Assembly (NCBI GenBank): GCA_025774555.1
Contig: JALGVT010000009.1
Span: 1 to 64,000, forward strand
Source: a candidate division LCP-89 bacterium
Lineage (GTDB): Bacteria > Electryoneota > B3-LCP
Length of the DNA stretch: 64,000 bases
Direction of reading: 5' to 3'
A program made the translations under genes and the position numbers. This document shows, one piece after another, positions 1 through 64,000 of the stretch (positions are counted from its first letter, which is position 1; each line of letters starts with the position of its first letter). A model generated the notes under the pieces. It searched no databases and was not told where the DNA came from. It worked only from the letters and a program-made list of their open reading frames with translations.

Positions 1-345
1 ACTCCCCCGAAGGGGATTCCTCGCCTATTTAGCCTTGCACCGGACGGGGTTTACCGTGCCTCCGGCTGTTACCACCCGGAGCGGTGGGCTCTTACCCCAC
101 CATTTCACCCTTACTCTCCCGAAAGATCGGGAGGGCGGTATCTTTTCTGTGGCACTTTCCATCGCCTCGCGGCGCCCTGCATTTCGCAGGCGTCCTGCCC
201 TGTGGTGTTCGGACTTTCCTCTCCCCTGTTATCTTGTTGTCGGGTCTATGAACAAAATGTAGGGCGGCAGTGCTTCTGCCGCCAGCGGGGGAAACACCCC
301 CGCCCTACGAATTTATATCAGGGGAGCGGTCACCTGGCCGCCTCT
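1..345 (-). ncRNA. rnpB: RNase P RNA, bacterial class A-like, 3' end beyond the window
   Basis: Catalytic RNA of ribonuclease P, which trims tRNA 5' leaders. On the minus strand it shows the conserved GAGGAAAGTCCG (P4, about 212-223), CACAGAAAAGATACCGCC (about 137-154), AAGGGTGAAA, GGTAAGAGCCCACC, CGGTAAACCCC and GCAAGGCTAAATAGG (about 24-38) in the standard order. The 5' strand of P3 (CTCCCCTG, 319-326) pairs with CAGGGGAG (221-228), so the RNA must begin near 340-349, directly after the zinc-ribbon gene stop. The P3 arm is enlarged by a palindromic element at 259-308. The P2/P1 3' strands lie off the left edge. Adjacency to a DUF164 zinc-ribbon gene and NIF3 is a familiar context. The 5' end is an estimate. 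Confidence 0.95.
259..308. repeat. 50-bp palindromic element inside the P3 arm of RNase P RNA
   Basis: Ends are GTAGGG (259-264) and CCCTAC (303-308). Inside lie two hairpins: GGCGGCAG-TGCTT-CTGCCGCC and CGGGGG-AAACA-CCCCCG. The architecture (short outer inverted repeat enclosing two hairpins) matches the 51-bp element at 3049-3099. The element is within the 90 nt closed by the P3 stem, so it is part of the RNase P transcript. Confidence 0.75.
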
Positions 346-349
346 GGAA

Positions 350-1072
350 TTAATCGACTTTCAAACTGTCAGGATCCACCAGAATCCTTCCGCAAGTTTC
401 GCACAGGATAAAATCCGCCAGCGTGGATATTTCCAACAGCTTCTGCGGTGGGATGGCAGCGAAACAACCGCCGCAAGCGTTGTTGAAGACGTTGGCGACT
501 CCCATGCCATCCTCTTTTGCCATGTGAATGCGCTCGTAGTGTGCGTAAATCGGTTTTGCCAGTTGCTCTATTATTTTGACCCGATTCTTGCCCAAGGTCG
601 CTTCAAGATCACTGGTCTCAGCAATCTTCTCCTGAAGTTCCGCATCTTGCACATCGAAATCAGCCTTAATCTTCTCAAGGTGAGCTTCCAGGCTGCTGAT
701 GGTCTCAGTCAGCTCTTCTTCCTGCCCGAGCAGTTCGATGATGCGCGTTTCACCATCGGTCACTATGGACTTGGCAGATTCGATTTCTGAGGTTATCGCA
801 TCATACTCGCGATTAGTCGAAACCTTGAAAAGCTGATCCTGGTATTTCTTGAGACTGACCTTTGCCAGTTCCACATCGTTCTCGATGCGGCGTCTCTCTT
901 TGCCAGCGTTCAACAGCTCTTCACTCCTGGTGTCCAGCAGTTGAGTTGTTTCCTCAATTTCTGCCCTGAGACGTTCGACGGTTTCAGGTAGATTGCCCCG
1001 CTCTTGTTTGAGTTCGAGCAGTTGATTATCGATATCCTGCAACTGGACGAGCAATTCTAACTGGGTTCTCAA
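350..1072 (-). CDS. C4-type zinc-ribbon coiled-coil protein (DUF164 / zf-RING_7 family)
   Basis: 240 residues. Residues about 1-185 are a long charged coiled coil rich in E, K, Q and L. The C-terminal part carries a zinc ribbon with CGGC and CETC pairs (ACGGCFAAIP ... LCETCGR). The family is widespread and probably binds nucleic acid; its biochemical role is not settled. The start is a TTG with GGGAGG 6-7 nt upstream, which supports it over internal ATGs. It sits 23 bp after the NIF3 gene and ends only a few bases before rnpB, a conserved neighbourhood in several phyla that hints at a link with RNA metabolism. The family call is firm; the function is not known. Confidence 0.88.
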   Translation of the reverse strand: MRTQLELLVQLQDIDNQLLELKQERGNLPETVERLRAEIEETTQLLDTRSEELLNAGKERRRIENDVELAKVSLKKYQDQLFKVSTNREYDAITSEIESAKSIVTDGETRIIELLGQEEELTETISSLEAHLEKIKADFDVQDAELQEKIAETSDLEATLGKNRVKIIEQLAKPIYAHYERIHMAKEDGMGVANVFNNACGGCFAAIPPQKLLEISTLADFILCETCGRILVDPDSLKVD

Positions 1073-1095
1073 GAACGCCTCCCTTCAGTATGCCA

Positions 1096-2202
1096 TTAGA
1101 TTATGTATTTTACAGGATTTGTTAGTAATTTTGTTTCTATGACTGATATCTTGCTATCGCCGATCCAGTCCTGGATCTTCTGCGTCCATACGGGCAGAAT
1201 GACCCTCTCTGTAGCGTAATGACCGGCAGCGATAACAGTCATTCGATCCTCGAATTCGAGAAAAGAATGATATTTTATTTCACCGGCTATGAATACTTCG
1301 GCTCCCTGTCGCCAGGCTTCTCCTGCCAGCTCTCCGCCGGACCCACCGCAAACCGCAAGCCGTGATACCTGCGTAGCGGGACCTTCCATCACTGATAGCG
1401 CCTTGACGCCCAGTTTCTCCTTCACCGTTTCGATGAAGTCATGCAGAGGGATAGGTTCTGGGAATTCGCCGATAGCTCCAAAACCGAAATTAACATCGTA
1501 ATTGTCGAGGTTATAAATATCGCAGGCAGTCTCTTCGTAAGGGTGCGCCGCCCGCATCGCATTGACAACAGCTTTGACCTTCCATTCCGGGAGAATCATT
1601 TCGAGGCGTATTTCATCGACTGTTTCAAGATTTCCCTTCTTACCAACGGAAGGTGAAGCAGCTTCTCCACCGAGGAAAGTTCCGGTTCCCGCAATATTGA
1701 AAGAACAATTGGAATAATCACCGATATTTCCCGCTCCTGCCGCCGTCATGGAATCCCTGACCGCATCCAGATGGGACGCTGGAACGAATACGGCAATCTT
1801 TTTCATCCAGCGGTTTTCAGGAGTTGTTAAAAAGCGAGGCTCTTGCACGCCTAAGATGCGCGCCAGTTCAATAGAAACTCCCGGATTGGCGGCATCCAGA
1901 TTCGTATGAGCGGAATAAACTGCGATGTCATGCTTGATCAGTCTGGCGATCTTGCGTCCCAGCCAGGAAGTTGTGTCCAGCCTTTCTAAAGGATTATAAA
2001 TAAGCGGGTGGTGCGAGAGGATCAAGTTGACCTGATTTTCTATGGCTTCATCAATAATGCGGTCGGTAACTTCCAGCGCAACCAGGATATTGGTTACCCT
2101 GATGCCGGGATCGCCAAGCTGCAGTCCGGTGCTGTCGCTCTTCATGGCGGCTTCGGGTGGAGACCAGCACTCGATGTAACCTATAACGTCTTTAACAAAC
2201 AA
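1096..2202 (-). CDS. NIF3-like dinuclear metal-centre protein (YqfO/YbgI family)
   Basis: 368 residues, the long form with a central PII-like/YqfO insertion (about residues 125-240). Metal-binding motifs are visible: SHHPLIY near residue 64, SAHTNLDAANPG near residue 97, and the C-terminal AGHYATE. NIF3 proteins form hexamers with two metal ions per subunit; a GTP cyclohydrolase I type 2 label is often attached, but the true substrate is uncertain. The TTG start has GAGG about 7 nt upstream. The gene is co-directional with the zinc-ribbon gene and rnpB, probably as one transcription unit. Family assignment is confident, function is open. Confidence 0.9.
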   Translation of the reverse strand: MFVKDVIGYIECWSPPEAAMKSDSTGLQLGDPGIRVTNILVALEVTDRIIDEAIENQVNLILSHHPLIYNPLERLDTTSWLGRKIARLIKHDIAVYSAHTNLDAANPGVSIELARILGVQEPRFLTTPENRWMKKIAVFVPASHLDAVRDSMTAAGAGNIGDYSNCSFNIAGTGTFLGGEAASPSVGKKGNLETVDEIRLEMILPEWKVKAVVNAMRAAHPYEETACDIYNLDNYDVNFGFGAIGEFPEPIPLHDFIETVKEKLGVKALSVMEGPATQVSRLAVCGGSGGELAGEAWRQGAEVFIAGEIKYHSFLEFEDRMTVIAAGHYATERVILPVWTQKIQDWIGDSKISVIETKLLTNPVKYII

Positions 2203-2249
2203 GCGGTTTCCTCGTTAAAAGGAGAGCGTTGATTTATTCCTTTTTTGTC

Positions 2250-2416
2250 ATTCCTGCGAAGGCAGGAATCCAGTTTAGTAACTGTTTTTCTGGACTCTGC
2301 ATATGAGTCTCCGCAGGAGTCCTAAGGACCTACTGATCCGCTTTTCCCGAAGGAATGCCTTCGGTACGCAGGAGTTACAAGTGGGTACTTATTTTAGTGT
2401 TTTTCAACAGTCTCGT
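2250..2416. repeat. Cluster of intergenic palindromic repeats
   Basis: Within the 2203-2789 spacer. A perfect hairpin ATTCCTGC-GAAG-GCAGGAAT lies at 2250-2269, another CCGAAGG-AATG-CCTTCGG at 2347-2364, and a GACTC/GAGTC pair around 2295. The string around 2305-2335 (CTCCGCAGGAGTCCTAAGGACC) has a degraded counterpart near 44232-44275. The sequence TTTTTCAACAGTCTC near 2401-2414 resembles the end of a transposon-derived element, but no partner end was found. Confidence 0.6.
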
Positions 2417-2441
2417 TAAAAGATACTCCGAATCATAAACG

Positions 2442-2472
2442 AAAAAAGTGCACCGATTATATCGTGCACTTT
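2442..2472 (-). terminator. Rho-independent terminator, minus-strand reading
   Basis: Perfect 9-bp stem AAAGTGCAC (2445-2453) / GTGCACTTT (2464-2472) with a 10-nt loop; on the minus strand the stem is followed by a run of six T (2442-2447). It is well placed to end transcription of the decayed propeller gene upstream (2790-4071). Confidence 0.7.
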
Positions 2473-2789
2473 CAGGATCAGGGTGTGTTCAGGTTGGACA
2501 GAACTGTCGAACGTAATTGTTGGATAATCGACCCGGACTTAATCTTCAACTTTCCGGGTGGACATGCTCCAAGTATCTCCCTGACTCCCACCAGAACCCT
2601 CTTACTCGCTTCTTAAACTCAATGAACCACCGAACCAGGTCGGCTGCGGGGTATAATTTCGTAGCACAGATCAAAATTTTGCTGAACTTATATTGTAACA
2701 AAAAAACAGCGCCTTTTCAAGTGTTTTTTTAACTTTTTAAAATCGGGAATAGAACAAGGACTTAGAGTAGAGTGACTTCTATGGTAGTT
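2473..2789. other. Gene-less spacer
   Basis: No credible gene. A minus-strand stretch around 2500-2650 encodes an open fragment rich in aromatic and basic residues, broken by stops, that I cannot assign; it could be a remnant of a mobile element. The 2680-2760 part is AT-rich with no clear structure. Confidence 0.4.
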
Positions 2790-2819
2790 TTATTTCATCA
2801 GTACCATTTCACCTGTACC
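2790..2819 (-). pseudogene. Orphan C-terminal tail of a sorting domain
   Basis: The minus strand reads GTGEMVLMK followed by TAA, the canonical end of a type IX-like sorting domain, but in a different frame from the nearly equivalent DMGKMVLVK ending at 2881. The two tails are separated by a multi-hairpin element (2834-2876). This looks like the original gene end, displaced by insertion and frameshift, or a duplicated fragment. Confidence 0.6.
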
Positions 2820-2833
2820 AGTAGGTCCCGTAG

Positions 2834-2876
2834 GGAGGGGGTGTGGCATAGCCATCCCTTCGGGGCTTCCCCCTCC
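2834..2876. repeat. 43-bp multi-hairpin palindromic element
   Basis: Outer arms GGAGGGGG (2834-2841) and CCCCCTCC (2869-2876) enclose two small hairpins, TGGC-ATA-GCCA and CCC-TTC-GGG. Same outer-arm-plus-two-hairpins design as the elements at 259-308, 2915-2959 and 3049-3099, but of different sequence. Confidence 0.55.
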
Positions 2877-2914
2877 GGCTCTATTTTACCAACACCATTT
2901 TACCCATATCCGTA

Positions 2915-2959
2915 GTCGGGGTCGCCGAGCGAAGCCCCCCTTCGGGGCCCGACCCCGAC
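2915..2959. repeat. 45-bp in-frame palindromic insertion
   Basis: Outer arms GTCGGGGTC (2915-2923) and GACCCCGAC (2951-2959) surround a GCCCCGAAGGGG-type hairpin. It adds 15 codons to the sorting-domain reading frame without shifting it; the inserted residues are G/P/S/R-rich and unlike the family consensus at that point. Confidence 0.7.
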
Positions 2960-3048
2960 GCCTGAAGCCGATAAATGTATATACCCGAAGCTAACCCCGA
3001 TCCATCGAAGATGATCTGGTGCGTGCCGGGTGGATAATATGTGTCCGC

Positions 3049-3099
3049 GTAGGGGTCGGTCTTGCGCCGACCCGAGGGCGAGGCACGCCTCGCCCCTAC
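3049..3099. repeat. 51-bp in-frame palindromic insertion
   Basis: Ends GTAGGGG (3049-3055) and CCCCTAC (3093-3099) enclose two hairpins, GTCGG-TCTTGCG-CCGAC and GGGCGAGGC-AC-GCCTCGCCC. It is 17 codons long and inserts VGARRASPSGRRKTDPY after GRL in the sorting domain, keeping frame. It shares ends and layout with the element in RNase P RNA at 259-308. Confidence 0.75.
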
Positions 3100-3186
3100 A
3101 AGCCGACCATTTATATCAAAAACATCCAACCTCACATGACTTGCAACCTGCAGATCGAAGGTGATGGTGTTACAATCGTATCTTAA

Positions 3187-4071
3187 TTAGTGCCAGGAAG
3201 TTGCCTGAGTAATATTGCCCGTTTCGGTGAGTTTATGCAAACTCTTCTGCTGAATTTCCCAGTAGTAGGCATCCGTCAGACCGCTTTCATCTTCCAATAA
3301 GAGTATGTAGCCGGAACCATCTTCAGTCCAGCCGAAATCGACGATGCGTGCGATTTTTTCCCCGGTTCCCAATAATCTCCGGGGTTCACCGTCAGGAATG
3401 TCGAAGCCCCAGATTTCAGCGCTGCCGGACTCCTCGTTAATGTATGCCAGCAATCTGCTGTCGGGTGAGAAACGCGGGCGGCGGTATTGACCTCTAAGTT
3501 TTTTATAGGAGTCATTGGTCGGGAAGCGGAAGAGACCTACTCCTGCGACACTGCTCTGCCCCAGCGATGCTGCGGTCCATTTCTTATCCGGCGAGCTGTC
3601 AGGTGAGGTGCCCCGGATGCCCAGAGGTCGATCCCTGCGAACAGGATGAATCGATTCCCATATTTCGCATTTTGTGTGCAGCGATCTGTTATCCCGCCAG
3701 AAAAGCGCCCGTCCATCCATGGGCGATGGCGATGGTCCTCGAGCGAAGTGGTTCGCAGTGAACTGGGTGAGCGAACCACCATCGCGCTTAATGGTAAAAA
3801 GATCGCTGATGGTTTGAAAACCGCGCCAGTGTTTTTGTGCGGTAAGGTCAGTCTGGAATTCCCTCGAGAAACAGATGGTCTCCTTGTCCAGCCAGCATAT
3901 ATCCATCACGTCGCCCAGGTCAGTAAGTTTTTTCAACTCATTCTTACTTTCCAGAAGGTATATGTCGCCCTGCCGCAGAAGCGCGATAGGATAAGGATCT
4001 GCAATACGCGCTTCACATATAAGCGCGATCATCATTAGCGATAATATCAAAGAGGTTATGTATTGCTTCAT
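3187..4071 (-). CDS. Exported TolB-like beta-propeller protein, truncated by TAA
   Basis: 294 residues. A signal peptide occupies about residues 1-21 (MKQYITSLILSLMMIALICEA). The rest reads as WD40/PD40-type propeller blades: FSPDSRLLAYINEESGSAEI, GEPRRLLGTGE, SPSPMDGRALFWRD, WTEDGSGYILLLED. Such propellers bind other proteins or sugars at the cell surface. The product ends at TSWH-TAA, and the frame continues after the stop into a sorting domain (2881-3186), so the protein as now encoded should lack its surface-export tag. The Shine-Dalgarno is weak. Probably a decaying gene; exact partner unknown. Confidence 0.75.
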   Translation of the reverse strand: MKQYITSLILSLMMIALICEARIADPYPIALLRQGDIYLLESKNELKKLTDLGDVMDICWLDKETICFSREFQTDLTAQKHWRGFQTISDLFTIKRDGGSLTQFTANHFARGPSPSPMDGRALFWRDNRSLHTKCEIWESIHPVRRDRPLGIRGTSPDSSPDKKWTAASLGQSSVAGVGLFRFPTNDSYKKLRGQYRRPRFSPDSRLLAYINEESGSAEIWGFDIPDGEPRRLLGTGEKIARIVDFGWTEDGSGYILLLEDESGLTDAYYWEIQQKSLHKLTETGNITQATSWH

Positions 4072-4104
4072 GTTTCTTTATAATGTGATTTTACATCGAG
4101 TTGA

Positions 4105-4944
4105 CTAACCTTCTTCTCCAGTGAGGATTGCTAACACCGCTTGATTCCACCCCTCAGGTCCGGGAATTTGTGTGAACTTCAAACCGCGGCGACCTACATG
4201 TGAATCAAATTTTCCGTCAGGCATACGCACCAGAACCGCCTGGTCAACGGCATATAAAATTGGTGCATCCTGCTGACTATACCCCAAGCCTATGGTGTTT
4301 ATTTTTTTATCTACATACTCTTCACGATATAACTGAACCAAAAAACGAAGCGCGCTGCCCTCATCATGATCACCGGTTATTAAGAAGTTATCTGAGTACT
4401 CGCGGATGCGCAAGCCTCTCGCTTCGGCTTCAGTTTGAAACTCAACAAAGCTGCCTTTATCATTGTCAAAGTGGACCAGACCACTATATTTTCTGTCTAT
4501 TGAAGAATTCAGGATTGCTGGATCTATGCTATCCCTTAGTCCGCTGAGTTCATCCATCTGTATTTCGCTTAAGCTGTACACAGGGTAACCGTATTCCTCA
4601 CGAAGTTCAACAACATTTGCAGTGATGGCATCCCGCGTCATGCCCAGCTCCACAATCCTGTAACCACCTTCAATGTGGTCATAGTTGTAAGTAATACTGA
4701 GTGTTTCTTCAGGAATATAGATAGCTCCACCACCCTCAACGATGAAGGGATCGCGACTGTTAAGGGCTGCTGCAGCTTTGAGGACTTCAGATGCAACACT
4801 GCAGGTAGTGATTACTAAAGGAATGTTGTTTTGACGGAGAAAATCGAGGGAATCGACCAATTCATCTACGGCGATTGAACCGGGTTTGATCATCAGGTTA
4901 TCTAATCCTGTGAAGACGATGTGTTGTGTATCAGTGTCGGTCAT
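4105..4944 (-). CDS. Mannosyl-3-phosphoglycerate phosphatase-like HAD protein lacking catalytic residues
   Basis: 279 residues, colinear with the mannosyl-3-phosphoglycerate phosphatase (MPGP/YedP) branch of the HAD superfamily: FIVEGGGAIYIPEE, REYSDNFLITGD, IGLG..Q.DAPIL.AVD, VRMPDG. However, the motif I nucleophile Asp is Gly13 (FTGLDN instead of FTDLDG; the second Asp, D15, remains), the motif III Lys is Glu195 (GDHDEG) and the first Asp of motif IV is Tyr222 (GYSQQD instead of GDSxND). Normal phosphatase chemistry therefore looks impossible. The frame is otherwise intact, suggesting a maintained pseudoenzyme with a binding or regulatory role. It is divergent from lon, with a 222-bp promoter region between. 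Confidence 0.8.
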   Translation of the reverse strand: MTDTDTQHIVFTGLDNLMIKPGSIAVDELVDSLDFLRQNNIPLVITTCSVASEVLKAAAALNSRDPFIVEGGGAIYIPEETLSITYNYDHIEGGYRIVELGMTRDAITANVVELREEYGYPVYSLSEIQMDELSGLRDSIDPAILNSSIDRKYSGLVHFDNDKGSFVEFQTEAEARGLRIREYSDNFLITGDHDEGSALRFLVQLYREEYVDKKINTIGLGYSQQDAPILYAVDQAVLVRMPDGKFDSHVGRRGLKFTQIPGPEGWNQAVLAILTGEEG

Positions 4945-5166
4945 TCGATTATAGAACTAAGAGTGGATAAACTGTGGCAGAGCAGGCAGAGAATTATGTC
5001 ATGTGCTATTAAATGTAAAAATTATCGCATAAAAGTCAAGCTTTTAAACTGATTTTCGGCTTGGCTGTACCTGTTCCACCGAGGAATTTTTGAAAATAAC
5101 TTGCAGGACTGTAAAAAATATAGTAATTTACTAAGTAATACAAACTTAAATACGAACTGATCCAAT

Positions 5167-7533
5167 ATGCCATCTGCACCTTTATCAAATAAAATAAAAG
5201 CTATAGACGAGCTGGCAATCCCGGGGAATCTTCCTGTTATGCCGTTGCGTGACATTGTGCTTTTCCCCGGTACTATCTACCCGCTTTTAATCGGCAGAAG
5301 CGCCAGTCTGCGCGTTATCGAAAATGCTGCGGCGGGAGATAAACTTATCCTCCTGCTGGCTCAGAAGGATGCATCTTCCGAGGACGTCTCACCTGAAAAG
5401 CTGTATAAAACTGGAGTCGTTGGGAAGATCACACAGGTTCTGCGTCTGCCCACAGGCATGACTAAGATACTTGTCGAGGTGATTAAAAGAGCTGAGGCAG
5501 TTCGGTTTGTGCTGGATGATGATATTCTGGCGGCAGATATCAAGTTGATACCGACCGGTGAAGGATTCGATAAAAAAGATAGGGCGGCGCTTCGTCGGGC
5601 GATAAATATCTTCAGGAACTATGTGGCTTTAAATGACAATCTTCCTGAAGAGCTGCTCCTCGCACTCGATCAGATTCAGCAGCCGCAGCAGCTTGCCGAC
5701 TATATGAGCGCCTACATCGAGTGCGATTTCAAGAAGAGACAGAAAATATTAGAGAACAGGGAGCTTTACAACCAACTGCTTTATCTCTCAAGGCTGCTAA
5801 AGGAAGAGATTGAAATACTGCAGTTGGAAAAATCTATCGATTCGATGACTCGCGAGAAGATGGCAAAATCGCAGAAGGTCTATTACCTGCAGGAACAGAT
5901 GCGATTGATACGCCGGGAACTCGGCGATGAAGCCGATGAGGAAGATGACGACATTATTTTAGAATACCGGGATAGAATCCACAAAGCGAGGATGTCCAAA
6001 GAAGCGCGGGAGAAGGCGTACGAAGAGCTCGACCGGCTGGCGGGCATGTCGGATCTATCTCCTGAAGCATCGGTCGTGCGTACCTACCTCGACTGGCTAT
6101 GCGATCTCCCCTGGTCTAAATATACACGGGACAACCTCAACATCGAATCCGCTCGCATAATTCTGGATGAAGATCATTACGGTCTGCAGAAACCGAAGGA
6201 ACGCATTTTAGAGCACCTCTCCGTTCTCAAACTGGTCAAGTCAATTAAAGGGTCCATACTCTGCTTCGTTGGTCCGCCGGGCGTGGGAAAAACGAGTCTG
6301 GGGAAATCTATCGCCCGGGCGATGAACAGGAAATTCATTCGCGTCTCATTAGGAGGCGTACGCGATGAAGCCGAAATACGAGGACACAGAAGAACTTATA
6401 TCGGATCTCTGCCCGGCAGGATCATTCAGTCCTTAAAAAAGGCGGGCAAGAAGAATCCGGTTTTCATCCTCGATGAGATCGATAAGTTGAGTTCTGATTT
6501 CCGCGGCGACCCCTCTTCGGCATTGTTAGAAGCGCTTGATCCTGAACAGAACAGCGCTTTTCTCGATCACTATCTCGACATCGATTTCGATCTTTCTGAT
6601 ATTCTCTTCATCACGACAGCCAATCATGAGGATGGCATTCCACACGCTCTGCTGGACCGCATGGAAATCATTAGGCTGCCGGGCTATATGCGTAACGAGA
6701 AACTGCACATTGCTCGTAAATTCCTGCTTCCCAAACAGTTGAAAGCTAACGGACTCAAAGAAGATCAACTCACCTTTACGCGTGAAGCATTTTTACGAAT
6801 CATCGACGTCTATACCCGTGAAGCGGGCGTCCGCGAACTCGAACGGCAGATCTCGAAAATCTGCCGCAAGGTAGCCCGCAAGGTAGTAGAAGAGAAAGCA
6901 AAACTCCCCATTCATTTGAAAACTTCAGCGCTGCGCAGTTATCTTGGCGTTGCCATTTTCCCTGAACGCAAGCTCAAGCATGATAAGAAAGTGGGCAGAG
7001 CCACGGGTTTAGCATGGACTGCTGCAGGCGGTGACGTTCTTTCAGTCGATATTACGCTGTTGCAGGGCAAAGGCGGCTTAGTCTTAACCGGAATGCTGGG
7101 CGATGTAATGAAGGAGTCTGCCAGAGCCGCGCTATCCTATCTACAGGATCGAGCTAAAAACCTCGGCTTTGACGATGACACTTTCCGGGGCAGAGACGTG
7201 CATCTGCACATCCCGGAAGGAGCCGTCCCGAAGGATGGTCCTTCAGCTGGAATCACTATCGCTGCGGCGCTCTATTCAGCGGCGTCTGGAAAACCGCTGC
7301 CCCAGGATCTGGCAATGACCGGTGAGATCACCCTTCGTGGTGAGGTGTTGGGAATAGGCGGGCTAAACGAGAAGTTAATCGCCGCCAGGCGCTTCAAAAT
7401 CAGAAGAGTATTAATCCCCAAAGAGAACATTCCACAATTATCCGAAGTTGCTTCTGACGTTAAGCGGGGTCTTGAGGTTACGCCCGTGGAGAATCTCGAT
7501 CAAGTCTGGGATATTCTGAATTCAGTCCAATGA
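5167..7533 (+). CDS. lon: Lon protease, ATP-dependent
   Basis: 788 residues, normal length for LonA. The N-terminal substrate-binding domain (LPVMPLRDIVLFPGTIYPLL, about 23-42) is followed by a coiled linker, an AAA+ module with Walker A GPPGVGKTS (about residue 370) and Walker B FILDEID, and the C-terminal peptidase domain. The catalytic dyad is Ser693 (PKDGPSAG) and Lys736 (NEKLIAARR). Lon degrades misfolded and regulatory proteins in the cytoplasm. The ATG start has no strong Shine-Dalgarno; the upstream 200 bp are AT-rich. The stop overlaps the engB start as ATGA, so the two are translationally coupled. Confidence 0.97.
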   Translation: MPSAPLSNKIKAIDELAIPGNLPVMPLRDIVLFPGTIYPLLIGRSASLRVIENAAAGDKLILLLAQKDASSEDVSPEKLYKTGVVGKITQVLRLPTGMTKILVEVIKRAEAVRFVLDDDILAADIKLIPTGEGFDKKDRAALRRAINIFRNYVALNDNLPEELLLALDQIQQPQQLADYMSAYIECDFKKRQKILENRELYNQLLYLSRLLKEEIEILQLEKSIDSMTREKMAKSQKVYYLQEQMRLIRRELGDEADEEDDDIILEYRDRIHKARMSKEAREKAYEELDRLAGMSDLSPEASVVRTYLDWLCDLPWSKYTRDNLNIESARIILDEDHYGLQKPKERILEHLSVLKLVKSIKGSILCFVGPPGVGKTSLGKSIARAMNRKFIRVSLGGVRDEAEIRGHRRTYIGSLPGRIIQSLKKAGKKNPVFILDEIDKLSSDFRGDPSSALLEALDPEQNSAFLDHYLDIDFDLSDILFITTANHEDGIPHALLDRMEIIRLPGYMRNEKLHIARKFLLPKQLKANGLKEDQLTFTREAFLRIIDVYTREAGVRELERQISKICRKVARKVVEEKAKLPIHLKTSALRSYLGVAIFPERKLKHDKKVGRATGLAWTAAGGDVLSVDITLLQGKGGLVLTGMLGDVMKESARAALSYLQDRAKNLGFDDDTFRGRDVHLHIPEGAVPKDGPSAGITIAAALYSAASGKPLPQDLAMTGEITLRGEVLGIGGLNEKLIAARRFKIRRVLIPKENIPQLSEVASDVKRGLEVTPVENLDQVWDILNSVQ

Positions 7534-8126
7534 AATCGAGATTAACAGCCTCCTTTATCGGTTCGTCCATGAACCCGACGGAACTACGGCGCAAACCGCT
7601 GCCCGAGGTCATGTTCATGGGGCGCTCAAACGTGGGGAAGTCATCGCTGATCAACTGCCTCGTCAATCATAAAAAGTTAGCCAGAACCAGTGGAACGCCG
7701 GGGAAAACCCGGCTGTTTTACTTCTACGAAATCGAAGATAAATTCCTGTTCGTCGATCCGCCGGGATACGGATATGCAAGGGTTTCACAATCAGTGCGCG
7801 AACGATGGGTTGAGGAGATGGAGAGATATCTTCGCAGGGCTGATATGCTGCTCGGCGTGGTTATGGTGATGGACATTCGCCATGCACCCACGCCTATCGA
7901 CTACGATATGTCGTTATGGATGGCAGAGAGTCATATTCCTACAGTATATGCGCTGAACAAGGCGGATAAGCTGTCCAGAAAAAGACGCATTGAAGCTGTT
8001 AAAAAAGCCCAAAAGGAGCTTTCCTTTGACAGCGCCGGTGAAGTCATCTCTTTTTCTTCACAGACCAGTGAGGGCAGAAACGATCTATGGGAGGCAATCG
8101 AAGGGTGGAAAGAGGATAAACGCTAA
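7530..8126 (+). CDS. engB: Ribosome-biogenesis GTPase EngB/YsxC
   Basis: 198 residues. All G motifs of the TRAFAC EngB family are present: GRSNVGKSS (G1), GTPGKTR (G2), DPPGYGYA (G3, with the family-typical Pro), NKADK (G4) and SFSSQTSEG (G5). EngB assists assembly of the large ribosomal subunit. The start codon overlaps the lon stop by 4 bp (ATGA). After its stop there is a 76-bp gap to the converging glycogen phosphorylase gene. Confidence 0.96.
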   Translation: MKSRLTASFIGSSMNPTELRRKPLPEVMFMGRSNVGKSSLINCLVNHKKLARTSGTPGKTRLFYFYEIEDKFLFVDPPGYGYARVSQSVRERWVEEMERYLRRADMLLGVVMVMDIRHAPTPIDYDMSLWMAESHIPTVYALNKADKLSRKRRIEAVKKAQKELSFDSAGEVISFSSQTSEGRNDLWEAIEGWKEDKR

Positions 8127-8202
8127 GAAAGACAACGTTACCAACAGCCGTCATCAATAAAAACGAAGCGCTTGGTAAATTAGCGGGTAAACAGTCAGTC
8201 GA

Positions 8203-10773
8203 TCAGACGTCAATCCATCGCATCAGCTCGAGTCCAAACTTCTCTAACATATCAGGATGCGACGGCATTACGCGAACCGAGTAACCAAACAGACCGCTCT
8301 CCTCGCAGGGGATAAGCCCGATATAATGGTGGCAGCCGTCCTGGTGTTTGTTATCGCATCCCATGGTCCTGCAGGTGCTGTTAATTATATTCAGATCAGT
8401 ATCCAAAGGTCCGCTATATATCTGGACTACTACATCTTCAGGCTTCAAACCTCCTAAGACAACTTCCGCCTGCACATTAATCTCAACTCCAACTTGCGTC
8501 TCTTTCTGCTCACGCACCGCTTTGACTATTTTTACTTCATCCCAATGCGACTTAATATAGTTTTTCCAGGCGACCAATTCCTTTGTTCTCGCAAATTTAT
8601 CCTCTGAAAGTTTATTCCAGTTCGTGTTAGCGCTCATGTAGAATTTCTCAGTGTATTCCTTGACCATCCGGTTTGTGCTGAACTGTGGTCCGAGTTTTTT
8701 CATGGATGCCTTCATCATGGCTATCCAGTTACGCGGCAGTCCGTCGCTGCTGCGGTCATAGAAAAGTGGAATGACAGAGTTTTCCAGGACATCATAAAGT
8801 CCTTTGCTTTCTACTTCGTCCTGATTGTCTGAATCATCGTAATCTTCTCCCGCTCCGATCGCCCAACCCGTATCAGTGTCGTAGCCTTCGCACCACCAGC
8901 CGTCGAGAATGCTCAGATTCAAGCCCCCATTCGGGATGACCTTCATGCCGCTGGTGCCGCTGGCTTCCATCGGTCGACGCGGATTGTTCAACCAGACGTC
9001 AACTCCTTCAACGAGATAGCGAGCGATGCTGATATCGTAATTTTCAAGAAATACGAAATGCTTACGCATCCCTTCCTGACGCGCATAGTGCACCAACTGC
9101 TTGATGAATTCCTTTCCCTCGGAATCTTTGGGGTGAGCTTTACCTGCAAAGATAAATTGAACCGGTCTTTCGCTATCGTTCACAATCTTCTTCAACCTGT
9201 CGAAATCGCTGAAGAGTAAAGTCGCACGCTTATAAGTTGCAAAACGCCTCGCGAAACCGATAGTTAAGGTATCAGGCATGAGGGTTTCAATGGCATTCTC
9301 AACTTCACGTCTGCCGGCTCCCCTGCGTTTAAACTGATCTACTAACTTTCTGCGTGAGAAGGCGACCAGTCTCTCCCTGCGTCGTTCATGAACCCGCCAG
9401 AGTTCAACATCAGGTATCTTTTCCACTCGTTCCCAGATAGACTGATCGGCGGGTTTGCGATACCAGTTAGGTCCGAGATATCTCAAGAGAAGCTCGGACA
9501 TCTCTTTTGATATCCAGGAATGAGTGTGAATGCCGTTAGTTACATGACCGATTGGCACCTCGTCTAAGGGGACATTGGGCCAGATATAATGCCACATCTT
9601 GCGAGAGACTTCCCCATGTAACTGGCTTACGCCGTTAGAATAAGCAGTCATGCGCAACGCCATCAGCGCCATATTCAAAGACCTGTTTCCGGATTCGGCG
9701 CTCGGTGCGTTCGTCCGCCCGAGACTCATGAACTCATCTCTCGTCAAACCGCAGCTTTCTATATACTTTGAGAGATACTTGTCAACTAAAGCAGGCGGAA
9801 ACTTATCTATGCCCGCTGGAACCGGTGTGTGCGTTGTGAAGATCGTTCCGGCTCGCACGATTTCCATCGCCTCTTCCGTCGATAACTTATCTTTCTGACG
9901 CCGATGTCTGATTCTCTCCAGAGCCATAAATGCGGCATGCCCTTCGTTCATGTGACAGACATGAACATGTTTGTCCATTTTTCTCAAGGCCAACATTCCG
10001 CCCACGCCCAGCACCAATTCCTGCTGAATCCTCATCTCTTGATCGCCGCCATATAATTGGTAGGTGATTCTGCGGTCCTCGTAGCTGTTTTCTGGAGTGT
10101 TGGTATCCAGCAGGTAAAGAGGTATCCGTCCAACCTGTACTCTCCATATACGAGCATATACGGTTCTGTCTGGAAAGGGTACCTCCACCATAATCGGGGA
10201 ACCGTCTTCAGTATTTTCAGGATGAATTGGCAGATTGTAGAACTCGTTGTCCGGGTAGGTCTCCTGCTGCCAGCCGTCAGCATTCAGATACTGTTGGAAA
10301 TAGCCCTTCTGATAGAGCAGCCCCACGCCGACTAATGGTAATCCCAGTTCGCTTGAAGATTTCAGATGATCGCCTGCCAGAATACCTAATCCACCCGAAT
10401 AGATCGGCAAACATTCTGTCAAGCCATACTCCATGGAAAAATAGGCGATTTTAGCATCTGTCATCTTACCGTAAGTGGTTTCAAACCAGGTCGTATCGGT
10501 CAGGTATTGCTGCAAAGCATTATACGTTCTATCAAGGTGCGCGATGAACCCTTCATCCAGAGCCAGTTGATTCAATTTATCCTGTTTTACCTTTCCCAGC
10601 ATTTTCACAGGATTGTGATAGGTCTGAAACCAGAGTTCACGATCTATTCTGCGGAACAATTCGATGCTTTCATGATTCCAGCACCAGAGAAGGTTGTATG
10701 AAAGATCATGAAGTTTAGCGAGTTCTTTGGGAAGTTTAGGTTTGATCTGGAATGTCTGAAACGCTTTCGGCAT
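8203..10773 (-). CDS. glgP: Alpha-glucan (glycogen) phosphorylase, GT35
   Basis: 856 residues from the chosen ATG. It releases glucose-1-phosphate from glycogen or maltodextrin. Family signatures: IAYFSMEYGL near residue 108, SGGLGILAGDHLKSSSELGLPLVGVGLLY (start of a glucan-binding segment), and the pyridoxal-phosphate lysine in MEASGTSGMKVIPNGG. The sequence belongs to the TIGR02094-type phosphorylases rather than the classical E. coli enzyme. The frame stays open 18 nt upstream to a TTG, but GGAGGG lies 6 nt before the ATG at 10773, which is clearly the better start. No other glycogen genes are nearby. Confidence 0.93.
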   Translation of the reverse strand: MPKAFQTFQIKPKLPKELAKLHDLSYNLLWCWNHESIELFRRIDRELWFQTYHNPVKMLGKVKQDKLNQLALDEGFIAHLDRTYNALQQYLTDTTWFETTYGKMTDAKIAYFSMEYGLTECLPIYSGGLGILAGDHLKSSSELGLPLVGVGLLYQKGYFQQYLNADGWQQETYPDNEFYNLPIHPENTEDGSPIMVEVPFPDRTVYARIWRVQVGRIPLYLLDTNTPENSYEDRRITYQLYGGDQEMRIQQELVLGVGGMLALRKMDKHVHVCHMNEGHAAFMALERIRHRRQKDKLSTEEAMEIVRAGTIFTTHTPVPAGIDKFPPALVDKYLSKYIESCGLTRDEFMSLGRTNAPSAESGNRSLNMALMALRMTAYSNGVSQLHGEVSRKMWHYIWPNVPLDEVPIGHVTNGIHTHSWISKEMSELLLRYLGPNWYRKPADQSIWERVEKIPDVELWRVHERRRERLVAFSRRKLVDQFKRRGAGRREVENAIETLMPDTLTIGFARRFATYKRATLLFSDFDRLKKIVNDSERPVQFIFAGKAHPKDSEGKEFIKQLVHYARQEGMRKHFVFLENYDISIARYLVEGVDVWLNNPRRPMEASGTSGMKVIPNGGLNLSILDGWWCEGYDTDTGWAIGAGEDYDDSDNQDEVESKGLYDVLENSVIPLFYDRSSDGLPRNWIAMMKASMKKLGPQFSTNRMVKEYTEKFYMSANTNWNKLSEDKFARTKELVAWKNYIKSHWDEVKIVKAVREQKETQVGVEINVQAEVVLGGLKPEDVVVQIYSGPLDTDLNIINSTCRTMGCDNKHQDGCHHYIGLIPCEESGLFGYSVRVMPSHPDMLEKFGLELMRWIDV

Positions 10774-10999
10774 TAAATCCCTCCATTTCAACTGATAGAA
10801 GAGGCGTCTATCAGAATGAATCCGTTTTCATTAAGCGGGTGTTAGAGATGTTAATATAGCAGAAAATGGTCATTATGTCAAGGATATTCTAATCTCACTG
10901 GGGCTAATACTGAGTTTTATGAGATGTGAAGATGGCAGGGTGATTACGGAATTGCGCGGATAGCAAACTATTATTTTTCAAGCGTGTTATTTAAGGCTC

Positions 11000-13156
11000 T
11001 CACCATCTGATACTATGCGGGAAACCGTAATGTAGATGGCATGAATCGACGGGAACGTCCTTTACCCGGAAGACCTCTTCGATGATGTTGGGACAGAAAT
11101 CACGGGCTATTTCCATGGATTCTTCGCAAATTTCAACTTTGACTACACCGGGCGGCATGACAAAATCGGCAACTTCCCAGTTTAAAGTGTCATAAGCGGC
11201 AACCATAAACGACGCCCAGATCGGCAGCGCGGCGCGAGCACCGGATTCGCCATTACCGAGACTGATCGCAGGATCGTCCAGTCCCACCCATACTCCCGCG
11301 CACAATTGAGGCGTAAAACCGACGAACCAGGCGTCCGAATAGTCATTAGTCGTTCCAGTCTTGCCGGCAGCAGGTCGGCGGAATCCATATTTCCATCTCG
11401 CAGATCCTCCGGTTCCCTCATCCATCACACTCCGGAACAAGTCCGTCATTATGTAGGCAGTCTCTTCAGACAGGGCAACTCTTCGTTGTACATTTTTCTC
11501 GTACAATACGTCTCCGCTCCTGTTGGCAATGCGCATAATGCTGAAGGGTTCACACAAAACGCCTCTGTTGGCGAAGGCAGAATACGCCGCCGTTATCTCA
11601 ATCGGCAGCACTCCGCTGGAACCTAATGCTATGGCATCGACAGCATCGAGACGGGTTGTGATGCCCAACTGGCGGGCGTAGCGAATTACGTCGCGGGGAT
11701 GGACAATCTCCTGGACCAGCCTGACTGCAACTAGATTCAATGATTTCTTCAAGGCATAACGAAGCGTCGTCAAACCCCCGCGGCTGCCATCATAGTTAGG
11801 CGGCGTCCATCTCGATCCGTCGGGCATGTGAACCACGACGTCCTGATTAAGGAGGCGATAGGTCGGAGGATAGCCATTATCTATTGCCGCGGTATAAGAG
11901 AATGCTTTAAACACTGATCCCGGCTGACGTATCGCCTGCACAGCGCGATTGAATTTGGATTCCTCAAAATTGCGTCCGCCAACCAGAGCGAGGATTCTGC
12001 CGGTATTGGGATCCAAGGCAATGAATGCAACCTGCACTCTGGATTGATCGGCGAAAATGGAATCAATACGTGTGGAATCCGCCAGGAGTTCCTGACGCTC
12101 TTCTGAAGACATATCGGAATATTTATCCGCAATCAGTTTCGGCGCGACATTTGTTCGGAACTCGTCGAAAAATTTAACTTGAAGTGTATCAAGATGTCCA
12201 TGAACCGCTTGTTCAGCGCAAGTCTGGAGACGACTATCCAGTGTTGTATAAACGGTCAGACCATCTTTATAATAATCGAATCCGACTTCTTCACCCAGCT
12301 TTTCAAGCTGGATACGGACCATTTCAGTGTAGTAGAGAGCTATATCGCCTGAATCGGGTTTTCCCTCGCGTTGAACTTCAATAGGCTCTGCCGCAGCATG
12401 CTGGTACTGAGCCTTGGTGACATAACCACTGTCACGCAGGAAACTCAGGATTAGATTTCTGCGCCTCTTCCCCGCTTCAGGCTTCCTGAATGGGGAATAG
12501 TGCGCCGGCGCTTTTAGCTGCGCCACAATCAGCGCGGATTCTGTGAGCGTCAATTCTGAAGCAGGTTTAGAGAAGAACCTCTGAGAAACCGCCTCAATGC
12601 CGTATGCCCCATGCCCGAAATATGCCTGTGTCAGATACATCTCCAGAATCTCGCGCTTGGAATAAGTGCGCTCGATCTGCAGAGCGGTCAGAGCTTCTTT
12701 TAACTTCCTCGCTATCGTCTGTTCAGCGCTCAGGTAGAGATTACGCGCCAGCTGCTGTGTGATGGTTGAAGCGCCCTGACGAATGGACATCGTTGTGACA
12801 TTAATCAGCGCGGCGCGGGCGATCCTCGGCAGATTCATCCCCCAATGGTCGAAGAATTTGCGGTCTTCTGTCTGGATTATGCACTGGATCAAGTCTTCGG
12901 GAAGATCATCCAGGGGGATATAGATCCTCCGCTGGGTGTACAGTTCCTTAATCAGTTTTCCATCGGCGGAAAGTATATTGGTGGTCAGACGCGGATCGTA
13001 ATGCTCCAATTGTTCCAGGGAGGGGAGATCGCGTGACAGGAACGCCAGATACACTCCGATTGCGGTGAGAAAAATCAGAGATACCAGACCGAGAATTGTG
13101 AACAACCTAAGAGTTTTCTTAAGAGTTCCGGTAAAGAAGGATTGTTGTTGGCTCAT
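11000..13156 (-). CDS. Class A penicillin-binding protein 1A
   Basis: 718 residues, bifunctional peptidoglycan synthase. One N-terminal transmembrane anchor (about 17-40) is followed by the GT51 glycosyltransferase domain (EDRKFFDHWG and GASTITQQLARNL around 95-140) and a transpeptidase domain with RQPGSVFKAF (SxxK), KKSLNLVAVR (SxN) and GKTGTTND (KTG). It polymerises and cross-links glycan strands in the periplasm. No PASTA or OB-fold insertions beyond the usual PBP1A linker were recognised. Monocistronic by spacing: 206 bp to the start of glgP and 144 bp to the next gene upstream. Confidence 0.93.
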   Translation of the reverse strand: MSQQQSFFTGTLKKTLRLFTILGLVSLIFLTAIGVYLAFLSRDLPSLEQLEHYDPRLTTNILSADGKLIKELYTQRRIYIPLDDLPEDLIQCIIQTEDRKFFDHWGMNLPRIARAALINVTTMSIRQGASTITQQLARNLYLSAEQTIARKLKEALTALQIERTYSKREILEMYLTQAYFGHGAYGIEAVSQRFFSKPASELTLTESALIVAQLKAPAHYSPFRKPEAGKRRRNLILSFLRDSGYVTKAQYQHAAAEPIEVQREGKPDSGDIALYYTEMVRIQLEKLGEEVGFDYYKDGLTVYTTLDSRLQTCAEQAVHGHLDTLQVKFFDEFRTNVAPKLIADKYSDMSSEERQELLADSTRIDSIFADQSRVQVAFIALDPNTGRILALVGGRNFEESKFNRAVQAIRQPGSVFKAFSYTAAIDNGYPPTYRLLNQDVVVHMPDGSRWTPPNYDGSRGGLTTLRYALKKSLNLVAVRLVQEIVHPRDVIRYARQLGITTRLDAVDAIALGSSGVLPIEITAAYSAFANRGVLCEPFSIMRIANRSGDVLYEKNVQRRVALSEETAYIMTDLFRSVMDEGTGGSARWKYGFRRPAAGKTGTTNDYSDAWFVGFTPQLCAGVWVGLDDPAISLGNGESGARAALPIWASFMVAAYDTLNWEVADFVMPPGVVKVEICEESMEIARDFCPNIIEEVFRVKDVPVDSCHLHYGFPHSIRW

Positions 13157-13300
13157 TTATAGAATCACTTCGTTGACTTTCTGCTGGATTACACTCGGCA
13201 ACGCAAGGTTGTGTTTCATTACAATATAAAATAAAAAAGGAAATAGTAAAGAATAAAAGGTAAAAAAAAGCTGCGGAAGCGCTGCTCATAATGGATAAGA

Positions 13301-14068
13301 TTACTGCGTATATCCTGATCTAATATCATTTTCAGAACACTCCAGGAATGGAAAATTCCAATACAGTAGTTTTAACTCGTTTTCGTCATAGGTTGCATAC
13401 GAGAAGTACTTGATCCAATCGCCGGTATTAAGATAGATGCCATTTCCCAATTGTCTAATTACCGGTTCATGATTATGTCCAAACAGTACGTAATCATTAC
13501 CTTCAGCGATACGTTCCTCAGCGGATTCTAAATAAGCCCAGCCATCAATATCCCAGCGGCGGCGGCTGTAGTTTCTGCTGGTATGGCTGGAAGTATGAGC
13601 CATATCCTGCCCCAGGTCGGGGTGAATTAAGGAGAACAATCTCTGATTGGTTTTGCTGCGGAAAACCCGCTTAATAATGCGATATCCCCAATCTGCCGGC
13701 GCTAAACCATCGCCGTGCGTCAGATAGAAGCTCTTTCCGTTGACTTCAAAGCGGTGATCGTTCAGATGGGTGTGAACGCCGATCTCAGTACGCAGGAATT
13801 CACCAAGAGCAAAATCATGATTGCCGGCGAGGAAGTGAATTTCTACGCCGCGTAGAACAAGTTCATGCAGTTTGTAAAGCACCCGGAAATGACGCTTCAG
13901 GATCACATGCTTCCATTCAAACCAGAAATCGAACAGATCCCCCAGGATGAAGAGCTTTTCGAGTTCCGGTTTATAGTGATCTAAACAATCGAAGAGATTC
14001 TTTTTGCGCTTATCTTGATCTTCGTAAGACCCCACTCCAATGTGCGCGTCGGAAAGAAATAGATACAT
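13301..14068 (-). CDS. UDP-2,3-diacylglucosamine diphosphatase LpxH-like metallophosphoesterase
   Basis: 255 residues. Calcineurin-like metal site: LSDAHIGVGS, GDLFDFWFEW, AGNHDF, LTHGDGL and FGHNHEP in order. The FDFWFEW tract and length fit the LpxH/YbbF branch, which hydrolyses UDP-2,3-diacylglucosamine in lipid A synthesis at the inner membrane. A Bacteroidota-type UDP-diacylglucosamine hydrolase is the closest idea; another phosphoesterase role cannot be excluded. It lies 11 bp after cobO and is likely the last gene of the Fe-S cluster operon. Confidence 0.82.
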   Translation of the reverse strand: MYLFLSDAHIGVGSYEDQDKRKKNLFDCLDHYKPELEKLFILGDLFDFWFEWKHVILKRHFRVLYKLHELVLRGVEIHFLAGNHDFALGEFLRTEIGVHTHLNDHRFEVNGKSFYLTHGDGLAPADWGYRIIKRVFRSKTNQRLFSLIHPDLGQDMAHTSSHTSRNYSRRRWDIDGWAYLESAEERIAEGNDYVLFGHNHEPVIRQLGNGIYLNTGDWIKYFSYATYDENELKLLYWNFPFLECSENDIRSGYTQ

Positions 14069-14079
14069 AAATGACTATC

Positions 14080-14610
14080 CTAACTTTCGATCCCCTTGCG
14101 TGCAGGCACGCCGATTTGATAATAGTGCTTGATCTCCCGCATCTCTGTTACCAGGTCAGCTCGCTCTATGATATCGTCAGTGGCTCGCCTGCCGGTTAGA
14201 ATCAATTCCATTTTTTCAGGGCGTTTATCAATCAAGTCGAGAATTTCCTCTTGTGCTACCAGCTCGAACCACTGTGCAACCAGAATTTCATCAAGGATCA
14301 GTATATCCACATCATTGTCTTGTATGGTCTTGCGAGCATATTCCAATCCATCGTGCGCCTGCTGTCGGTCTTTATCTGTTACTTCTTCCTTGCGGATGCA
14401 TTTTAAGCCGCCGGTCTGGATGATTTCGATTTCGTCAGGGAAGCGTTCAAATGCTTTTAACTCACTGTAGCTCTGCCCTTTCATGAACTGAATGATGCGC
14501 ACTTTTAATCCAGCTCCCGCGGCGCGCAGCGCCAGCCCGAAAGCGGCGGTGGTTTTCCCCTTGCCATCACCGGTATATACCTGAACGCAGCCTTTTTTCA
14601 GTCCGCTCAT
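14080..14610 (-). CDS. cobO: Corrinoid adenosyltransferase, CobO/BtuR type
   Basis: 176 residues. It transfers the adenosyl group of ATP to Co(I) corrinoids. P-loop GDGKGKTTAAFG near residue 14, RIIQFMKG, DILILDEI (Walker B-like) and ELILTGRRA are diagnostic of the CobA/CobO/BtuR fold. No other cobalamin synthesis genes occur here, so it probably serves salvage, and a B12-binding radical SAM protein is encoded at 52904-54340. The start overlaps the stop of the upstream scaffold gene by 4 bp. Confidence 0.93.
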   Translation of the reverse strand: MSGLKKGCVQVYTGDGKGKTTAAFGLALRAAGAGLKVRIIQFMKGQSYSELKAFERFPDEIEIIQTGGLKCIRKEEVTDKDRQQAHDGLEYARKTIQDNDVDILILDEILVAQWFELVAQEEILDLIDKRPEKMELILTGRRATDDIIERADLVTEMREIKHYYQIGVPARKGIES

Positions 14611-14978
14611 TTCCCCTCACTCAGTTTTGCGACCACAGTGCGCAGCGCTTCTGCGGCTAAATCCATGCTGTGCTGTTTCTTTTCGGGAACGCCGCCCAGG
14701 GATTCTGCGATTACACCACCGGTGATTTCAGCGGCGTCATGCAGAGACATCCCCGGCGCCAATTCAGACATTTTGGAACAGGCGGCGATAGTGCCGGAAC
14801 AACCGCGAGTCTGATAGGCAACACGCGTTATCCTGCCTTCATCCCGTATCAAGAATATTCGCACTTTATCGAAACAACCCTGTCCTGTATAATGGACGTC
14901 CGCAACCGCATCAGCTTCGTCAATTTCACCGATGTTTCTTGGATTAGAAAAATGCTTCATGTATTCTTTTGAGTACAT
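14607..14978 (-). CDS. IscU/NifU-N-like scaffold protein with one ligand Cys replaced
   Basis: 123 residues, single IscU-fold domain. Compared with the NifU just upstream, the first ligand Cys is present (GQGCFD, Cys-x-Asp kept), the second is present (TRGCSGTIAAC), but the third position reads KKQHSMDLA where NifU has KMHCSVLA, so Cys is Ser. It may act as a carrier, assemble clusters with another ligand, or have a divergent role. It follows nifU by 3 bp and overlaps cobO. Confidence 0.82.
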   Translation of the reverse strand: MYSKEYMKHFSNPRNIGEIDEADAVADVHYTGQGCFDKVRIFLIRDEGRITRVAYQTRGCSGTIAACSKMSELAPGMSLHDAAEITGGVIAESLGGVPEKKQHSMDLAAEALRTVVAKLSEGK

Positions 14979-14981
14979 CCG

Positions 14982-15659
14982 CTATACGCCATTATTATCT
15001 TTTATTTCAAACTTCTGGCGGTCCAGAATACGAACGACAACTTCTTCCAGACACTTCATAGATTCGATCGTTTCGGTGATTTCATCCCTGATGTTCTCGG
15101 CGTACATATCTTCGGTATCACCGAGGTTGACTTCGATAAAAACTTTGGCTCCGTCTATTTTGATGAAGTTGATCATCCCCATACTTATAATGTTCTTGCC
15201 AGTCTGAGGATTGATCACATGCTTCAGAAGTTTTTTAATGGTTGTTACATTGCACTGGATCTCTTCTTCTTCAGCCAGACCGTTGTTGATCTCCCACTGC
15301 TTGATAGCCGCCTTCAATCCGTTGACGGCAAGAACGGAGCAGTGCATCTTGGTTGCGGGAAGACCACCGAGCTTTTCGGAAATGATCTTTGCATTGAAGT
15401 TTTTCACCTCTTCGACCGGCTTGCCTTTAGCTAAAACAGTCGCCATCGAAGCGGTTGAAATATTTGAAGCGCAACCGTAGGAGCGGAATCTCACGTCCTC
15501 TATAACGTGCGATTCAGGATCAACTTTCAGCGTGAAAGTCAACATATCTCCGCACGCCGGAGATCCTTCCGTCGCAGCTGCATCAGCATTTTCGATTTCG
15601 CCGACATTCTGCGGATTGGTGAAATGCTCGATTACCGTTGGGGAATACTTGATCGCCAT
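14982..15659 (-). CDS. nifU: NifU-type Fe-S scaffold fused to a MIP18/DUF59-like domain
   Basis: 225 residues. Residues 1-about 130 form an IscU-like scaffold with the three ligand cysteines in ACGD, GCASN and KMHCSVLA. Residues about 140-215 (TIKKLLKHVINPQTGKNI ... INFIKIDG) align with the N-terminal MIP18-like domain of the Mrp protein at 19151-20230 rather than with a canonical CXXC Nfu domain. Clusters are built here with sulfur from the cysteine desulfurase encoded 49 bp upstream. The domain pairing is unusual. The fold of the C-terminal part is inferred from sequence similarity to its operon neighbour. Confidence 0.85.
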   Translation of the reverse strand: MAIKYSPTVIEHFTNPQNVGEIENADAAATEGSPACGDMLTFTLKVDPESHVIEDVRFRSYGCASNISTASMATVLAKGKPVEEVKNFNAKIISEKLGGLPATKMHCSVLAVNGLKAAIKQWEINNGLAEEEEIQCNVTTIKKLLKHVINPQTGKNIISMGMINFIKIDGAKVFIEVNLGDTEDMYAENIRDEITETIESMKCLEEVVVRILDRQKFEIKDNNGV

Positions 15660-15708
15660 GGATACTCCAGGTCTTCAGTTTAGAATTGTGATTGATATTT
15701 ACGTTCTA

Positions 15709-16935
15709 TCAGAATTCGCTTTTCTTTTTCTTGTAGAAAGTCTTTCCCGCGCCCTCTTTTTCAGAATGTTCAGCGGGGATAAAAGCGGACATAGCTCGCA
15801 GTTGATCCACTACCTGTTTTACATGTTCGACAGCCGGTTCAACCTCATCTAATGAATTCAATTTTGAGAATGAGAAGCGGATGGATCCGTGCGCTTCTTC
15901 ATGCACCAGCCCGATGGCAGTCAGGACGTTCGACGGCGCCAGCGCGATGGACGAACAGGCAGACCCTGAAGAGACATAAACGCCGCGCATGGAAAGATGC
16001 ATCAGGATAGCTTCACCTTCGATATAAAGGAAGGTGATATTGGCGTTGGATGGCATACGTTTGTCGCCCCGGGGACCATTGAGATGCGTATGCGGGATTT
16101 CCAGGAGCTTTTCAATCAGGCGATCCCGGATTTCGATCATATAAGCGTTGTCCTTATCACGATTGGCACAGCCGATTTTTGCCGCCTCCTCCATTCCCAC
16201 AATAGCCGGGACGTTTTCGGTGCCGGGACGGCGGTTGTTTTCCTGTGGACCGCCTTCCATCAGCCGGTCGAACCTCACACCTTTCCTGACATATAACGCC
16301 CCCACGCCTTTAGGTCCGTGCATTTTATGTGCGTTTATCGAAATCAGATCGACCGGAATGTCATTGACGTCGATGGGCACCTTGGTGAAACTCTGAGCGG
16401 CATCAGTATGAAAAAGCACCCCGTTTTCTCTGCAAACTTCGCCCAGAGCTTTAATATCCTGAATGGTTCCGATGACGTGGTTGCCATGTACGATGCTGGC
16501 TAAGAGTGTCTCTGGTCTGATCGCCTTCTTCAGATCGTCAGGATCGACGAAACCCTCTTTATCCACGTCGAGAAAAGTTACCTCGAAGCCCTCTTTTACC
16601 AGACGTTTCATTACGTTTAAAACCGCATGGTGTTCAACTTTGCTGGTAATCAGGTGATGTTTATTTTTAGGCGCTGCCTGGGTCAATCCAAAGAGCGCTA
16701 AATTATTCGATTCCGTGGCGCTGCCCGTAAAGAGCAGTTCATCCGACTGTGCTCCGATCAGACCCGTCAAAGTTGCTCTCGCGTCGTTGACGGCTTCTTC
16801 AGCGTCCAGACCGTATTGATGCAGTGAAGCCGGATTGCCATATTGTTCCATGAAATACGGCTTCATCGCAGCGAAGACCGGTTCGATCATTGCAGTGCTG
16901 TCATTATTATCGAAATAGATTGGTTTTTCTGACAT
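15709..16935 (-). CDS. nifS: Cysteine desulfurase NifS/IscS
   Basis: 408 residues. Class V PLP aminotransferase; converts cysteine to alanine and passes the persulfide sulfur to the scaffold. PLP lysine in ISINAHKMHGPKGVGALYVR, active-site cysteine in YVSSGSACSS, and N-terminal YFDNNDSTAM. A basic tail (KTFYKKKKSEF) extends beyond the usual end. It precedes nifU in the same orientation, the classic NIF arrangement. A second desulfurase is encoded at 22893-24023. Confidence 0.94.
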   Translation of the reverse strand: MSEKPIYFDNNDSTAMIEPVFAAMKPYFMEQYGNPASLHQYGLDAEEAVNDARATLTGLIGAQSDELLFTGSATESNNLALFGLTQAAPKNKHHLITSKVEHHAVLNVMKRLVKEGFEVTFLDVDKEGFVDPDDLKKAIRPETLLASIVHGNHVIGTIQDIKALGEVCRENGVLFHTDAAQSFTKVPIDVNDIPVDLISINAHKMHGPKGVGALYVRKGVRFDRLMEGGPQENNRRPGTENVPAIVGMEEAAKIGCANRDKDNAYMIEIRDRLIEKLLEIPHTHLNGPRGDKRMPSNANITFLYIEGEAILMHLSMRGVYVSSGSACSSIALAPSNVLTAIGLVHEEAHGSIRFSFSKLNSLDEVEPAVEHVKQVVDQLRAMSAFIPAEHSEKEGAGKTFYKKKKSEF

Positions 16936-16962
16936 ATTTTCTCCGATACTCCATCCTTACTT

Positions 16963-17490
16963 TCATCTTATTGAAAATTTACACCCGCAGTAGTTCTGCC
17001 GGTAGATGCCAAATTCATGGCTCAGTTGGACGGAACGTTTAAATCCGTCCTTTTTCTTGAAGTTCGATTCCAAATAATCCAGTCCGTATTCTTCAGCGAT
17101 TCTCTTGCCGATGGAATTGATCAGAGCGGCGTTTTTATGCGGGCTGGTCGTGAACACACTGCCGATGGTGTCATATCCTTCTTCTTTTGCTCGTCTCGCG
17201 GTTCTTTGGAGGCGATAGGTGAAGCAGATCGTGCAGCGCTCGCCGCCTTCGGGGTCCTCTTCGTGTCCTGAAACCTCATCAAACCACTTTTCAGGATCAT
17301 ACTTTCCAATGATAGCTTCAGCTCCAAAATGATCAACCACTTTCCTGAAGGCTTCCAACCGTTTGTTGTATTCCTCTTCAGGGTGGACGTTGGGATTGTC
17401 AAAAAAGAGACAAAGCCGCTCTATTTCGGGTATTCTCTCCAGAGCGACTGTTACGTCTGGTCCACAGCAGACGTGCAGCAGGAGCTTCAT
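16963..17490 (-). CDS. queH: Epoxyqueuosine reductase QueH
   Basis: 175 residues. QueH reduces epoxyqueuosine to queuosine in tRNA and is the non-homologous alternative to the cobalamin-dependent QueG. The family cysteines are present: HVCCGPD at the N terminus, ERCTICF in the middle and YCGCKFS at the C terminus, which bind an Fe-S cluster and a metal. Its start codon overlaps the stop of the small upstream gene by one base. Placement in an Fe-S supply operon fits its cofactor need. Confidence 0.92.
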   Translation of the reverse strand: MKLLLHVCCGPDVTVALERIPEIERLCLFFDNPNVHPEEEYNKRLEAFRKVVDHFGAEAIIGKYDPEKWFDEVSGHEEDPEGGERCTICFTYRLQRTARRAKEEGYDTIGSVFTTSPHKNAALINSIGKRIAEEYGLDYLESNFKKKDGFKRSVQLSHEFGIYRQNYCGCKFSIR

Positions 17491-17774
17491 TACCCACCTT
17501 CACGAGACAAAATAGAACCGATGAATCCACCCATAGCGCGATCAACTTCTTCCTGTATGTCAGGATATTCTTTTTCGACAATTTTCCGCCTGTCGTGATC
17601 GTCTATATCCACACCCTTCTCTCGTGCAATCCTTTCGGTTATCACCAACTCTTCCAATACCCTGCGAATAATCTTCCCGACGACTTCCGGGGACGATTCT
17701 TTAAGAACATGTATCAGCTTCTGCTGAACCATTTCGCCATAATTATCGCCGATTTCAAAGGGATCTAATGTCAT
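17490..17774 (-). CDS. Small conserved-looking protein of unknown function
   Basis: 94 residues, acidic, predicted mostly helical, no cysteines, no signal peptide or membrane segment. I recognise no family. The frame is tightly packed: 14 bp after the PP-loop gene and one-base overlap with queH, so translation is almost certainly coupled. Position between two tRNA-modifying enzymes suggests an accessory role in tRNA modification, an inference from context only. Confidence 0.7.
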   Translation of the reverse strand: MTLDPFEIGDNYGEMVQQKLIHVLKESSPEVVGKIIRRVLEELVITERIAREKGVDIDDHDRRKIVEKEYPDIQEEVDRAMGGFIGSILSREGG

Positions 17775-17788
17775 CTGTCAGCACTCCA

Positions 17789-18832
17789 CTATTTCAGTAT
17801 TAATTCCGCAACCTGCTCAGGTTGAAGAGGTTCAACCGTGAACTGTTCTTCCGACCCATTGCGTAAGCATGACACATCGACTCTATCTCGAGCGTCAGCG
17901 TCACTGTAACGCGCCACTATCTGCGCCGCAAACTGCAACTCATCTCTGCTAAGATCACCCTCTATTAAGGCTGTCGGTCCTGGAATTTCAACCGGCATCA
18001 TCATGGTTCTGCCTGAAGCAAAATTCTCTAACGCGTTATTCTCACCTTCGTTGCGACCGACAATCATTTTCACTTTCTCGGACAACCTTAAATGCCTGCC
18101 CAGCGTCAACAAATCGAAGTCTTCGTGTGTTACTTTCCTGCCTTCAGGAAGGTTTCTTATGAAATCGAAAAACTTTCGACCATACACTGGATCGGTCAAA
18201 AAACAGCAGCCGCCCGCAGGCTGAGGATATTTCGTTAAACCGAACTCTTTAGCGAGTTCAATCTGCGGTCTTCTTGTCCGACCGTGGAAACCTTTTAGTT
18301 TAGAACGATCTACCCAGCCCTTACGCTCAACTTCGGTCTCTGCAAGCTTCAGGGCAGACAGCGGTCTAAGCAGATACCCATCCAATCCGGATTGTTTCTC
18401 CATCTGTCTTAAAGTAGGGCGATGCTGAGTCATGGGACGCTGACCTATCACTTCGCCGGAGAAGACAAAATCGGCTCCCACTTTCTCCATCATCTCCTTC
18501 GCTTTGCGGAACATCATGACACGGCAGTCGATACAGGGATTGGCATTCTTACCGTACCCCCAACGCGGGTTGGTGACGACGTCCAGGTATTCCTTCGATA
18601 CGTCAACAATATTTACCGCAAAGGCTAAATCTTCGCCCACCTTAAGCGCTTCGCTGCACAGATTTGAGGTCTCGTCAGACACACCTCGCTTCTTCAGCGA
18701 ATCGGTAATGCAGAAACCCGTGCTGAAATAGATCCCGCGGACTTCTATCCCCTGCTCTATGAGGAGCCTGGCGGCTAATGTGCTGTCCAACCCGCCGGAT
18801 ATCAGACCTAAGGCTCTTCTGTTTTGCACCAT
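17789..18832 (-). CDS. PP-loop ATPase, ThiI/MnmA-related tRNA sulfurtransferase-like
   Basis: 347 residues. The N-terminal PP-loop SGGLDST (13-19) marks an adenylating enzyme. Further cysteine motifs are NPCIDCR (about 98-104) and AGGCCFLTDP (about 210-219), together with GEVIGQRPM. This pattern belongs to the family often labelled tRNA (5-methylaminomethyl-2-thiouridylate)-methyltransferase, probably an Fe-S or persulfide-dependent tRNA thiolase. It overlaps the upstream MIP18 gene by 25 bp. Its operon supplies cysteine desulfurase and Fe-S machinery, consistent with a sulfur-transfer role. Exact modified nucleotide unknown. Confidence 0.8.
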   Translation of the reverse strand: MVQNRRALGLISGGLDSTLAARLLIEQGIEVRGIYFSTGFCITDSLKKRGVSDETSNLCSEALKVGEDLAFAVNIVDVSKEYLDVVTNPRWGYGKNANPCIDCRVMMFRKAKEMMEKVGADFVFSGEVIGQRPMTQHRPTLRQMEKQSGLDGYLLRPLSALKLAETEVERKGWVDRSKLKGFHGRTRRPQIELAKEFGLTKYPQPAGGCCFLTDPVYGRKFFDFIRNLPEGRKVTHEDFDLLTLGRHLRLSEKVKMIVGRNEGENNALENFASGRTMMMPVEIPGPTALIEGDLSRDELQFAAQIVARYSDADARDRVDVSCLRNGSEEQFTVEPLQPEQVAELILK

Positions 18833-19146
18833 GTCCGTATCACGTCCGTATCAAAACCGAGCTTTTCCCTGGCGCTGTCGCTCATCATAGCCTTATTCCA
18901 GGGCGGATCGAAGACCACTTTTACTTCGACAGATGATGCGCCTGTGTGCTCAAGTACTGCTTCCTCTGCCTGCTTTTTAATCGTTGAATGCATCGGGCAG
19001 CCCTTGGTTGTCAGAGTCATCGCCACCGTAACTTTATCGCCGTCCATGCGGATGTCGTAAATGAATCCAAGATTGACGATATCAACTGGTATTTCCGGAT
19101 CTACGACCGTTTCAAGCGCTTTATATACAGCTTCTTCTGTGATCAT
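18808..19146 (-). CDS. MIP18/DUF59-family Fe-S assembly factor (SufT/PaaD-like)
   Basis: 112 residues from the chosen ATG. Standalone MIP18 domain: VVDPEIPVDIVNLGFIYDI, TTKGCPMHSTI with the conserved Cys, and FDPPWNKAMMS. Such proteins help mature Fe-S proteins. The frame is open 90 nt further upstream into mrp, but GGGGAG lies about 10 nt before the ATG at 19146 and the family starts with ITEEAVYKAL, so the short form is preferred. It begins 4 bp after mrp stops. Confidence 0.9.
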   Translation of the reverse strand: MITEEAVYKALETVVDPEIPVDIVNLGFIYDIRMDGDKVTVAMTLTTKGCPMHSTIKKQAEEAVLEHTGASSVEVKVVFDPPWNKAMMSDSAREKLGFDTDVIRTWCKTEEP

Positions 19147-19150
19147 TTTA

Positions 19151-20230
19151 CTAAAACTCCCCGAGCTTTCCTGCCACATTTTGCCATAAAGCGCGATAAC
19201 TCTTGGAAGTTTCAGATTCAGGATCGGCGATGACAATCGGTTCGCCGCGGTCAGCCAATTCCAAGATTTTCGGATCCATCGGGATTTCGCCCAGCAAGGG
19301 AAGATTTATTCTCTCGGCTTCCCGCTTTCCCCCACCCTTACCGAACGGATGTGAAACGTCTCCGCAGTTTGGGCAGCGGTAGTAGCTCATGTTTTCGATT
19401 ATACCGAGTACTGTTACATTGGTATGCTGGAACATGACCGCGCCGCGGTGCGTGTCATCCAAAGCCAGATTTTGCGGCGTGGTAACTACTAATGCGCCGT
19501 CAACTTTATATTTCTGGGATAATGATATCTGCACGTCGCCGGTTCCCGGCGGGAGGTCGATGAAAAGCACATCGAGTTCTCCCCACTGTGTCCCATTAAC
19601 AATCTGTTCAAGCGCTTTATTCAACATCGGTCCCCGCCAGATCAACGGCTGATCTTTCTCAATGAGGTAGCCGATTGACATGGATTTGATGCCGTGTTTA
19701 TCGAAAGGGATGACTCCCTCTTCATTCGCTTCAGGATGGGTACCGATTCCCATAAGAGTAGGAAAACTGGGACCGTGGATGTCCGCGTCCAAGAGACCGA
19801 CCTTCAGACCCTGCTGTCCAGCGGTAACCGCCAGGTTAACGGCGATGGTAGATTTCCCGACACCGCCTTTCCCGGAAGAGACAGCAACTATTCTTTTTAC
19901 ACCTTTTACTGGTTTAGGATCAGCGATGCTGCCGGTCTGAGTTGTCTGTTTGGCGCTCTGTCCCGGTTTCGGTATGTTCTCCACCTCGACTTGTACCTTC
20001 TCATAACCTGATTCGTTCTTCAGTACTTCTAAAGTGTAGTCCTTGAGCCCTTTTGCGATTTTATCTTCGACGCCCTCCATTTTCAACTGGACGGTCAGAT
20101 TGACACCGTCGATAATAATCCCTTTAATCATTCCGAAAGAGACGATATCTCTTGAATAACCGGGATATTTAATCTGTTTCAGTAGTTCTAATACTGCCGC
20201 TTCAGAATTATCCGTTTTGCTCATTATCAT
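19151..20230 (-). CDS. mrp: Mrp/NBP35-type Fe-S carrier ATPase
   Basis: 359 residues. An N-terminal MIP18 domain (about 10-85) is followed by a P-loop ATPase of the MinD/ParA fold with deviant Walker A GKGGVGKST (about 140-148), FIDLPPGTGDVQ and the cluster-binding CPNC (about 288-291). Mrp binds a bridging 4Fe-4S cluster between two subunits and delivers it to targets in the cytoplasm. It is the first structural gene after the Rrf2 regulator (23-bp gap). ATG at 20230; another ATG 6 nt downstream is possible. Confidence 0.95.
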   Translation of the reverse strand: MIMSKTDNSEAAVLELLKQIKYPGYSRDIVSFGMIKGIIIDGVNLTVQLKMEGVEDKIAKGLKDYTLEVLKNESGYEKVQVEVENIPKPGQSAKQTTQTGSIADPKPVKGVKRIVAVSSGKGGVGKSTIAVNLAVTAGQQGLKVGLLDADIHGPSFPTLMGIGTHPEANEEGVIPFDKHGIKSMSIGYLIEKDQPLIWRGPMLNKALEQIVNGTQWGELDVLFIDLPPGTGDVQISLSQKYKVDGALVVTTPQNLALDDTHRGAVMFQHTNVTVLGIIENMSYYRCPNCGDVSHPFGKGGGKREAERINLPLLGEIPMDPKILELADRGEPIVIADPESETSKSYRALWQNVAGKLGEF

Positions 20231-20253
20231 TCATTCCTATAGTTAATATTAAA

Positions 20254-20706
20254 CTATTCCTTATCAGAGAGGTGCAGCCATTTCAGGCGGTCACCAGCGG
20301 GTCTCGCCCGGTCTGCCATCTCTTGCAAGGTTACTTTCTCCAATTCGGTGTACATCGATTTTTCCGCGCGTTTGAACGTTTCACGGATCAAGCAGTCCGA
20401 TCCGAACTGGCATTCGCGTCTGTCATAGAGTGGTTTGAAAAGCGGAGCAGTGCCTTCGACCGCCTCGGTGACATCACGCAGAGTGATCTCATCCGGTGGC
20501 AGCGCGAGACGGTATCCTCCCTTAGCCCCCCGATATGATTTGACCAAACCTGCTTTAGCCAGATTCTGAAAAATCTTAGCGAGATAGCTTTCAGGCAGAT
20601 TCTGCGCGCGGGCGATTTCATTAACCAGAACGGTTTCACTTCCCTGTTTCATGGCGAGGAAAAGGAGACCGTGCACTGCGTAATCACATCCAATCGAGAA
20701 TTGCAT
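20254..20706 (-). CDS. Rrf2/IscR-family transcriptional regulator
   Basis: 150 residues from the ATG at 20706. Winged-helix domain at the N terminus (MQFSIGCDYAVHGLLFLA ... NLPESYLAKIFQNLAKAGLV ... GAKGGYRLA), then a C-terminal sensing loop with Cys99 and Cys105 (CQFGSDC). IscR uses a C-x5-C-x5-C triad; here the third position is Phe111, so a cluster would need another ligand, perhaps Cys7 or a histidine. It heads the Fe-S operon, suggesting autoregulated control by cluster status. The frame extends 18 nt upstream but MQFS is the family start. Confidence 0.88.
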   Translation of the reverse strand: MQFSIGCDYAVHGLLFLAMKQGSETVLVNEIARAQNLPESYLAKIFQNLAKAGLVKSYRGAKGGYRLALPPDEITLRDVTEAVEGTAPLFKPLYDRRECQFGSDCLIRETFKRAEKSMYTELEKVTLQEMADRARPAGDRLKWLHLSDKE

Positions 20707-20727
20707 ACAGCCTATTCCAGACAATTC

Positions 20728-20742
20728 GGACTCTCATTGTCC
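20728..20742 (-). promoter_or_regulatory. Candidate Rrf2 operator in the Fe-S operon promoter
   Basis: A GGAC-N7-GTCC dyad (20728-20742) lies 22 bp upstream of the regulator start, next to TATATT/TATTAT (20744-20752 region, minus strand) that could be the -10. Rrf2 proteins usually bind such dyads over their own promoter. The placement is suggestive; binding is inferred. Confidence 0.45.
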
Positions 20743-20857
20743 TAATATAATAAGAGTACGTAATAAAAACAACAGAAATTTGTTTTTTTCTTTTTACTTG
20801 TAACGGTTCTCTCTATTTGTTAACTTGACCACTACCTCAATCTGGATTTTGGTTACC

Positions 20858-21760
20858 ATGAAAATAGAACAGATTCTCTACCCTGCTCCGCCGTACAGTT
20901 TCGAGCTATCCTTTGGCTATTTAACTCCCCAACGCCCGGATCCCATCATCAGTTTCGATGGTGAAACGGTCAGCCGTATCCTTTCGATCAGAAAAGGCGC
21001 TGATGCGCTGATCAACCTGCGATCTCGCGGAACGGTAAATAAGCCCGAGTTGCTGGTTACCATAGAGGCGGATCAACTGAATGATGACGATTGTAAGAAA
21101 TACCTGAAACTGGTAGAAGAGATTTTCTGTCTGAGCCTCGATTTGAATGTATTCTATGACACTATAAAGTATGATCCCGTTCTTCATCGACATTGCATGA
21201 ACAATACAGGTTTGAAGCCTGTTCTTGAACCGAGTCTCTTCGAAGCCTTGACCTGGGCAATCATTGGACAGCAAGTCAATCTCCATTTTGCTTGTCAAGT
21301 TAAGTTGGGAATGTTAAAAAAGTATGCGCCAGTCAAAACTTTTAATGGTGAGAAAATATTTAAATACCCTGATCCTTCAGACCTTGCAGAGCTGAATCCT
21401 CAGGATTGGCGGAAATTCAAAAGTTCAGTGCGTAAAGCTGAATACATTATCGGTCTGGCTCAGCAGATACAGAACGGTTTCGATCTGGAGGAATTGCGAC
21501 AACAGCCTGATGTTGAGATTATCGAGGCGCTGATACAGATCAGGGGAATCGGCAGGTGGACCGCAGAATATACGCTGATCCGGGGATTTGGAAGATTCGA
21601 CGCTCTGCCAACCGGCGATGCCGGACTGCAGAATGGATATAAAACGATCTACAGGCTTGACCGGAAACCATCGAAGGAAGAGCTGATAGAGAAAGCGGAG
21701 TTATGGAGACCTTATAGAGGTCTGGCAACGTACTATTTATGGTGGGGAAAAAGGGGATAA
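20858..21760 (+). CDS. DNA-3-methyladenine glycosylase II, AlkA-like
   Basis: 300 residues from the ATG at 20858. It removes alkylated purines from DNA. An N-terminal AlkA-type beta domain (about 1-105) is followed by the helix-hairpin-helix-GPD core: EALTWAIIGQQVNLHFACQV, IQIRGIGRWTAEYTLIRGFG (hairpin) and LPTGDAGLQNG with the catalytic Asp. A TTG lies 33 nt upstream in frame, but the residues it would add do not match the family, so the ATG is preferred although its Shine-Dalgarno is weak. Divergent from the Fe-S operon. Confidence 0.9.
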   Translation: MKIEQILYPAPPYSFELSFGYLTPQRPDPIISFDGETVSRILSIRKGADALINLRSRGTVNKPELLVTIEADQLNDDDCKKYLKLVEEIFCLSLDLNVFYDTIKYDPVLHRHCMNNTGLKPVLEPSLFEALTWAIIGQQVNLHFACQVKLGMLKKYAPVKTFNGEKIFKYPDPSDLAELNPQDWRKFKSSVRKAEYIIGLAQQIQNGFDLEELRQQPDVEIIEALIQIRGIGRWTAEYTLIRGFGRFDALPTGDAGLQNGYKTIYRLDRKPSKEELIEKAELWRPYRGLATYYLWWGKRG

Positions 21761-21807
21761 GCATCGGAAAAGGCGCATACCTTGGTTTGATAATTACTAC
21801 GCCCGCT

Positions 21808-22869
21808 TTAGCCTTCATTCATGATTATTTCATGAATTATTGCGGCTGGTTCATCGACACAGTGGCTCTGGTTGCCTAATATAATCATGTCTATATTCTG
21901 TTTTGGATAATAAAACACCTTGGCGCTGATTCCGGGATCATCTCCAGCATGCCCGAGGCGGATAACTTCCGCAACGTCCATTACAAAAACGATGCCGTAA
22001 CCATAACACCAGGTTCCCGCCGCTTCTTTATTGATGGGACCTGCAGGTGTCAAAATCATCTTCGTCATCTCTTCCGACAATAGCTTTCCATCACGAAGCG
22101 CCCTCATGAAATCGACCAGGTCCTGAGCCGAAGAAAATGCTCCCCCATCGGAAGCGCCGTGCGGGGGAACGGCATAGATATTCCTGCGCCATCCGGCGAC
22201 GTCTCCATCTTCGTTCAGGATAGGAATATGCCCCTCAGCCACGTTCTCTTCGATATAGTCAAGTGACGGGAAATCTGATCTGCCCATACCGGCTCTGGCA
22301 AAGACATTCTTGCGCACATAGTTGAAATAAGACTCCCCCGACGCCTTTTCGATCATCAAGCCCAGCAGGATATATCCTGCATTGTTATAGCTGAACTGAT
22401 CACCGGCATCAAACAGCGGGAAACGGTTGGGAAAAAGCGGCAGGAAATCTTCCAGTTTCTTCACCGAATAATTGGGACGGTGAGTCCAGAGCCCTTCGTA
22501 ATCATCCGTGTCTTCATCCAGTTCCTCGAAGTAATCGGGAATGCCTGAAGTGTGCATCAGCAGATGTTTTATGCGGACGTCAGATGGAATTGAAATGCTG
22601 GTCAGCTTCAGTATATTCGCGACTTTACTGTCAAAAGAAAGCAGACCTCTTTCGATCAATTGTAAAACTGCGACGGCGGTGAACATTTTTGTGACTGATG
22701 CCAGCGGATAAGCCATATCTATATCATTCAATATACGCCATGACCGGCTGGCGTAGCCGTAGGTTCCAGAAAAAAGCGCTTCGTCGCCTCGGCTTAAGAG
22801 AATTACGCCGGAGAATTTATTCTCTTTCGCCATCTGGCGTACCGTCTGATCGATCTGTTCAGTATTCAT
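21808..22869 (-). CDS. Serine hydrolase of the class C beta-lactamase / PBP-like family
   Basis: 353 residues. The catalytic SxxK is in LASVTKMFTAVAVLQL, the YxN in FSYNNAGYILLGL, and a HxG in LGHAGDDPG replaces KTG, as in many esterase-type members. No signal peptide is visible, so it may act in the cytoplasm. Members hydrolyse esters, D-amino acid peptides or beta-lactams; the substrate cannot be read from sequence. It lies 23 bp after the second cysteine desulfurase. Confidence 0.88.
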   Translation of the reverse strand: MNTEQIDQTVRQMAKENKFSGVILLSRGDEALFSGTYGYASRSWRILNDIDMAYPLASVTKMFTAVAVLQLIERGLLSFDSKVANILKLTSISIPSDVRIKHLLMHTSGIPDYFEELDEDTDDYEGLWTHRPNYSVKKLEDFLPLFPNRFPLFDAGDQFSYNNAGYILLGLMIEKASGESYFNYVRKNVFARAGMGRSDFPSLDYIEENVAEGHIPILNEDGDVAGWRRNIYAVPPHGASDGGAFSSAQDLVDFMRALRDGKLLSEEMTKMILTPAGPINKEAAGTWCYGYGIVFVMDVAEVIRLGHAGDDPGISAKVFYYPKQNIDMIILGNQSHCVDEPAAIIHEIIMNEG

Positions 22870-22892
22870 CTGCTGTCTCTGTTCTATGGGCT

Positions 22893-24023
22893 CTACTTAC
22901 TCGGGATTTCCAATCTGCCAATCGCCTCAATGGCTTTATCAATTTCTTCTTCGGTGGTGAACCGTCCCACCGAAAAACGTATCGTCCCCATAGCATATTC
23001 AAGCGGCACATTCATCGCTTCCAGCACTGAACTTACTTTAATGGCATCGCTGTGACAGGCTGCGCCCGCAGAAGCAGATACATCTTTCAGTTCTGAAAGG
23101 ATTGCGTCAGCTTTAAGATTCTTAAAACTTATGCTGGAAGTATTGGGCAGCCGCTGTTCGGGATGTCCATTTATCCTGATATCTGAGAATTGTTTTTTCA
23201 GCCCGGATTCGAAGCGGTTTCGCAGATTCATCAGATGCTCCATGCCTTCATTGAGGTGTGCATCTGCCTGCGCGCAGGCTTCACCAAGTCCGACAATTTC
23301 GATCACGTTCTCAGTCCCCGCGCGACGGTTCATTTCGTGATTGGCGCCGTGCATGTATTTTTCCAGTTTTACGCCGCTGCGAACGTACAGCGCTCCGACG
23401 CCCTTCGGACCGTATAGCTTATGACCGGCAATAGATAGAAGATCGACGTTCAACTCATCTACTCGCACAGGGATCTTTCCTACTGATTGCGCGCAATCAG
23501 AATGTACGATGACTCCGCGTTTATGAGCAATGCCAGCAATTTCATTGATGGGTTCAATCGTGCCGACTTCATTATTGGCGTGCATTACCGATATCAGGAT
23601 CGTTTCAGGATTGATTGCCGCTTCAACTTGACCGGGATCAATCAAACCGTGTTCATCGACAGACAGATAGGTTATACGAAAACCGTTACTCGCTAAATAA
23701 CGGCAGACTTCCGTCACCGCGGGATGTTCAATCGCAGTCGTGATGATGTGATTGCCCTTCTGCCGATACGCACGCGCTATACCCTTAATAGCAAAATTAT
23801 TCGCTTCGGTGCCGCCGCTGGTGAAAATCACTTCATCCGTATCGCAGTGCAGCATAGCCGCAACCTGCCGTCGAGCGTTTTCGACCGCATTTTTAGCAGT
23901 GACGCCAAAGACATGACCGCTCGATGGATTGCCGAAATGCTCGGTAATAAAAGGCAGCATCGCGGCGGCAACTTGCGAATCAATCGGAGTTGTAGCGTTG
24001 TAATCAAGGTAGATTGGTTTCAT
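22893..24023 (-). CDS. Second cysteine desulfurase, IscS/NifS group
   Basis: 376 residues. N-terminal IYLDYNATTPI, PLP lysine in SIAGHKLYGPKGVGALYVR, active-site cysteine in SASAGAACHSDAIK. It is close to the NifS at 15709-16935 in length and fold but diverged in the cysteine loop, suggesting a different acceptor. No scaffold gene is adjacent; its neighbour is a serine hydrolase. It may serve tRNA thiolation or another sulfur pathway. Confidence 0.92.
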   Translation of the reverse strand: MKPIYLDYNATTPIDSQVAAAMLPFITEHFGNPSSGHVFGVTAKNAVENARRQVAAMLHCDTDEVIFTSGGTEANNFAIKGIARAYRQKGNHIITTAIEHPAVTEVCRYLASNGFRITYLSVDEHGLIDPGQVEAAINPETILISVMHANNEVGTIEPINEIAGIAHKRGVIVHSDCAQSVGKIPVRVDELNVDLLSIAGHKLYGPKGVGALYVRSGVKLEKYMHGANHEMNRRAGTENVIEIVGLGEACAQADAHLNEGMEHLMNLRNRFESGLKKQFSDIRINGHPEQRLPNTSSISFKNLKADAILSELKDVSASAGAACHSDAIKVSSVLEAMNVPLEYAMGTIRFSVGRFTTEEEIDKAIEAIGRLEIPSK

Positions 24024-24471
24024 GCGTTATCGCTCTTCAATCCGGTTTGGTGTGTCAAAGGCACACCGAAACAATAATAAAAGCTATTCTTTAATATAAG
24101 AAAGATTAGTCGCAAAGTCAAGGAAACGCCAGGGATTTCCCTCACGAAGTGGCTACTTCGGAGAAATCCGACGCTATATTGCCTGTGCTGTCAGGTCTCT
24201 GCACCTGATAGCTCCATCGACTATCGACTGCGGAGAATCGACAGCACATTAAACAAGGGGCTGCAGCCCCTTGCCGTCGGATTCGGGGAATCCGACCTAC
24301 AAGACTCCGCAATCGACGATCGTCCCCGACCCCGACGGCTGGCATTATTATCCACGGGTGGAAATCCGTGAAAGAAATCTTCTCCTATAAGCAAAAGATG
24401 AATATAACTGTTGTACAATAACTCTCATGGAATTATTTTAAGATAAAAGAATAAACAGGCGAGGAATTCAA
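24024..24471. repeat. Intergenic palindromic repeat cluster
   Basis: The gene-less 448 bp hold a perfect 18-bp palindrome AAGGGGCTGCAGCCCCTT (24255-24272), a hairpin with 9-bp arms GTCGGATTC / GAATCCGAC (24276-24296), TCAGGT/ACCTGA (24191-24208) and CCCCGACCCCGACGG (24324-24338), which echoes the element at 2915-2959. The last 100 bp are AT-rich and should hold the promoter of the following plus-strand gene, which has AGGAATTCAA before its ATG. Confidence 0.65.
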
Positions 24472-26094
24472 ATGACTACGGCAAAACTACCTCTTCAACT
24501 ACTGCTGATCCTTTTCTTCAGTTGTCTTATAACTGTAAATGCATCGGCAATAACAGGCGAAGTCATTAACTCATTCGCAACGCCCGCAACTTGCCCGACA
24601 GGTTTAACCTGGGACGGCGAACTGCTCTGGCTGGCGGATCTGAAGACTGATACCATTTATGCTGTAAGCAGCGCTGACGGCAGTGTTATACAGAGCCTCG
24701 CCGCGCCGACTTTCAGACCCCTCGGGCTGGCTTTCGATGGCGAAGGGCTCTGGTGTGTCTGCGGAGAAGAAGAGCGCATTTACAGAATTCTTCCCGCAAC
24801 GGGATTGGTAACGAACACATTCGAATCTCCGATTACCAAACCGACGGGATTAGCCTGGGATGGCAAATACCTCTGGGTTGCCAGCCGTTCTGAAGATGAG
24901 ATCCACCAGATCAGCCCGCAGGACGGCACTACCATTACCTCTTTCCCTTCGCCCGCAGGTTATCCGCAGGGACTTACCTATGACGGCAAATACCTATGGG
25001 TAGCAGACCGCATCACCAACCGGATCTACATGGTCGATCCCAGCGGCGGCGAGGTCATTCTGCTTTTCGATGCGCCGGCTCCCTATGCGGATGGATTAGC
25101 CTGGGACGGACAGCATTTATGGAACGCCGATTTTCAGTCCGATTCGCTCTATTGTTTCTCGATCGGCGATGAAGGGATTTATCTGCGGAAGGATGAGAAG
25201 ATTCAGCAGGTGGAATTCACTCATGAAGTGCGCAACTACGGTCCCGGAACGATGGAAAGTCTGGACATCTACATTGCTCTGCCTCATACTCTCCCCAATC
25301 AGGATATTATCGGTGAACCGGTTTTCTCAGCAGAACCGACGGATTTCCTTCTCGATCAATGGGATCAGAAAGTCGCGCATTATCATTTTACGGGGAAAGC
25401 AGCGGGGTCAATTTCAAGCGTCAGTATGACCGTACAGGCAAAGATGTACGACACGCGCTGGTTTATCTTCCCTGAAAAATGCGGCGGTCTGAAAGACATA
25501 CCGAAAGAGATACGCGCTGAATATCTCGTCAACGATGAGAAGTTCGACCTGGATGATCCAGTCATACAGCAAGCGCTCGAGTCTTGTGTCGGGGACGAGC
25601 AAAATCCGTACTGGATAATGCGGAACATATACAACCATATCATCGACAATATGTATTACGAACTCGCTGGAGGATGGAATACTGCTCCGGCAGTGCTAAA
25701 ACGCGGCAATGGATCATGTTCGGAATATACCTTCGTCTTTATCGCCATGTGCAGAGCGGCTGGAATTCCCGCCCGTTACGCAGGGTCCATCGCCATCCGC
25801 GGCGATGACGCCAGTCTGGATGACGTATTCCACCGCTGGGCGGAGGTCTATCTACCTGATTACGGCTGGATACCGGTCGATCCATCCAGAGGAGATAAAC
25901 CGACGCCGGAAGGACAATATAACGCGATAGGACACCTCGGTAACGGCTGTTTGATCACGACGATTGGCGGCGGGAATTCGGAGTATCTCGGCTGGACGTA
26001 CAATTCAGACGAGAAATGGACCACAACCGGCAAATGCAAGATATACACAGAGCATATCGGTGAGTGGAATCCGCTGATTGTAGAAGAACCGTAG
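24472..26094 (+). CDS. Exported propeller-transglutaminase protein
   Basis: 540 residues. Signal peptide 1-about 26. Five repeats of PTGLTWDGELLWLAD type (about 40-240) build an NHL/Vgb-like beta-propeller, followed by a beta-rich region and a transglutaminase-like core. The papain-like triad is visible: Cys416 in GNGSCSEY, His454 in FHRWAEVYL, Asp470 in VDPSRGD. Such enzymes act as proteases, amidases or crosslinkers outside the cell. No sorting domain at the C terminus. Flanked by repeats, no co-directional neighbours. Propeller plus transglutaminase in one chain is uncommon. Confidence 0.85.
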   Translation: MTTAKLPLQLLLILFFSCLITVNASAITGEVINSFATPATCPTGLTWDGELLWLADLKTDTIYAVSSADGSVIQSLAAPTFRPLGLAFDGEGLWCVCGEEERIYRILPATGLVTNTFESPITKPTGLAWDGKYLWVASRSEDEIHQISPQDGTTITSFPSPAGYPQGLTYDGKYLWVADRITNRIYMVDPSGGEVILLFDAPAPYADGLAWDGQHLWNADFQSDSLYCFSIGDEGIYLRKDEKIQQVEFTHEVRNYGPGTMESLDIYIALPHTLPNQDIIGEPVFSAEPTDFLLDQWDQKVAHYHFTGKAAGSISSVSMTVQAKMYDTRWFIFPEKCGGLKDIPKEIRAEYLVNDEKFDLDDPVIQQALESCVGDEQNPYWIMRNIYNHIIDNMYYELAGGWNTAPAVLKRGNGSCSEYTFVFIAMCRAAGIPARYAGSIAIRGDDASLDDVFHRWAEVYLPDYGWIPVDPSRGDKPTPEGQYNAIGHLGNGCLITTIGGGNSEYLGWTYNSDEKWTTTGKCKIYTEHIGEWNPLIVEEP

Positions 26095-26096
26095 AT

Positions 26097-26128
26097 AGTC
26101 GCTGGTTGCTGGTGGCTGGTCGCTGGGT
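26097..26128. repeat. Short degenerate GCTGGT-type tandem repeat
   Basis: Imperfect units GTCGCTGG, TTGCTGG, TGGCTGG, GTCGCTGG follow one another, then a related GTGGTTAGTGGATAGTGGG stretch at 26154-26172. Located at the junction between the transglutaminase gene and the acquired restriction cassette. Confidence 0.5.
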
Positions 26129-26211
26129 AGAAGAATCTTGCGCTGAAAAATAAGTGGTTAGTGGATAGTGGGTAGGCTTAAATTAAGCTCAGTTATTAAA
26201 ATATTGAGTAG

Positions 26212-27381
26212 TCAATCAATAACAAAACCCCATCTCTTATCTTCAAAACTAATACCTTCGAAGTTTTTTGTGCCTCTCTTGATGTGCGTAACTTCAAACC
26301 AAATACTCTGATTATCTGTGTGTCTAAAAAGGAGAATATCACCTTCTTTTAGTGAAGATGTTATCTCGCGGCTTAGAAATGTAAATCTCAAATCGACATT
26401 CTTACGGGGATGTTTTGGAGCTGGAATATATTTTACTGCTCTTACATTTTCAATTTTAGATCTTATGCCCTTTGAACTCCGATATATAAGTTTAAAATTG
26501 CTCTCGCTTTGCCCACCGCCAACCTCAGTTTGTTCGGCTTCCGACCAAGACGGAAATAGATTTGAAAACTTAATCGGAATTATAATTTGACCAGGGGAAC
26601 TCGTTAAACTTACATCACTTGGGCGTAGTCTTTTCCAGAATCCACTTTTTATAGGATTCACCTCAGGTATTTCATTTGCCTTGACTCCATCTTGACCTTC
26701 TGTGATAATAATAACAGGTGGAGGCGCGAACTTTTCATATCCAAATAGTGCTTTTATATCATTCCCCTTTGCAAATCTACCTTTTCCCCCCTCACTCAAT
26801 CTGGTCTTGTTTTTCTCTTCCTCACCTATTAAATAGCCTTGGTGAATTAGCTCTTGTAACAAAGATTCATCCAGTTTCAGGCAGCACTTCGATTTTACAT
26901 TTTGATATGAAGAGATAGTTTCGCGTATTTTACTATAGGCTTCCACATCTACTTTTTTCTGTAAATCATACGTAGATTCTTCGATCGCTTCATAATTTGT
27001 GAAGAGGCCACCGCATGTGAGATTTGATGAGCCGACGAAACAGCGTGCGTAAGTATTCTTCTTCTCAAATACATATATCTTTGGATGGAAGGTTTGAAAT
27101 GTTGATTCGTTGTGATAAATATAAAGCTCATTAGTCAGTGTAAGTAATAGAACTAATCCTTCTAAAGTAGTATTTTCTTGGTCAACACCTATTGTTGCTG
27201 TTACTATACCGCCTTTTTTTCTAAATTCTGTTATTGCTTGTCTCAATCTAGTGACACCGCTCTTATTCGCATACGCCGCGATGAGATAAAACACCCAGTC
27301 TGTATAATCATCTTCTTTTATAAGATTTTTAATTAATGAATCTCCCAATCGTCCATCTTTAGGCTGATTAATGATTGTCAT
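26212..27381 (-). CDS. PLD-superfamily restriction endonuclease (NgoFVII/BfiI-like)
   Basis: 389 residues. The N-terminal domain (1-about 160) has one phospholipase D half-site: His99 and Lys101 in FHPKIYVFE, then GSSN (117-120) and a downstream glutamate cluster, as in the metal-independent nuclease BfiI and the NgoFVII family. The C-terminal part (about 180-389) would be the DNA-recognition domain. It is the last gene of a four-gene AT-rich operon, 2 bp after a methyltransferase. Target sequence unknown. Alternative: a PLD nuclease of another defence type, but two methyltransferases favour restriction. Confidence 0.8.
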   Translation of the reverse strand: MTIINQPKDGRLGDSLIKNLIKEDDYTDWVFYLIAAYANKSGVTRLRQAITEFRKKGGIVTATIGVDQENTTLEGLVLLLTLTNELYIYHNESTFQTFHPKIYVFEKKNTYARCFVGSSNLTCGGLFTNYEAIEESTYDLQKKVDVEAYSKIRETISSYQNVKSKCCLKLDESLLQELIHQGYLIGEEEKNKTRLSEGGKGRFAKGNDIKALFGYEKFAPPPVIIITEGQDGVKANEIPEVNPIKSGFWKRLRPSDVSLTSSPGQIIIPIKFSNLFPSWSEAEQTEVGGGQSESNFKLIYRSSKGIRSKIENVRAVKYIPAPKHPRKNVDLRFTFLSREITSSLKEGDILLFRHTDNQSIWFEVTHIKRGTKNFEGISFEDKRWGFVID

Positions 27382-27383
27382 TT

Positions 27384-28574
27384 TTACCTCTCGAACACAA
27401 TTATATGTGAACTCTTATGTCTCTGTTTCATATTTGGCGTGAAAGATCTGCTGTATTTTCGCTGACTAAAAGTCTTATGTTCAATAAGTCGAAACCCGCA
27501 TGGTTGGGCAATTTCTCTATATAATTTGCCCATATCTATCAGTTCACCTTTGTATATTGAATCGCCCACAATAAGGACGCATTTCCCTTCAGTCTTTAAT
27601 GTTTTATAAAGCATCTCCATAATTAAGCTCATACTTTGCTTAAACGAATCTACACTTTCCCCTTTATCACAATGCCTATAGCGGGACCCAAGCTCTTGTT
27701 TTTGTACAGTTTTATGGTCATATCCAAGCCAAAACATACGTAATTTGTGATAAAGATAGTAATCGAATGAGTTTAAATACGGTGGTGAAGTGATGACTAA
27801 ATCAACAAACAGTGGTTTGGTTACATGCCCTAGTTCCTCAATTGGCTTATTATGAACATCAACGTCGTAATGCTCTTGAGGTAAAATCGAATTCAATTCC
27901 TTCATTCTCTTAAAGTTTTCCGCTACAGCATTATAAAAAGCTTTTAGTGTAAATCCAGAGGGTATCTTCTTATCAGTCGCTTTCCATCTTGTTTCGCTAT
28001 CTTGGTTTGAGACTTTAACTATTATTGATGAAAAACAGAGCCTAAGGAATTGATTTACATTTGGATTGATACTTTTAGATTCGATAATTTTCCGAATATA
28101 TGCTAGTTCTTTTTGAACATTCTTTTGAAACCAGTGATCTCTATTTTTAAAATTTGGTATATCTGATGCGTCTTCTATGTAATTAGTCCGCTTTGCATCT
28201 TGATCTATGTCTTCAATTGCCCCTAAAAACACTCTCATTGTGCTTAATAATTCTGCGTTTTCATTTTTTGTAAGTAAATTTGTTTTTACTTTTGAAATCA
28301 ATGTGGCTATTGGGTTCACATCTATTCCAATAGCTTTTCTTGATCTGATTAATCCTTCCAATAGTGCTGTACCTGAACCGCAAAAGGGATCAAGAATGAT
28401 ATCTGATTTTGTTGAGTAAGTCTCTATTGCACACGATGGTATTTGTGGAATGAACTTAGCTGGATAAGGATGAATCCCATGCGTTAGGTAGTTCTTGTTT
28501 CTAATCGCATCGAGATTGTTAATTAAATCATCAAAATTCTTATATTTCCCATTATCAAGCATTTCAGTTAACAC
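27384..28574 (-). CDS. DNA methyltransferase (SPPY type), restriction-modification
   Basis: 396 residues. SAM-binding motif I is DPFCGSGTALLEG (62-74), preceded by HGIHPYPAKFIP (33-43); the catalytic motif IV is TSPPY (262-266). SPPY is typical of N4-cytosine methyltransferases but also occurs in some N6-adenine enzymes. The long stretch between motif I and IV probably holds the target-recognition domain. The start overlaps the preceding methyltransferase gene by 7 bp. It protects host DNA against the PLD nuclease encoded next. Confidence 0.88.
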   Translation of the reverse strand: MLTEMLDNGKYKNFDDLINNLDAIRNKNYLTHGIHPYPAKFIPQIPSCAIETYSTKSDIILDPFCGSGTALLEGLIRSRKAIGIDVNPIATLISKVKTNLLTKNENAELLSTMRVFLGAIEDIDQDAKRTNYIEDASDIPNFKNRDHWFQKNVQKELAYIRKIIESKSINPNVNQFLRLCFSSIIVKVSNQDSETRWKATDKKIPSGFTLKAFYNAVAENFKRMKELNSILPQEHYDVDVHNKPIEELGHVTKPLFVDLVITSPPYLNSFDYYLYHKLRMFWLGYDHKTVQKQELGSRYRHCDKGESVDSFKQSMSLIMEMLYKTLKTEGKCVLIVGDSIYKGELIDMGKLYREIAQPCGFRLIEHKTFSQRKYSRSFTPNMKQRHKSSHIIVFER

Positions 28575-29515
28575 TTACGAAAAACGACGATGTATGAGTG
28601 CCCGATATTATGATAATATTTCATTGATGGATACCCCAAACATACAAGTGGTCTAAATTTTGTTTGGTCATAGATAACAATATCCCATAACTTAAAATTG
28701 ACAGAGCATCCGGCATTAATTATATCGCCATGAAAGTTAACGTATGGTATTCCATTCTTAAGGTCTCTGTAGTCTTTTACAATCCAAGCCATATATTTAC
28801 CATCTTTGAGCGAGATATGGAGCTTTCGCATAATTATTTTGATATTATTGAAGAAATCCTGGTATTCAAGATTACCTAAATCTCCTTTTCTATTTGAGTA
28901 TGGCTTTGGGTTTGCAATACTAGTTATTCTCGAATGCTCTTTCCACTTGTAAGCGAAATTATTTTTCACTTTTTTAAGAAGGCTTGCATACGGTGGGCTC
29001 GTCAGAACAAAATCTATACTATCAGGTTGAATATGCTTATCTAAATTAGCGGCATCTTGAGTATATATCTTATAATTATATTTACTATCTTTGGGAAAAT
29101 CCCCTCTCGCCTCCCGCGCAAATCCCACATTTATTTCAAATCCTATACAACTTCTCTCTAATTTAATGCAGGCATCGTGTGTTGTGCCAACTCCAGTAAA
29201 TGGATCAAAAACTATATCCCCTCTCTTGGTATATTTTTGTATATATTGACTAGCTAAAGAAACAGGATAACAAGCTCCGTGATTACGCTGTTTATCTGAT
29301 CGTGTATCAGCATATACTTGGACGCTTAAACTATATTTTGCCCATTCTGCACCTTTGAGGTCATTAAGTTCTTTTGGTCTTTTATCTTTTTTCTTCCCAA
29401 AGCACTTTCTACAAATTTGCTCTGAGTACCGTAATGTACCTGTGATAGCGTTCGTCGTATCACCGCATTTCCTACATTTATACGTGATTCTTCTTTCTCT
29501 CTCTTCTGTAATCAT
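28568..29515 (-). CDS. DNA methyltransferase with N-terminal zinc finger
   Basis: 315 residues. Residues 14-38 hold a C-x2-C ... C-x2-C finger (CRKCG, CRKCF). Motif I is FDPFTGVGTT (103-112) and motif IV TSPPY (172-176), so the order differs in spacing from the partner enzyme. Two unequal methyltransferases next to one nuclease suggest an asymmetric target with each enzyme modifying one strand, as in type IIS systems. Overlaps the small upstream gene by 4 bp. Confidence 0.86.
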   Translation of the reverse strand: MITEERERRITYKCRKCGDTTNAITGTLRYSEQICRKCFGKKKDKRPKELNDLKGAEWAKYSLSVQVYADTRSDKQRNHGACYPVSLASQYIQKYTKRGDIVFDPFTGVGTTHDACIKLERSCIGFEINVGFAREARGDFPKDSKYNYKIYTQDAANLDKHIQPDSIDFVLTSPPYASLLKKVKNNFAYKWKEHSRITSIANPKPYSNRKGDLGNLEYQDFFNNIKIIMRKLHISLKDGKYMAWIVKDYRDLKNGIPYVNFHGDIINAGCSVNFKLWDIVIYDQTKFRPLVCLGYPSMKYYHNIGHSYIVVFRKC

Positions 29516-29772
29516 CTTTTATTCTTCTTTGAATCACTCATTTTATTACTCTCGTATTCTGCTTTCATTTCAGCAACTTTAGGAAGTCTATATTCTTCTT
29601 TATTAAGGTTACCGAATAGATTTGGCTGACGAATATCTCCTAATAGTATCTCTACCCTACGGAGAAACCACTCCTTCAGCGTCAATCCCTCCATCGCTAA
29701 CGCTTTGTATAACTCATCTTTTTTAGTAGGATCTATTTCAATGACTATCCTACCTGATTTTCCTCGAGCCAT
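29512..29772 (-). CDS. Small ribbon-helix-helix-like protein, candidate controller of the R-M operon
   Basis: 86 residues, basic at both ends. The segment GRIVIEIDPTKKDELYKALA followed by LTLKEWFLRRVEILL has the beta-helix-helix pattern of CopG/Arc proteins. It is the promoter-proximal gene of the cassette and overlaps the first methyltransferase, and a perfect 14-bp palindrome lies 17 bp upstream of its start. A controller role (delaying nuclease expression after entry) is inferred; I cannot assign a named family. Confidence 0.65.
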   Translation of the reverse strand: MARGKSGRIVIEIDPTKKDELYKALAMEGLTLKEWFLRRVEILLGDIRQPNLFGNLNKEEYRLPKVAEMKAEYESNKMSDSKKNKR

Positions 29773-29788
29773 GAATATAATGTAACAT

Positions 29789-29802
29789 ATGTAATATTAC
29801 AT
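29789..29802. promoter_or_regulatory. Palindromic operator candidate of the restriction operon
   Basis: ATGTAATATTACAT is a perfect 14-bp palindrome, 17 bp before the ATG of the ribbon-helix-helix-like gene; a second partial match (ATGTAACATATGTAA) overlaps it on the left. Fits binding of a small dimeric autoregulator. Confidence 0.5.
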
Positions 29803-30254
29803 GCAACCATTTTTTTACTTATTTTTCACCTGTGCTTTTTCGTTGCTAATAACATTCTCTACACTATTTAAAGCTCCTCTATTTCATATATCCAACATAT
29901 CACTTGACATTCGAGTATCTATGTTGTATATTATATGTAGATACTTGAATCAGCACCGTAACAATCCGCGTAATCCTTTCAAATCCGCGCAACCTGTCCG
30001 GCTGCCGACGGATCCGTGATCCTCTTTTTACCAGCAACCACCTTTTCTTGACAACCGCAATATTTGTCACCCACGACATGTATGTCCGACACACTAAATC
30101 GCATAATAACATTCACATAATCATGAAAAACGACAATTATGACGAAAATTCAAATTCTAAGCACGGATGGCGTTACAAAACGTCGCTTTCGTGCTTAACA
30201 ATCCACGATAAACGACACCGTTACCGTCATTTATGTCGCACTCCCAGAGTGTAA
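29803..30254. other. Gene-less AT-rich spacer with inverted repeats
   Basis: No supported gene. An inverted repeat with 8-bp arms TAAGCACG (30158-30165) and CGTGCTTA (30190-30197), and an imperfect pair ATAAACGAC / GTCATTTAT near 30208-30234, stand out. TTGACA at 30049-30054 on the plus strand resembles a -35 box but no gene follows it. This is probably the upstream boundary of the acquired cassette. Confidence 0.4.
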
Positions 30255-30284
30255 AATAATGCTTCTTTCGCTTCTTGCATTATT
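30252..30284 (-). terminator. Probable terminator after the DUF3108 gene
   Basis: Perfect 8-bp arms AATAATGC (30255-30262) and GCATTATT (30277-30284) with a 14-nt loop, overlapping the gene's TGA and followed on the minus strand by TTTTAC. It would end the long LPS gene cluster. Confidence 0.5.
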
Positions 30285-31090
30285 CACTTATCTAACAGTT
30301 TTCCTGCTTCGTACTTCTTCAAGTATGCTGTTATCGACCCTATCAAAATCTTACTTGACATCTTCACCGGCAGATGGCGTTCATCATCCGTGAACCAGAT
30401 CCAGATTCTCCCTTTCGATTTGAAGATGCCCGCGGATTCCAGGACCGGTTCTACTTTTATACAATCGAAATTCCCGGCAGGCGTTTCGACTCTCTCCTTG
30501 CCCTGTATCTCGATTTTCATCGGATAGGTTTTGCGGATGTCGTGGACATTTATATCAATCGTCTTTCCAATTTCCAATGGCTGCAATCGAAAATAAAAGA
30601 GAGCGCTTATAGCATCCTGAACGAACATGGTGATTTCGGATGTATCTTCAGGAACGCCGTCGTTGGTCATAGTCGCGAAGCCGGAGCGCTGATCATAATC
30701 GATGATCTTGACGTCATGATACTTGCCTTCGTTCAGACGCTTCTCAAAGCGCCAGGTAAAGATGCCTCTGGTATCCATGTATGCATAGATGTCATCTTCG
30801 ACTTTGAAGAAGAGTTTAAACGCCTTTGCAGACCTCGCCCAGGTGTGAATCTGATAGCAGGGCGCCTGGCGGTAATTGATTACTTCCGGTAGCAATTCTA
30901 TTCCGGCTTTGCCTGCTGGAATTACGCCGAAATAGACGTCATATTCCAATCGTTCACCAGGACCGAATATATTATTTTCCAACACTCTGACTTCAAAACC
31001 TGTCGAATCCGTGATAAATACTTCCTGAGCGGAACATAGCGTTGCAAATACGAGCAGGGCAATGAGGGCTTGGCAAGTTCGATATTTCAT
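30284..31090 (-). CDS. DUF3108-family periplasmic protein
   Basis: 268 residues. Signal peptide 1-about 21 (ALIALLVFATLCSAQ). Family landmarks: FGPGERLEYDVYFGVIPAGKAGIEL, YAYMDTRGIFTWRFEKRLNEG, TPAGNFDCIKVEPVLESAG and WFTDDERHLPVKMSSKI. DUF3108 proteins are predicted all-beta and linked to the outer membrane; function unknown. It follows a glycosyltransferase by 6 bp and is the last gene in the LPS cluster. Confidence 0.87.
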   Translation of the reverse strand: MKYRTCQALIALLVFATLCSAQEVFITDSTGFEVRVLENNIFGPGERLEYDVYFGVIPAGKAGIELLPEVINYRQAPCYQIHTWARSAKAFKLFFKVEDDIYAYMDTRGIFTWRFEKRLNEGKYHDVKIIDYDQRSGFATMTNDGVPEDTSEITMFVQDAISALFYFRLQPLEIGKTIDINVHDIRKTYPMKIEIQGKERVETPAGNFDCIKVEPVLESAGIFKSKGRIWIWFTDDERHLPVKMSSKILIGSITAYLKKYEAGKLLDK

Positions 31091-31096
31091 TTCTCT

Positions 31097-32113
31097 TTAT
31101 TGTTTATTCAGTATGGATATGATTTTCTCAAATACTAAGTCAACGGGTATATCGCTCATAGCGCCTCGTTCAGGAGGCATCAGCACGTTATCCCGCATCA
31201 GGTATGGTCCCCAACGTACTGGCGACATGGCATGATCGCGTGGGAACAGACCGATGACCTTCGATCCGACGGCTCTTGCCAGGTGCAGCGGTCCCGTGCT
31301 GTTGGTGATCAGCAGATCTACCTTCTGGTAAAACGCCGCCAGTTCCGACAGGGTCATAGCGCCGCACAGATTGTGCGAATGCGAACCGATAATCTCCTGC
31401 ACGTGATTACACAAGTTTATCTCTGCTGATCCACCTGTCAAGGCAACCGTAAGGTGTTCTAACTTCGCCAACTCACTTCCGAGTTCACCATAAGATTCCC
31501 AGCGCCAGACATTAGCCGACCCACCGCCGCCGGGGTGAATTGCCACCAACCTCTTTCCATCAGGATTCATATCTGCGATACGCTCTGAAACATTGCGCAA
31601 CAGCTCTTCAGGAAACTTCAAATCCAGCGGAAATATGCTTTCTGAGGGCAGTTTATCCTCCCAACGACCACCGATATTTAAAGCTGCATAAGTAAGTGAG
31701 AGATTATACTCGAGTTCATGCTTAACGTTCTTCTTGCGGTGTTCGCGGTGTCGGTAATTGAAAAGCGGTGAATACCAGCGATAAGCGATGCCTGCTCTAA
31801 GCGGAATTTTTGCCATACGCAGCGCTTTTGCCAGCCGATATTCGGGATAGAGCGCTATGGCGGCGTCGATCTGTTGACCTCTTAGCAGCCCTGCCAGCGA
31901 CCGAACCGGCATACCTGGTTCCGCTACGATCACTTCGTCAATCTCTTTAATCAGCTTAACGAGAGGCGCGGTATAGGGCTGCGCTAAGAAACTAACCCGG
32001 CATTGCGGATATAGCCGCTTGACTAAAAGCGCACATGGTATTGCCAGAACGACGTCGCCCAGTTTATCGGTGCGGCAGAGGAGAATCCTTGCGGGTGCGG
32101 AGGCAGGCTTCAC
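31097..32113 (-). CDS. Glycosyltransferase family 9 (heptosyltransferase-like)
   Basis: 338 residues. N-terminal RILLCRTDKLGDVVLAIPCALLVKRLYP and C-terminal AIHPGGGGSANVWRWESYGELG ... LITNSTGPLHLARAVGSKVIGLFP are characteristic of ADP-heptose:LPS transferases. Adds a sugar to the LPS core at the inner membrane. GTG start overlapping the upstream stop as GTGA, so translation is coupled. One of three GT9 enzymes in the cluster. Confidence 0.9.
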   Translation of the reverse strand: MKPASAPARILLCRTDKLGDVVLAIPCALLVKRLYPQCRVSFLAQPYTAPLVKLIKEIDEVIVAEPGMPVRSLAGLLRGQQIDAAIALYPEYRLAKALRMAKIPLRAGIAYRWYSPLFNYRHREHRKKNVKHELEYNLSLTYAALNIGGRWEDKLPSESIFPLDLKFPEELLRNVSERIADMNPDGKRLVAIHPGGGGSANVWRWESYGELGSELAKLEHLTVALTGGSAEINLCNHVQEIIGSHSHNLCGAMTLSELAAFYQKVDLLITNSTGPLHLARAVGSKVIGLFPRDHAMSPVRWGPYLMRDNVLMPPERGAMSDIPVDLVFEKIISILNKQ

Positions 32114-32880
32114 GGCTTATTCTCCTTATCAGCCATCTCCCGTAAGCGCCTGTATCTCAGCCGAAAATTGGACGTATCCAGCTTGATCGCCTCCCATCCA
32201 GCTCTGCCATCCAAAAATCCAAGTTTGATAATATAGCGACGTACAAATCGCAGCAGAGGCATCCAATAGAGGAAGTACGCCGCTTTCAATATCGAAGGAC
32301 GGACACCGTTAGTATAAAGGTGTCTGGCTTCAAAATCAGCGTATCGAACCAGTTTTTCCCGGCATTCTTCAGTGGATTGATATGTAAAGTGATCCATCGG
32401 CTGTTTTAATCTTCCAATAGATCCATCCACCCGTATCCTTTCGTGGACGTGCTTTTCGGGAAATCTCGCCTCGCCTCTTTTAAAAAGGCGTAATTGCCGA
32501 TCAGGATAATTGCCACCGTGCTTCAGCCAGCGTCCGAAGTAATAATTTCGCCGGGGAATAAACCAGGCGGTATGCTGAGGATTATTCTCGATCGTTTCAG
32601 CAATTTCGGCTGCCAGATCGGGCGGGATTACTTCATCAGCATCGATGCTTAGTATAAAATCACCACATGCTTGATCGAAAGAGAAATTTTTATTAACGTT
32701 CAGATTAGGGTTGTTGGAACGGCTATGAACTTTTGCTCCGAATTGCTCTGCGATCTCTACCGTCCGGTCACTGGATTCGCAGTCGATCAGGATGACTTCG
32801 TCTGCAAAGCTGACGCTCTGGAGCGAATTTGCGATCTTCGCCTCTTCGTTATGGGCAATCATGCAGACAGATAGTTTCAT
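32110..32880 (-). CDS. Glycosyltransferase family 2, LPS core type (WaaE-like)
   Basis: 256 residues. GT-A fold: SVCMIAHNEEAKI at the start, CESSDRTVEIAEQFGAKV, and the metal-binding DxD as FILSIDADE (about 88-96). The C-terminal half (KHVHERIRVDG, QSTEECREKLVRYADFEARHL) resembles KdtX/WaaE beta-1,4-glucosyltransferases. Overlaps both neighbours by 4 bp. Confidence 0.88.
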   Translation of the reverse strand: MKLSVCMIAHNEEAKIANSLQSVSFADEVILIDCESSDRTVEIAEQFGAKVHSRSNNPNLNVNKNFSFDQACGDFILSIDADEVIPPDLAAEIAETIENNPQHTAWFIPRRNYYFGRWLKHGGNYPDRQLRLFKRGEARFPEKHVHERIRVDGSIGRLKQPMDHFTYQSTEECREKLVRYADFEARHLYTNGVRPSILKAAYFLYWMPLLRFVRRYIIKLGFLDGRAGWEAIKLDTSNFRLRYRRLREMADKENKP

Positions 32881-34016
32881 TTTCTATCCCCTGTCTTGAT
32901 CCAATCAGCGCGAAGAACTGCTTCGTAAAACGATTCGGTTACTCCCCCGAAGAACTGCATACCATGCCTCTCACGTGCATACGTCGCCGCGTTTTCGCTC
33001 ATAATCCGGCGTTCCTCATCGTCAAGACACAATCTGATAACAGCATCGGCGAGATCATCCGGATTCCCCGGATCGATCAGGAGACCGTTGTATCCGTCCT
33101 GTACCATCTCCGGCAGCACGTTCACCTTAGTAGCAATTACGGGCACGCCAAATGCGAAGAATTCCTGTGCCGCTCTCGAAATTACTTCGGATTCAGTGGA
33201 GGCAATCACACCTATATCACAAGCGGCTATTGCCGGACGGGGATCATCAAGTCTGCCGGTAAAGGTAAAGAAATCGGCAACACCCAAATGCTGAGCATGT
33301 TCCCTCAATTCTGAAACGGTTACCTCTTCTTCTTTACCAACAACTATAAAGGAGGCATGTTCAACTTTCTCAATAACTTTTGCCGCAGCTTCAATAAGAA
33401 CGCGGTGCCCTTTATTTGGCGAAAGCCGAGCAACTATGCCGATCCTCGGGGATGGATGCGACAGATAGACATTATCCGTTACCCAATCTCCCGCGGTAAA
33501 TTCCTCCAGATCGAGAGCGCTGTATATTACCTTCTCTAAACTGGAATCAAGCTGGAATACGTCGTGATAGCGGTTCATGCACACACGGGCACAATATATA
33601 TAAGCATCCGTCCATTTACAGTGCAGAATCCGGTTGAGGAAGTTATCTCTGGGTGAGCGCACGTCGCTCACTGTCCTGATCAATTTTGCTCTCGTGCCAG
33701 ACACAATGTTTGTCATTGCAAGGAAAAAGTGATCTTCGGGACGATGGGGATTAAGTATGTCGTACTTCTCGCTCTCCAGTAACGATCTCAATCTCCCCAG
33801 ATTTTTAAGGAAAGAGATCGGTCGCGTTGAAGCAAGGTTTATATCCCCAATGACCTTCAGTCTCAATTCTGAAGCATATCGGTACGCCGGTGTGCTTTCA
33901 TGCGCCAGCACAGTAACGTCATGTCCCAGACGAGCCAGCGCCTGTGCTGCCGTCACGGCATAGTACGCCGATGCGTTCCACCATCTGACATGCGCTGATA
34001 TTAATATTTTCATCAT
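32877..34016 (-). CDS. Glycosyltransferase family 4
   Basis: 379 residues, GT-B fold. N-terminal ISAHVRWWNASAYYAVTAAQALARLGHDV, central GIVARLSPNKGHRVLIEAAAKV, and the donor-binding EVISRAAQEFFAFGVPVIATKV followed by DGYNGLLIDPGNPDDLADAV. Transfers a sugar in LPS or capsule assembly; specificity unknown. Two adjacent ATGs at 34016 and 34013; it overlaps the upstream GT9 by 4 bp. Confidence 0.88.
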   Translation of the reverse strand: MMKILISAHVRWWNASAYYAVTAAQALARLGHDVTVLAHESTPAYRYASELRLKVIGDINLASTRPISFLKNLGRLRSLLESEKYDILNPHRPEDHFFLAMTNIVSGTRAKLIRTVSDVRSPRDNFLNRILHCKWTDAYIYCARVCMNRYHDVFQLDSSLEKVIYSALDLEEFTAGDWVTDNVYLSHPSPRIGIVARLSPNKGHRVLIEAAAKVIEKVEHASFIVVGKEEEVTVSELREHAQHLGVADFFTFTGRLDDPRPAIAACDIGVIASTESEVISRAAQEFFAFGVPVIATKVNVLPEMVQDGYNGLLIDPGNPDDLADAVIRLCLDDEERRIMSENAATYARERHGMQFFGGVTESFYEAVLRADWIKTGDRK

Positions 34017-35056
34017 GAAGCGGTCAAGTCAGGTAATATACACATATTTTCTATTGCCTCGATCATTATCTCAGGAGTTACATCTTTCATACAGGACATA
34101 TCATCACATTCACGCAGGGAGCAGTGCAGACAATCCAGATCAGCCTGCAGACATACATGCCGGGGATCATCCGGAGGCGTCCACGCTTCAGGGATCGAGG
34201 CACCATAAACGGCAATGGTGGGCGTTCCAACCGCCACGGCAAAATGTTTGGTTCCACCGCAATTGCAGACCAGCAGGGAGCATCTCTCCATAATCGCCGC
34301 GAGCTGCATCAGGGTTGTTCGCGGCGATAATTGTCCTGATGGCTGCATGCGATCCGCTACAGACCTTACGGTCTCTTCCTCTCCGGGTCCCCATAGCAAT
34401 ATTACAGAATAACCCCGACTCTGCAAAACAGATCCGACCTTTGCGAAGTATTCCAACAGCCATTGCCGAGCCGGATTTTTTGCGGCTGGAGCTATGGCAA
34501 TGACTTGCTTCGCCGCATCCCATCCCTTCTCTCTAAAGAGTCTATCCGCCCAGTCTCTATCGTTCTCAGAGATGAATATCTCAGGGTATGGATCGGGATT
34601 GGTAATACCCAAAGGTTCTAATAATGACATTTTCGCCAGCGCGTTATAAATATCAGCTCTGGCTGTCGGCTTGCGATAATTATAAGCAAACCTGCGTCCG
34701 GGGAGTTCGTAACCGATGCGGACCGGCGCCCGGCTGAAATATGTCATCTGCGCGGTCGCTGGAGTGCCGAGGAAATCAATTACTATATCATAGTTATTAC
34801 GGTATATCTTATAGTAATACTTAAGGGCACCAATGATATCGTTTTTTTTATAAGGATAGGAAATTACTTCATGGATATTGGGATTATTATGCAAAGATTC
34901 AGCAGGAATTGTATTGGCGACAAAATCTATTTCGGCGTCGGGAAAGCGCTGTTTTACTGCTCGAACAGCAGGGGTGGTCAGCAGGACGTCGCCGATGGCG
35001 CGAAGCTGAATCAGCAGAATGCGCTGTGGATTCTGTATGATGGAATTAAGAGACAT
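34013..35056 (-). CDS. Glycosyltransferase family 9 (heptosyltransferase-like)
   Basis: 347 residues from the ATG at 35056. RILLIQLRAIGDVLLTTPAVRAVKQRFPD at the N terminus and APAAKNPARQWLLEYFAKVG, VCNCGGTKHFAVAVGTPTIAVYG at the C terminus. Four cysteines near the end (CLQADLDCLHCSLRECDDMSC) could bind a metal. The frame is open 132 nt further upstream inside the next gene, but MSLNSIIQNPQRILL fits the family and the ATG comes one base after the preceding stop. Confidence 0.9.
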   Translation of the reverse strand: MSLNSIIQNPQRILLIQLRAIGDVLLTTPAVRAVKQRFPDAEIDFVANTIPAESLHNNPNIHEVISYPYKKNDIIGALKYYYKIYRNNYDIVIDFLGTPATAQMTYFSRAPVRIGYELPGRRFAYNYRKPTARADIYNALAKMSLLEPLGITNPDPYPEIFISENDRDWADRLFREKGWDAAKQVIAIAPAAKNPARQWLLEYFAKVGSVLQSRGYSVILLWGPGEEETVRSVADRMQPSGQLSPRTTLMQLAAIMERCSLLVCNCGGTKHFAVAVGTPTIAVYGASIPEAWTPPDDPRHVCLQADLDCLHCSLRECDDMSCMKDVTPEIMIEAIENMCILPDLTAS

Positions 35057-35057
35057 T

Positions 35058-36080
35058 TTATTCCAACAACTTCGTAATCTCCTGAAAAACATATTCCGGT
35101 TTAATATCAACCAGGCAGTGCAGATGCTTTTTCGGGCAGGATTGTTTGCCGTGATCTGTGCAGGGGCGGCAATCCAGTTCAATGCCAAGCGACCTGCCGT
35201 TCGGACCGAACGGCGCGAAGCCGAATTCAGGGACAGTCGATCCGAAGATAGTCAGGACTTTCGTCCCCGCGGCGACTCCCATGTGGGTCGGCGCGCTGTC
35301 GTTAGAGATAAGTATTTCACAGCGGCGCAGTACTTCTACCGACTGCCTGAGAGTGATTTCATTGGTCAGATTCAGGCACTCTATTCCTAACCCGTTGGCA
35401 ACGTTCTCACTAAGTATCCGATCCTGTCCGCCTCCGATCAGAATAACCCTGAAATCCGCATCAACGCACATCTTGCCAAGTTCGACATAGTAATCTTCCA
35501 ACCAGCGCTTTGTCATCCATACCGATCCCGGTGCAAAGGCGATCAAGCGCGATCCCTGCACCTTCTCCAGCCGTTCATCGACGACAGCAATATCCTGAGC
35601 GGAAGATACAACTTCGGGAAAAGTTGGAGCCGGCACTTCGCCAAACGGTGACAGCAGCCTTAAATTCCTCTGTATTTCGTGCAATTTATCAGGGTAAGGG
35701 ATTCGTTTTGAATGAAACAGCAGTCCACCACCGCGTTTAAACCCAACGCGGTTTTTTACACCGGATAGATAAGCTATAAATCCACTGCGAAAGGACCGAT
35801 GCGGCAGAAAGATCAGATCATAATTTGACTCTTTGATCATCTGAGCAAATTTTTTGACTCCCTTGAAGCCACGGTCTGTCCCATACTTATCGAATATAAT
35901 GACGGATCGAAGGTAAGGCAGCGTTTCGACTAAATTATCAGACGGCGGGCGCAGCATAACGTCGATATCCGCATCGGGGAAAAAATCATGAATTGCTTTT
36001 AAAAGGGGAGTTACCAGTATGACGTCCCCTATAAAGGCGGTCTGGATCACTAAAACAGATCCGGGCAAATCACCTGGCAC
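35058..36080 (-). CDS. Lipopolysaccharide heptosyltransferase II-like (GT9)
   Basis: 340 residues. SVLVIQTAFIGDVILVTPLLKAIHDFFPDADI at the N terminus, FAPGSVWMTKRW (motif with the catalytic-loop residues) and ISNDSAPTHMGVAAGTKVLTIFGST. The C-terminal CRPCTDHGKQSCPKKHLHCL is a cysteine-rich tail similar to the other GT9. GTG start inside the end of the phosphatase gene (11-bp overlap). Likely WaaF-type core heptose transfer. Confidence 0.9.
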   Translation of the reverse strand: MPGDLPGSVLVIQTAFIGDVILVTPLLKAIHDFFPDADIDVMLRPPSDNLVETLPYLRSVIIFDKYGTDRGFKGVKKFAQMIKESNYDLIFLPHRSFRSGFIAYLSGVKNRVGFKRGGGLLFHSKRIPYPDKLHEIQRNLRLLSPFGEVPAPTFPEVVSSAQDIAVVDERLEKVQGSRLIAFAPGSVWMTKRWLEDYYVELGKMCVDADFRVILIGGGQDRILSENVANGLGIECLNLTNEITLRQSVEVLRRCEILISNDSAPTHMGVAAGTKVLTIFGSTVPEFGFAPFGPNGRSLGIELDCRPCTDHGKQSCPKKHLHCLVDIKPEYVFQEITKLLE

Positions 36081-36579
36081 GTTCGATTACCTTCTTGAGG
36101 TGGGGGATGATGCGGTCTATCTCGTCATCCAGTTCGCTGTAAACACGGCGATAGACTTCTTCGCTTCCCGAAATGGGATCATCGACGAACGGATCGTAGG
36201 TAGAGTCCTCAGGGGAGCGACTAAATTCTTTCAATAGATAAGTTCTAATCGAAGCGGTTGGATCCAACTGCTTGATGATGTCAATATGAGCCGGTTCCAT
36301 GGCAAAAATCAGGTCAGACTTGCCGATGAGATAGGGTGTCAATGGCTGTGAATTGTGATCATTCAGATTGACGCCGAAATCCTGCGCGACCATCTTAGCG
36401 GTGGATGACGCCGGCATACCATCGTAGGCGTGCGTCCCCGCTGAAACGATATTCGTTTGATGCGCGAGTTCCGGGTCAAGTTTGTGTTTCAGCAGCGCTT
36501 CACCCATCGGGCTTCTGCAGATGTTGCCGGTGCAGACAAACAGGATTTGAACTTTTCCTTTAGGACCTAATGCCATCAT
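36070..36579 (-). CDS. Low-molecular-weight protein tyrosine phosphatase
   Basis: 169 residues. The active-site loop is VCTGNICRSPMGEALL (CX5R), and the general-acid aspartate lies in STYDPFVDDPISGSEEVY. In Gram-negative bacteria these enzymes (Wzb/Etp type) usually control polysaccharide export kinases, which fits its place at the head of the LPS glycosyltransferase genes. Two ATGs at 36579 and 36576. No tyrosine kinase is in the window. Confidence 0.9.
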   Translation of the reverse strand: MMALGPKGKVQILFVCTGNICRSPMGEALLKHKLDPELAHQTNIVSAGTHAYDGMPASSTAKMVAQDFGVNLNDHNSQPLTPYLIGKSDLIFAMEPAHIDIIKQLDPTASIRTYLLKEFSRSPEDSTYDPFVDDPISGSEEVYRRVYSELDDEIDRIIPHLKKVIERAR

Positions 36580-36619
36580 GTTTCTCCGATTGGAATGTTC
36601 GTAAAAAATGAATCTATTA

Positions 36620-37243
36620 CTACAAAGCGACTCTCAGACCGGTTTTAAGGTAAATATCCTCAACTGTAATCAATCCTTCCCTGACAATTCGGGGTTCATC
36701 ACCGCACAGGTCCAGCACAGTAGATACTCCGCCCGCAAGCTGTCCAGCATCCACTATAATGTCTACTTCAGCCGCTAACTTTGGGTCGAGCGTCTCCATC
36801 TTTCCGGGCGCAGAACATCCGGTCGGATTGGCGCTGGTGCTGACCAATCCTTCGGGTAACTGTTTCATCAAATTCTTAACCCACGGATGAGAACTCTGTC
36901 GGATACCCACTCCACCTGTATGTCCTATTAGTCGTGGATGCAATCCGGGTTTTGCTGGCAGTACCAACGTCAGCGCACCGGGCCAAAAACGTTTATGCAA
37001 TTTCTCCGCTGCGGGAGGTATCCGGCTGCAGAATCGTTCTAAATCCGCTGCTTCATTTATCAGAACTAAATACGATGCCTCTTGGGAAGAGCCTTTTATA
37101 GCTGCAATACGGTCAATGGCTGCTTCCCGATCTGCGAGACAGCCTATGCCATAAACGGTCTCGGTTGGATAAATAATCACACCGTCTTTTCTAAGGACGT
37201 CTATTACTTCATCCAAACCGCGCGAGTCCGTGACCATTTTCAT
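36620..37243 (-). CDS. tsaC: Threonylcarbamoyl-AMP synthase (Sua5/YrdC)
   Basis: 207 residues. It makes threonylcarbamoyl-AMP for the t6A modification of tRNAs. Motifs: GVIIYPTETVYGIGCLADREAA, KGSSQEASYLVLI, RFWPGALTLVLPAK, SHPWVKNLMKQLPEGLVSTSANPTGC. The length fits the short YrdC type without the Sua5 C-terminal domain. It starts 4 bp after lptE ends. Confidence 0.93.
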   Translation of the reverse strand: MKMVTDSRGLDEVIDVLRKDGVIIYPTETVYGIGCLADREAAIDRIAAIKGSSQEASYLVLINEAADLERFCSRIPPAAEKLHKRFWPGALTLVLPAKPGLHPRLIGHTGGVGIRQSSHPWVKNLMKQLPEGLVSTSANPTGCSAPGKMETLDPKLAAEVDIIVDAGQLAGGVSTVLDLCGDEPRIVREGLITVEDIYLKTGLRVAL

Positions 37244-37247
37244 CAGC

Positions 37248-37790
37248 TTACCAGCCCGAAACCGTCATGATCAGGATATCTTCAGCCAGTTTGTCTATCG
37301 CTTCCTGAAACCCTTCATTGCGCTCTTCCGGCGAACCGGTGCTGTGATCGTAAGTTCCCCAGCCTTGCACATTCTCTTTCCAGATAACCTCTTCTTTGGT
37401 CAGGTCGTAGTATTCCAGTTCGACGATCAGCGACAGTTTGTATTCTCCAACGCTGAAACTGCTGGTTTCGCCTTCACCGCCGTAGGTGTAAGGGATGTCT
37501 TCCACCCGCTTCAGCCTGCCCCATAACACCGCGTCTGCGTTGTTTTCGTCAGCAATTTTCAAGGTGTTGTCCTGCTGAAAAGCCAGAATCAAATCATCGG
37601 TGATCTGTTCCACAACGCCGTATTCCGCCGTGGAATTTTCAAACAGCGGAATGGCTATTGTTTTTATATGGCTGGGCCCGGCTCCAGAAAACGAATAGCG
37701 GAAACATCCGCACAACCCTGACATAATAAACAGTGAAAGGGCAATAATTAACGTCGTCTTAAGGCTGGTTATATTATTTCTATAATCCAT
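37248..37790 (-). CDS. LptE-like LPS-assembly lipoprotein
   Basis: 180 residues. A lipobox MSGLCGC (Cys at about 29) ends the signal peptide. The remainder (IKTIAIPLFENSTAEYGVVEQITDDLILAFQQDN, YKLSLIVELEYYDLTKEEVIWKENVQGWG) matches the LptE/RlpB group found in FCB bacteria, which plugs the LptD barrel during LPS insertion. It overlaps the sigma-54 activator gene by 11 bp. LptD is not in the window. Confidence 0.87.
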   Translation of the reverse strand: MDYRNNITSLKTTLIIALSLFIMSGLCGCFRYSFSGAGPSHIKTIAIPLFENSTAEYGVVEQITDDLILAFQQDNTLKIADENNADAVLWGRLKRVEDIPYTYGGEGETSSFSVGEYKLSLIVELEYYDLTKEEVIWKENVQGWGTYDHSTGSPEERNEGFQEAIDKLAEDILIMTVSGW

Positions 37791-38895
37791 ATTCCTTGAT
37801 TTTCCTGTAAAGCGTTCTTTCGCTGATACCCAATGTGGCTGCCGCCACCCGGCGATTTCCCCTTACTTCCTTTAAAATCCTGATAATCTGATCTTTTTCC
37901 ATTTCATCTAAGGATACCTGAGACTCAGTTTGTATAATCTCCCTGCCTGGCATCCAGTGGTTGACTGGCACAGGCGCGCCCAATCCAGAACGGAGCAGCA
38001 GTCCTTTGATTTCACTTATATCCCGCTTTAATTCCAGCATAAGCGGAACCAGTAGATCGGCATCGATGCCGGATGATCCACGAGGAACATGCACCGGCAG
38101 GAAGGCGCCTTCGTGTTCGGAATGCCGCAGATGTTCGCCCACTATATCTTCATCTAATGCCCTGCCCCTTTCAAGAATCACCAGACTTTCTAAGAAATGC
38201 TTCAATTCGCGCACGTTCCCTTCCCAGTAAGCGTTTCTCATAAGCGTCATCGCTCCTTCGGTAACCTTGGGAATGGGAATATCGTTTTTCTGGCAGACGT
38301 CATCGAGGAAAGCATCGACAAGAAGGTGGACGTCATCTTTTCTTTCACGCAGCGTTGGTAAATAAATATTGACCGCTTTCAACCTGAAATAGAGATCCTG
38401 GCGAAAATCTCCGCGACTGACTGCTTCAGCCAGATCCCGATTGGTAGCGACGATGGCGCGCACGTTAACCTTTTCAACCTGCGACGAACCGACCTTCATA
38501 AATTCGCCGAGTTCTAAAATACGCAGGATTTTCGCCTGCGCTTCTAAAGGCATCTCGCCGATTTCGTCCAGGAAGATGGTGCCTCCATGAGCCATTTCAA
38601 AGTAGCCCTTGCGCGTCCGGTCGGCGGATGTGAAGGCTCCCCGGACGTGCCCGAAGACTTCGCTCTCGAAGATCCCTTCCGGTATCGCTCCGCAGTTGAC
38701 GGTTACGATCTGATGTGCAGCTCTCTTCGACAGCTTATGAATGGCATTTGCGACCAGCTCTTTGCCGGTGCCTGATTCACCGCTGATCAAGACGGTAATG
38801 TCAGAGGGTGCAACCTGCTGGATGATTCCCTTGATCTGCCGCATCTGAGGAGTTTCCCCCACCAGACCGTAAAAGTTGTCTAACTTTTTTGCCAT
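37780..38895 (-). CDS. Sigma-54-dependent transcriptional activator without sensory domain
   Basis: 371 residues. AAA+ domain from residue 8: GESGTGKE (39-46), the sigma-54 contact loop GAFTSA (86-91, canonical GAFTGA), GGTIFLDEIGEMP (Walker B) and FRQDLYFRLKAVNIYLPTLRERKDDV. A linker (about 250-325) leads to a Fis-type helix-turn-helix ending in ERTLYRKIKEYGL. There is no receiver, GAF or PAS domain at the N terminus, so activity may be set by expression level or a partner, as with PspF. It heads lptE-tsaC and may regulate envelope genes. Confidence 0.92.
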   Translation of the reverse strand: MAKKLDNFYGLVGETPQMRQIKGIIQQVAPSDITVLISGESGTGKELVANAIHKLSKRAAHQIVTVNCGAIPEGIFESEVFGHVRGAFTSADRTRKGYFEMAHGGTIFLDEIGEMPLEAQAKILRILELGEFMKVGSSQVEKVNVRAIVATNRDLAEAVSRGDFRQDLYFRLKAVNIYLPTLRERKDDVHLLVDAFLDDVCQKNDIPIPKVTEGAMTLMRNAYWEGNVRELKHFLESLVILERGRALDEDIVGEHLRHSEHEGAFLPVHVPRGSSGIDADLLVPLMLELKRDISEIKGLLLRSGLGAPVPVNHWMPGREIIQTESQVSLDEMEKDQIIRILKEVRGNRRVAAATLGISERTLYRKIKEYGL

Positions 38896-38900
38896 TTTTA

Positions 38901-39665
38901 CTATATTGTAATTTTGTACCTATCACAGGCAAATTCTATTGCAACGCCGATTTCTCTCGCTCGCGCCTGGAGCCCTTTTAACTGCTCCTTTCGTTCCGGC
39001 AGAGCGTGCGTCAATATCAATCGTTTCATTTCGAACTTCTGCGCCATGTTCAAGACCGCATCGTATTCAATATGCGCTCCTTCTAAGATCAGCAGATCAT
39101 CTTTTCGCAGGTACGCTTCCACATCGGCGACTTCACGGATATCTCCGGAATAGAAGTAAGACTGTTCCGGCGTTACGATCCGAAAAGCGTAGGAGTGTGT
39201 TTCGAGTTTGGGAATATCCAATTCGTCCCAATGCTTCAAGTGATTGGTGGGGTAGGTCTGCAGATAGACGTCCTCAGTCAACTGATGCTTCTCTTCTAAA
39301 GGTTTCAATGAGTAATCAGGATGTATTTCTCCCGGCACCAGGTAGAGCTGGTTCATGAATTGCTGTGTTACTTCTATAGCTCCGCCGGGGATATAGATTG
39401 AAAGTTTATCTTTAAAATATTTGACATGAAGGTACTGCAGAATCATGAAGACGCCGACACAGTGATCCGGGTGCAGGTGGGTAATGTAAATCGCTTTGAG
39501 ATGCTCGGGATCGAGGTTTGATCTCAAAAGAGCAGACGATGCCCCTTCACCAGCATCGAACATCCAGAGATTGCTGCCCTGTGTCAATACCAATGCCGCG
39601 TGAGTTCGATCCGCTTCAGGAAGCCCCGAAGCGGTTCCGAGAATAGTCAGTTCGTATTTATCCAT
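38901..39665 (-). CDS. Metallo-beta-lactamase-fold hydrolase, RNase Z-like
   Basis: 254 residues. THLHPDHCVGVF supplies the HxHxDH zinc motif; further ligands are in YFYSGDI and LTHALPE. N-terminal TILGTASGLPEADRTHAALV is like the RNase Z/ElaC branch. It may be a tRNA 3' processing enzyme or an arylsulfatase-like hydrolase; the exosite arm of true RNase Z is not obvious. It overlaps the epimerase gene by 8 bp. Confidence 0.85.
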   Translation of the reverse strand: MDKYELTILGTASGLPEADRTHAALVLTQGSNLWMFDAGEGASSALLRSNLDPEHLKAIYITHLHPDHCVGVFMILQYLHVKYFKDKLSIYIPGGAIEVTQQFMNQLYLVPGEIHPDYSLKPLEEKHQLTEDVYLQTYPTNHLKHWDELDIPKLETHSYAFRIVTPEQSYFYSGDIREVADVEAYLRKDDLLILEGAHIEYDAVLNMAQKFEMKRLILTHALPERKEQLKGLQARAREIGVAIEFACDRYKITI

Positions 39666-40581
39666 GTTTCTTCACGAAATAGTCTAACGTGGTCTTAAGA
39701 CCATCCTTAAGTTGTACTTTTGGTTCCCATCCTACCAAATTCTTCGCTTTCTGCCAGTCGATAACGCTGCGCATCTGCTCGCCCTTTTTTGCAGTACCGT
39801 GATTTTCCGCCGCGCCGAAATTCCCCGCTTCATTCAATGTGCGGAAGATAGCGTTGACGTCGTTCTCAATTGACGTGCCGATGTTCAAAGCGCAGTTAAG
39901 GTCGGCTTCCAGAGTAAGCACACTCGCTCTGGCAACGTCGCCGACGAAGACGTAATCGCGGGTCTGCTTGCCGTCGCCGTTGATAATTGTCTCTTTGCCT
40001 TCGATCAACCGGTCGCAGAAGATAGCGACGACGCCCGCTTCTCCGTGCGGATTTTGACGAGGACCATAAACGTTGGCATAGCGCATGGCAACGTATTGCA
40101 GACCGTGCACCTGATGATAATAATAAAGATAGCGTTCGATGCTGTGCTTGGCAATGCCGTAAGGCGACAGCGGTCTGATGGGATGATTTTCATCAGCCGG
40201 GAAATAATCCTGTTCGCCGTAGAGCGCGCCGCCCGTCGATGCGAACTGCACCTTCTTGACGCCGTGCTTCAAGCTGTTCTGCAGAATATTCAGACTGCCC
40301 AAGATGTTCATGCGGGCATCGAAGATGGGATCGTTGACAGAGATGCGCACGTCTATCTGCGCGGCATGGTGGCTGACCGCGTCGGGTTTCTCCGCCGCGA
40401 AGACTTCATCGACCTTCGGGTCGGTGATGTCCATCTCAATCAGCTTAACGCCATACGGGACGTTTTCCTTATTGCCGGTTGACAGGTTATCCAACACGAC
40501 TACTTCGTGTCCTTTTTCCAAAAACAGATCGACGACATGCGATCCGATAAAACCGGCTCCGCCGGTGACGAGGATTTTCAT
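39658..40581 (-). CDS. NAD-dependent sugar epimerase (UDP-glucose 4-epimerase-like)
   Basis: 307 residues, short-chain dehydrogenase fold. NAD-binding VTGGAGFIGSHVVDLFLEKG at the start, catalytic YGIAKHSIERYLYYY (YxxxK), and RYANVYGPRQNPHGEAGVVAIF for substrate binding. Produces a nucleotide sugar for the glycosyltransferases in this block. The exact epimer cannot be read; GalE or a related 4-epimerase is most likely. Confidence 0.9.
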   Translation of the reverse strand: MKILVTGGAGFIGSHVVDLFLEKGHEVVVLDNLSTGNKENVPYGVKLIEMDITDPKVDEVFAAEKPDAVSHHAAQIDVRISVNDPIFDARMNILGSLNILQNSLKHGVKKVQFASTGGALYGEQDYFPADENHPIRPLSPYGIAKHSIERYLYYYHQVHGLQYVAMRYANVYGPRQNPHGEAGVVAIFCDRLIEGKETIINGDGKQTRDYVFVGDVARASVLTLEADLNCALNIGTSIENDVNAIFRTLNEAGNFGAAENHGTAKKGEQMRSVIDWQKAKNLVGWEPKVQLKDGLKTTLDYFVKKHG

Positions 40582-40612
40582 TGAGTGTCCTAAATTTAAG
40601 TTTACTTTTGTC

Positions 40613-40768
40613 GGGTAGCCCCACCCGGAAATTAATTTCCGGGCTATTCATCTGCTGTCCCACTGAAGTAGGACGCTTTTTTTCGTCCGTCTTCAGACGG
40701 ACTGAAGCATATTAGCTCGGGAATTTCCCATAGGGACTCCCTTGGAGCATTCCCGAGTGAAGCTACCC
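40613..40768. repeat. 156-bp nested-hairpin element providing the purD stop codon
   Basis: Outer inverted repeat GGGTAGC (40613-40619) / GCTACCC (40762-40768). Inside are a 20-bp perfect palindrome CCCGGAAATTAATTTCCGGG (40624-40643), a hairpin GTCCGTC-TTCA-GACGGAC (40685-40702) and a stem CTCGGGAAT / ATTCCCGAG (40716-40757). The right end overlaps the last codons of purD, whose TAG lies within GCTACCC. Confidence 0.8.
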
Positions 40769-42034
40769 ATTACGAGCAATCGCCCGCTGTGCAATATCCT
40801 TCCTGAAAAACTTGCCTTCAAATTCGATGGCATCTATGCCTGAATATGCCAAATCCAGCGCGTTTTGCAGGGACTCAGACTGCGCGGTAACTCCCAGCAC
40901 GCGCCCGCCGCTGGTGACAATCTGGTTGTCTTTTTCAGCAGTGCCCGCGTGAAAGACAATGACGCCTTCGGGAACGCTATCCAGTCCAGTAATCGGTTTG
41001 CCTTTTTCGTAACTGCCGGGATAGCCGCCGGACGCCAGCACCACGGTAACTGCCGCTCCATCGTGAAATTCCACCTGATGGTCACCCAACCTGCCATCAG
41101 TAGTCGCAACCATCAGATCGAGCAGGTCGCTCTTTAACATAGGCAGCACTGCCTGCGTTTCAGGATCGCCAAAACGGCAATTATATTCCAGCACTTTCGG
41201 TCCTGAAGCGGTGATCATTAACCCGATATACAGACAGCCGGAATATTCCGAGCCACGCTTCTCTAACCCGGTCAATGTCGGGATTAAAATATCCTCTTCG
41301 ATCCGCGCCTGCAAGTCCGGCGTGATAACTGGTGCGGGCGCATAAGCTCCCATACCGCCGGTATTGGGACCTTCATCTCCATCCAGCAGCCGTTTGTGGT
41401 CCTGTGACGGCGTCAGACACACGTAATCCCTGCCGTCCGTGATTGCCAGGATAGAGGCTTCCTCGCCTTCGAGACATTCTTCAATAACCACGCTCGCTCC
41501 GGCATCCCCGAAGCGGGAATCAATCATCATCTCGCACAGCGTTGTTTCCGCTTCATTCCGATCAGCGCAGATGATAACGCCTTTGCCTGCCGCCAAACCG
41601 GACGCTTTGATTACTAAGGGAAAGGTATAGTTACCCAATGCAGATAGCGCTTTGTCATGATCCTGGTAGATACCGAATGATGCAGTCGGAATGTTGTTGC
41701 CCGCCATGAACTTTTTAGCGAATGCTTTTGACCCTTCAAGCTGCGCGGCATCTTTTAGAGGACCAAACACCCTCAATCCTTCAGCCTGGAATCTATCCAC
41801 TATTCCGGCGACCAGCGGCGCTTCTGGACCTACCACAACCAAATCGATCTCTTCTATTTTACAGAGAGCTTTCAATTCTGAGATATTATCCGCCGATACA
41901 GGAACGCATTTGGCAATTCCCGCGATACCAGCGTTGCCCGGAGCACAATATAATTCATCCAGTTTCCGGCTTTGAGCCAGTTTCCAGCAGAGAGTGTGTT
42001 CTCTACCACCAGATCCAACGACTAAAACTTTCAC
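40763..42034 (-). CDS. purD: Phosphoribosylamine-glycine ligase
   Basis: 423 residues, ATP-grasp enzyme joining glycine to phosphoribosylamine in purine synthesis. [18 protein letters not shown] at the start, [36 protein letters not shown], and [15 protein letters not shown] are all diagnostic. GTG start overlapping the uvrB stop as GTGA. Its terminal codons and TAG lie in the end of a repeat element, so the last residues may be altered. No other purine genes are in the window. Confidence 0.96.
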
Positions 42035-44055
42035 TTGATTGCCTCTTCTCCTTTCAGGCGGTTTATCTCATCGCGCAACCGCGCGGCGTTTTCAAATTCC
42101 AGAGCTTCAGCGGCTCTCGCCATTTCAGTTTCTAAACGATCAAGCAGCTCTTCCCGTTCCCAGTCTGTCATAAAATCCAACCGAGATTTCTTGACCAGTT
42201 TGGACAGCTTCGCCGAAGCAGACGATTTGGCGTCGGCAGCCGTGGTTGACTGCATGATTTCTTCGAATGTCTTGGTTATCGTCTTCGGAGTGATACCGTG
42301 TGCCTCGTTGTACTCTGCCTGCACTTTCCGGCGCCGCCCGGTCTCTTCGATCACTTTACGCATCGATTCAGTTACGACGTCGGCGTAGAATATAACCTTT
42401 CCCGCCGCATTTCTCGCAGCTCGTCCTGAAGTCTGCATCAGTGACCGTTCGCTGCGCAGGAATCCTTCCTTGTCGGCATCCAAAATTGCCACCAGCGACA
42501 CTTCAGGAAGGTCCAGCCCTTCCCTCAGGAGATTTATACCCACCAGGACGTCAAATTCAGCGAGACGCAAATCCCGCAGAATCTCGACACGATCCAGTGA
42601 GTTTATTTCCGAATGCAGATAGCGCACTCTAATTCCCACTCCGTTCAGGTACTCTGTTAAATCTTCAGCCATGCGCTTGGTCAAGGTAGTAACGAGAACG
42701 CGCTCTCCCCTATCGACAACGGCTCGGATTTCGTCAATCAGATCGTCAATCTGTCCTTCCACCGGACGCAGCACGATTTCAGGGTCCATCAGACCGGTCG
42801 GTCGGATGATCTGTTCGACGATGACGCCGCCGCTTTTCTCGAATTCGTAATCTCCCGGTGTGGCGCTGACGAAGAGCACCTTATCTATCAACGATTCCCA
42901 TTCGTCAAATTTAAGCGGGCGGTTGTCCAGCGCTGATGGCAGCCGGAATCCGTAATCTACCAGCACCGATTTGCGAGAACGGTCGCCGTTATACATACCT
43001 CTGATCTGAGGCGCAGTGGCATGCGATTCATCAATAATCATCAAAAAATCATCGGGAAAATAATCAATCAGCGTCCAGGGACGGTCGCCGGGCTCTCTGC
43101 GTGCCAGATGACGGCTGTAGTTTTCAATTCCTGAACAATACCCGACTTCCCGCATCATCTCCAGATCGAATCTGGTGCGCTGTTCGAGGCGTTGAGCTTC
43201 TAAGAGCTTCCCTTCATCTTTCAGTTCGCTGAGACGAACATCCAATTCAACCTGAACATCTTTTATTGCCGCTTTTAAACCGGGCTGCGTGGTGACGAAA
43301 TGTTTGGCAGGATAGATAGCTGCTTTATCGCGTTCTTCGATCAGTTCGCCGGATACGATGTTAAACTTCGATATCTTCTCCAGCCTGTCTCCCCAGAATT
43401 CAAGGCGGATTGCTTCCTCTTCATACGCGGGGTGAATCTCGATAAAATCGCCGCGCACCCGGAAAGAACCGCGGGGAAATTCGAGATTGTTGCGGGTATA
43501 ATAAATATCGACCAGCCGCCCCAGCATCTCCTTGCGCGGGTATTCCTTACCTTTTTCGAGGAAGAGAAGAAGTTCCCGGTAGTCCTTGGGCGAACCTAGA
43601 TTATAGATGCAGGAAACAGAGGCTACAACAATCACATCGTCCCGCTCCATCAGGGATGATGAGGCTCGCAGACGCAGCCGGTCAATCTCATCGTTGATAG
43701 AGGTCTCTTTTTCGATGTACGTATCGGTTGTCGGGAGATACGCTTCAGGCTGATAGTAATCGTAATAACTTATGAAGAATTCGACGGCATTGTGCGGGAA
43801 AAAAGCTTTTAATTCACCATAAAGCTGTGCGGCAAGCGTTTTATTATGCGACATCACCAGCGTCGGTCTGCCCCATCGTTCGATGACATTCGCCATGGTG
43901 AAGGTCTTACCGGAACCGGTCACGCCCAGCAGAGTCTGGTACTTCTGATCCTGTTCGATACCCCGAACCAGCTCCTCGATAGCCTTGCCCTGATCGCCGC
44001 ACGGCTGGAAATCGGATACCAGTTGGAAGTTCGCTTTTGGTCCGTTTTTCTCCAT
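42031..44055 (-). CDS. uvrB: Excinuclease ABC subunit B
   Basis: 674 residues, full length. Walker [15 protein letters not shown], the beta-hairpin [14 protein letters not shown], helicase motifs including [20 protein letters not shown], and the C-terminal UVR motif [17 protein letters not shown]. UvrB verifies lesions and loads UvrC in nucleotide excision repair. It overlaps purD by 4 bp; the intergenic repeat zone 44056-44471 lies upstream. Confidence 0.97.
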
Positions 44056-44189
44056 CTTTAAATTTACTTCACAGAACCTGAAAAGTCAAGTTAAAAGGCT
44101 ACGATCTACCGATGATACTGACATTATTCTGACGGAATGGCAGGAAGGAAGGATGAAGAGCGGGTAATTTGGGGATTGGGATTGGTTGT

Positions 44190-44283
44190 AAGGGGCTGTC
44201 CTAAAAGTCTAATAATGGTTATTGCCCCGTAGGTACGAAGGGCTCCTGCGGAGGATGCCTTCGGCACGAGACCTAATTATGGC
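44190..44283. repeat. Truncated copy of the 51547 mobile-like element
   Basis: AAGGGGCTGTCCTAAAAG (44190-44207) equals the left end of the 154-bp element at 51547-51700, but the matching right end is missing. The following GTAGGTACGAAGGGCTCCTG ... GCCTTCGGCACGAGACC resembles the repeat near 2305-2375. Confidence 0.6.
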
Positions 44284-44323
44284 TTTTAACTAATTAAGTT
44301 GACACTTATCACCCCTAACTTCA

Positions 44324-44444
44324 CAGTCTTTCCGAGAATGTAAATTTGTGTGTCGTCGCACGCCTTCGTGCGACGGAATAACAAGTACTTAACTGTCAGA
44401 CGGGGGCGTCTGACAGCACGTTTTCGGTATTCTCGGACAGACTG
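44324..44444. repeat. 121-bp element with 16-bp terminal inverted repeats and two hairpins
   Basis: CAGTCTTTCCGAGAAT (44324-44339) and ATTCTCGGACAGACTG (44429-44444) match as inverted repeats at 15 of 16 positions. Inside are two perfect hairpins: CGTCGCACG-CCTT-CGTGCGACG (44354-44375) and CTGTCAGACG-GGGG-CGTCTGACAG (44393-44416). It lies 27 bp beyond the 3' end of the beta-helix gene and could also affect its mRNA end. The rest of 44056-44471 shows no gene. Confidence 0.8.
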
Positions 44445-44471
44445 TTATGCAATGCTCTATAGGTCAATCAG

Positions 44472-45980
44472 CTATTTGATCAGTATTGCCTTTCCAGTAA
44501 GAACCTGATCACCAACAGCAGCGCGATAAAGGTAGACTCCGGTCGGCAGTGAATTGCCTTCAAGGATGAATTGGTGTCTTCCCGCTTTAAGGTTACCACG
44601 ATGCAAGGTTGATATCAACCGCCCATTCATATCATAGACTACTAATTCAACTGCTGACGCTTCATCGACAATCAGGCTGATAGTAGTAGTCGGATTGAAC
44701 GGATTGGGATGATTGAACAACCGCATATCAGCGCATTCGTGTTCAGTATTGCGCCTTGGTTCTTCAACGTCCTCAAAAACGTCATCGAGAAGTTGGCTTA
44801 TTTCACCGCTATGATCAGAAAGTGCGTTCATCCAATGGAAACCCATGTCAATTACGCCTGAATCCAGCATCCAGTCAGTTCGCGTCGTACCGCTGATCAT
44901 CATCGAAGCTGGATCTCCGGCATTGACACACCGACTATCCTGGGATTGACCCGCATCTATCTGGCTCAGGAAAAATAATCCGGTTGGTGGAGTACTGATA
45001 AAAAGCGGGTTAGTATTGATGTTCCCGACTCCAGACCAACCTCCTTCAACACAGCAATAGGTAATATTTGCTGCGCCGCTGATATTCGGATTCGTCGTAG
45101 CGCTATTGCCGTGAATGATGTTGTTTTTTCCTGTTACCGAACCGCTGGAATACGTTCTGATACCTCCACCTGACGATGAACTGGTGGAACTGGTGCAGCG
45201 GTTTTTAAACAGGGTATTGTTGATTAAATTTACGTTGCAGTTATAAGCGAAAACGCCGCCGCCTTTATAAACTGCGGTATTGGCAATGAAGATGTTATTG
45301 ATGAGTTGACAGTTAGGTGAGTTATAATAGCGGATCCCGCCACCTCCACAAGAACCTCATGTACTGGTCGATGAGTTCTTTGCAAAGATAGAATTTTTCA
45401 CGTTGCAGTCTGGACTGTTGTAAAGATATACACCACCACCATTCCCGGCTGAATTACCGAAGAAGACACAATCAGAAATGTTCACGGTGGCGCCTAAAAC
45501 ATAAATGCCTCCGCCGTAACTGTTATAATTGTTCTTCATCCAGCAATTGGTTATGCAAACACCATCTTCTTCGATATATACCGCGCCGCCTTTATAATCC
45601 GGATAAACGTGATTCTTGGCGTATTCGATATAAGCATAACTTAGAGTGCAGTTGCTGGAACCGTTCATGTAGCGGATACCTGCCCATTCGTCCGCCGAAG
45701 TCGGATTCTGCCTGGTGAAAATGATGGAATCCTGCTCGGTCCCCTCGGCTGTCATAGAACCGAAAACTTTGATATGGTAATGACCGGAAAACAGGAATGT
45801 CGTGCCCGGCTCGATAACCAGGCTGTTACCGGCATCGACGGTGCAGTTCCCGGTAACGATGTAGGTCCCCGGTCCCAGCGTACCCGAAATCGAACCGCTC
45901 AGGGTCGGCTGGGCATTCGCTGTCAGGACGCAGAGAACAGCAGATAAAAGTACTATCAGTGAGATTTTCACCTTTATCAT
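44472..45980 (-). CDS. Exported beta-helix protein with in-frame UGA, candidate selenoprotein (UGSC)
   Basis: 502 residues if UGA is read. Signal peptide 1-about 23, then a right-handed beta-helix with Pmp-like GGG repeats (YGGGIYVLG, NGGGVYLY, KGGGVFAY). The only in-frame stop before the end is TGA at 45357-45359 (codon 208): NSSTST-U-GSCGGGGIRYY. I translated 45356-44901 codon by codon and found no further stop. The frame then runs to NPFNPTTTISL ... LPTGVYLYRAAVG ... GKAILIK, a type IX-like sorting domain. Start chosen at 45980, with GGAGGTAAC directly upstream. Paralogue at 48138-49565 has its TGA at the same site. Without readthrough the product would lack half the helix and the sorting domain. 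Confidence 0.75.
45327..45359 (-). promoter_or_regulatory. SECIS-like hairpin after the UGA of the minus-strand gene
   Basis: After TGA (45359-45357) come 13 nt, then stem GTGGCGG (45343-45337), loop GAT, stem CCGCTAT (45333-45327). All seven positions pair, two as G-U. Spacing puts the loop about 21-23 nt after the UGA, where bacterial SECIS loops such as that of E. coli fdhF lie. Confidence 0.5.
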
Positions 45981-46362
45981 GTTACCTCCGTTCATTATGA
46001 TCTGTTTTTGACTCTGCCTGTTAATTCATACAATAATAAATTAACAATAAGTATGCCACCGGTGTGTCTGTTGAAGAATTACGATCCATTCACAATTTCT
46101 GATTGATAGCAGATAACACAGTAACTACCCATAAGGTACAAATATTGCGATGTTTTGGATTAAATTTACAGAACCTTCACCCTTGCATTCAATTCGAGAT
46201 TTCAGCAATAGTATCCCCACAAAACTCTCGATATTGCATTTTTTATGCATGTTGTGCGCAAGTTAATCAGGGGAAAAAACACGAAAAATACAAATAATCT
46301 TGTGAAATATTTCGTATATTATTCAGGAATTTCTTTAAATCTACTTAAGCCATTTTAGCGAA
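45981..46362. promoter_or_regulatory. Divergent promoter region between beta-helix and cytochrome genes
   Basis: 382 bp, AT-rich, no gene recognised. It must carry the promoters for both divergent genes. TATATT near 46314-46320 is a possible -10 for the cytochrome gene, but no matching -35 was convincing. The beta-helix gene has GGAGG at its start; the cytochrome gene has none visible. Confidence 0.5.
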
Positions 46363-48099
46363 ATGAAAAAACTCCTGCCGTTCCTTGTGATTATTTTCCC
46401 AATTCTTGCTCAGGCTCAGTTATGGTACACCGGCGACGCATCATGCGTTGGAGGGATGTGCCATAATGTTGAATACTGGGATTATAAAGAATCCGGACAC
46501 CCGCATCAACTGTATCATAATAACGGCAATCAGCCATCATCAACCGTTTGGCCCTTCACAGAGGTTCCCCCTTTACCGTCCACGTTCGGAATTCCGGTCG
46601 GTTGGTCTTTTGTGCATTATGTTATCGGTAATTACTACTGGAAAACCCTGTTCGTAGATTTAAACGGATCAATCATCACTGGAATCCCGGGCGATTCGAC
46701 TCAATGGAACGTTCAAACTCAAAGCTGGGGTGAATATCATCCCGGCGAGATGATCGGTTATGACTGCGGCAGATGTCACACCACCGGTTATGATCCGGAA
46801 GGCAACAATCCATTATATCCTCAGATGACGGGAAGCTGGGTTTTCGACGGCGTGCAATGTGAAGCATGCCATGGACCATGCTCGTCGCATTGTATGAATC
46901 CGTTTATCCCCACTCCCGGCGGACTTGACTGTGATGAATGCCATTATCGCGACCCTCAGCAGAGGCTGATATGGAAGGACGGCTTCATACTCGACCAGCA
47001 GGAAGCAGTCGAATTAGAAACCGGCGGTATGGCTGACGTCGAGTGCATCGATTGTCACGATCAACACAAATCGACCGTTTATAATCTGGGCGGCATCCCT
47101 TATAACTTCGACTGCAGTTCCTGTGATGGTCATTCCCCGGGAGGTCAGTGGATTTCCAAGCCGGACGGTGTGATGGAGGATATTGATTGCATCGAATGCC
47201 ACATGCCGTATATGGATCGTTCCGCCACAACGGAGAACGAATACAAAGCCGATGTGCGGTCACATATCTACGGGATACTGCCCGCTGCGATCACCCGGGA
47301 AGAAAACATCTATCAGATCGGCGACACTACATTCTGGCAGGTTGACCCCTTCCTCGATAAAGTATTGATCACGCTGGATTACGCCTGCCTCGGTTGTCAT
47401 GTCGATAACGGTTACCCTATCACCATGGACGAGGCGGCGGATATGGCTGCGGGATTTCATTCCGATCCGCTGGTGTCCATCAATATCGATCCTGAGGATC
47501 CACCGGTCCGTCTTCCAGCAGAAGGCGGCGACTTCCATTTTACTATGGAGGTCTTGAACAACGAATCTTATCCGATCAGTATAGATTACTGGGCGGCAAT
47601 CACAGATACGACCTATTACATCGACACCCTAATAATGGTAGAAGATGTGCTTCTTCAACCGGGAGAACAGATACTCATAGATACCACGGGGTGGCTTCCC
47701 GGAGACTCACCAGGCGGTCTATACCATCACCGGGCATACGTGCGGGAACATGTGTACCAGGAGATCTATGACTTTGACGTCTTTCTCGTTTATAAAAACG
47801 GTTCTGTCGATGTCTTGGAAGAAAAGTCAGTCAGCATACCATCCAAAGCTTTCTACAGCGCTCCCAATCCGTTCAATGCTGAAACCAAACTCACTTTCAA
47901 CCTGCAAAGCAGTAGCGAGGTGAACTTGACGATATATGACATACGAGGGAGAACTATCGCTGAATTACTTGACGAAGAATTGCAGCCCGGATTACATCAG
48001 ATCGCTTATGACGCCGGAAATCTGGGCAGCGGCGTCTATATTGCCAGACTCGTCACGGATGAGTCAACCGAAACGACTAAACTCGTGCTGATAAGATAA
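46363..48099 (+). CDS. Secreted multihaem c-type cytochrome with C-terminal sorting domain
   Basis: 578 residues. Signal peptide 1-about 19 (MKKLLPFLVIIFPILAQAQ). Haem motifs: six CxxCH (C135, C166, C190, C228, C276, C342), one CX4CH (C28 to H34, CVGGMCH) and one degenerate CSSCD (C251) in which the proximal His is Asp. Distal to residue 360 comes an Ig-like beta region and a sorting domain (NPFNAETKLTFNL ... GSGVYIARLV ... KLVLIR), which would place it on the cell surface, suggesting extracellular electron transfer or nitrogen/sulfur oxyanion chemistry. It lies between two UGA-containing beta-helix genes, 38 bp before the second. Confidence 0.9.
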   Translation: MKKLLPFLVIIFPILAQAQLWYTGDASCVGGMCHNVEYWDYKESGHPHQLYHNNGNQPSSTVWPFTEVPPLPSTFGIPVGWSFVHYVIGNYYWKTLFVDLNGSIITGIPGDSTQWNVQTQSWGEYHPGEMIGYDCGRCHTTGYDPEGNNPLYPQMTGSWVFDGVQCEACHGPCSSHCMNPFIPTPGGLDCDECHYRDPQQRLIWKDGFILDQQEAVELETGGMADVECIDCHDQHKSTVYNLGGIPYNFDCSSCDGHSPGGQWISKPDGVMEDIDCIECHMPYMDRSATTENEYKADVRSHIYGILPAAITREENIYQIGDTTFWQVDPFLDKVLITLDYACLGCHVDNGYPITMDEAADMAAGFHSDPLVSINIDPEDPPVRLPAEGGDFHFTMEVLNNESYPISIDYWAAITDTTYYIDTLIMVEDVLLQPGEQILIDTTGWLPGDSPGGLYHHRAYVREHVYQEIYDFDVFLVYKNGSVDVLEEKSVSIPSKAFYSAPNPFNAETKLTFNLQSSSEVNLTIYDIRGRTIAELLDEELQPGLHQIAYDAGNLGSGVYIARLVTDESTETTKLVLIR

Positions 48100-48137
48100 A
48101 CTCTGAATACTGCTAAAGCATCACGATAGAGGTAACT

Positions 48138-49565
48138 ATGAAGAAACTGCTTAGAGAGATCATGATTCTGACAACAATGGGGGTACTGCTTTCCGGCGCC
48201 GCGGCATTAGCTCAGACGCCCATCAGCGGCGCTCTAACCGGCAGCCTTGGTCCCGACACCTATCTAGTCGAAGGTGACTGCGAGATACCGTCAGGAGAAA
48301 CGCTCACCATCCAACCCGGGACGACTTTCCTGTTTTCCGGTCATTATTTTATGTTTATCTACGGCACTCTGATTGCGTCAGGCACGGAGAGTGATTCCAT
48401 CGTCTTTACGCGTGAGATTCCCACACAATCATGCCGCTGGGGCGGATTGCGATTCATGTCGGGCGCTCCCAGCAACAGCTTCGTCAGCTACTGCCTGATA
48501 GACAACTGTCTGAACGAACTGTACCCCTACTTTTATGGCGGCGGAATTCATTCTGACGGCGTCGATTTGATCGTTACAAACACTACTATCCAGAACTGCC
48601 AGGCGACCGATGGCGGCGGTTTCTACGGCACAACGAGCGCCCATGTTGAATTCAACGATTGCGTCATTGCCAATAATGAAGCGAGCAACGGCGGCGGATT
48701 GTACTATCAATATGGAACCTCAGGTGAGATAAATGGTTGCACGGTTATCAAGAACAACAGCACCGGCACGTGAGGCACCTGCGGTGGAGGCGGGATCCGC
48801 CTCGAAAATGCAGACGTTCTGATTACGCATTGTCTGATAGCAGAAAATATCGCCGAGATTCGCGGCGCCGGTGTTTTAGGTTTTGAAACGGACTATACTT
48901 TTATCAACAACACCATCACCCGGAATGAATGCACCGATCATAATCCGCTGAATCAACCAAATGGCGGCGGGATCTGCATGTATGAAAACATCGGCACAGC
49001 GCTGGGCAGGAATAACATTGTATGGGGAAATATGGCTCTGAACAGCCCGAATGTACCTGCCAGTTCAAATTTCAGTTATAGCTGCATTGAAGGCGGCTTG
49101 ACCGGCACCGGCAATATCGATGAAGACCCAATGTTTACCGATCCTGATGAGGGCGATTACACGCTTCAAGCTGATTCACCGTGCATAGACGCGGGCGATC
49201 CCTTGTCGCCATTAGATCCCGACAACACCGTTGCCGATATAGGAGCGTTTTTCTACGATCAGGGTTCAGGCGTCAACGATGATCCTGAAACATTGAAACC
49301 CATTGCCTTTTCACTCAGCGGAGCCTACCCCAACCCCTTTAATCCGACCACAGCAATCAGCTATCAGCTCTCAGCTCTCAGCTTTGTGAACCTGACAGTC
49401 TATGATGTACAGGGTCGAATGGTCGCTGAGCTGGTGAATGGGTGGCGAAATGCTGGGGTGCATGAGGTTATATTCAACGCGTCAGGATTGGCGTCCGGTA
49501 TCTACCTGTACCAGATGATCACTGGTGACCACACCGCCAATGGGAAGATGGTGCTGATGAAATAG
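48138..49565 (+). CDS. Exported beta-helix protein with in-frame UGA, candidate selenoprotein (UGTC)
   Basis: 475 residues if UGA is read. Signal peptide 1-about 26 (LSGAAALAQ). N-terminal region parallels the minus-strand paralogue (PGTTFLFSGHY, SDSIVFTR), followed by GGG beta-helix repeats. The single in-frame stop is TGA at 48771-48773 (codon 212): KNNSTGT-U-GTCGGGGIRLE. Translation of 48774-48977 shows no other stop, and the frame continues to NPFNPTTAISYQL ... ASGIYLYQMITGD ... GKMVLMK. AGAGGTAAC precedes the ATG. The segment ISYQLSALS is written by a short direct repeat (CAGCTNTCAG). Likely co-transcribed with the cytochrome. Confidence 0.75.
48771..48803 (+). promoter_or_regulatory. 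SECIS-like hairpin after the UGA of the plus-strand gene
   Basis: After TGA (48771-48773) come 13 nt, then stem GAGGCGG (48787-48793), loop GAT (48794-48796), stem CCGCCTC (48797-48803), seven Watson-Crick pairs. Relative to the paralogue the second pair is A-U instead of U-A, a compensatory change, and two pairs are G-C instead of G-U. Confidence 0.55.
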
Positions 49566-49583
49566 TTACAAGATGCAAGTAGA

Positions 49584-49610
49584 GGCGCACGGTGTGCGCC
49601 CTTTTCTTTT
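49584..49610 (+). terminator. Rho-independent terminator after the cytochrome/beta-helix unit
   Basis: Perfect stem GGCGCAC (49584-49590) / GTGCGCC (49594-49600), loop GGT, then CTTTTCTTTT (49601-49610). The GTAGAGGCGCAC start resembles the left half of the GTAGGG elements, so a repeat may have been adopted as terminator. Confidence 0.8.
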
Positions 49611-49719
49611 GCGACAAATCCCACAATATCGCTTGATTTCAGAACGAAATAAATGTATATTTAAAGTTCGCTTAAATTAGGATAACTCGGTTCGTTTTAG
49701 CCTTGGAGATTAATACGCC

Positions 49720-51525
49720 ATGATGCAGACCATGCGTCAGAATATGAAAGGAATCCTCTGGATCCTCATTCTGGCTTTTATAGGAACGATTATTTTTTCC
49801 TGGGGAATGGGTGGATTTGAAGGCAGCGGTCCCAAGCAGGGCATTGTCGCTGTCGTCAACGGGGTCGATATCACCGTCGATTACTTCGAAGATATGATCC
49901 AGCAGCGTATCAGTTATGAGCAGAACCAGCAGGAAGAAGATCTGAACGAACAGCAGATCAGACAGATACGGACTGACGTCTGGGATGAAGTAATCCAGAA
50001 GATTCTCACGCAACAGGAAGTAGCCCGGCTCGGCATCAAGGTTTCCGATAAAGAAATCGCCTTCATGGTGCAGAATAACCCACCTGAATTCCTGCGTCAG
50101 AGTGAATACTTCCTGACTGACGGCATGTTTGATATGGCGAAGTACCAGGAATTTCTGCGCAATCCGGCAGCCGCAGAACAGATCATGCTAATAGAGCAGA
50201 ATTACCGGGAAACGCTTCCCAACCAGAAACTGCTGAACCGTATCCTCGCTTTAGTGACTGTCACCGAGCAGGAAGTCTGGCAGAAATACGTAGATGATAA
50301 CCTCAAAGGCAAGGCAAACTACATACTCTTTAACGCTGACGTCAATGAGGTTGACAGTTCCAGCGTTACCGATAAGGAGATCGAGAATTATTACTTTGCA
50401 CACCGGGATAATTATATAGTGCCTGAAAAGCGGCGTATCCGCTACGCATTGTTTAAGGAAGAGCCATCTCACGATGATTCAGTTGACGTAATCGATCTGA
50501 TAAACGAACTGAGAACCGAGATAATAAACGGCGCTGATTTCGCAGAATTGGCAAAGGAGTACTCTGAGGATCGATCAGGGGAAAATGGCGGCGATCTCGG
50601 CTGGTTCGAACGGGGTCGCATGGTGCCTGAATTCGAGGAAGCAGCTTTTGCGCTGAAAAAAGGTGAGGTTTCCGAGGCGGTTCAGTCCAAGTTCGGTTAT
50701 CATCTTATTAAAAAGACCGGCATAAAAACCGAAGACGGCATTGAAAAAATCCGAGCAAGCCACATTCTCCTCAAAATCGAACCTTCCGCAGACACACGTG
50801 ATCAAATTCGCGCTCTTGTAAGCGGTTTCGCAGACGAGGTTCAGGAATCAAGCTTCGATGTTGCTGCGGATGTGTACGAAGTTAAAATTGACACTTCGGA
50901 GTTCTTTGAGAAGAAGGATTTCATCCCCGGTATCGGCAGACTGCCCGCCGCTGTTGATTTTATCTTCAATCGTCCGGTTGGCGTATCCGGTCCGACTTAT
51001 ACGGTGCGCGAAGGTTTAATTGTCTTCCAGATTTTGGACGTTCAGAAAGAATACACTAAGAAACTTGACGAAGTAAGCGACCAGATTTTCGCCGATTTAT
51101 ACCATCAAAAAGCAATCGATGCTTCGGCAGAAGTTGCGATGGAATTCCGAAGGAGTATTGAAAATTCGGCAGACTTTGCTGTTAAAGCTAAGCATGCCGG
51201 ATATGAAATTGATGAAACGGCTCGGCTGTTCACTCTGGATGCGTATATACGCGGCGTAGGGCGAGACCTTGACTTTAGCGCCGCGGCGCTGGCGCTGGAT
51301 GTGAATGAAATATCTCGACCGGTTAAGGGTCAGAAGGGATATTATATCATTCAGTTGACTGAGAAAACAGAGATCGATTCGGCTGATTTCGCGGCAAAAA
51401 AAGACGAAATCCGCACCCAGATTCTGCAGACCAAGCAGAATCAGTTCTACACGCAGTGGCTGGAAGATTTGAAGGCTGACGCTAAAATCAAAGACTTCAG
51501 GTATCTCTATTATAGAGATTACTAA
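49720..51525 (+). CDS. PpiD/SurA-type periplasmic peptidyl-prolyl isomerase
   Basis: 601 residues. One N-terminal transmembrane anchor ([22 protein letters not shown], shown in part, about 10-30), a SurA_N-like chaperone domain ([15 protein letters not shown] ... [20 protein letters not shown]), then a parvulin domain ([25 protein letters not shown]) and a further parvulin-like region. It helps fold outer-membrane and exported proteins. The layout is PpiD. The gene is separate from its neighbours by a terminator upstream and a mobile-like element downstream. Confidence 0.9.
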
Positions 51526-51546
51526 GAATAGATATTACCTGAAACT

Positions 51547-51700
51547 AAGAAGGGGCTGTCCTAAAAGATTAATATCAAGTCATTGCGAGGAATCAGCCGT
51601 CCGGCTGATGACGTGGCAATCTCCTATTTTACATGCGCTAAGAGATTACCACACTTCGTTTGTAATGACAGTTTATTGGTTTTTGGGACAGCCCCTTCTT
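51547..51700. mobile_element. 154-bp MITE-like element with long terminal inverted repeats
   Basis: Left end AAGAAGGGGCTGTCC (51547-51561) followed by TAAAA; right end is its inverse (GGGACAGCCCCTTCTT, 51685-51700), preceded by TTTT. Inside is a second, inner inverted pair: TCATTGCGAGGA ... GTGGCAATCTC and GAGATTACCAC ... TGTAATGACA, a nested palindrome. It encodes no transposase. A truncated copy begins at 44190. Transposase in trans from an IS5/IS1182-like element is a guess from the end sequence. Confidence 0.8.
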
Positions 51701-51731
51701 ATCAGGCATCTCCTTACGCAGTGGTGGCACG

Positions 51732-52907
51732 TCACACCAACGAGCCCACCCACGGCAGCGCTATCCACAAACCGAGCAGAATCATCGCTCGGTTTTTATT
51801 TTTCCCCGTAACATGGTAAGCTCCTATCGCCAGGAGAATCAGGATAAACGGCAGCGCTGGCATCAGCAACCTCGCTTCGGATTGGAAGTAGCGCAGATTG
51901 AGTGAGATAAATCCTATGAGATTCAGTAATATAGCAGATGAGAATATCCAGGCTGATGTCCTATCACTTCTGAACAGAGCTTTTAATCCAAAGACGAACA
52001 GGATAATAAGTACCAATCCCTCCAGCGGATAGATAAACATATCTAACAAACCGCCCCACGACTGGTCATACGGAAAGACGAATGAACGTATGAAATAATT
52101 AGCAGTATTATAGACGCGGGTGAACACATTTTGGGTAGATAATGGATCAGCCGCCCCAAATCCCACTTCAACCGGCAGGAACTTCTTATAAAGCGTATAA
52201 TTCCGCAGATACCAGGGCAGGATTGTCAATAGTGGCAATGCGAATGATGATACCGCCTGCCAGGGAGAGCCATTCCGCCTTAAAAGCAGCGCTATCGGCA
52301 GCAGCGGCAGCAGCAGCAGGAAAGATGCTTTCGTCCACAGTCCGGCGACGACGACCAGAATACCCATCGAAATCATCCTGCCATCCGGTTTTTCGTGCAG
52401 GACATTCAGAATCAGAGCGGCATATAAGCATGCAACCGTAAAGAGAAAACTATCGTTGGTAACCACGGAACCAAAGCGTAACGTGATGCCTCCGAAAGCC
52501 GCTAAGATCAGCACGGCATCAGCGAGGACGCTCTCCCGGAAAAAACGCCTTACTGCAAGATAGAGGACGATCAAGCCGGTCATAGAAAAAAGGATGGAGA
52601 TAAAGCGCACCACAATATGTTCGCTTCCGGGTATGAGCCGCTGTCCCAGCGTATAGAAAGGTCTGGCTAAACTATAGAAAAGCGGCGGTTGGTAATACTC
52701 GAACTCTGCCCGGTTGAAACCGTCCTGAACGGACGTGGTCTGCACAGGCAGTCGGTTATTTTCAGTAATATATTCCACATATTTCAGATGAGCCTTTTCA
52801 TCATTGAAATATGGAATGAAGGCGGGATCATTGTCCAGCGGAGTGATAACGGAAAACAGCAGCCGCAGCGCCAGCGCGGCGGCGCATACAGTCCAGAAGA
52901 ATTTCAT
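51732..52907 (-). CDS. Membrane glycosyltransferase, GT39/ArnT-like
   Basis: 391 residues, roughly ten hydrophobic segments. The N-terminal periplasmic-side loop has the acidic pair in FNDEKAHLKYVEYI, characteristic of lipid-phosphate-sugar dependent transferases (GT-C fold). QPPLFYSLARPFYTLGQ follows. It attaches a sugar from a polyprenyl carrier to a lipid or protein. The ATG at 52907 overlaps the upstream stop as ATGA; a GTG 9 nt upstream is possible. A mobile-like element ends 31 bp beyond its 3' end. Confidence 0.82.
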   Translation of the reverse strand: MKFFWTVCAAALALRLLFSVITPLDNDPAFIPYFNDEKAHLKYVEYITENNRLPVQTTSVQDGFNRAEFEYYQPPLFYSLARPFYTLGQRLIPGSEHIVVRFISILFSMTGLIVLYLAVRRFFRESVLADAVLILAAFGGITLRFGSVVTNDSFLFTVACLYAALILNVLHEKPDGRMISMGILVVVAGLWTKASFLLLLPLLPIALLLRRNGSPWQAVSSFALPLLTILPWYLRNYTLYKKFLPVEVGFGAADPLSTQNVFTRVYNTANYFIRSFVFPYDQSWGGLLDMFIYPLEGLVLIILFVFGLKALFRSDRTSAWIFSSAILLNLIGFISLNLRYFQSEARLLMPALPFILILLAIGAYHVTGKNKNRAMILLGLWIALPWVGSLV

Positions 52908-54340
52908 CTCCCCCACCCCGCTCTCTGCAATACCGGCTTGATGAATCTTTTCAACCTTGCAAGTGGACGTTTCGTATGGTAGTTACTCAAGAATTGCCGT
53001 TCGAAATCACGCTGGAATGCGAGCAGGTCAGCGCGCTTCAATTCCGGCGTTTCGATAAGCGGTCGATGGAGCACTTCCGGGTCGGATTGAAAGAGGGCAT
53101 CGCCGCTGGCGTATGCCTCATCGAGGTATCCCTTTTCTTTGCATAGATCGTAAAGCTCGGTGCCGGGGAAAGGCGTGGCGATGAAGATACCGATGCCGTC
53201 CAGATCCATCGAGAGCGCGAAATCCCGCGTGGCACGCATCGTCTCTAACGTTTCACCAGGCATGCCAAGAATAAAATAGCCGTTCACGCCGATTCCCACT
53301 TCACGACACCACTGTCTGACCAGCTTCCCATCTTCGGGATTTATATCTTTCTTCATCACCTCATGCAGAATCCGTTCATCACCCGATTCAAAGGCGAGGT
53401 TGACCGAACGACATCCCGCCCGCTTCATCAGTTTCAAGAGTTCCAAATCGAGGTCTTTTATCGAAACGCCATTGGGTGTTATCCACTGCAGTTTAGGGAA
53501 ACGCTCGGCGATACCTTCGAATAGCGCTACGGCTCTCTTCCTGTCAGCCGTCAGGTTATCGTCTTCAAAGGCGATGACCTCCACCTGGTAATTTTTAACC
53601 AGTTCGTCAATCTCAGCGAGGACATTTTCAGCCGAACGACGGCGGTATTTCCTGCCGGCGACTCGGAATGCTGAACAGAAGGTGCAGCGGTAGGGACATC
53701 CCCTGCTGGTGATCACGGAGGCTACTTTTAATCCCTGACGAATCCAGCGTCCGCCGCTGTGTCTCATATACTCCTTAAAAGGGAGCAGATCGCGGGCGGG
53801 AAAGGGTATGTCGTCCAGATCTGTTATATGGCATGTTTGAGGATTGATCAGAACCTGATTGACCTGACGAACGGCGATGCCATCGACTGAAACAGCGCTG
53901 TCTGTACGACTTACATAATCCGGCAGACTCTGTTCCGCTTCACCGAGGATCACAGCGTTAAATCCTTCCTTCAACAGCGCCTCAGGATCGACAGTAGCGT
54001 GCATCCCACCGGCAATGATGGGAATGTCGGGCAGAACGTCCCTAAGTCCCCTGAATATATCAATCGCAGCTTTGAGCCGTGACGTAAATGGCACAGATAT
54101 GCCAATAATGTCAGGCTTAATGCCTTTAACTTTTTCGTTGATTTCCGCGTAATTTAAACCGATTGAAAAGAGGTTTGAGCCAGCTTCTTTCCGCGCCGGT
54201 CCCAAGCAGGCATCGAGGATGATCGGATGGTGATTCGTTCTCCGGAGTACTGCGGCTATATAGCCCAAACCGAGGGGGAACGGTATCGGTTCACCGGGGT
54301 TTTCTGATTTAAGCGGCGGGTTGATAAGAAGTATTTTCAA
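52904..54340 (-). CDS. B12-binding radical SAM protein
   Basis: 478 residues. An N-terminal cobalamin-binding Rossmann domain (LINPPLKSENPGEPIPFPLG, IIGISVPFTSRLKAA, IIAGGMHATVDPEALL) is followed by a radical SAM barrel with CPYRCTFC near residue 214 (CX3CX2C) and GYFILGMPGETLETM. The substrate is unknown; neighbouring membrane glycosyltransferase and GNAT genes suggest lipid or surface glycan modification. A TTG start is used by the frame; no clear Shine-Dalgarno is present. Confidence 0.9.
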   Translation of the reverse strand: MKILLINPPLKSENPGEPIPFPLGLGYIAAVLRRTNHHPIILDACLGPARKEAGSNLFSIGLNYAEINEKVKGIKPDIIGISVPFTSRLKAAIDIFRGLRDVLPDIPIIAGGMHATVDPEALLKEGFNAVILGEAEQSLPDYVSRTDSAVSVDGIAVRQVNQVLINPQTCHITDLDDIPFPARDLLPFKEYMRHSGGRWIRQGLKVASVITSRGCPYRCTFCSAFRVAGRKYRRRSAENVLAEIDELVKNYQVEVIAFEDDNLTADRKRAVALFEGIAERFPKLQWITPNGVSIKDLDLELLKLMKRAGCRSVNLAFESGDERILHEVMKKDINPEDGKLVRQWCREVGIGVNGYFILGMPGETLETMRATRDFALSMDLDGIGIFIATPFPGTELYDLCKEKGYLDEAYASGDALFQSDPEVLHRPLIETPELKRADLLAFQRDFERQFLSNYHTKRPLARLKRFIKPVLQRAGWGR

Positions 54341-54361
54341 CTGCGGTGAAAAATTTATTAA

Positions 54362-55393
54362 TCAGGACAGATCAATCGCTAAAGTATCTCTGAAATAGCC
54401 TAAGGAACCGAAATTTTCCTTGAATTTAATCAAGCCGTGGTTAGCTTCCATATTCAGCGTTGAGGTGCCAAAATCGAGGTGGCGGAAGCCGTGTCTGTAA
54501 GCCCACTGCATGGTATGATAGATCAGCAGCGGCACCGGGCGGTATTCCTGATAGTCCCAATCGTGGCAGACGTAGAAAATCAGCAAAACTCGAGCGTTGC
54601 AGACAAAATTCAGGATTCCCGCTACGGGGGTATCCTTATAATAGACCAGAGAAAGAGACAGTCTATCGCCGATCAGATCGCGAAGTTTTTTCAGTTCATC
54701 GAGCGTATGCGTCGGCGTAACACCCAGCCGGGCTCGATTATCCAGCAGCAGTGGATAGAAAGTTTCCAGGTTGGCGTCGGATAACTCGATGTCTTCGTCG
54801 AGCCTCAATTCGGATTTCATCGCTTTGCGGACCGCGGTGCGGGTCTTGTTGCAAAGAGTCTTGAAGATGTCGCCGTCAGGATAATAGAGAGGGATTGCCT
54901 GTGTAATTTCACGCTTCAGGTAATAAAATCCATTCTTGATCAGGTGAAACACAATCACGTCAGCTGGCCAGGTAGAATAAATAGACGGCGGCGGCGTCAA
55001 TATCAGTTGATCGAATCCTTCACTTTTAGCATGCCGGATGAGCGTATTGACCAGATGATCCGCGGCGTTGAAAGACAGACCGGCGGGATAGACCAAACCT
55101 CCGTAGGAAGCTCCAGGATAAGACACCAGCGCCCGTTTTCCATCCACGTCACGCACGGCTCCGGTCATCACGACCCGAGGCTCTTCGCCTACCCAGAAGA
55201 TGAGGTGATGGTTATCAAACCTCCCCGCGGCATGATAATCCAGAAAATCATGCGTTTGAAATAACGTGGCGTTTTCCGCGTGCTGCAACGCTTTTCCCCA
55301 TGCCACAGCATCCTTTTGACGGTCGAAGCGTGTGATTTTAAATGGATTCCTTCCCCTTGTGCCGGGAAGAGTTATAGCGATATCAGGGCTCAA
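54362..55393 (-). CDS. GNAT/FemAB-like acyl- or aminoacyltransferase
   Basis: 343 residues. Two GNAT-like halves: FQTHDFLDYHAAG ... RALVSYPGASYGGLVYPAG and VAGILNFVCNARVLLIFYVCHDWDYQEYRPVPLLIYHTMQWA with HLDFGTSTLNMEANHGLIKFKENFG near the end, the last typical of FemAB/BioF2-like enzymes in polysaccharide clusters. It may add an acyl or amino-acid group to a surface sugar. TTG start with AGGAGA about 7 nt upstream. 21 bp from the radical SAM gene. Confidence 0.82.
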   Translation of the reverse strand: MSPDIAITLPGTRGRNPFKITRFDRQKDAVAWGKALQHAENATLFQTHDFLDYHAAGRFDNHHLIFWVGEEPRVVMTGAVRDVDGKRALVSYPGASYGGLVYPAGLSFNAADHLVNTLIRHAKSEGFDQLILTPPPSIYSTWPADVIVFHLIKNGFYYLKREITQAIPLYYPDGDIFKTLCNKTRTAVRKAMKSELRLDEDIELSDANLETFYPLLLDNRARLGVTPTHTLDELKKLRDLIGDRLSLSLVYYKDTPVAGILNFVCNARVLLIFYVCHDWDYQEYRPVPLLIYHTMQWAYRHGFRHLDFGTSTLNMEANHGLIKFKENFGSLGYFRDTLAIDLS

Positions 55394-55434
55394 AAATATC
55401 TCCTGCTGAAATAATTCCAGATAATTTCAGTTTG

Positions 55435-55866
55435 TTATTTTTTGCCGGCATCAAGTAACGCTTCGACTGCCAGGCTGTAACCGATTGATCCCAACCCGGA
55501 TATCTTCCCCTTGCAGGCAGGCGTGATGTAAGAGTGATGACGAAAGGATTCACGCGCTTCGGGCAGCGACAGGTGAACCTCGATAACGGGCAGTTCGACC
55601 GCTTTAATAGCGTCGAAAAGGGCGATGGAGGTGTGCGTGTAAGCTCCGGGATTGAATACCACTCCGTCCACTTTGCCTCTCGCATCATGCAGCCGGTCGA
55701 TCAGCGCACCTTCGGAATTGGATTGGAACGTCTCGAATTTTACAGCCGGAAACTTCTTCTTCAGGCTTTTGTTTATGTCTTCTAAGGTTTCATAGCCGTA
55801 GATTTCCGGTTGGCGCGTTCCCAGCAGATTTAGATTGGGACCGTTTAAAATCAATATTACGGGCAT
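55435..55866 (-). CDS. aroQ: 3-Dehydroquinate dehydratase, type II
   Basis: 143 residues, dodecameric type II enzyme of the shikimate pathway. LILNGPNLNLLGTRQPEIYG at the N terminus, NPGAYTHTSIALFDAI, PVIEVHLS (catalytic His region) and GLGSIGYSLAVEALL. It acts on the product of AroB, encoded 77 bp upstream. Confidence 0.96.
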   Translation of the reverse strand: MPVILILNGPNLNLLGTRQPEIYGYETLEDINKSLKKKFPAVKFETFQSNSEGALIDRLHDARGKVDGVVFNPGAYTHTSIALFDAIKAVELPVIEVHLSLPEARESFRHHSYITPACKGKISGLGSIGYSLAVEALLDAGKK

Positions 55867-55943
55867 ATTATTACTCCACTTTGAATAATCAAGAGAGTGG
55901 GATTATTGCTATAAGCAGATGGTATCCTGGCTGATTTGATAAT

Positions 55944-57056
55944 TCAGCGATCCATCCTGCTTTTCAACTGATTGAGAACTTGATCCAACAGCTCGCTGTC
56001 TATCTGATTAGTGATGACCGGTTTGCCGACCGTTTCAAGCAATACAAAATTTGGTTTACCATCTTTGACTTTCTTATCGCTCAGAATCAGTGCTTGAAGA
56101 TCATCCACACGAAATTTCAGCGCTGGTATTTTTTGCAGATAACCAGCTAGATATTCCTGAATTGCATCTGCTTCTCCCGCCGATAATCTTCCCGTTGCAA
56201 ACGAAAGATCGACGGCGGCAGACATCCCCCAAAAAACTGCCTCTCCGTGTTTGAGAATAGTGTATTCCCCGGCAGTTTCGAGCGCATGACCTATGGTGTG
56301 ACCAAAATTGAGAATCCGCCTCAGATCGCTTTCGCGCTCATCCTTCACCACAACGTCACCTTTGAAACGAACGCACCGCTCGATTATGCGGCAAAGGGCT
56401 CCCGAATCTATCCTGGAAATATTATCCGTGGTGAAACCGGTCAATTCCTCGTACAAATCGGCATCGCCAACCAACGCTGTTTTTACTACTTCGGCATAGC
56501 CGGAAAGAAACTCGCGCTCGTCGAGTGTACTCAGGAAATCTGTATCTATTAACACGAATTGCGGTTGATGGAAGGCACCGACCAGGTTTTTCCCTTCAGG
56601 CAGATCCACTCCGGTTTTGCCGCCCACCGAGGCATCCACCATCGCCAAAAGCGTGGTCGGTATCTGAACAAACGCAACGCCGCGCTGGTAACAGGCTGCC
56701 GTAAAACCGACGATATCCCCTACAACTCCGCCTCCGCACGCGATTAGCGTATCCCCTCGTTCAGCTCCCATATTCAGGAGAATTTGGCAAATTCTCTCAA
56801 CGGTGGTCAAACGCTTCTGATATTCACCGGGCGGCAGAATGATAATATCTATTGCCGATTTCGAACACAATCCGCCAAGATCATCGCCCCAGGCGTCTGC
56901 GACATTCTTATCCGTCACCCAGAAAGCTCTGCCCCTGCCGTATTTCTTAAACTGCTCAGAGAAACGGTTGCGAACTCCGGATCCAATCAGAACCGGATAA
57001 GGTTTTGAAGGTGAATCCACTTTAACTGTAATAATTTCTGTTGCAGGTTGTGCCAC
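55944..57056 (-). CDS. aroB: 3-Dehydroquinate synthase
   Basis: 370 residues from the GTG chosen; 375 from a TTG 15 nt upstream. NAD and Zn-dependent: GGGVVGDIVGFTAACYQRGV, PTTLLAMVDASVGGKTGVDLPEGKNLVGAFHQP, and zinc ligands in RILNFGHTIGHALE. It makes dehydroquinate from DAHP. GAGGA lies about 9 nt before the GTG, favouring that start. No DAHP synthase is in the window. Confidence 0.95.
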   Translation of the reverse strand: MAQPATEIITVKVDSPSKPYPVLIGSGVRNRFSEQFKKYGRGRAFWVTDKNVADAWGDDLGGLCSKSAIDIIILPPGEYQKRLTTVERICQILLNMGAERGDTLIACGGGVVGDIVGFTAACYQRGVAFVQIPTTLLAMVDASVGGKTGVDLPEGKNLVGAFHQPQFVLIDTDFLSTLDEREFLSGYAEVVKTALVGDADLYEELTGFTTDNISRIDSGALCRIIERCVRFKGDVVVKDERESDLRRILNFGHTIGHALETAGEYTILKHGEAVFWGMSAAVDLSFATGRLSAGEADAIQEYLAGYLQKIPALKFRVDDLQALILSDKKVKDGKPNFVLLETVGKPVITNQIDSELLDQVLNQLKSRMDR

Positions 57057-57078
57057 TATTGAATTCCTCAATCGATCA

Positions 57079-58050
57079 TCATCTCTTGAAATTAACCAGT
57101 ACTTTCATTGCGTCAGGCTGGGCGGCATGTTGTAAAGCTACTTCTATCTCGTCGAACGGATACCATTCATCAATCATATCTTCAGTGGCAATTAATCCCT
57201 GCTCAATAAAACGCAACGCCGGCGCAAAAGGTCCGCAGCGAGAACCCTGCACTCTGATCTCATTGATCACCAGAGGGGTTGCATCAAGCGTCAAGCTTCC
57301 CGCATAAGTACTCTTCAGTACAAGCGTGCCTTTCGGCTTCAAGGCTTCGACGGCGATTTGAAATCCATCAGGTGAACCGGATGCTTCAACAACTATATCA
57401 TATTTCCCGGGAAATGGCTTATCGTTAAGCAGGATCGCAATTCCCCACTTCTTCAAAATCCCGAGTTTAGCTTCGGATTTGCCTGCACAGAAAACATCGC
57501 AGCCATGAATCTGCAGAATGCGCGCAATCAACATGCCCAATTTGCCGTCGCCTACCACGAGAACTTTCTTATCTGGTTCGATATGAACCTGCTCGAGGAT
57601 TTCCAACGCCGCTGCAATGGGCTCAACAAATACCGCTTCATCATCTATTACATGATCGTGCACCGCGTGAAGGTTCTTCAGCGGCAGAGTCAGATATTCC
57701 GCAAAGGCACCATTTCTGCTTGATATTCCGAGAACAGTGCGATCCGGGCAGTGGCGTTCCATCTCCGAATGGCAAAAACTGCAAACACCGCAGCCGCAAT
57801 TGATCTCGCCAACAACGCGTTTCCCGATCAGTCCGCCCTGGTAATCCTTTGCATTGACTTCGACGACCCGCCCCACAAACTCATGCCCGGGAACGCCTTT
57901 GAAATCCATGTAACCCTTCATCAACTCTTGATCGGTGCGGCATATCCCCGCCATGCGAACCTTAATCAGCGCTTCACCATCCGCTGGAACGGGGTGAGGA
58001 ATCTCGCGCAAGGCAGCTTCACCCCTTGCGTTTATAACGAATGCTTTCAA
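57079..58050 (-). CDS. Zinc-dependent medium-chain alcohol dehydrogenase
   Basis: 323 residues. MDR fold: catalytic zinc ligands in GICRTDQELM and GHEFVGRVVEV, four structural-zinc cysteines in CGCGVCSFCHSEMERHC, and the NAD site KVLVVGDGKLGMLIARIL. Substrate unknown; threonine or polyol dehydrogenases are relatives. The TTG start overlaps the gpmI stop as TTGA, so it is translationally coupled to a glycolytic gene. Confidence 0.9.
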   Translation of the reverse strand: MKAFVINARGEAALREIPHPVPADGEALIKVRMAGICRTDQELMKGYMDFKGVPGHEFVGRVVEVNAKDYQGGLIGKRVVGEINCGCGVCSFCHSEMERHCPDRTVLGISSRNGAFAEYLTLPLKNLHAVHDHVIDDEAVFVEPIAAALEILEQVHIEPDKKVLVVGDGKLGMLIARILQIHGCDVFCAGKSEAKLGILKKWGIAILLNDKPFPGKYDIVVEASGSPDGFQIAVEALKPKGTLVLKSTYAGSLTLDATPLVINEIRVQGSRCGPFAPALRFIEQGLIATEDMIDEWYPFDEIEVALQHAAQPDAMKVLVNFKR

Positions 58051-59603
58051 ACCGCACAGCCCACGGTTTGCATGATGGAATGACCATCCATTTCTTCGGG
58101 CTGTTTTAATCCGAATATTTGCAGGATGGTGGGAGCGATATCGCAGAGCGCCGCCTCGGGGCGAAGTGTAATTTTGTAATGCTTATCCAGCACAAAGCAT
58201 GGCACCGGATTGGTCGTGTGAGCGGTGAATGGCTGTGAGGTTGCCGGATCGACCATCATTTCGCAGTTGCCGTGATCAGCGGTCAGGATCATGGTATAAT
58301 CATGCGCAAAGGCGGCTCGAAGCACCTGCCATACTCCCGTATCTACAGTTTCAACAGCTTTAACCGCCGCTTCGATGATACCGGTATGCCCAACCATATC
58401 CGGATTAGCGAAGTTTAACACAATCAGGTTGTATTGTTCTGATGCAATCGCCTCAACCGTTTTACGCGCTACTTCCGGCGCGCTCATCTCTGGCTGCAAA
58501 TCATAAGTCGCCACTTTTGGCGAAGGGATCAATATCCGATCTTCGCCTTTAAAAACCTTCTCTTCGCCTCCGTTGAAAAAGAAAGTAACGTGAGCATATT
58601 TCTCAGTCTCGGCGATGCGCAGTTGCTTGAATCCAGCTTTCGAGACAATTTCACCGAGGATATTGGTCAGATGCTGTGGTGGAAACAGAACCGGAAACTT
58701 GAAATCCTGCTGATACTGAGTCATGGTTACAAAGTGCAGATGGAGCGGATTAACCGGGAATTCGGCGAAATCTGGTTCGGTCAGCGCTCTGCTGATTTCT
58801 CTGGCGCGATCCGCTCTGAAGTTAAAAAAGAGGACTGCATCGCCATCCTGCATCGTTGCGATGGGCGCCCCGTTTTCCATGATGACCGAAGGTTCGACAA
58901 ACTCATCGGTCACGTCGCGTTCATAGCTATCCTTGATGGCTTCTATCGGATCACTATATTGTCGCCCCTCGCCGTGCACCAAGGCAGCATACGCCTTTGC
59001 GACACGTTCCCAGCGGTTATCGCGATCCATAGCATAGTACCTGCCGATAACCGTCGCAATTTTTCCCAACCCGACCGTGGCACAGAACGATTTCAAGCGT
59101 TTCAGATGGTCAATACCTGAGTGAGGCGGCGTGTCTCTGCCATCCATCAACGCATGAACGACCAATCTGGCGACGCCCTTTTTCTTCGCTTCAGTTATCA
59201 GAGCTTCCAGATGATCCAGCGAAGAATGCACTCCGCCGTCGCTGACCAGACCGATCAGGTGAAGTGTCGTCTGTTTATCTATCACATGATTAAAAGCGCC
59301 ATTCAAGGCAACGTTCTCGCGCAGTTCTCCTCTTTCAATCGCCACATCTATCCGCGTAATGTCCTGATAGACGACGCGTCCGGCTCCGATGTTCTGATGA
59401 CCAACTTCAGAATTCCCCATCTGCCCTTTCGGAAGACCCACGGCGCGCCCTGAAGCGTACACTTCACAGAGAGAATTGGCGTCAAATATCCGGTCAAGAT
59501 GAGGCGTATCAGCCAGCTTAAACGAGTTTGAATCGTCGTTGTCGATCTTTGAGAGACCGAAGCCGTCCATGATAACCAGAATTACCCGGTCTCGCTTCAG
59601 CAT
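58047..59603 (-). CDS. gpmI: Phosphoglycerate mutase, 2,3-bisphosphoglycerate-independent
   Basis: 518 residues, usual length. Alkaline-phosphatase fold with a Mn site and the phosphoserine in GLPKGQMGNSEVGHQNIGAGR. Other signatures: LIGLVSDGGVHSSLDHLEAL, ALMDGRDTPPHSG, GRYYAMDRDNRW, LTADHGNCE. It interconverts 3- and 2-phosphoglycerate. N-terminal region has DSNSFKLADTPHL in place of the common NAIALANTP. Confidence 0.96.
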   Translation of the reverse strand: MLKRDRVILVIMDGFGLSKIDNDDSNSFKLADTPHLDRIFDANSLCEVYASGRAVGLPKGQMGNSEVGHQNIGAGRVVYQDITRIDVAIERGELRENVALNGAFNHVIDKQTTLHLIGLVSDGGVHSSLDHLEALITEAKKKGVARLVVHALMDGRDTPPHSGIDHLKRLKSFCATVGLGKIATVIGRYYAMDRDNRWERVAKAYAALVHGEGRQYSDPIEAIKDSYERDVTDEFVEPSVIMENGAPIATMQDGDAVLFFNFRADRAREISRALTEPDFAEFPVNPLHLHFVTMTQYQQDFKFPVLFPPQHLTNILGEIVSKAGFKQLRIAETEKYAHVTFFFNGGEEKVFKGEDRILIPSPKVATYDLQPEMSAPEVARKTVEAIASEQYNLIVLNFANPDMVGHTGIIEAAVKAVETVDTGVWQVLRAAFAHDYTMILTADHGNCEMMVDPATSQPFTAHTTNPVPCFVLDKHYKITLRPEAALCDIAPTILQIFGLKQPEEMDGHSIMQTVGCAV

Positions 59604-59639
59604 TGAATCTTCCTCAGCCGTCTTTCTCCCGATTCGGGT

Positions 59640-60143
59640 TTAGGTGATTTCATCGTTTTTCCTGCGCCGGGTCGATTTAATAATGAGATACAGTCCGGTT
59701 ATGATCAGGATAACGGGCCAGAGCTTGCTGACCCAATAAAAGATATCGTACCAGCAGAAAGGCACGAAGAGAAGTAAAAATGCGATAGCAATTAACAATA
59801 TTCCGGGAAGGAGCCTTCCCTTTCTGTCAGTGTCAAAAATGTAGTGCGCCAGAAATGCAATTCCGAGAAGAAGCAGGATTACGGGCCAAAGTTCCCACCA
59901 ATCCATTAGAATGATCCGGCTGTTCTTCAGACTGAAGAGAAGCCCGAAGAGGAAGAGGAAAGTTCCCGGGAATACTGCGCCGTGATCTTTTTGCAGTATG
60001 CCGGCTACGAAGAGTCCGATCCCGATAATCATTAAAACCGCCGTCCAATCCAAACTGATCGGATGGTAATGGCTCACCAGAAGGATGGTGCCGATAATCA
60101 GCACAATCCACCCAAAAGTTCTTGTTCTTCCACGATTTGCCAT
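59640..60143 (-). CDS. LiaI/LiaF-like transmembrane protein (DUF5668-type)
   Basis: 167 residues, four or five hydrophobic helices, mostly LVIIGLGLFVAG-type repeats separated by short charged loops, with a basic C-terminal tail (STRRRKNDE). Such small membrane proteins accompany PspC or LiaFSR systems of envelope stress. It follows pspC by 7 bp, supporting an envelope stress role. Confidence 0.78.
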   Translation of the reverse strand: MANRGRTRTFGWIVLIIGTILLVSHYHPISLDWTAVLMIIGIGLFVAGILQKDHGAVFPGTFLFLFGLLFSLKNSRIILMDWWELWPVILLLLGIAFLAHYIFDTDRKGRLLPGILLIAIAFLLLFVPFCWYDIFYWVSKLWPVILIITGLYLIIKSTRRRKNDEIT

Positions 60144-60150
60144 GATTACC

Positions 60151-60849
60151 TCAGATTAGTGGTTCTTCAGGAATGACAAAGATAAGAACAATATATACCA
60201 GCAGCGCGGCGCCGAACAATCCAAACGCAAAGAGAATCCAGATAATCCTGATGATGGTAGGGTCAAGGTTGAAATAGTTGCCCAGACCACCGCATATACC
60301 GGAAATGACGCGCTGATCGCGAGAGCGGTACAGACGCCCCAGTTCAGGCGATGCTGCCGATTCTTCATCAGGCTTTTCGGATGACGAGGCATTCGGTGGA
60401 GGAACTGGAGTCGGTCGTGAGTTGCGCGATAATGCCAGACCGAGCAACAGACCTAAACCAACGATGATGAAGATTGCTGAAAATGGAAACAGTCCAAACT
60501 GCCCGAATGGAAAGCAATAAATATGCAGCCCGCTCCATGAAAAAATCAGCATTATCCCCAGGATAACCAGAACTATGCCTATGACAAGCCCGGTATGGCT
60601 CTTCGGTGGCAAAGGTATTTCGGCGTCTATGCGCTGGGGGATGATGATCCAGCAGATAAGATATGCAGGGACACCGATGCCTCCCGTTAAGGCGAATAAC
60701 ACCCACAGCACGCGCACGATGACGACGTCGATGTTGAAGTATTCTGCGAATCCGCCGCAGACGCCTCCGAACACTTTATAACGCACCGAACGATACAGCC
60801 TGCGTATCGTTGCAGGATCTGGTGACTTGGATGATTCTTTGTCAGACAT
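60151..60849 (-). CDS. PspC-domain protein with two tandem PspC modules
   Basis: 232 residues. The first PspC domain (about 15-75) reads LYRSVRYKVFGGVCGGFAEY ... DVVIVRVLWVLFAL; the second (about 170-230) reads LYRSRDQRVISGICGGLGNY ... DPTIIRIIWILFAFG. A central pair of membrane helices links them. PspC is an inner-membrane sensor of envelope stress. Two copies in one chain is an uncommon arrangement. Between greA and a LiaI-like gene. Confidence 0.88.
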   Translation of the reverse strand: MSDKESSKSPDPATIRRLYRSVRYKVFGGVCGGFAEYFNIDVVIVRVLWVLFALTGGIGVPAYLICWIIIPQRIDAEIPLPPKSHTGLVIGIVLVILGIMLIFSWSGLHIYCFPFGQFGLFPFSAIFIIVGLGLLLGLALSRNSRPTPVPPPNASSSEKPDEESAASPELGRLYRSRDQRVISGICGGLGNYFNLDPTIIRIIWILFAFGLFGAALLVYIVLIFVIPEEPLI

Positions 60850-60861
60850 GATAATCGCCCC

Positions 60862-61338
60862 TTATTCGCGTTTTACGGACAAAATCTCATATTCTAATGT
60901 GCCTGCGGGCACCTGTATCGATACCTTATCGCCTGCCTTTTTCCCTATCAGCGCTTTCCCGACAGGGGATTCGATTGAGATTCGCATTTGATCTACGTCT
61001 GCCTCTTCCACAGAGACTAAAGTGTAGGTAATCACCCGATCCCGCTTCAGATCCCGCAGTTCGACAGTGCATAACAGGGTGATTTTTTCTGGATCCAAAC
61101 CTTTCGGATCGAATATCTGGGCACGAGACAAAGTGCCCTGCAGACGGGCTAAACGATTCTGCAGCATGTGCATCTCCTCTTTTGCCGCGTCATATTCGGC
61201 ATTCTCGGAGAGATCACCATGTTCACGAGCGGAAGCCAATTTATTGGAAAGGCGAGGCTGCTCAATTTCGATCAGCTTTTTTAATTCGCTTTTTAGTTTT
61301 TCTATCCCCTCGCGGGACATATAGATGAATTTACTCAT
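60862..61338 (-). CDS. greA: Transcription elongation factor GreA
   Basis: 158 residues. An N-terminal coiled coil (SREGIEKLKSELKKLIEIEQPRLSNKLASA, in part) with the acidic tip LSENAEYDAAKEEMHML, then an FKBP-like domain (YTLVSVEEADV, SPVGKALIGKKAGDKV). It rescues backtracked RNA polymerase. Overlaps the amidase gene by 8 bp; an internal ATG at codon 7 is another possible start. Confidence 0.95.
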   Translation of the reverse strand: MSKFIYMSREGIEKLKSELKKLIEIEQPRLSNKLASAREHGDLSENAEYDAAKEEMHMLQNRLARLQGTLSRAQIFDPKGLDPEKITLLCTVELRDLKRDRVITYTLVSVEEADVDQMRISIESPVGKALIGKKAGDKVSIQVPAGTLEYEILSVKRE

Positions 61339-62947
61339 TTTGTTTCGACGTGGTTAATGAATGCCATATCGGCTTTTTAATTATGGGTGTTTCGGGATAG
61401 TAATATAAAGGGTGATAAACTCTGTCTAAGTTCAGTCTGGAGGTTTTGAAAAACTCCTTCAAGCCGTCATAAAGCCCTTCGGCAATTGAATCGAGAAAAC
61501 GATCGTTTCGCAACAGCATCTCTTCCTCTGGATGCATCATAAAGGCGCATTCAACGAGCACGGCTAACATCTCCGTCGGTCTGGCAAGCGCCAGGTTTTT
61601 GTAATAGAACCCATGATCCGGCAGATCAGTTGCCTCCAGTAGATTACTGTGCAGAATCCGCGCCAGTTCCCGGCTTTGTGAATGATAATAGTATACTGCG
61701 CTGCCCCGATTCTCAAAAGGATTCCTGCCGTCGGCAACTGCATTGTTGTGAATCGAAAGAATCATCTCCGCCCCATTTGCCGCGGCGAAGTCAATCCGGT
61801 CGTAGATTCCAACATTGTTATCTTCTTCTCGCGTGAGTATCACTTCCGCTCCGGCTTTTTCGAGCAGACGCTGCAAGCGCAGAGTAATTTGCAGATTAAC
61901 GTCCTTTTCATTCAGACGCGTGGGTCCGATGGCGCCCAAATTCGATCCTCCATGTCCTGCGTCTAACGCTATTCTTCGCCCTCTTAACGGCTTCCGTTGT
62001 ATATCTGGAGGATGGCGAAGTTTTAACACCAGGTTTCTGCCTTCATATCCCATGTCATATCCCCAGATAGTGGAGCTGTTCAGCAAGATATCAAAATGCA
62101 GCACATCGTCCCTGATCTGTTGCCATCTGATCTCTCGTATCAGCGAATCGCGAGAATCGTAATTCACCTGATCCATTTTTGCCACCGCGCCAAACAGTTC
62201 GATTGATATCATTCTGGACTCAGGCAGATCATCTATTAAAAAGAGCAGAGGCTCTGAAAGCGGGATTACGATTTTAGTCCATCCCTGTTCCATATATGTT
62301 CTAATGTGATTCACAACTGATTTCGGCGCAGCCGCGCTGCTGGTGTCAATATCAATAAATCGTTCCTCAACCCAGGCGTGCAAGCCATCGGTCAGGCGTA
62401 CGCGGTAATAGGGATAATCGAGGGAATCTGCGACCGCCTTACACCCTTGGGGTGGAAATATCCAATATGCCCGGCAGGGAGCCGTTCTCATCACCGCGTG
62501 ATTTTTCGCAATAGTGATGCGCGCAGGCAGTCGTTCAGCTTTCATCAAGAGAACAGAATCATCGACTGAAGAGACAGCAGACTCCGGGAACTGAAATGGT
62601 ATGGAGTCCAGAAGTGTCCTGCCATCCAGAGCAACAGACTTGAATCGATAAGTCATGGATGCGGTATCGAGAGGGAAATATGCCAAAAACGCGCCGTTTT
62701 CCCAGACCTGCGCCTGCACGTCATTCACGAAGACCTTCGCAGAAGGCAGATTAACCGATCCAAAAGCAAAGGTCGAATCCAGCCGCGGCAGGACAAAGAT
62801 AGAATCACCCTCTGCTAAGCGAGGGTAAACTACATCCATTTTAAAGGGTTCCCACGGAATTTCAAGCGCCCGTCTATCGACGCCTCCGCAGCCGTACAAC
62901 AGCAATGCGATAAACAACAGCGATAAGCCTGTTTTGATTATTCTCAT
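61331..62947 (-). CDS. N-acetylmuramoyl-L-alanine amidase, lipoprotein
   Basis: 538 residues. A lipoprotein signal (LLFIALLLYGCGG, lipid Cys about 20). A central region with SH3-like and AMIN-like segments precedes the Amidase_3 domain (about 325-510): IALDAGHGGSNLGAIGPTRLNEKDVNL, MILSIHNNA and LVECAFMMHPEEE carry zinc and catalytic residues. It cleaves peptide from glycan in peptidoglycan during division. One-base overlap with coaX; operon with greA. Confidence 0.92.
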   Translation of the reverse strand: MRIIKTGLSLLFIALLLYGCGGVDRRALEIPWEPFKMDVVYPRLAEGDSIFVLPRLDSTFAFGSVNLPSAKVFVNDVQAQVWENGAFLAYFPLDTASMTYRFKSVALDGRTLLDSIPFQFPESAVSSVDDSVLLMKAERLPARITIAKNHAVMRTAPCRAYWIFPPQGCKAVADSLDYPYYRVRLTDGLHAWVEERFIDIDTSSAAAPKSVVNHIRTYMEQGWTKIVIPLSEPLLFLIDDLPESRMISIELFGAVAKMDQVNYDSRDSLIREIRWQQIRDDVLHFDILLNSSTIWGYDMGYEGRNLVLKLRHPPDIQRKPLRGRRIALDAGHGGSNLGAIGPTRLNEKDVNLQITLRLQRLLEKAGAEVILTREEDNNVGIYDRIDFAAANGAEMILSIHNNAVADGRNPFENRGSAVYYYHSQSRELARILHSNLLEATDLPDHGFYYKNLALARPTEMLAVLVECAFMMHPEEEMLLRNDRFLDSIAEGLYDGLKEFFKTSRLNLDRVYHPLYYYPETPIIKKPIWHSLTTSKQNE

Positions 62948-63741
62948 CAGCTGTGCCGTTCGTATAAAATGCGCAGCCCTTCCAGAACAAGAAAGGGTTC
63001 TACTTTATCTATCATTTTTGAATGTTCTGCAATATAAGGGGCTAATCCCCCGGTGAGGATTATCTTGCCACGCTGTCCCAGCTCATCCCAAATACGGCGG
63101 CAGAGCCCTTCGAGTTTGTCCACCGCTCCGTATAATAATCCCGCCTGTATCGACGTCTCCGTCGTATCGGCGATGACCTTCTCGGGAAAATGCAGTCGCA
63201 CTTTCGGAAGCCTGGAGGCTCGCTGATGCAGTATCTTCTGAGCAAGTTCGATACCGGGTGTGATCAAACCGCCTAAGTATTCACCTTCCTCATTGATGAC
63301 GTCAAACGTGGTGGCGGTGCCGAAATCAACGACAATTAAAGGACCGCCATGCTTGGCAAATCCGGCAACCGCATTGCAGATACGATCCGCTCCAACCGCG
63401 GAAGGATCACGATAGAGTATCTTTAAAGAGGGCGTTGTATCAGCTCTTACTTCATAAGGCGTTACCTTGAAGTTATCCCGCACCATATCTGCGAATACTG
63501 ACGTCATATCAGGCACGACCGAACCGATAGCAACACCATTTATCCTGCTGACGTCAACCTGTTTCGCCTTGCATAATGAAGAGATTATAATATATGCTTC
63601 ATCTGCCGTGCGCGAGACGGAAGTTGTCAACCGCCAGTTGTGGGTCAACTGACCCTTATCGAAGATTCCCAAAACGACATTGGTGTTTCCAATGTCGATA
63701 GTCATCAGCAGATCATAAGTCCCGGTCGAACCGTTTTTCAT
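62947..63741 (-). CDS. coaX: Type III pantothenate kinase
   Basis: 264 residues. First step of coenzyme A synthesis, potassium-dependent. TIDIGNTNVVLGIF (phosphate-binding), VGADRICNAVAGFAKHG, VVDFGTATTFDVI, and the ITPGIELAQKIL segment are conserved. The start overlaps the birA stop as ATGA, the common birA-coaX pairing. Confidence 0.95.
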   Translation of the reverse strand: MKNGSTGTYDLLMTIDIGNTNVVLGIFDKGQLTHNWRLTTSVSRTADEAYIIISSLCKAKQVDVSRINGVAIGSVVPDMTSVFADMVRDNFKVTPYEVRADTTPSLKILYRDPSAVGADRICNAVAGFAKHGGPLIVVDFGTATTFDVINEEGEYLGGLITPGIELAQKILHQRASRLPKVRLHFPEKVIADTTETSIQAGLLYGAVDKLEGLCRRIWDELGQRGKIILTGGLAPYIAEHSKMIDKVEPFLVLEGLRILYERHS

Positions 63742-64000
63742 TCAGTTATCGTCCTCCGGATGCCGTCTGAACTCGCAATATTTTGAATAGTTCCATCATC
63801 CTGCTTTAAAATGATCTCACCGTGTTCGCCTAATCCAGTAAACACACCAATGCTCTCGCTGTCTCCCTGAGTGATGCAGAGTCTGTCGTTCAAAGCCCAG
63901 GCAGATGCGAGCCATAAACTTTTGATTTTAATAGGATCCACCGGTTTCAATAGTGGTATCATCTCTTCAGCAGACAGAATCACCTGCTCTAATAGCGCAT
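63738..64000 (-). CDS. birA: Biotin-[acetyl-CoA-carboxylase] ligase, C-terminal part only
   Basis: The reading frame is open to the right edge, so only about 87 C-terminal residues are seen (ALLEQVILSAEEM ... WALNDRLCIT ... IGVFTGLGEHGEIILKQDDGTIQNIASSDG). This is the SH3-like C-terminal domain of BirA, where biotinyl-AMP loops end. The N-terminal ligase domain lies beyond the window. Coupled with coaX. Confidence 0.85.
   Translation of the reverse strand, partial: ALLEQVILSAEEMIPLLKPVDPIKIKSLWLASAWALNDRLCITQGDSESIGVFTGLGEHGEIILKQDDGTIQNIASSDGIRRTITE

Follow-up and report, generated by a model that had tools for sequence, protein, structure and literature searches.

A candidate family of exported beta-helix selenoproteins with a GAU-loop hairpin in an LCP-89 bacterium

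Two exported beta-helix genes on contig JALGVT010000009.1 of a candidate division LCP-89 bacterium (assembly GCA_025774555.1) are each interrupted by one in-frame UGA, raising the question of whether this codon ends translation or encodes selenocysteine (Sec). An earlier note, made from the letters of the window (the whole stretch analysed, 64,000 nucleotides), had proposed the latter. From the comparisons below, the UGA of both genes very probably encodes Sec, a reading supported by the Sec machinery of the genome, by UGA in all family members and by a hairpin. We regard it as highly likely that both genes specify exported, T9SS-sorted beta-helix selenoproteins in which UGA is read as Sec by way of a GAU hairpin. 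SelB carrying Sec-tRNA(UCA) would read the in-frame UGA under the direction of a hairpin inside the coding sequence that has a 7-bp stem and GAU as its apical loop, and Sec would sit in an inserted loop of the beta-helix, with an invariant Cys at the third position after it (U-x-x-C).

The interrupted genes and their family

Both translations agree with the earlier description of two exported beta-helix genes, each with one UGA at the homologous codon. Gene 1 has a single in-frame stop, TGA 45359-45357, followed by GSCGGGGIR; it is codon 213 counted from the first ATG, and 208, the number first given, if the second ATG is presumed to be the start. Gene 2 has a single in-frame stop as well, at codon 212 as previously numbered, followed by GTCGGGGIR. 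The synonymous differences between the codons flanking the two UGAs were seen again, and both frames reach a sorting domain past the UGA, of T9SS type A in each.

Table 1. Features of the two genes and the gene between them (positions in the window)
Feature	Position	Strand	Basis
Beta-helix selenoprotein gene 1 (exported, predicted)	44472..45995	-	Translation; Beta_helix 1e-9, Por_Secre_tail, TIGR04183
Gene 1 in-frame UGA, proposed Sec codon (U of U-G-S-C)	45357..45359	-	Translation; family comparison
Gene 1 SECIS-like hairpin, 7-bp stem, loop GAU	45327..45343	-	Coordinates: alignment A2 columns 17-33
Gene 1 T9SS type A sorting domain, residues 430-504	44484..44708	-	Profile match, 3' of UGA
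Beta-helix selenoprotein gene 2 (exported, predicted)	48138..49565	+	Translation; Por_Secre_tail over cut-off; AlphaFold model
Gene 2 in-frame UGA, proposed Sec codon (U of U-G-T-C)	48771..48773	+	Translation
Gene 2 SECIS-like hairpin GAGGCGG-GAU-CCGCCUC	48787..48803	+	Fold and alignment
Gene 2 T9SS type A sorting domain, residues 397-471	49326..49550	+	Profile match, 3' of UGA
Multihaem cytochrome with T9SS tail, exported, between genes 1 and 2	46363..48099	+	Cytochrome_C554, Por_Secre_tail

Signal peptides were recognised by eye in both genes. Pfam Beta_helix (E = 1e-9) and Por_Secre_tail were above cut-offs in gene 1, and gene 2 gave no Pfam Beta_helix match at E<=0.01. Among four family members scanned, PF13229 was above cut-off in gene 1 and L076 and below it in gene 2 and L055, with TIGR04183 and Por_Secre_tail above cut-offs in all four. 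The AlphaFold model of gene 2 is rich in beta-strand (mean pLDDT 83), with weak PDB matches to Rhombotarget A and to alginate-epimerase/lyase beta-helices. Profiles and model together suggest that both products are T9SS-sorted parallel beta-helix proteins of the right-handed type. The cytochrome between the genes carries six CxxCH motifs and is genomic context only.

Beside genes 1 and 2, the source genome has this TGA motif at two more loci, and the survey brought the UGA genes of this beta-helix family (family A) to 22 in 8 genomes from three related families, 20 of them with both halves in one frame. Some named relatives inhabit anoxic sulfidic water. Of the criteria for bacterial selenoproteins, we found UGA conserved across orthologues and complete Sec machinery in the genome, whereas no homologue with Cys at the Sec position was found for family A, a point against the reading. 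A pattern search of 291 genomes, neutral to the codon in that TGA, TGC, TGT and TGG were all permitted at the Sec position, gave 26 matches in 12 genomes; 19 lay within beta-helix frames (7 genomes), every one of them TGA, and the remaining seven lay outside such genes. Read backwards as a control, the pattern matched 22 times in 15 genomes and is therefore by itself no proof. The second genes of L076 and L080, found via their in-frame stops, were excluded from this codon-neutral evidence.

Neither the 131 profile alignments nor the pattern search of 291 genomes showed a Cys version of family A; at the UxxC segment, ordinary beta-helix relatives showed a gap in 73 of the 131 alignments and varied residues in 36. 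The family members of the 8 genomes all have UGA at this column. Random residues there, named in the earlier note as a refutation, do occur in the wider superfamily, which is without the UxxC insert, but not in the insert-bearing family. In nine gene pairs, pN/pS was 0.32-0.49 upstream versus 0.28-0.53 downstream of the UGA, with pS of 0.63-0.87, that is, synonymous sites near saturation. Protein constraint appears alike 5' and 3' of the UGA, with purifying selection on both sides. Among 15 members, no Cys-type column is invariant apart from that of the Sec codon and that of the Cys after it.

A SECIS-like hairpin after the UGA

A hairpin with loop GAU follows the UGA in all 22 family genes, and all seven pairs form in every one; the loop begins 20 nt from the UGA in 21 genes, including genes 1 and 2, and the spacing is 17 nt in the remaining one. 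Despite near-saturated synonymous sites, 21 of the 22 genes keep GGCGGGATCCGC unaltered, and GGC-GGG-ATC-CGC is identical in 18/18 while adjacent glycine codons vary. Estimated from the codon use of 15 members, the chance of GGC-GGG-ATC-CGC is ~0.012 per gene, and 10^-28.8 over 15 genes if independent, a value that is illustrative since the genes are related.

Across 19 genes, 133 of 133 stem cells were paired, compared with 94.6% in shuffles, none of 500 reaching the observed level, and with slid controls at 38-72%, and RNAalifold recovers the same helix (consensus energy -11.88 kcal/mol). The sixth pair counted from the loop is CG in 8 of these genes, UG in 5, AU in 4 and UA in 2. Two of five covariation measures fail to exceed shuffles (pairs changed on both sides, 1 vs 0.8, 412/500; further pair types, 5 vs 4.3, 210/500), because four of the seven pairs are invariant in the 19-gene set. 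RNAfold of 42-nt stretches from 18 genes gave minimum free energies (MFE) of -11.9 to -21.5 kcal/mol, the hairpin not being the exact lowest-energy fold in two (L065, L074).

The bSECIS model, as given in the legend to Fig. 2 of PMC13188914, sets a loop of 3-9 nt with at least one G in its first two positions (G[G/U] being commonest), an upper stem of 4-16 bp, a UGA-loop distance of 16-37 nt and an MFE <= -7.5 kcal/mol. With a 3-nt loop and seven pairs in 22/22 genes, spacings of 17 or 20 nt and the energies above, the family A hairpin lies within the loop, stem, spacing and MFE limits; GAU satisfies the G rule in all 22 and departs from the commonest G[G/U]. The predicted structure fits most published bacterial-SECIS limits. 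Like bSECIS and Escherichia coli formate dehydrogenase hairpins, it lies in the coding region with a 3-nt loop starting with G, a 7-bp stem and a distance of 20 nt, but it differs from them in its loop GAU and in the fixed GGCGGGATCCGC of 21/22 genes.

The test for a three-base-loop hairpin was applied to 79 in-frame TGAs whose flanks are open, drawn from the window and four other genome stretches; of the three that passed it, two have loop GAT, and these are the TGAs of genes 1 and 2. A general code change is unlikely, as only these two of the 79 have a GAT hairpin and both extra tRNAs are tRNA-Sec(UCA).

Two Sec-decoding sets and further UGA families

The earlier note had advised a search for selA, selB, selD and tRNA-Sec, and all are present in the assembly: two SelA, two SelB, two tRNA-Sec(UCA) and one SelD. 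Two SelA occur in all 8 genomes with family A and two SelB in seven of them, whereas none of the other 31 among the 39 phylum genomes has more than one SelA or more than one SelB (two SelA: 8/8 vs 0/31). The co-occurrence of the SelA pair with family A may represent one evolutionary event. The two SelA lineages are deeply diverged, both sets being retained in all sampled genera, and the type-1 SelA/SelB/tRNA set is the probable decoder of the family A UGA.

Genes 1 and 2 belong to something larger: Sec decoding is encoded by two sets of genes, and the hairpin loop recurs in two exported families unrelated to family A. These are families B (U-C) and C (CxxU), T9SS-exported UGA families in related genomes; they share the loop GAU, which holds by construction in their final count, where GAT was built into the search expressions. 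Family B is an FG-GAP propeller with UC; in its genes, chosen by protein motif, the loop is GAU in 12/12, the loop-adjacent pair forms in 8/12 and the sixth pair in 9/12. A viral collection, checked for a phage link, gave 0 matches to the patterns for families A and B.

In f1, the source organism's family, the SelD hairpin loop is GGA in 6/6 genomes. The SelD scan found no UGA motif for G033 and only an unrelated match for G011, and in G005 and G025 the lowest-energy fold of SelD differs from the described hairpin. For Sec-formate dehydrogenase, considered as a second hairpin reference, the f1 matches contained no TGA. The loop scan covered the neighbourhoods of sel genes and the loci of the families, giving consistency rather than a genome-wide rate. 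We see an even chance that each cell has two specialised Sec-decoding systems, in which type-1 would read GAU for an exported, T9SS-sorted and possibly Sec-only set of surface selenoproteins (the UxxC beta-helix proteins, the FG-GAP propeller with UC and the CxxU protein of related genomes) and type-2 would read GG[A/U], for example in SelD.

Alternative readings and known systems

Chance in-frame stops, through pseudogenes or sequencing errors, would suit the broken upstream frame in 2/22 copies, but the same TGA codon recurs in 8 genomes and in 20 one-frame genes under purifying selection on both sides; we rejected a chance stop or pseudogene on the conserved TGA and the alike constraint across it, and sequencing error on the same codon being TGA in 8 genomes, leaving a negligible probability. 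An assembly error in both copies, which the earlier note had named as a refutation, is very unlikely with 22 UGA genes across 8 genomes. The UGA might instead be a regulated stop, yielding a short product without the sorting tail and some near-cognate (Trp or Cys) read-through, with the hairpin aiding read-through or having another RNA role. Such a product would retain the signal peptide along with some of the beta-helix, and hairpins close to stops can promote read-through. However, the genome has complete Sec machinery including tRNA-Sec(UCA), 19/19 family genes have UGA and never another codon, an invariant Cys lies three residues after it, constraint is alike on both sides and the GAU loop recurs in two unrelated UGA families, making a regulated stop very improbable.

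If UGA is Sec, we lean slightly towards UxxC being a selenol/thiol redox pair at the cell surface. A surface metal(loid)-binding or detoxification site with no redox pair is a less likely, though possible, role: according to the table of the 2026 catalogue, known UxxC/CU selenoproteins include metal-binding and mercury-related proteins, and anoxic sulfidic water as the source of some named relatives would suit it; yet no third invariant Cys occurs among 15 members, and the spacing differs in families B and C. As to decoding, the GAU hairpin may be read by both SelB, in which case the second set would be redundant or otherwise used and its co-occurrence with the family due to common descent. 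The 8 genomes come from three related families, so that the perfect match is possibly one event, and f2 genomes with only type-1 SelB have two loop types, GAU and A-GUU-R. Against this stand the retention of both sets in all sampled genera and the contrast between GGA in SelD of 6/6 f1 genomes and GAU in families A and B; we consider it plausible but somewhat short of an even bet.

Family A shares the UGA with downstream hairpin, and Sec/Cys at UxxC, with bacterial UxxC selenoproteins such as thioredoxin-like ones. Gene 1 has the same motif letters as the UGSC-containing protein NF041046, whose model had no match at E<=0.01 in the four family A members scanned. T9SS-exported right-handed beta-helix proteins of FCB bacteria share the repeats and TIGR04183/Por_Secre_tail with family A but, in the relatives examined, not the UxxC insert. 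Glycine reductase selenoprotein A (GrdA) differs from family A in fold and location. GrdA was once thought the sole selenoprotein without Cys homologues; the deep-Sep paper reports Cys forms, whereas none was found for family A. According to the 2026 catalogue, the fold of most characterised selenoproteins is thioredoxin-like, in contrast to the beta-helix and T9SS tail of family A. According to PMC5330540, Photobacterium profundum 3TCK and some Clostridiales have extra tRNA-Sec or a complete second Sec operon in one bacterium; the genomes with family A resemble these in duplication but differ in their two deeply diverged SelA lineages, their spread over 8 genomes of three families, the exported family and the two loop types.

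Exported selenoproteins on unrelated folds would carry selenium biochemistry out to the cell surface in uncultured bacteria of the FCB group, and two diverged Sec-decoding sets with two loop types would offer a natural test of SelB signal recognition and possible parts for orthogonal Sec insertion. Family A was not found among the 119 selenoprotein families of the 2026 catalogue, as far as its available text goes, and is apparently an undescribed family of secreted bacterial selenoproteins. Published selenoprotein-finding methods filter on Sec/Cys homologue pairing, according to the deep-Sep paper, and a family without Cys homologues is hard to see because bacterial selenoproteins are found mainly by such pairing. 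For LCP-89 bacterium B3_LCP, the deep-Sep table gives 4 known and 0 new selenoproteins; this genome holds seven family A genes, one with a broken upstream frame.

A beta-helix family with an in-frame UGA

Translation bore out the claim of the earlier note that two exported beta-helix genes in the window each hold a single in-frame TGA at the homologous codon. Both proteins run from a signal-like N-terminus, judged by eye, to a C-terminal sorting domain, and they are 41% identical across the beta-helix part. Translation of the window revealed no in-frame stop in the intervening cytochrome gene; its product also holds a seventh CxxC within CSSCDGH and shows weak similarity, under cut-off, to the NCBIfam UshA-like (seleno)protein model. 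The proposed reading of the UGA as selenocysteine (Sec) likewise found its decoding machinery in the assembly, a draft of 3.37 Mb in 86 contigs (completeness 94%) that contains two SelA, two SelB, two tRNA-Sec genes above the Rfam cut-off, both with DNA anticodon TCA, and one SelD, itself with an in-frame TGA. A protein search turned up this TGA in two further beta-helix loci, one on contig C26 and one on C38.

Coordinates of the UGA genes, candidate families and neighbouring features (L numbers, fetched loci)
Feature	Location	Strand	Description
UGA beta-helix gene	window 44472-45995	minus	translation; T9SS type A sorting domain by profile match
UGA beta-helix gene	window 48138-49565	plus	translation; T9SS type A sorting domain by profile match
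Multihaem cytochrome	window 46363-48099	plus	between the two genes; six CxxCH motifs, own T9SS tail
Bacterial RNase P class A RNA	window 1-345	minus	incomplete at window end
Family B	L319 3500-5146	minus	U-C, FG-GAP repeats, T9SS tail
Family B	L320 3146-8130	plus	U-C, FG-GAP repeats, T9SS tail
Family B, other loci	L322, L323, L324		beside selD, f1 genomes
Family C	L325 80-2449	minus	
Family C	L326 2875-5217	minus	
Family C	L285 near 2871	plus	

A DNA pattern permitting TGA, TGC, TGT or TGG at the Sec codon matched 26 times in 12 of 291 genomes. Nineteen matches, from seven genomes, lay in beta-helix frames, all of them with TGA, and the remaining seven lay outside such frames. A reversed control pattern matched 22 times, so the evidence lies in the reading frame rather than in the pattern itself. 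A TGA-only pattern returned 24 stretches from the named genome collection, comprising 15 already-found family genes and nine chance matches. Named hosts are Ca. Tariuqbacter arcticus and candidate division LCP-89 bacterium B3_LCP, joined by MAGs labelled Zixiibacteriota and Calditrichaeota and two labelled just 'bacterium'; in NCBI taxonomy, both Ca. Tariuqbacter (Electryoneota) and LCP-89 belong to the FCB group. Including later-found members with the motifs U-G-A-C (genome G015), U-D-Q-C (second gene of locus L076) and U-G-S-L-C (a diverged gene of locus L080), family A totals 22 genes in eight genomes. Both halves share one frame in 20 of these. The exceptions are the C38 copy of the window's genome (near 51000; L025, L065) and a copy on contig C16 of genome G004 (near 55035; L072), in which the upstream part is out of frame with the TGA half, possibly through decay or assembly error.

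In a full-length alignment of 15 members, the only never-varying Cys-type columns are the Sec codon and the following Cys. Nine family A pairs gave similar pN/pS upstream (0.32-0.49) and downstream (0.28-0.53) of the UGA, with synonymous sites close to saturation (pS 0.63-0.87). A region profile, run on 32 phylum genomes (all except the seven then known to carry the family), matched in 27; apart from one region's own, the sole stop-containing match was that of G015, with one TGA. Among 131 distinct alignments from fetched loci, the Sec column held U in 22, a gap in 73 and another residue in 36; none showed a Cys form with the partner Cys, four having Cys there without Cys at the partner position. 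Judged from these gaps and varied residues, UxxC lies on an inserted segment missing from the relatives seen. An AlphaFold model of the plus-strand gene product (14 sequences, Sec entered as Cys; mean pLDDT 83, pTM 0.79) consists chiefly of short strands and places Sec in a loop within residues 206-219. Foldseek matches in the PDB were weak, the best being Rhombotarget A (E 1e-5, TM 0.41-0.44); beta-helices from alginate lyase and epimerase ranked lower.

The GAU hairpin and further candidate families

All 22 family A genes retain the seven stem pairs of a hairpin whose GAU apical loop follows the UGA after 20 nt of coding sequence in 21 genes and after 17 nt in the second gene of L080. RNAalifold recovered the identical helix unaided. 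All 133 cells of the first 19 genes were paired, as compared with 94.6% in shuffles (0/500 as high); slid control versions paired 38-72% of cells. Cells changed on both sides numbered six versus 1.5 in shuffles (0/500 as high; 19 genes), while stem pairs changed on both sides (1 versus 0.8) and further pair types (5 versus 4.3) showed no excess, because four of the seven pairs are invariant in this set. Counting from the loop, the sixth pair reads CG in eight, UG in five, AU in four and UA in two of the 19. IR is followed by Leu, His, Cys or Tyr, tracking the base required by the stem; GGC-GGG-ATC-CGC is identical in all 18 genes of the RNA-fold set and GGCGGGATCCGC in 21 of 22 family A genes. 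In 15 members, GGG accounts for 12% of the glycine codons. The hairpin falls within the bSECIS limits published in PMC13188914; its GAU loop differs from the common G[G/U] loop of that model.

Scanning the unevenly sampled loci for TGAs with 80 open codons on either side yielded 307, of which 38 are followed, 16-25 nt downstream, by a hairpin with a three-base loop and a stem of 6 bp or longer. The loop is GAU in 26 of these, 20 from family A and three each from families B and C, which on sequence grounds are candidates for a second and third selenoprotein family. Family B comprises FG-GAP-repeat proteins with a U-C motif and a T9SS tail, present in 12 copies beside selD in five genomes of f1, the family of the window's genome, all with the GAU loop 20 nt after the UGA; none turned up on C21, a contig of the window's own genome. 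Family C, present in three genomes of family f2, combines a CxxU motif (CPG-U-GGGTPAS; GAU loop 23 nt after the UGA) with a carboxypeptidase-regulatory-like domain and a T9SS tail. Domains were assigned from two proteins in each family.

Proposed role and relation to known selenoproteins

Most likely, the GAU hairpin directs insertion of Sec at the UGA, the protein exits the cytoplasm via its signal peptide and passes the outer membrane via the T9SS, and the beta-helix presents a Sec-Cys pair. The occurrence of Cys adjacent to or within three residues of Sec in three unrelated exported folds argues for a putative selenenylsulfide redox site; the main rival is that the Sec/Cys site serves metal(loid) binding.

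No beta-helix, FG-GAP or T9SS family appears in Table 1 or the text portions covered of a catalogue published in 2026 (PMC13188914; 119 prokaryotic selenoprotein families), in which no word starts with 'helix'. NCBIfam models recognized, above cut-offs, the sorting tail alone in four family A, two family B and two family C members. In the parts covered, the deep-Sep study (PMC12013277) reports four known and no new selenoproteins for B3_LCP and cautions that families without Cys homologues may get filtered out. The open-access matches listed held no description of a selenoprotein with beta-helix or type IX secretion, or with FG-GAP/T9SS/VCBS, nor, in the best 15 of 30, of an exported or surface selenoprotein of such kind.

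Two Sec-decoding sets in part of the phylum

Across 39 phylum genomes (SelA and SelB, E<=1e-60; tRNA-Sec, E<=1e-9), SelA is present twice in eight (G000-G005, G010, G015), once in 26 and not at all in five. SelB is duplicated in seven of the eight (exception G002), single in 26 and absent in six, and tRNA-Sec is duplicated in G000-G005, single in 26 and absent in seven. The UGA beta-helix genes turned up in the same eight genomes that have two SelA, and membership of G015 was predicted from SelA/SelB ahead of finding its UGA gene. Trees built from 37 SelB and 38 SelA proteins cluster the type-1 copies from these genomes with the f2 single copies (100/100, both trees). Of the remaining copies, those of SelA make up a single group of eight (93/88), and those of SelB fall into two clades, one of five f1 genomes and one of G010 and G015, whose attachment to the rest is too weak to show a common origin. 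Two tRNA-Sec types, one f2-like and one f3/f4/f5/f8-like, co-occur in f1, with only the former found in G010 and only the latter in G015. The selD gene adjoins the type-1 tRNA gene in six of six f1 genomes, and type-1 tRNA, selD and type-1 selB are clustered in G010. Photobacterium profundum 3TCK is reported to carry two complete Sec operons (PMC5330540, part covered); the open-access matches listed held nothing relevant on two SelB genes in one bacterium.

In these data, the GAU loop occurs only in genomes with type-1 SelB, compatible with a split of labour between the two SelBs, which we put forward as a hypothesis because the genomes are related, loci were unevenly sampled and an f2 type-1-only genome has two loops. 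Read by eye, the SelD loop is GGA in six of six f1 genomes, whereas all 19 genomes from f3, f4, f5 and f8 have either GGA or GGU; the hairpin is GCGC-AGUUR-GCGC-like or near in five f2 genomes, and SelD of G010 is able to form CCCAA-GAU-UUGGG. G010 also has a second SelD match, in a 738-codon open frame without TGA on contig C475 (L259/L293), distinct from its UGA-containing SelD on contig C206.
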